A DNA stretch of 7,932 bases from Myxococcales bacterium (lineage in GTDB: Bacteria > Myxococcota > Myxococcia > Myxococcales > Myxococcaceae), in the NCBI GenBank assembly GCA_003153055.1, contig PMBV01000192.1, positions 32,048 through 39,979 of the forward strand, given 5' to 3'. Of the stretch, positions 1-7,932 are shown piece by piece. How positions within the stretch are numbered: the stretch's first letter is position 1; each line of letters opens with the position of its first letter. The notes beneath the pieces were generated by a model. It ran no database searches. It saw nothing but the letters and a program-made list of their open reading frames with translations, and was not told the DNA's origin. Position numbers and translations under genes: made by a program.

Positions 1-540
1 ATCTACACGAAGACCGGAGACGGAGGAGAGACCGGCCTCTTCGGCGGAGGTCGAGTCGGCAAAGACGACCTTCGCGTCGAGGCCTACGGGGAGGTCGACG
101 AGCTCAACGCCGTGCTCGGGGTGGCGCGCGCCGAAGGCCTGGGCGAGCTGGACGACCTCGCCAAGACGCTCCAGGAGCAGCTCTTCGCGGTGGGGTCGAT
201 CCTCGCCACCCCCCTGCGCACCAAGGCGGCCAAGGCGCTGCCTCCGCTGAGGCCCGAGTGGGTGGCGGCGATGGAGCAGGCCATCGACGGCTTCGACGAA
301 GAGTTGAAGCCGTTGACGAGCTTCATTCTCCCAGGAGGGACGAAGGGCTCTGCGTACCTTCACCTCGCCCGCACCGTGTGCCGGCGGGCCGAGCGCCGGG
401 TCGTCCCGCTGGTGCGGGCGGACAAGGTCGAGCCCGAGGTGGTGGTGTACTTGAATCGCCTGTCGGACTTGCTCTTCACCATGGCGAGGGTGGCGAACCA
501 CCGGGCCATGGTGGGCGATGTCGCCTGGGTGGCACCGTGA
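1..540 (+). CDS. pduO: PduO-type ATP:cob(I)alamin adenosyltransferase, 5' end outside window
   Basis: Transfers the adenosyl group of ATP to cob(I)alamin, giving adenosylcobalamin in the cytoplasm. The frame is open from base 1 and begins with IYTKTGDGGETGLFGG, the glycine- and threonine-rich ATP-binding motif found at the extreme N-terminus of PduO/MMAB proteins, so probably only two or three codons are missing. Further family signatures are the YGEVDELNAVLG segment, the FILPGG motif followed by an LHLARTVCRRAER helix (the R-R-A-E-R ATP and cobalamin contact region), and the C-terminal YLNRLSDLLF. The visible 179 residues match the usual length of about 180-190. The stop codon at 538-540 is 21 bases before the start of queG on the same strand, so the two are probably co-transcribed. 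An internal ATG at 112 is not the start, because essential motifs lie upstream of it. Assignment to the PduO family rather than CobA or EutT is firm; the pathway it serves is not visible. Confidence 0.93.
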   Translation: MYTKTGDGGETGLFGGGRVGKDDLRVEAYGEVDELNAVLGVARAEGLGELDDLAKTLQEQLFAVGSILATPLRTKAAKALPPLRPEWVAAMEQAIDGFDEELKPLTSFILPGGTKGSAYLHLARTVCRRAERRVVPLVRADKVEPEVVVYLNRLSDLLFTMARVANHRAMVGDVAWVAP

Positions 541-561
541 TGGGCGCGAGGGGGTGACGGC

Positions 562-1599
562 ATGGTGGGGCCTCGACGCCTCGATGGGGCCGAGCTCGGC
601 CTGCTGGCGCGCGAGGCCGGCTTCGATCTCGTGGGGTTCGCCCCGGCCAGGCCACTTCCCCGAGCGGCGCTCGTCGACTGGCTCTCGGCCGGGCATCACG
701 CGGACCTCGGGTGGATGGCGGAGCACCTCGAGGAGCGGCTCGACGTGACCCGGCTCTTCCCCCCGGCGCGCACCGTGATGGCGCTCGCTTGCAACTACTG
801 GCAACGGGGCCTCGACGAGTCGCCCATCGCCCGCTACGCCCGTGGCCGCGACTACCACGCCACGCTCAAGGATCGCCTGAGGACGCTCCGGCGAGCGGTG
901 CGCGCGCGGTGGCCCGACGTGCACGACTACGGCTCGGTGGACGTGAACCCGGTGATGGAGAAGGTCTGGGCGGCGCTCGCCGGCCTGGGTGCCATCGGGA
1001 AGAACTCGTGTCTCATCACCAGGGAGTTCGGCTCGTGGGTCGTGCTGGCGGTGTTGATCCTCGACGTCGAGGTCGACGCCGTGGCTCCGACACCGATGGC
1101 GGTGTGCGGACGCTGCCGCTTGTGTGTCGACGCCTGCCCCACGCAGGCCATCGTCGGCGACCGCGTCGTCGACGCGCGGAGGTGTCTGTCGTACCAAACC
1201 ATCGAGAACGAGCACGCGGTGCCCCCGGAGCTGCGCGGCTCGATGGTGAATCTCGTCTTCGGGTGCGACCACTGTCAGTCGGTGTGCCCGCACAATCAGC
1301 GGGCCCAGCCGGCGTCGGCCCGCTTCGAGCCCCGGGCCATCGCGTCTCTTGGCGCCCGAGCCCTGGCGGCGATGAGCCCTCTCGAGTGGCAGGCCCTCGC
1401 GGCGGGGACCGCGCTGATGCGGGCGGGCTCCGAGGGAATCCGCCGCAACGCGGCCTATGCCCTCGGCGCAGCGAGAGACCAGAGCGCGCGGGACGTCCTC
1501 GAAGCGCTGGCCGGGGCGCCGGAGCCGACCGTGCGCGAGGCGGCGATCTGGGCCTTGGGCCAGCTCGACCTCGAAAGGCCACCTACTAGCCCCACTTGA
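562..1599 (+). CDS. queG: Epoxyqueuosine reductase QueG
   Basis: Catalyses the last step of queuosine biosynthesis, reducing epoxyqueuosine to queuosine in the anticodon of tRNAs, with cobalamin and two [4Fe-4S] clusters. The 345 residues show the QueG layout. The substrate and cobalamin domain carries VDVNPVMEK followed by AGLGAIGKNS, with D127 at the place of the proposed catalytic Asp. Cluster cysteines are C182, C185, C188 and C192 (CxxCxxCxxxCP), then C208, and C235, C238 and C242 (CDHCQSVCPHN): eight in all. A short C-terminal HEAT-like tail (RRNAAYALG, then REAAIWALGQL) is typical of the family. The ATG at 562 follows a purine-rich GAGGGGG at 549-554. It lies directly behind a cobalamin adenosyltransferase, a sensible partner for a cobalamin-dependent enzyme. 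Its last 14 bases overlap the 3' end of the convergent DUF2378 gene. Confidence 0.95.
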   Translation: MVGPRRLDGAELGLLAREAGFDLVGFAPARPLPRAALVDWLSAGHHADLGWMAEHLEERLDVTRLFPPARTVMALACNYWQRGLDESPIARYARGRDYHATLKDRLRTLRRAVRARWPDVHDYGSVDVNPVMEKVWAALAGLGAIGKNSCLITREFGSWVVLAVLILDVEVDAVAPTPMAVCGRCRLCVDACPTQAIVGDRVVDARRCLSYQTIENEHAVPPELRGSMVNLVFGCDHCQSVCPHNQRAQPASARFEPRAIASLGARALAAMSPLEWQALAAGTALMRAGSEGIRRNAAYALGAARDQSARDVLEALAGAPEPTVREAAIWALGQLDLERPPTSPT

Positions 1600-2143
1600 T
1601 GCGGTAGACGGCCTCGGGGCGGGGGTGCGACTCGAGGGTGACCGAGCCCTTGAGGCTCAAGAACTCGAGCCCACCCTCGAGCAGGCCCACCCAGTACGTC
1701 GGCAAACCGTCGACGTCGCTGATGGTGAGCAGCGCCTCCGTGGGGCCCAGGAACGTGGTCGACGCGTGGGTGTAGTTGTCGCTGGTGCGGAAGGCGCGGT
1801 CGAGCCGCTGCAAGGTGCGCGTGGGCCCGATGATCTTCAGGAACGTGGCCCCCGCCCTTCCGAGCAGCGTGTGCTGCCAGCCCCGGATGAAGTACAGCCC
1901 CAGCAGGCGCAGCCGCTCGTCCTCCGCCTCGAAGGGCCAGATGTCCTCGGCGATGACGTTGAAGATGCGAGGCATCAACTCGGCGGGAATCGCTGGCGGC
2001 ATCCGCTGGACGTCGAGCCCCAGGGCGAGCAGCTTGCGACGAGTCTGATCGGTGACTTTTGACCCCAGCCCGTGGAGTACGCCCTCGATGGCGGTGGGGA
2101 AAGCGAGCCTCGGCTCATTTGGAACCCCCCCCTTCCCCAACAC
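1586..2143 (-). CDS. DUF2378 (TIGR02265) family protein, myxobacterial paralogous family
   Basis: Function unknown. The protein matches my memory of the DUF2378 family, expanded in Myxococcus and relatives: an N-terminal FPTAIEGVLHGL segment, a middle IAEDIWPF...LLGLYFIRGWQHTLLGRAG region, then a glycine- and aromatic-rich second half with NYTHASTTFLGP and GLPTYWVGLLEGGLE. From the GTG at 2143 it has 185 residues, close to the usual 180-200. No signal peptide or membrane helix is visible. The start is uncertain. In-frame candidates are GTG at 2143, TTG at 2140 and GTG at 2158, none with a good Shine-Dalgarno sequence. The best G-rich sequence precedes an ATG at 2118 in the wrong frame. The frame stays open upstream to 2626, but that part is antisense to the PAS gene and lacks family character. 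It is divergent from the PAS gene across about 205 bases and overlaps the queG tail. Family call fairly sure, start not. Confidence 0.8.
   Translation of the reverse strand: MLGKGGVPNEPRLAFPTAIEGVLHGLGSKVTDQTRRKLLALGLDVQRMPPAIPAELMPRIFNVIAEDIWPFEAEDERLRLLGLYFIRGWQHTLLGRAGATFLKIIGPTRTLQRLDRAFRTSDNYTHASTTFLGPTEALLTISDVDGLPTYWVGLLEGGLEFLSLKGSVTLESHPRPEAVYRIKWG
2116..2138 (-). promoter_or_regulatory. G-rich Shine-Dalgarno-like tract with an out-of-frame ATG
   Basis: On the minus strand GGGGAAGGGGGGGG is followed six bases later by ATG (2118-2116), ideal spacing for initiation. That ATG opens a frame ending near 1975, not the DUF2378 frame. One extra base between ATGA and GCCG would give a protein starting M-x-PRLAFPTAIEG, which looks like a natural DUF2378 start. 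Either a one-base deletion (real or a sequencing error) lies here, or translation begins at a weak upstream GTG and the G8 run only resembles a binding site. Confidence 0.4.
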
Positions 2144-2152
2144 CTCTGGTGC

Positions 2153-2197
2153 GTGCACAATGCAAACGGTAGCGCACGTCGCTATCCAAGTGCACAA
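2153..2197. repeat. Direct repeat GTGCACAA, two copies 37 bases apart
   Basis: GTGCACAA occurs at 2153-2160 and 2190-2197; each copy contains the palindrome GTGCAC. They lie about 135-180 bases upstream of the predicted sigma-54 start point near 2331, a normal distance for enhancer sites of sigma-54 activators. They also sit just upstream of the divergent DUF2378 gene. An 8-base repeat is short, so chance is possible. Confidence 0.25.
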
Positions 2198-2262
2198 GTT
2201 GGTGCGGGCAAGGCCACCCTGTCCTGGGGTACTGGACACCCACAAGACCGGAACGACCCAGC

Positions 2263-2285
2263 TTACGCGAGCGCAAGTCGCGTAA
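2263..2285. promoter_or_regulatory. Perfect 8-base dyad TTACGCGA-N7-TCGCGTAA, candidate operator or activator site
   Basis: Arms 2263-2270 and 2278-2285 are perfect inverted repeats around a 7-base spacer (GCGCAAG), centred at 2274. The centre is about 57 bases upstream of the predicted sigma-54 start point and about 130 bases upstream of the DUF2378 start. Geometry and position suit a dimeric regulator acting on the PAS gene or on both divergent genes. No transcription factor gene lies next to it, so the protein that binds is unknown. Confidence 0.5.
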
Positions 2286-2303
2286 TTGCTTGAGCATTTG
2301 ATG

Positions 2304-2320
2304 TAGGCAACTGTCTTGCA
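2304..2320 (+). promoter_or_regulatory. Candidate sigma-54 (-24/-12) promoter of the PAS gene
   Basis: TAGGCAACTGTCTTGCA carries the invariant GG (2306-2307) and GC (2318-2319) separated by exactly ten bases. It matches the consensus TGGCACG-N4-TTGCA at GGCA and at all of TTGCA. Transcription would start near 2331, leaving a short leader of about 18 bases that still holds the complete ribosome binding site at 2337-2344 before the ATG at 2349. The coherence of promoter, leader and start codon raises confidence. Expression would then need a bacterial enhancer-binding protein; none is encoded in the window. Confidence 0.65.
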
Positions 2321-2336
2321 GGTTGACACGCCCACC

Positions 2337-2344
2337 GGGGGAGG
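2337..2344 (+). promoter_or_regulatory. Ribosome binding site that fixes the PAS gene start
   Basis: GGGGGAGG ends four bases before the ATG at 2349. It decides between this ATG and an in-frame TTG at 2316, which lacks such a site and lies upstream of the predicted transcription start. Confidence 0.7.
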
Positions 2345-2348
2345 ACAC

Positions 2349-2744
2349 ATGTCATCGAGGTTGATCGCAACACGAGACCGCGCCGTAGCGATGGCCCAGA
2401 AGGGGCACGAGGTCATCGACGAGGACCACCCCTCTGTCGCCTTCGAGGTGAACGCCACAGGCCGTATTCTGACCGCGTCGGGGCAGGTAGAGCGCCTCAC
2501 GGGGCTCCCCACCACCCAGCTGGCCGGGCTGGCGGTCGAGGCGCTCTTGCCCATGGAGGAGCGCCCACGCTTCGCCCAGCTGCTCGCCGAGGCGGCGACG
2601 GCCAGCTCGGGGGTCGCGGGCTTCACGCTCGTACACGGACAGGAACGTGTCCCCTGCGAAGTGTGCTGGTGGGCGACCGACCGCGCCCCAGGCGAGGGCC
2701 GCTTGAGGGCCCTGTTCTGCGACTCGTCTCAGCCTGCCAGCTGA
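2349..2744 (+). CDS. Stand-alone PAS domain protein
   Basis: A 131-residue cytoplasmic protein made almost entirely of one PAS sensor domain. An N-terminal helix (residues about 5-24) leads into HPSVAFEVNATGRILTAS, the first PAS strands with the usual N-x-x-G-R-I turn. QVERLTGLPTTQLAG (E-x-L-T-G-x-P-x-x-x-L-x-G) and a helix ending PRFAQLL follow, then the late beta strands up to about 125. No kinase, GGDEF, HTH or receiver domain is fused, so it would act by binding a ligand or a partner protein. No heme- or flavin-binding residue can be named with assurance. The start ATG has a strong binding site and a sigma-54-type promoter about 30 bases upstream. It is divergent from the DUF2378 gene and 194 bases ahead of the ketoacyl synthase gene on the same strand. 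Its stop codon lies inside the left arm of a long inverted repeat. PAS fold is likely; the signal is unknown. Confidence 0.75.
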   Translation: MSSRLIATRDRAVAMAQKGHEVIDEDHPSVAFEVNATGRILTASGQVERLTGLPTTQLAGLAVEALLPMEERPRFAQLLAEAATASSGVAGFTLVHGQERVPCEVCWWATDRAPGEGRLRALFCDSSQPAS

Positions 2745-2817
2745 AGGCGAGCGCACGGCGCCCGCGAGGCGCCAGTGACCCTGAGGAATTCCGCAGGCGC
2801 CGTGTGCTCACCTTCAG
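2741..2817. repeat. Long imperfect inverted repeat (22-26 base arms) after the PAS gene
   Basis: Arms 2741-2762 and 2796-2817 are reverse complements except at two positions, one of which becomes a G-U pair in RNA. Pairing can extend to 2766 and 2792 with one more mismatch. The intervening loop is 33 bases, or 25 with the extension. The left arm contains the PAS stop codon (2742-2744). No T run follows the right arm, so it is not a standard intrinsic terminator. GGCGCC occurs three times (2757-2762, 2768-2773, 2796-2801), and CTGAAGG recurs at 2883-2889 and could pair with CCTTCAG of the right arm, so mutually exclusive folds are possible. It may be a 3' end stabiliser, an attenuator before the synthase gene, or a dispersed palindromic element. 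Confidence 0.7.
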
Positions 2818-2938
2818 TCGGTCCAAGCGAGATTTGACACGTCGCGCCACGATTCCTCGAGGGGACCTGGAAGAATTGACTTCTGAAGGGAAAGCCCCAA
2901 GGAGTAGACCCGCGGCCCTCTCGACGTGGGGGCCTTGA

Positions 2939-3943
2939 GTGCTCTACCTGCACGCCATCGGACACTTTCATCCTGAAAACATCCTCACCAACGCTTTCCT
3001 CGAGTCGCTTGGAATTGAGACCAACGAGTCGTGGATACTGGAGCGGGTAGGCATCCGCACGCGCCACACGGTGTTGCCGCTCGACTACATCGCGGCGACG
3101 AAGAATCGTGATCCGCGGATGGCCATCGAGGTGGCGACGATGTCGAACGCCCAGACGGGCGCCCGAGCGGGACGAATGGCCCTCGAGCGGGCCGGTCTCG
3201 AGCCGCGAGACGTGGGTATGGTGTTGTCGGGGAGCTGCTCGCCCGACGAGTGCATTCCGGCCGAAGCGAACCGGGTCGCTGAAGTGATGGGTATCGACGC
3301 GCCGTCGCTCGACATCGCGTCGGCCTGCTCGAGCTTCGCGAGCCAGCTCTACTTCCTCGAGGCCATGCGGCCAGAGAAGCTGCCAGACTTCATCATGCTG
3401 GTGAACCCGGAGAACTCGACGCGAGTGGTGGACTACTCGGATCGCTCGACGTGCGTCCTCTGGGGCGACTGCTCGACGGCGGCCATCGTCTCGCCTCGGG
3501 TCCCGGGACCGTGGTGCGTCACCGAGACCTACCTCGGGGGCGATCCGTCGGGGGCCGAGAAGGTGAAGGTGCCTCGCTTCGGTCACTTCAGCCAGCATGG
3601 CGCCGAGGTCCAGAGGTTCGGGATCAAGCGGGGCATCGAGGTCTTCCAGGCGCTGAGGAACCGCTGGCTCGAGGGCGCCCCCGGGCGACACCGCGGCGAG
3701 CTCTCGTTCATCGGCCACCAGGCGAACCTTCGAATGCTCGAGGCGGTGACTCGGCGGTGCGACATCGCCCCCGACCGTCACCTCTACAACATCGATCGCC
3801 GGGGCAACGTGGGGGCGGCCGGAGCGCCCTCGGTCTTCTCGGAGCACTGGGGTGAGCCCGAGCTGGGCCATGCCGTCGCCCTGTGCGTGGTCGGCGCCGG
3901 CCTCACCTGGGCTGGCGCGCTGTTCGAGCGAACCGCCAAGTAA
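2939..3943 (+). CDS. 3-oxoacyl-ACP synthase III (FabH/KAS III)-like condensing enzyme
   Basis: A thiolase-fold condensing enzyme expected to join an acyl-CoA or acyl-thioester starter to a malonyl-type extender, or to act on another activated acyl group. The 334 residues match KAS III length (about 320-350). All three catalytic residues are present with FabH spacing: C130 in DIASACSSF, H260 in IGHQANLRML, and N290 in RRGNVGAAG. The HQAN motif distinguishes it from KAS I/II. Downstream, VGAGLTWAGALFER is the usual C-terminal glycine-rich strand. The GTG at 2939 follows GGGGG at 2928-2932. No acyl carrier protein, FabD, FabG or FabF gene is adjacent, so this is probably not the housekeeping FabH. 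A role in a specialised lipid or secondary metabolite is inference. The long palindrome upstream may control its expression. It converges on the annexin-like gene with 34 bases between the stop codons. Confidence 0.88.
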   Translation: MLYLHAIGHFHPENILTNAFLESLGIETNESWILERVGIRTRHTVLPLDYIAATKNRDPRMAIEVATMSNAQTGARAGRMALERAGLEPRDVGMVLSGSCSPDECIPAEANRVAEVMGIDAPSLDIASACSSFASQLYFLEAMRPEKLPDFIMLVNPENSTRVVDYSDRSTCVLWGDCSTAAIVSPRVPGPWCVTETYLGGDPSGAEKVKVPRFGHFSQHGAEVQRFGIKRGIEVFQALRNRWLEGAPGRHRGELSFIGHQANLRMLEAVTRRCDIAPDRHLYNIDRRGNVGAAGAPSVFSEHWGEPELGHAVALCVVGAGLTWAGALFERTAK

Positions 3944-3977
3944 CCCCAGGAGGGGAAGCGCCTGCGTCACCTCAGTT

Positions 3978-4553
3978 TCAGAATGCCGTCGCGAAGTCGG
4001 CGCCCAGGAGCGCCTCGGCGGTCAACCGATCGCCCCGCAACAGCGCCAGCACCCCATCGCGCACCGGCCCCGTCACCGAGCGCCGCACCGCGAGCTCCAG
4101 CGGCCCGAAGTACGACGCGAAGCGCTGCCTCACGTCGTCGAGCAGCTTGGGAGGCACCGACTCGAGCGCCGAGAGCAGCGCCCGCGTGTTGCGGCCGAGC
4201 AAACCACTCGTCGCCTGCCGCAGCCGCTCGACCATTCGCTGCACCCGATCTCCGGCGAAGAGCGACTGGGCCCGACGGAGATCCGACGGGCTCAGGTCTC
4301 GCTTGAGCCGCTTGTCCAGCACCTCTCCAAAGCTCTTGAGGTACACCTGCGCCACCTCGGTGAGGTGCTCGGGCGAGCGCTCGGCCAAGACTCCAAAGAT
4401 GACCCGCTCGTCGGGACCCAGCGTGCTCAGCCCCCGATGAAGCGCGGTGTAGAGCGCACGCGCGTCGTCTTCCACACGGGGAGCTCGCGGGACCTCATTG
4501 ATGGCCGGTGCCGCCTCTGACGGCGCCCGGGAACCGTGGCTTCGATCCAGCAT
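3978..4553 (-). CDS. Bacterial annexin-like protein with two annexin repeats
   Basis: The 191-residue protein has an alanine- and proline-rich, probably disordered tail (1-27) followed by two annexin-like repeats. Repeat 1 (about 28-101) follows the annexin pattern: DARALYTALHRGL, then LGPDE in place of G-x-G-T-D-E, ILE-type helix text FGVLAERSPEHL, VYLKSFGEVLDKRLKRDLS. G46 and D86 are 40 residues apart, the spacing of the glycine loop and acidic ligand in type II calcium sites, although T44 and P47 replace the usual Gly and Thr, and helix A seems about four residues longer. Repeat 2 (about 104-175) keeps the helices (GLLGRNTRALLSAL, FASYFGPLELAVRR, VLALLRGD) but has S159 where the acid should be. 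Vertebrate annexins have four repeats, so this is half a core. Its likely role is calcium-dependent or independent membrane binding. No signal peptide. A near-perfect Shine-Dalgarno sequence fixes the ATG. It lies 99 bases downstream of the kinase-like gene. Confidence 0.75.
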   Translation of the reverse strand: MLDRSHGSRAPSEAAPAINEVPRAPRVEDDARALYTALHRGLSTLGPDERVIFGVLAERSPEHLTEVAQVYLKSFGEVLDKRLKRDLSPSDLRRAQSLFAGDRVQRMVERLRQATSGLLGRNTRALLSALESVPPKLLDDVRQRFASYFGPLELAVRRSVTGPVRDGVLALLRGDRLTAEALLGADFATAF

Positions 4554-4556
4554 GGT

Positions 4557-4564
4557 TCACCTCC
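4557..4564 (-). promoter_or_regulatory. Strong ribosome binding site of the annexin-like gene
   Basis: GGAGGTGA on the minus strand is fully complementary to the 16S rRNA tail, three bases (ACC) before the ATG at 4553 and six bases counted from GGAGG. It suggests efficient translation and settles the start codon. Confidence 0.85.
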
Positions 4565-4646
4565 GGGAAGTATTCCGCCGACCCACGCAACTCAGGACCG
4601 GCGGCACTCTGCCACGGTCACTCCCCTGGCCGCACTCCCTCTTTTC

Positions 4647-4665
4647 GCACTGTTAACTGCAGTGC
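4647..4665 (-). repeat. Small hairpin at the end of the kinase-like gene
   Basis: GCACTG (4647-4652) and CAGTGC (4660-4665) are a perfect 6-base inverted repeat around a 7-base loop that holds the TAA stop of the kinase-like gene. On the minus strand it is followed by GAAAAGAGGG, not by T residues, so it is at best a weak or factor-assisted transcription end. A role as protein site is also possible. The rest of the 99-base gap (4554-4652) holds no clear promoter for the annexin-like gene. Confidence 0.35.
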
Positions 4666-5360
4666 TCAGGTGAGTGAGCACCCACCGGCTGCGGGGCCCT
4701 CGGATACGCGGTCAGGTTGGCGTCGTTCACCCAAGGCGGGTTCATCCCTCCGGTGCCGTGGAGCCACTCGGCGACGCGGTCGACGGCCGGGCCGATGTCA
4801 CCATCGGAGACATCAAGCTCGAGACAGGGGAGAATGGAGTCCTCGGCAGCGCGGCGGAAGTCGGCTTGCTCGGCGATGATGGCCTGAAGGTCGTCGTAGC
4901 GCCCCGCACTGCAGCCCGCCTTCCGGCGCTCCTCTCGGGCCGCCGCGAAGCTGTCCTCGCCGCGGGTGCACAAGATGATGCGAAACCCCAGAGGCCTCAG
5001 GCGCTCCTCGAGCCAGCCAAAGTCGTACCGGTGGGAACGCAGGCGCGCCTGGTGCACCAGCGTCGAGAGGTGGAACTGATCCACCAGCCACGGCGAGTAC
5101 GGCAAGAGCTCGAACAGGCGCGCCCAGGTGGAGAACGTCTCCATCGCCTGGCTCTCTTCCTCGGCGGCGAAGTTGATGAGCCCTCGACCCGTGGGGAGGC
5201 TCGTGAAGGCGGACCATTCGCCCGAGATGAGCGGTGAGGGGTAACGGTATTGCTGCGCTCCGACGATGCGGGGGTGACGATGCAGGGCGAGGCAGAGCTC
5301 CGTCTTGAGCGTCAGACGGGCCCCTTCAAGCAGGAGCTTGGGGTAGAGCTTCGCGGGCAT
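4653..5360 (-). CDS. P-loop nucleotide-kinase-like protein (thymidylate kinase-type fold) with altered Walker A
   Basis: A 235-residue protein that looks like a small nucleoside or nucleotide kinase. KLLLEGARLTLKTEL (residues 8-22) sits where thymidylate-kinase-like proteins have their P-loop strand, but the Walker A reads G-A-R-L-T-L-K-T, with leucine (L18) in place of the last glycine; K19 and T20 remain. WLVDQFHLSTLVHQ (90-103) resembles the D-R-x-x-x-S region of these kinases. FRIILCTRGEDSFAAAREER (125-144) resembles the strand plus arginine-rich lid that closes over ATP. The altered loop may mean weakened catalysis, a different substrate, or a binding-only role. The ATG at 5360 lacks a good ribosome binding site. 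It is divergent from the exported protein gene (131-base gap) and upstream of the annexin-like gene on the same strand. The P-loop fold is probable, the substrate unknown. Confidence 0.6.
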   Translation of the reverse strand: MPAKLYPKLLLEGARLTLKTELCLALHRHPRIVGAQQYRYPSPLISGEWSAFTSLPTGRGLINFAAEEESQAMETFSTWARLFELLPYSPWLVDQFHLSTLVHQARLRSHRYDFGWLEERLRPLGFRIILCTRGEDSFAAAREERRKAGCSAGRYDDLQAIIAEQADFRRAAEDSILPCLELDVSDGDIGPAVDRVAEWLHGTGGMNPPWVNDANLTAYPRAPQPVGAHSPEHCS

Positions 5361-5491
5361 TGGGCGATGGTACCGCGGCCTCGCCGTGTGTCATGCCGCG
5401 CAGAGCCACGACGCAGCGCATCTGGCAGCCGTCACCCTCACAGCCCCAGGAGATTGATGAGGGTCATTCGCCCGAGTACGGTGGGCGGCCC

Positions 5492-5929
5492 ATGGCTCTG
5501 TCGCTCGTGGCATGGCTCCTCTTGGCGGCACCGGCGGCGCCCGTGGTGGCGGTGGTGGACGTGTCGTTGCCGGACGCGGTGTACGAGGACGTGTCGCGCG
5601 CGCTGGCCGACGACGTCGTCACGGCGCTCGAGAAGGCGGGGCTCTCGGCCTCGCGGGTCGACGAGAACGAGCTTCCCCCCGAGGGGTGCCGGGCGGGCCC
5701 GTGCCTCGAGGCGCTGGCTCGCGCCCGCCGGGTTCAGGCCCTCGTCGTCGTCGACGCCACTGAGAAGGGGCCCGACGTCGAGGTCTCGGTGATGGCCCTG
5801 CTGGCCACCAACGGCCGCCCGCTCGGCGCCAAGCGCTTCGTCGCTGGCAAGAGGGCCAAGAAGGCCCTCACGCTCTTCAGCGCCAGCGTGGCTCGGGCGC
5901 TCGAGCCCGTGGACGGCGGGCGTCGCTGA
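5492..5929 (+). CDS. Small predicted exported protein, function unknown
   Basis: The 145-residue product begins with a hydrophobic stretch (MALSLVAWLLLAAPAAP, then VVA) that looks like a signal peptide ending near residue 20, although a basic N-terminal residue is missing. The mature part follows an alternating strand and helix pattern: VAVVDVSLP, a helix SRALADDVVTALEKAG, a strand with D-x-N-E-L, a C66/C71 pair (GCRAGPC) and a helix LEALARARRV, then the strand ALVVVDAT. A similar arrangement is found in TolB N-domain-like periplasmic proteins common in Myxococcota, often with a paired cysteine; this is from memory. C66 and C71 could form a disulfide in the periplasm. The frame is open further upstream to 5360, but only the ATG at 5492 gives a signal peptide at the N-terminus; its ribosome binding site (GGTGGGCGG) is poor. 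It converges on the TPR-glutaredoxin gene with 15 bases between the stop codons. Confidence 0.7.
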   Translation: MALSLVAWLLLAAPAAPVVAVVDVSLPDAVYEDVSRALADDVVTALEKAGLSASRVDENELPPEGCRAGPCLEALARARRVQALVVVDATEKGPDVEVSVMALLATNGRPLGAKRFVAGKRAKKALTLFSASVARALEPVDGGRR

Positions 5930-5944
5930 AGTCGCGCCAGCCTC

Positions 5945-6793
5945 CTAGAGGGCCGCTTCGACGCCCTCGGTGTCGAAGCCGACGACGAGCTTCCCGCGCA
6001 CGTCGGTGACCGGGACGCCCCCGGGGTTCACCCCCGCGGCGGCGGCCTTCTGGGCGAGCTCCTTCTCGGCTTCTGGATCTCGCTCGATGTCCTTCTCGAC
6101 GAAGTCGACGCCCTTCTTCTTGAGGAAGGCCTTCATCTTCTTGCAGTACCCGCACCACGCCGTGGTGTAGACGGTGACGCCGGAGCTGGCCGCCGACGTC
6201 GAGCGGGCGAAGCCGGCCGAGTCCTTCGACTTGGCCTTGGCCGCGGCCATCGCGACCCGGCGCTCGAGCGTCGCCACGCTCGTGAGGGCCTGTTTTCGTA
6301 GGGCGAGCTCCTTCGCCGCCTTGGCGCGCAAGACGGCCGCCACGTCGGCCTTCTCGCCCTTGAGCGGCTTCGCCTGATCGAGCTGCCTCAACACGAGGCT
6401 CCACTCACCCGCCTCGAAGGCGAGCTCGGCGCGGAGCAGCCGGGCGCTCGGGCTCTTCGGCTCGACCGTGAGCCATCGATCGGCATATTCCTCGGCCGTG
6501 GCGAACTGCTGCTCCTTGAACGAGCTCCGCGCAGCCACCTCGAGCGCCCCCGCCTGGCCGGGGTCGAGCTTCAGGGCCATCTGGGCGAACTGCAGCCCGA
6601 GGAGCTCGTCGTGCTTGGCGAGCGACTCCCCCGCGGCCTCGCCCAACAGCTGCGCCGCCTGAGGCTTCTCGGCCTCGCTCCACGACTTCCCTTCGAGCGC
6701 GAAGAGGACCTCGTCGAGCCGGCCCGCCTTGAGGTGAGCCCGCGCCTCCTCCAGTGGTGCCGCCGCCAGCGCCAACAGCAACAGACTCGTCAT
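5945..6793 (-). CDS. Predicted exported TPR protein with C-terminal glutaredoxin domain
   Basis: A 282-residue two-part protein. Residues 1-12 are a short hydrophobic leader (MTSLLLLALAAAP), probably a signal peptide without a basic N-terminal residue. About 14-180 form a chain of helical pairs of TPR type (EARAHLKAGRLDEVLFALEG; ALKLDPGQAGALEVAARSSF; FEAGEWSLVLRQLDQA). About 205-282 form a glutaredoxin domain: VTVYTTAWCGYC with the active-site pair C214 and C217, then KKMKAFLKKKGVDFVEKDIE, the cis-proline segment GGVPVTD, and a final VVGFD. It would act in thiol-disulfide exchange on a partner held by the TPRs. If truly exported, a glutathione-type redoxin outside the cytoplasm is unusual. 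The ATG at 6793 has GGGGAGGG three bases upstream; a GTG at 6811 overlaps the hemerythrin stop codon but has a weak site. It is the last gene of the FHA-hemerythrin-TPR/glutaredoxin unit. Confidence 0.85.
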   Translation of the reverse strand: MTSLLLLALAAAPLEEARAHLKAGRLDEVLFALEGKSWSEAEKPQAAQLLGEAAGESLAKHDELLGLQFAQMALKLDPGQAGALEVAARSSFKEQQFATAEEYADRWLTVEPKSPSARLLRAELAFEAGEWSLVLRQLDQAKPLKGEKADVAAVLRAKAAKELALRKQALTSVATLERRVAMAAAKAKSKDSAGFARSTSAASSGVTVYTTAWCGYCKKMKAFLKKKGVDFVEKDIERDPEAEKELAQKAAAAGVNPGGVPVTDVRGKLVVGFDTEGVEAAL

Positions 6794-6807
6794 GGGCCCT
6801 CCCCAGG

Positions 6808-7230
6808 TCACGGCTCGCTCGCGGCGATCCACTGGGCGGTGATGTAATCCATCGTCTGAATGTGGGCGCCGAACCAGCGGACCGCCTCGGTGGCGAGGTA
6901 GTGGTGCAAGGCCGCCGTGTCCCGGCTGCGACGGAACTCGCGAACCTTCGCCGTCACCTCGTCGAGCGCGCGCTGGTGCTCGGCCTGGTGCACCGGGAAG
7001 GGGGGGAACGAGGTCCGTCGCATCGCCTCGTCCTCGCGCTGAAAGTGCTGGCCCATGTGGCGGATCAGCGCGTCGAGGCAGGCGTCGGCCTCCTCCGGAG
7101 ACCCCTCGGTGCCGGCGAGTGACGCGAGGGCGTCGACCGCGCGATTGATGAGCTCGGCCTCGAGGCGGTGATCCTCGTTCTGGAAGTCGGTGGCGAGCTT
7201 GAGGATGGCGTCGACGTCGATGACAGGCAT
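6808..7230 (-). CDS. Bacteriohemerythrin
   Basis: A 140-residue four-helix protein that binds oxygen (or NO, or stores iron) at a non-heme di-iron centre in the cytoplasm. All seven ligands expected for the di-iron site are present with hemerythrin spacing: H21 in NEDHRLEAEL, H62 and E66 in HFQREDEAM, H81 and H85 in VHQAEHQ, H123 and D128 in HIQTMD. The length is typical of the stand-alone bacterial form. The ATG at 7230 follows GGTGAGG by two bases and gives the normal N-terminus; the frame extends to 7287, but that part overlaps the FHA gene. The FHA stop codon is four bases before this ATG, and the next gene starts 14 bases after its own stop, so it is almost certainly co-transcribed and probably co-translated. 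The operon context suggests oxygen sensing or delivery linked to signalling and thiol redox chemistry; this is inference. Confidence 0.93.
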   Translation of the reverse strand: MPVIDVDAILKLATDFQNEDHRLEAELINRAVDALASLAGTEGSPEEADACLDALIRHMGQHFQREDEAMRRTSFPPFPVHQAEHQRALDEVTAKVREFRRSRDTAALHHYLATEAVRWFGAHIQTMDYITAQWIAASEP

Positions 7231-7234
7231 GGCC

Positions 7235-7932
7235 TCACCCAACGACGATGCGCAGCGTGCTCGTCCCGATGCGGACGAGCGTGGCATCGCCCAAGACGAC
7301 CTCGGCGCCGGTGGGAATCCGCATGAAGACGGGCCAGTTTCGCGAGTGTGTCACCAGCGCCATGCCGTGCGGACCGGCCTTGAGCTCGACGTGGAGATCG
7401 TCGAGCAGCCCGTCGTCGGGGAACTGGAGCGAGCCCTGCCTGCGGCCGACCGACGCGGTGTGCCGGAACAGCACCACCCGGCCGCTCCGCCCTCCCACGA
7501 GCACGTGCTCCAGCCGGTAGGCCTTGAAGGGGAGCGGCGCGCCGTACACCTGATGAGTCGTCGCCGGCTCCACCGCGCCGAGGAAGCGGAACACCTGCAG
7601 GCCGCAGGCAAAGACGTCGCCCTGCGCCAGGGCGACGCGCCGAGCCACCTCGACGAAGACGCCCGACGGCGAGCCACCGTCGGCCACCACGGGCTCACCG
7701 TTGCGGACGAAGAAGGACGCGTGGGCCTCGGAGACGAACGGGTCATCGACCTTGATTCCACCGAGGAGGCGGCCCACCACCACCGGCTTGCGCCCGACCG
7801 GAACCACCTGACCGACCCCGTGCCCTGCGACCACCTCGATGGTGAACGAGACGTCGACGGCCGCCGGCGCTCGAACGAACGTGTGGTCGTCGATGCGGAG
7901 CGGCGCAGAGACGGGGTCAGTCGACTCGCCGG
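7235..7932 (-). CDS. Tandem FHA domain protein, 5' end outside window
   Basis: FHA domains bind phosphothreonine peptides. The frame is open from the stop codon at 7235-7237 to the window edge, 232 codons with no start needed inside. Domain 1 (about 7860-7570) shows VVVGR with the Gly-Arg near 7774, VSEAHA with the Ser (7732) and His (7723) of the S-x-x-H signature, and GGSPSGVFVE where the usual S-x-N-G is S-P-S-G, lacking the Asn. Domain 2 (about 7483-7238) starts GRVVLFRHTASVGRR; it keeps the Gly-Arg and the His (LDDLHVEL), but the Ser of S-x-x-H is Asp and S-R-N-W replaces S-x-N-G, so its phosphopeptide pocket looks degenerate. No membrane helix or kinase domain is visible in this part. 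Upstream of domain 1 the text is Pro/Ala/Asp-rich and linker-like. First gene seen of an operon with bacteriohemerythrin and TPR-glutaredoxin; the missing N-terminal part could hold another domain. Confidence 0.83.
   Translation of the reverse strand, partial: GESTDPVSAPLRIDDHTFVRAPAAVDVSFTIEVVAGHGVGQVVPVGRKPVVVGRLLGGIKVDDPFVSEAHASFFVRNGEPVVADGGSPSGVFVEVARRVALAQGDVFACGLQVFRFLGAVEPATTHQVYGAPLPFKAYRLEHVLVGGRSGRVVLFRHTASVGRRQGSLQFPDDGLLDDLHVELKAGPHGMALVTHSRNWPVFMRIPTGAEVVLGDATLVRIGTSTLRIVVG

Follow-up and report, generated by a model that had tools for sequence, protein, structure and literature searches.

A 7,932-nucleotide stretch of DNA from a Myxococcales bacterium (contig PMBV01000192.1; the whole stretch is referred to below as the window) encodes a stand-alone protein of 191 residues that is predicted to consist of two annexin repeats. 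Because the protein matches repeats 1 and 2 of five-repeat Myxococcaceae proteins that end in an ADP-ribosyltransferase (ART) domain, it is likelier, though not proven, to be a reduction of a toxin-type ART protein.

Results

Two annexin repeats in a bacterial protein

Pfam analysis of the 191-residue protein returned Annexin (PF00191) as the sole family, with a score of 41.9 bits (cut-off 25; E 1.1e-10, residues 37-88), a significant outcome of the PF00191 search that the earlier note on this DNA had proposed as a check. Comparison of the whole protein with PDB sequences gave annexin VI as the top match (E 2e-20); 78 distinct chains were found at E <= 1, and the best 60 of these 78 are annexins or annexin A2 fusions. 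A nine-sequence profile matched annexin VI at 1.2e-68. Repeat 2 is absent from the Pfam report, and when searched alone against the PDB its match was marginal, with annexin I (E 0.07) outranked by an unrelated chain (E 0.049). Both repeats were scored with an independent repeat profile of 56 rows from 13 other proteins, from which the stand-alone proteins and the large ART proteins described below (L083-L088) were excluded. Repeat 1 scored 51.0 bits, and repeat 2 scored 20.1 bits when excised (E 2.5e-8, for a single sequence) and 17.7 bits inside the whole protein. The top score among 2000 shuffles of repeat 2 was 5.4, and 918 of the 2000 gave any score. Since the repeats reach 51.0 and 20.1 bits and the best shuffle 5.4, both segments are to be regarded on profile evidence as annexin repeats, the second of them diverged. 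Chance resemblance to annexins is ruled out by the Pfam, PDB and shuffle-controlled profile scores.

These results bear out the earlier note's reading of two adjacent annexin-like segments (the PF00191 match for the first, the independent-profile score for the second) and, through the Pfam and PDB matches, of a bacterial annexin homologue with two repeats. The note had also described the protein as half of the four-repeat core: the two-repeat form stands, and the four-repeat parentage looks unlikely, as the matching segments are repeats 1 and 2 of five-repeat ART proteins. The window protein has repeat sequence in common with the eukaryotic annexins A5 and A6, which consist of four or eight repeats with canonical calcium sites and have been demonstrated to bind lipid in a calcium-dependent way; its own repeat count is two, and not the four-repeat core of eukaryotic annexins.

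The annexin gene and its surroundings

The features of the gene and its neighbours are given in Table 1. The annexin open reading frame begins with ATG, has a good ribosome-binding site and has a third-position GC content of 0.84, compared with 0.84-0.93 in eight other open reading frames of the window. For the product of the upstream 235-residue gene, no Pfam family and no PDB match with E < 0.2 were found, and a search of 12 related genomes, run without a positive control, gave no match; by eye, its N-terminus resembles a degenerate P-loop. A promoter scan found one promoter-like site 5′ of this gene (shuffle mean 0.0), and a terminator scan of the window found none. Elsewhere in the window, positions 5945-6793 (-) encode a TPR-like region and a glutaredoxin domain in one protein.

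Table 1 Features of the annexin gene and its immediate neighbours in the window
Feature	Position	Strand	Evidence
Stand-alone two-repeat annexin gene, 191 aa	3978..4553	(-)	ORF call, PF00191, PDB annexins, two relatives of near-equal length
Shine-Dalgarno-like GGAGGTGA, 3′ end 3 nt ahead of the annexin ATG	4557..4564	(-)	Sequence
N-terminal tail, residues 1-30, little conservation, without Trp, unlike the L083-L086 tails	4464..4553	(-)	
Annexin repeat 1, residues 31-94	4272..4463	(-)	Pfam and repeat profiles
AB loop STLGPDE, residues 43-49, modified GxGTDE calcium loop, G46 retained	4407..4427	(-)	
LKRDLSP, residues 83-89, D86 at the acidic ligand position	4287..4307	(-)	
Annexin repeat 2, residues 108-166, without acidic ligand (RRSVTG)	4056..4232	(-)	
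C-terminal tail, short; last column common to all three stand-alone copies	3981..4055	(-)	Alignment
Upstream 235-aa gene, no family found, co-directional, 99 bp from the annexin gene	4653..5360	(-)	
Beta-ketoacyl-ACP synthase III-like gene, convergent, 34 bp past the annexin stop	2939..3943	(+)	

An altered calcium site in repeat 1

The type II calcium site has the form GxGT[DN]E with an acidic residue about 40 positions further on. Repeat 1 of the window protein retains G46, D48, E49 and D86, with the first Gly replaced by Thr and the Thr by Pro; G46 and D86 lie 40 residues apart, a Gly-to-acidic spacing that agrees with that of annexin V. All three stand-alone proteins (described below) carry TLGPDE and [RK]DLSP in repeat 1, and all six of L083-L088 carry GxGT[ND]E and [ED]LSG there. 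The acidic ligand of repeat 2 is missing from all nine proteins (3/3 and 6/6, respectively). Judging from annexin structures, the replacement of Gly by Thr and of Thr by Pro would weaken the repeat 1 site. The features that had been picked out in the earlier note, namely a G46...D86 pair at 40-residue spacing and an LKRDLS motif, were confirmed in repeat 1. Its inference of one calcium site partly retained with the other lost is supported by the sequence, as repeat 2 has no acidic residue at the ligand position.

Three copies of the stand-alone form

A search of approximately 5.8 billion proteins, covering candidates of 0.55-1.75 times the query length that had words in common with it, found two close stand-alone copies besides the window protein (E <= 1e-3), P0002 (192 aa, 78% identical) and P0003 (189 aa, 76% identical). 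Two profile searches, with 7997 candidates scored in each, gave no further close stand-alone form, the other matches being annexins of other kinds and a 119-residue fragment, and a contig scan with the three stand-alone proteins gave 32 pattern matches and no relative. Between pairs of the three proteins the repeat core is identical at 135-138 of 162 residues with no gaps, and the N-terminal tail at 10-12 of 25-28 residues with 3-7 gap columns. Neither the window protein (P0001) nor P0002 has a Trp in this tail, and the Trp of P0003 sits at the repeat border. With the independent profile, repeat 2 scored 14.5 bits in P0002 and 11.9 bits in P0003. At the level of sequence, this comparison shows a stand-alone pair that has been kept as its own gene, in three copies.

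Other accounts of the gene were considered and rejected. That the gene is a prediction cut short by the end of a contig is refuted by the end column that the three copies share. For a phage or plasmid origin, searches of phages, plasmids and viral contigs gave no match to the gene, and the window DNA has no plasmid match; an anti-phage defence family was likewise set aside after PADLOC gave no match.

Large annexin proteins of related genomes

The stand-alone profile was compared with 12 genomes around matches to the window synthase (see below), seven of which gave a match. The top four, found in four of the 12 genomes (E 8.9e-46 to 1.4e-41), fall on repeats 1 and 2 of frames of 880-1116 residues; two weaker ones (1.2e-24 and 1.6e-23) also cover both repeats, the six frames together ranging from 880 to 1230 residues. 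Five more cover repeat 1 in frames of 546-598 residues, and another lies further along a 911-residue frame. The preference for the first two repeats is illustrated by the protein of genome G003, where the stand-alone profile gave approximately 150 bits for repeats 1 and 2 versus 23 and 10 bits for other repeats. Within the family of G003, 36 of 96 genomes gave a match, with frames of at least 546 residues throughout the matches listed (at most 34 candidates scored per genome), and across the phylum PF00191 matched 52 of 195 genomes, the smallest frame among the matches listed being 474 residues. As the matches listed reach E 6e-6, which is weaker than the 41.9 bits of the window protein, a gene like that of the window would be expected among them; no stand-alone annexin of its size was seen among the matches listed for the 12 relatives, the G003 family or the 195 phylum genomes.

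Eight of the large proteins were included in a first Pfam scan. Six of them, L083-L088, have Annexin and ADP-ribosyltransferase domains (PF03496 and PF01129), as does a further protein, L126, and the remaining two (L089 and L091) have phospholipase D-like domains. The repeat profile finds five annexin repeats in each of L083-L088, and the window protein is co-linear with repeats 1 and 2, with 42-45% identity to L083-L086 and 33-34% to L087-L088. Direct reading of the ART proteins shows a long Ala/Gly-rich stretch separating the annexins from the enzyme domain, and a Trp-bearing N-terminal tail is present in all four of L083-L086. The stop codon of each of L083-L088 (6/6) overlaps the start of a small downstream gene of 65-91 residues, a possible candidate for an immunity or helper gene; one of the two small proteins scanned has a sub-threshold DUF3040 match. 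The small proteins have the pattern R.[DE]RF.....G..DDG in common. A second similar gene of 366-371 residues (L087:876-1991 (-) and L088:7301-8401 (+)) stands next 3′ of the two ART2-type annexin genes, and for the one in L088 no Pfam family scores above cut-off.

Unlike L083-L088, the window protein has two repeats and is without the Ala/Gly-rich stretch, the ADP-ribosyltransferase domain and the overlapping partner gene, and its repeat 1 calcium loop is altered. Comparison of seven ART proteins with the window gave matches (E < 1e-3) nowhere except in the annexin open reading frame, which stops after repeat 2 and so does not encode five repeats with a C-terminal ADP-ribosyltransferase. No small gene overlaps it in the window, where 34 bp separate its stop from the end of the convergent synthase gene.

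Repeats were counted in 21 hand-picked long annexin proteins of Myxococcota, one protein per stretch from 21 of 31 stretches, using a 20-bit threshold and a profile trained in part on the proteins counted. Five repeats were found in 13 of the 21; single proteins had eight, three and two, and five proteins had one. L090, L092, L093, L110, L112, L114, L119, L122, L125 and L127 were outside the count, and for L116 and L120 the contig end coincides with the start. Several other architectures were seen. L089, L091, L117 and L123 each have a phospholipase D-like enzyme fused to one annexin repeat, L121:1676-3760 (+) encodes two annexin repeats and a LysM domain in a single protein, and L112 has an adenosine deaminase match barely above cut-off. 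In the 464-residue protein of L113:2525-3916 (-), three annexin repeats of very canonical form, scoring up to 91 bits against PF00191, are the only domains above cut-off. Pfam recognised no enzyme domain in L109, L111, L113, L115, L118, L120, L122, L124 or L128.

Placement of the stand-alone proteins in trees

A first tree of 33 segments, which took 10 of the 16 segments found in one search, grouped the three stand-alone proteins with the repeat 1-2 segments of L083-L086 (support 96/87) and these together with L087/L088 (100/99), with the repeat 4-5 segments separate (98/98). The same two forks (91/87 and 100/99) were obtained when a further tree was built from 19 segments; this second tree omits 14 rows of the first (L116, L118, L124, six repeat 4-5 rows, L094, L096, L097, L104 and L107). 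In both trees L126 has a long branch and lies outside the group of stand-alone proteins and L083-L088. The stand-alone group itself has a long stem (0.91 and 1.05), and long branches meet in both trees. The stand-alone form is thus placed by these trees beside or inside the L083-L086 ART group. In an AU test, a clade made up of L083-L088 to the exclusion of the stand-alone proteins was not rejected (p 0.12), so the pair may also have had a stand-alone ancestor; derivation from an ART protein is likelier but not proven.

The host lineage

The best relatives of the convergent synthase III-like protein are 73-85% identical (the 85% being over 227 residues of a cut gene) and come from 12 metagenome-assembled genomes whose labels are Myxococcus, Archangium, Myxococcaceae, Archangiaceae or Myxococcales. 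QueG of the window is 60-66% identical to proteins in 11 of these 12 genomes, the glutaredoxin-like protein is 46-58% identical in the nine of 12 with a nearly full-length match, and the window encodes a TIGR02265 protein (above cut-off), a family whose NCBI name contains Mxa. Because of the identities of these three proteins and the presence of TIGR02265, the host is, as judged by its neighbour genes, a lineage close to Myxococcaceae that has so far gone unsampled. Predation and development are common among myxobacteria, and the suggestion made from the letters alone that the host is a bacterium of that kind accords with this myxobacterium-like placement. At 54 loci around synthase relatives (tblastn, E 1e-3), the synthase was found and none of nine other window proteins, the annexin included.

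Discussion

Annexin domains are known from bacteria. The accessible part of Kodavali et al. 2014 (PMC3894181) reports them in myxobacteria among others, at one to five per protein and with some fusions to toxin domains, and names Gemmatimonas, Haliangium and Rhodococcus for two-domain forms; that part describes no pair on its own that corresponds to repeats 1 and 2 of an ART protein. Zhang et al. 2012, in the portion available (PMC3482391), treat annexin as an accessory to toxin delivery that is proposed to help breach target membranes, and state that in the toxins described there the single annexin invariably has an enzymatic toxin domain after it, whereas nothing follows the annexins of the window protein. 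The available text of PMC5030687 mentions a Myxococcus xanthus annexin-repeat protein resembling a contact-dependent inhibition protein, that of a 2024 review (PMC10882027) speaks of a class of prokaryotic annexins as a possible discovery that is held in abeyance, and the main text of PMC11297309 makes no mention of annexin. Among the literature matches listed, no title or abstract opening pointed to an ADP-ribosyltransferase protein as the source of a free-standing annexin with two repeats, in a coverage that most subscription journals lie outside. Annexins of bacteria, annexins with two repeats and fusions of annexin to toxin domains have therefore been published before, and the new part appears to be the toxin-less derivative.

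The reading that we tentatively favour is of a small soluble pair of annexin repeats, either descended from repeats 1 and 2 of the five-repeat annexin/ADP-ribosyltransferase effector or having its immediate ancestor in common with them, that would be intracellular, membrane-binding and perhaps dimeric. The homology and co-linearity of the pair with these repeats of the Myxococcaceae effector are established; the remainder of the effector would have been lost, or would never have been present, with the pair retained as its own gene, a direction that is supported but not proven. The pair most likely stays in the producing cell, since neither a signal peptide nor a long hydrophobic stretch is evident when its sequence is read by eye, and it most likely binds membranes peripherally. 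Annexin cores are pseudo-twofold symmetric, with repeats I-II related to III-IV, and on account of this symmetry the pair may form a homodimer that rebuilds the four-repeat disc. Calcium dependence of membrane binding would be weak or absent, because the repeat 1 loop is altered (T-L-G-P-D-E) and repeat 2 is without its acidic ligand. The explanation is weakened by the AU p of 0.12, by the long stem branch and by the weakness of repeat 2 when searched alone against the PDB; on the independent profile this repeat is weaker still in P0002 and P0003.

Possible, although unlikely, is a role in self-protection or control, where the free pair would bind the annexin part of the cell’s own effectors, or their membrane sites, and keep them inactive in the producer. 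Annexin repeats pack against one another, and a pair that matches effector repeats 1 and 2 and does without the effectors’ Trp-bearing tail, Ala/Gly-rich stretch and enzyme domain is consistent with such a role, but no effector gene adjoins the pair in the window, and all six of the L083-L088 effectors already have an overlapping small gene that is the more obvious immunity candidate. Rather more doubtful is a toxin membrane-delivery module set free as a producer-guarding decoy or immunity protein, which would pair with the annexin arrays of the cell’s own ART effectors or occupy their membrane sites.

There is a small chance that the pair is exported and aids the attachment of other effectors to target membranes, as might be expected from the breaching function proposed for toxin annexin domains in the available part of Zhang et al. 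(PMC3482391); against this, no signal peptide is evident by eye, and the Trp-bearing tail of L083-L086, for which an export role is itself only putative, is missing from the stand-alone pair. A truncated effector gene heading for loss, to which the altered calcium loop and the long stem branch could point, is improbable given three separate copies that are open, with the same end column and a gap-free core, and given the good ribosome-binding site and third-position GC. Least probable of all is a remnant of an ancestral two-repeat annexin that served as the building block of longer arrays, for although the form is two-repeat and the AU test permits the long forms as one clade, its distribution is very narrow and it groups with myxobacterial ART proteins, not apart from other long forms.

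A protein of two repeats is imaginable as a step towards the four-repeat core, though the pair described here looks secondarily reduced, and the sample suggests that five repeats, instead of four, are common in long myxobacterial annexin proteins (13/21). The annexin pair occurs in related bacteria in two settings, N-terminal in enzyme proteins and alone, and a comparison of the two could show what the repeats contribute free of the enzyme.
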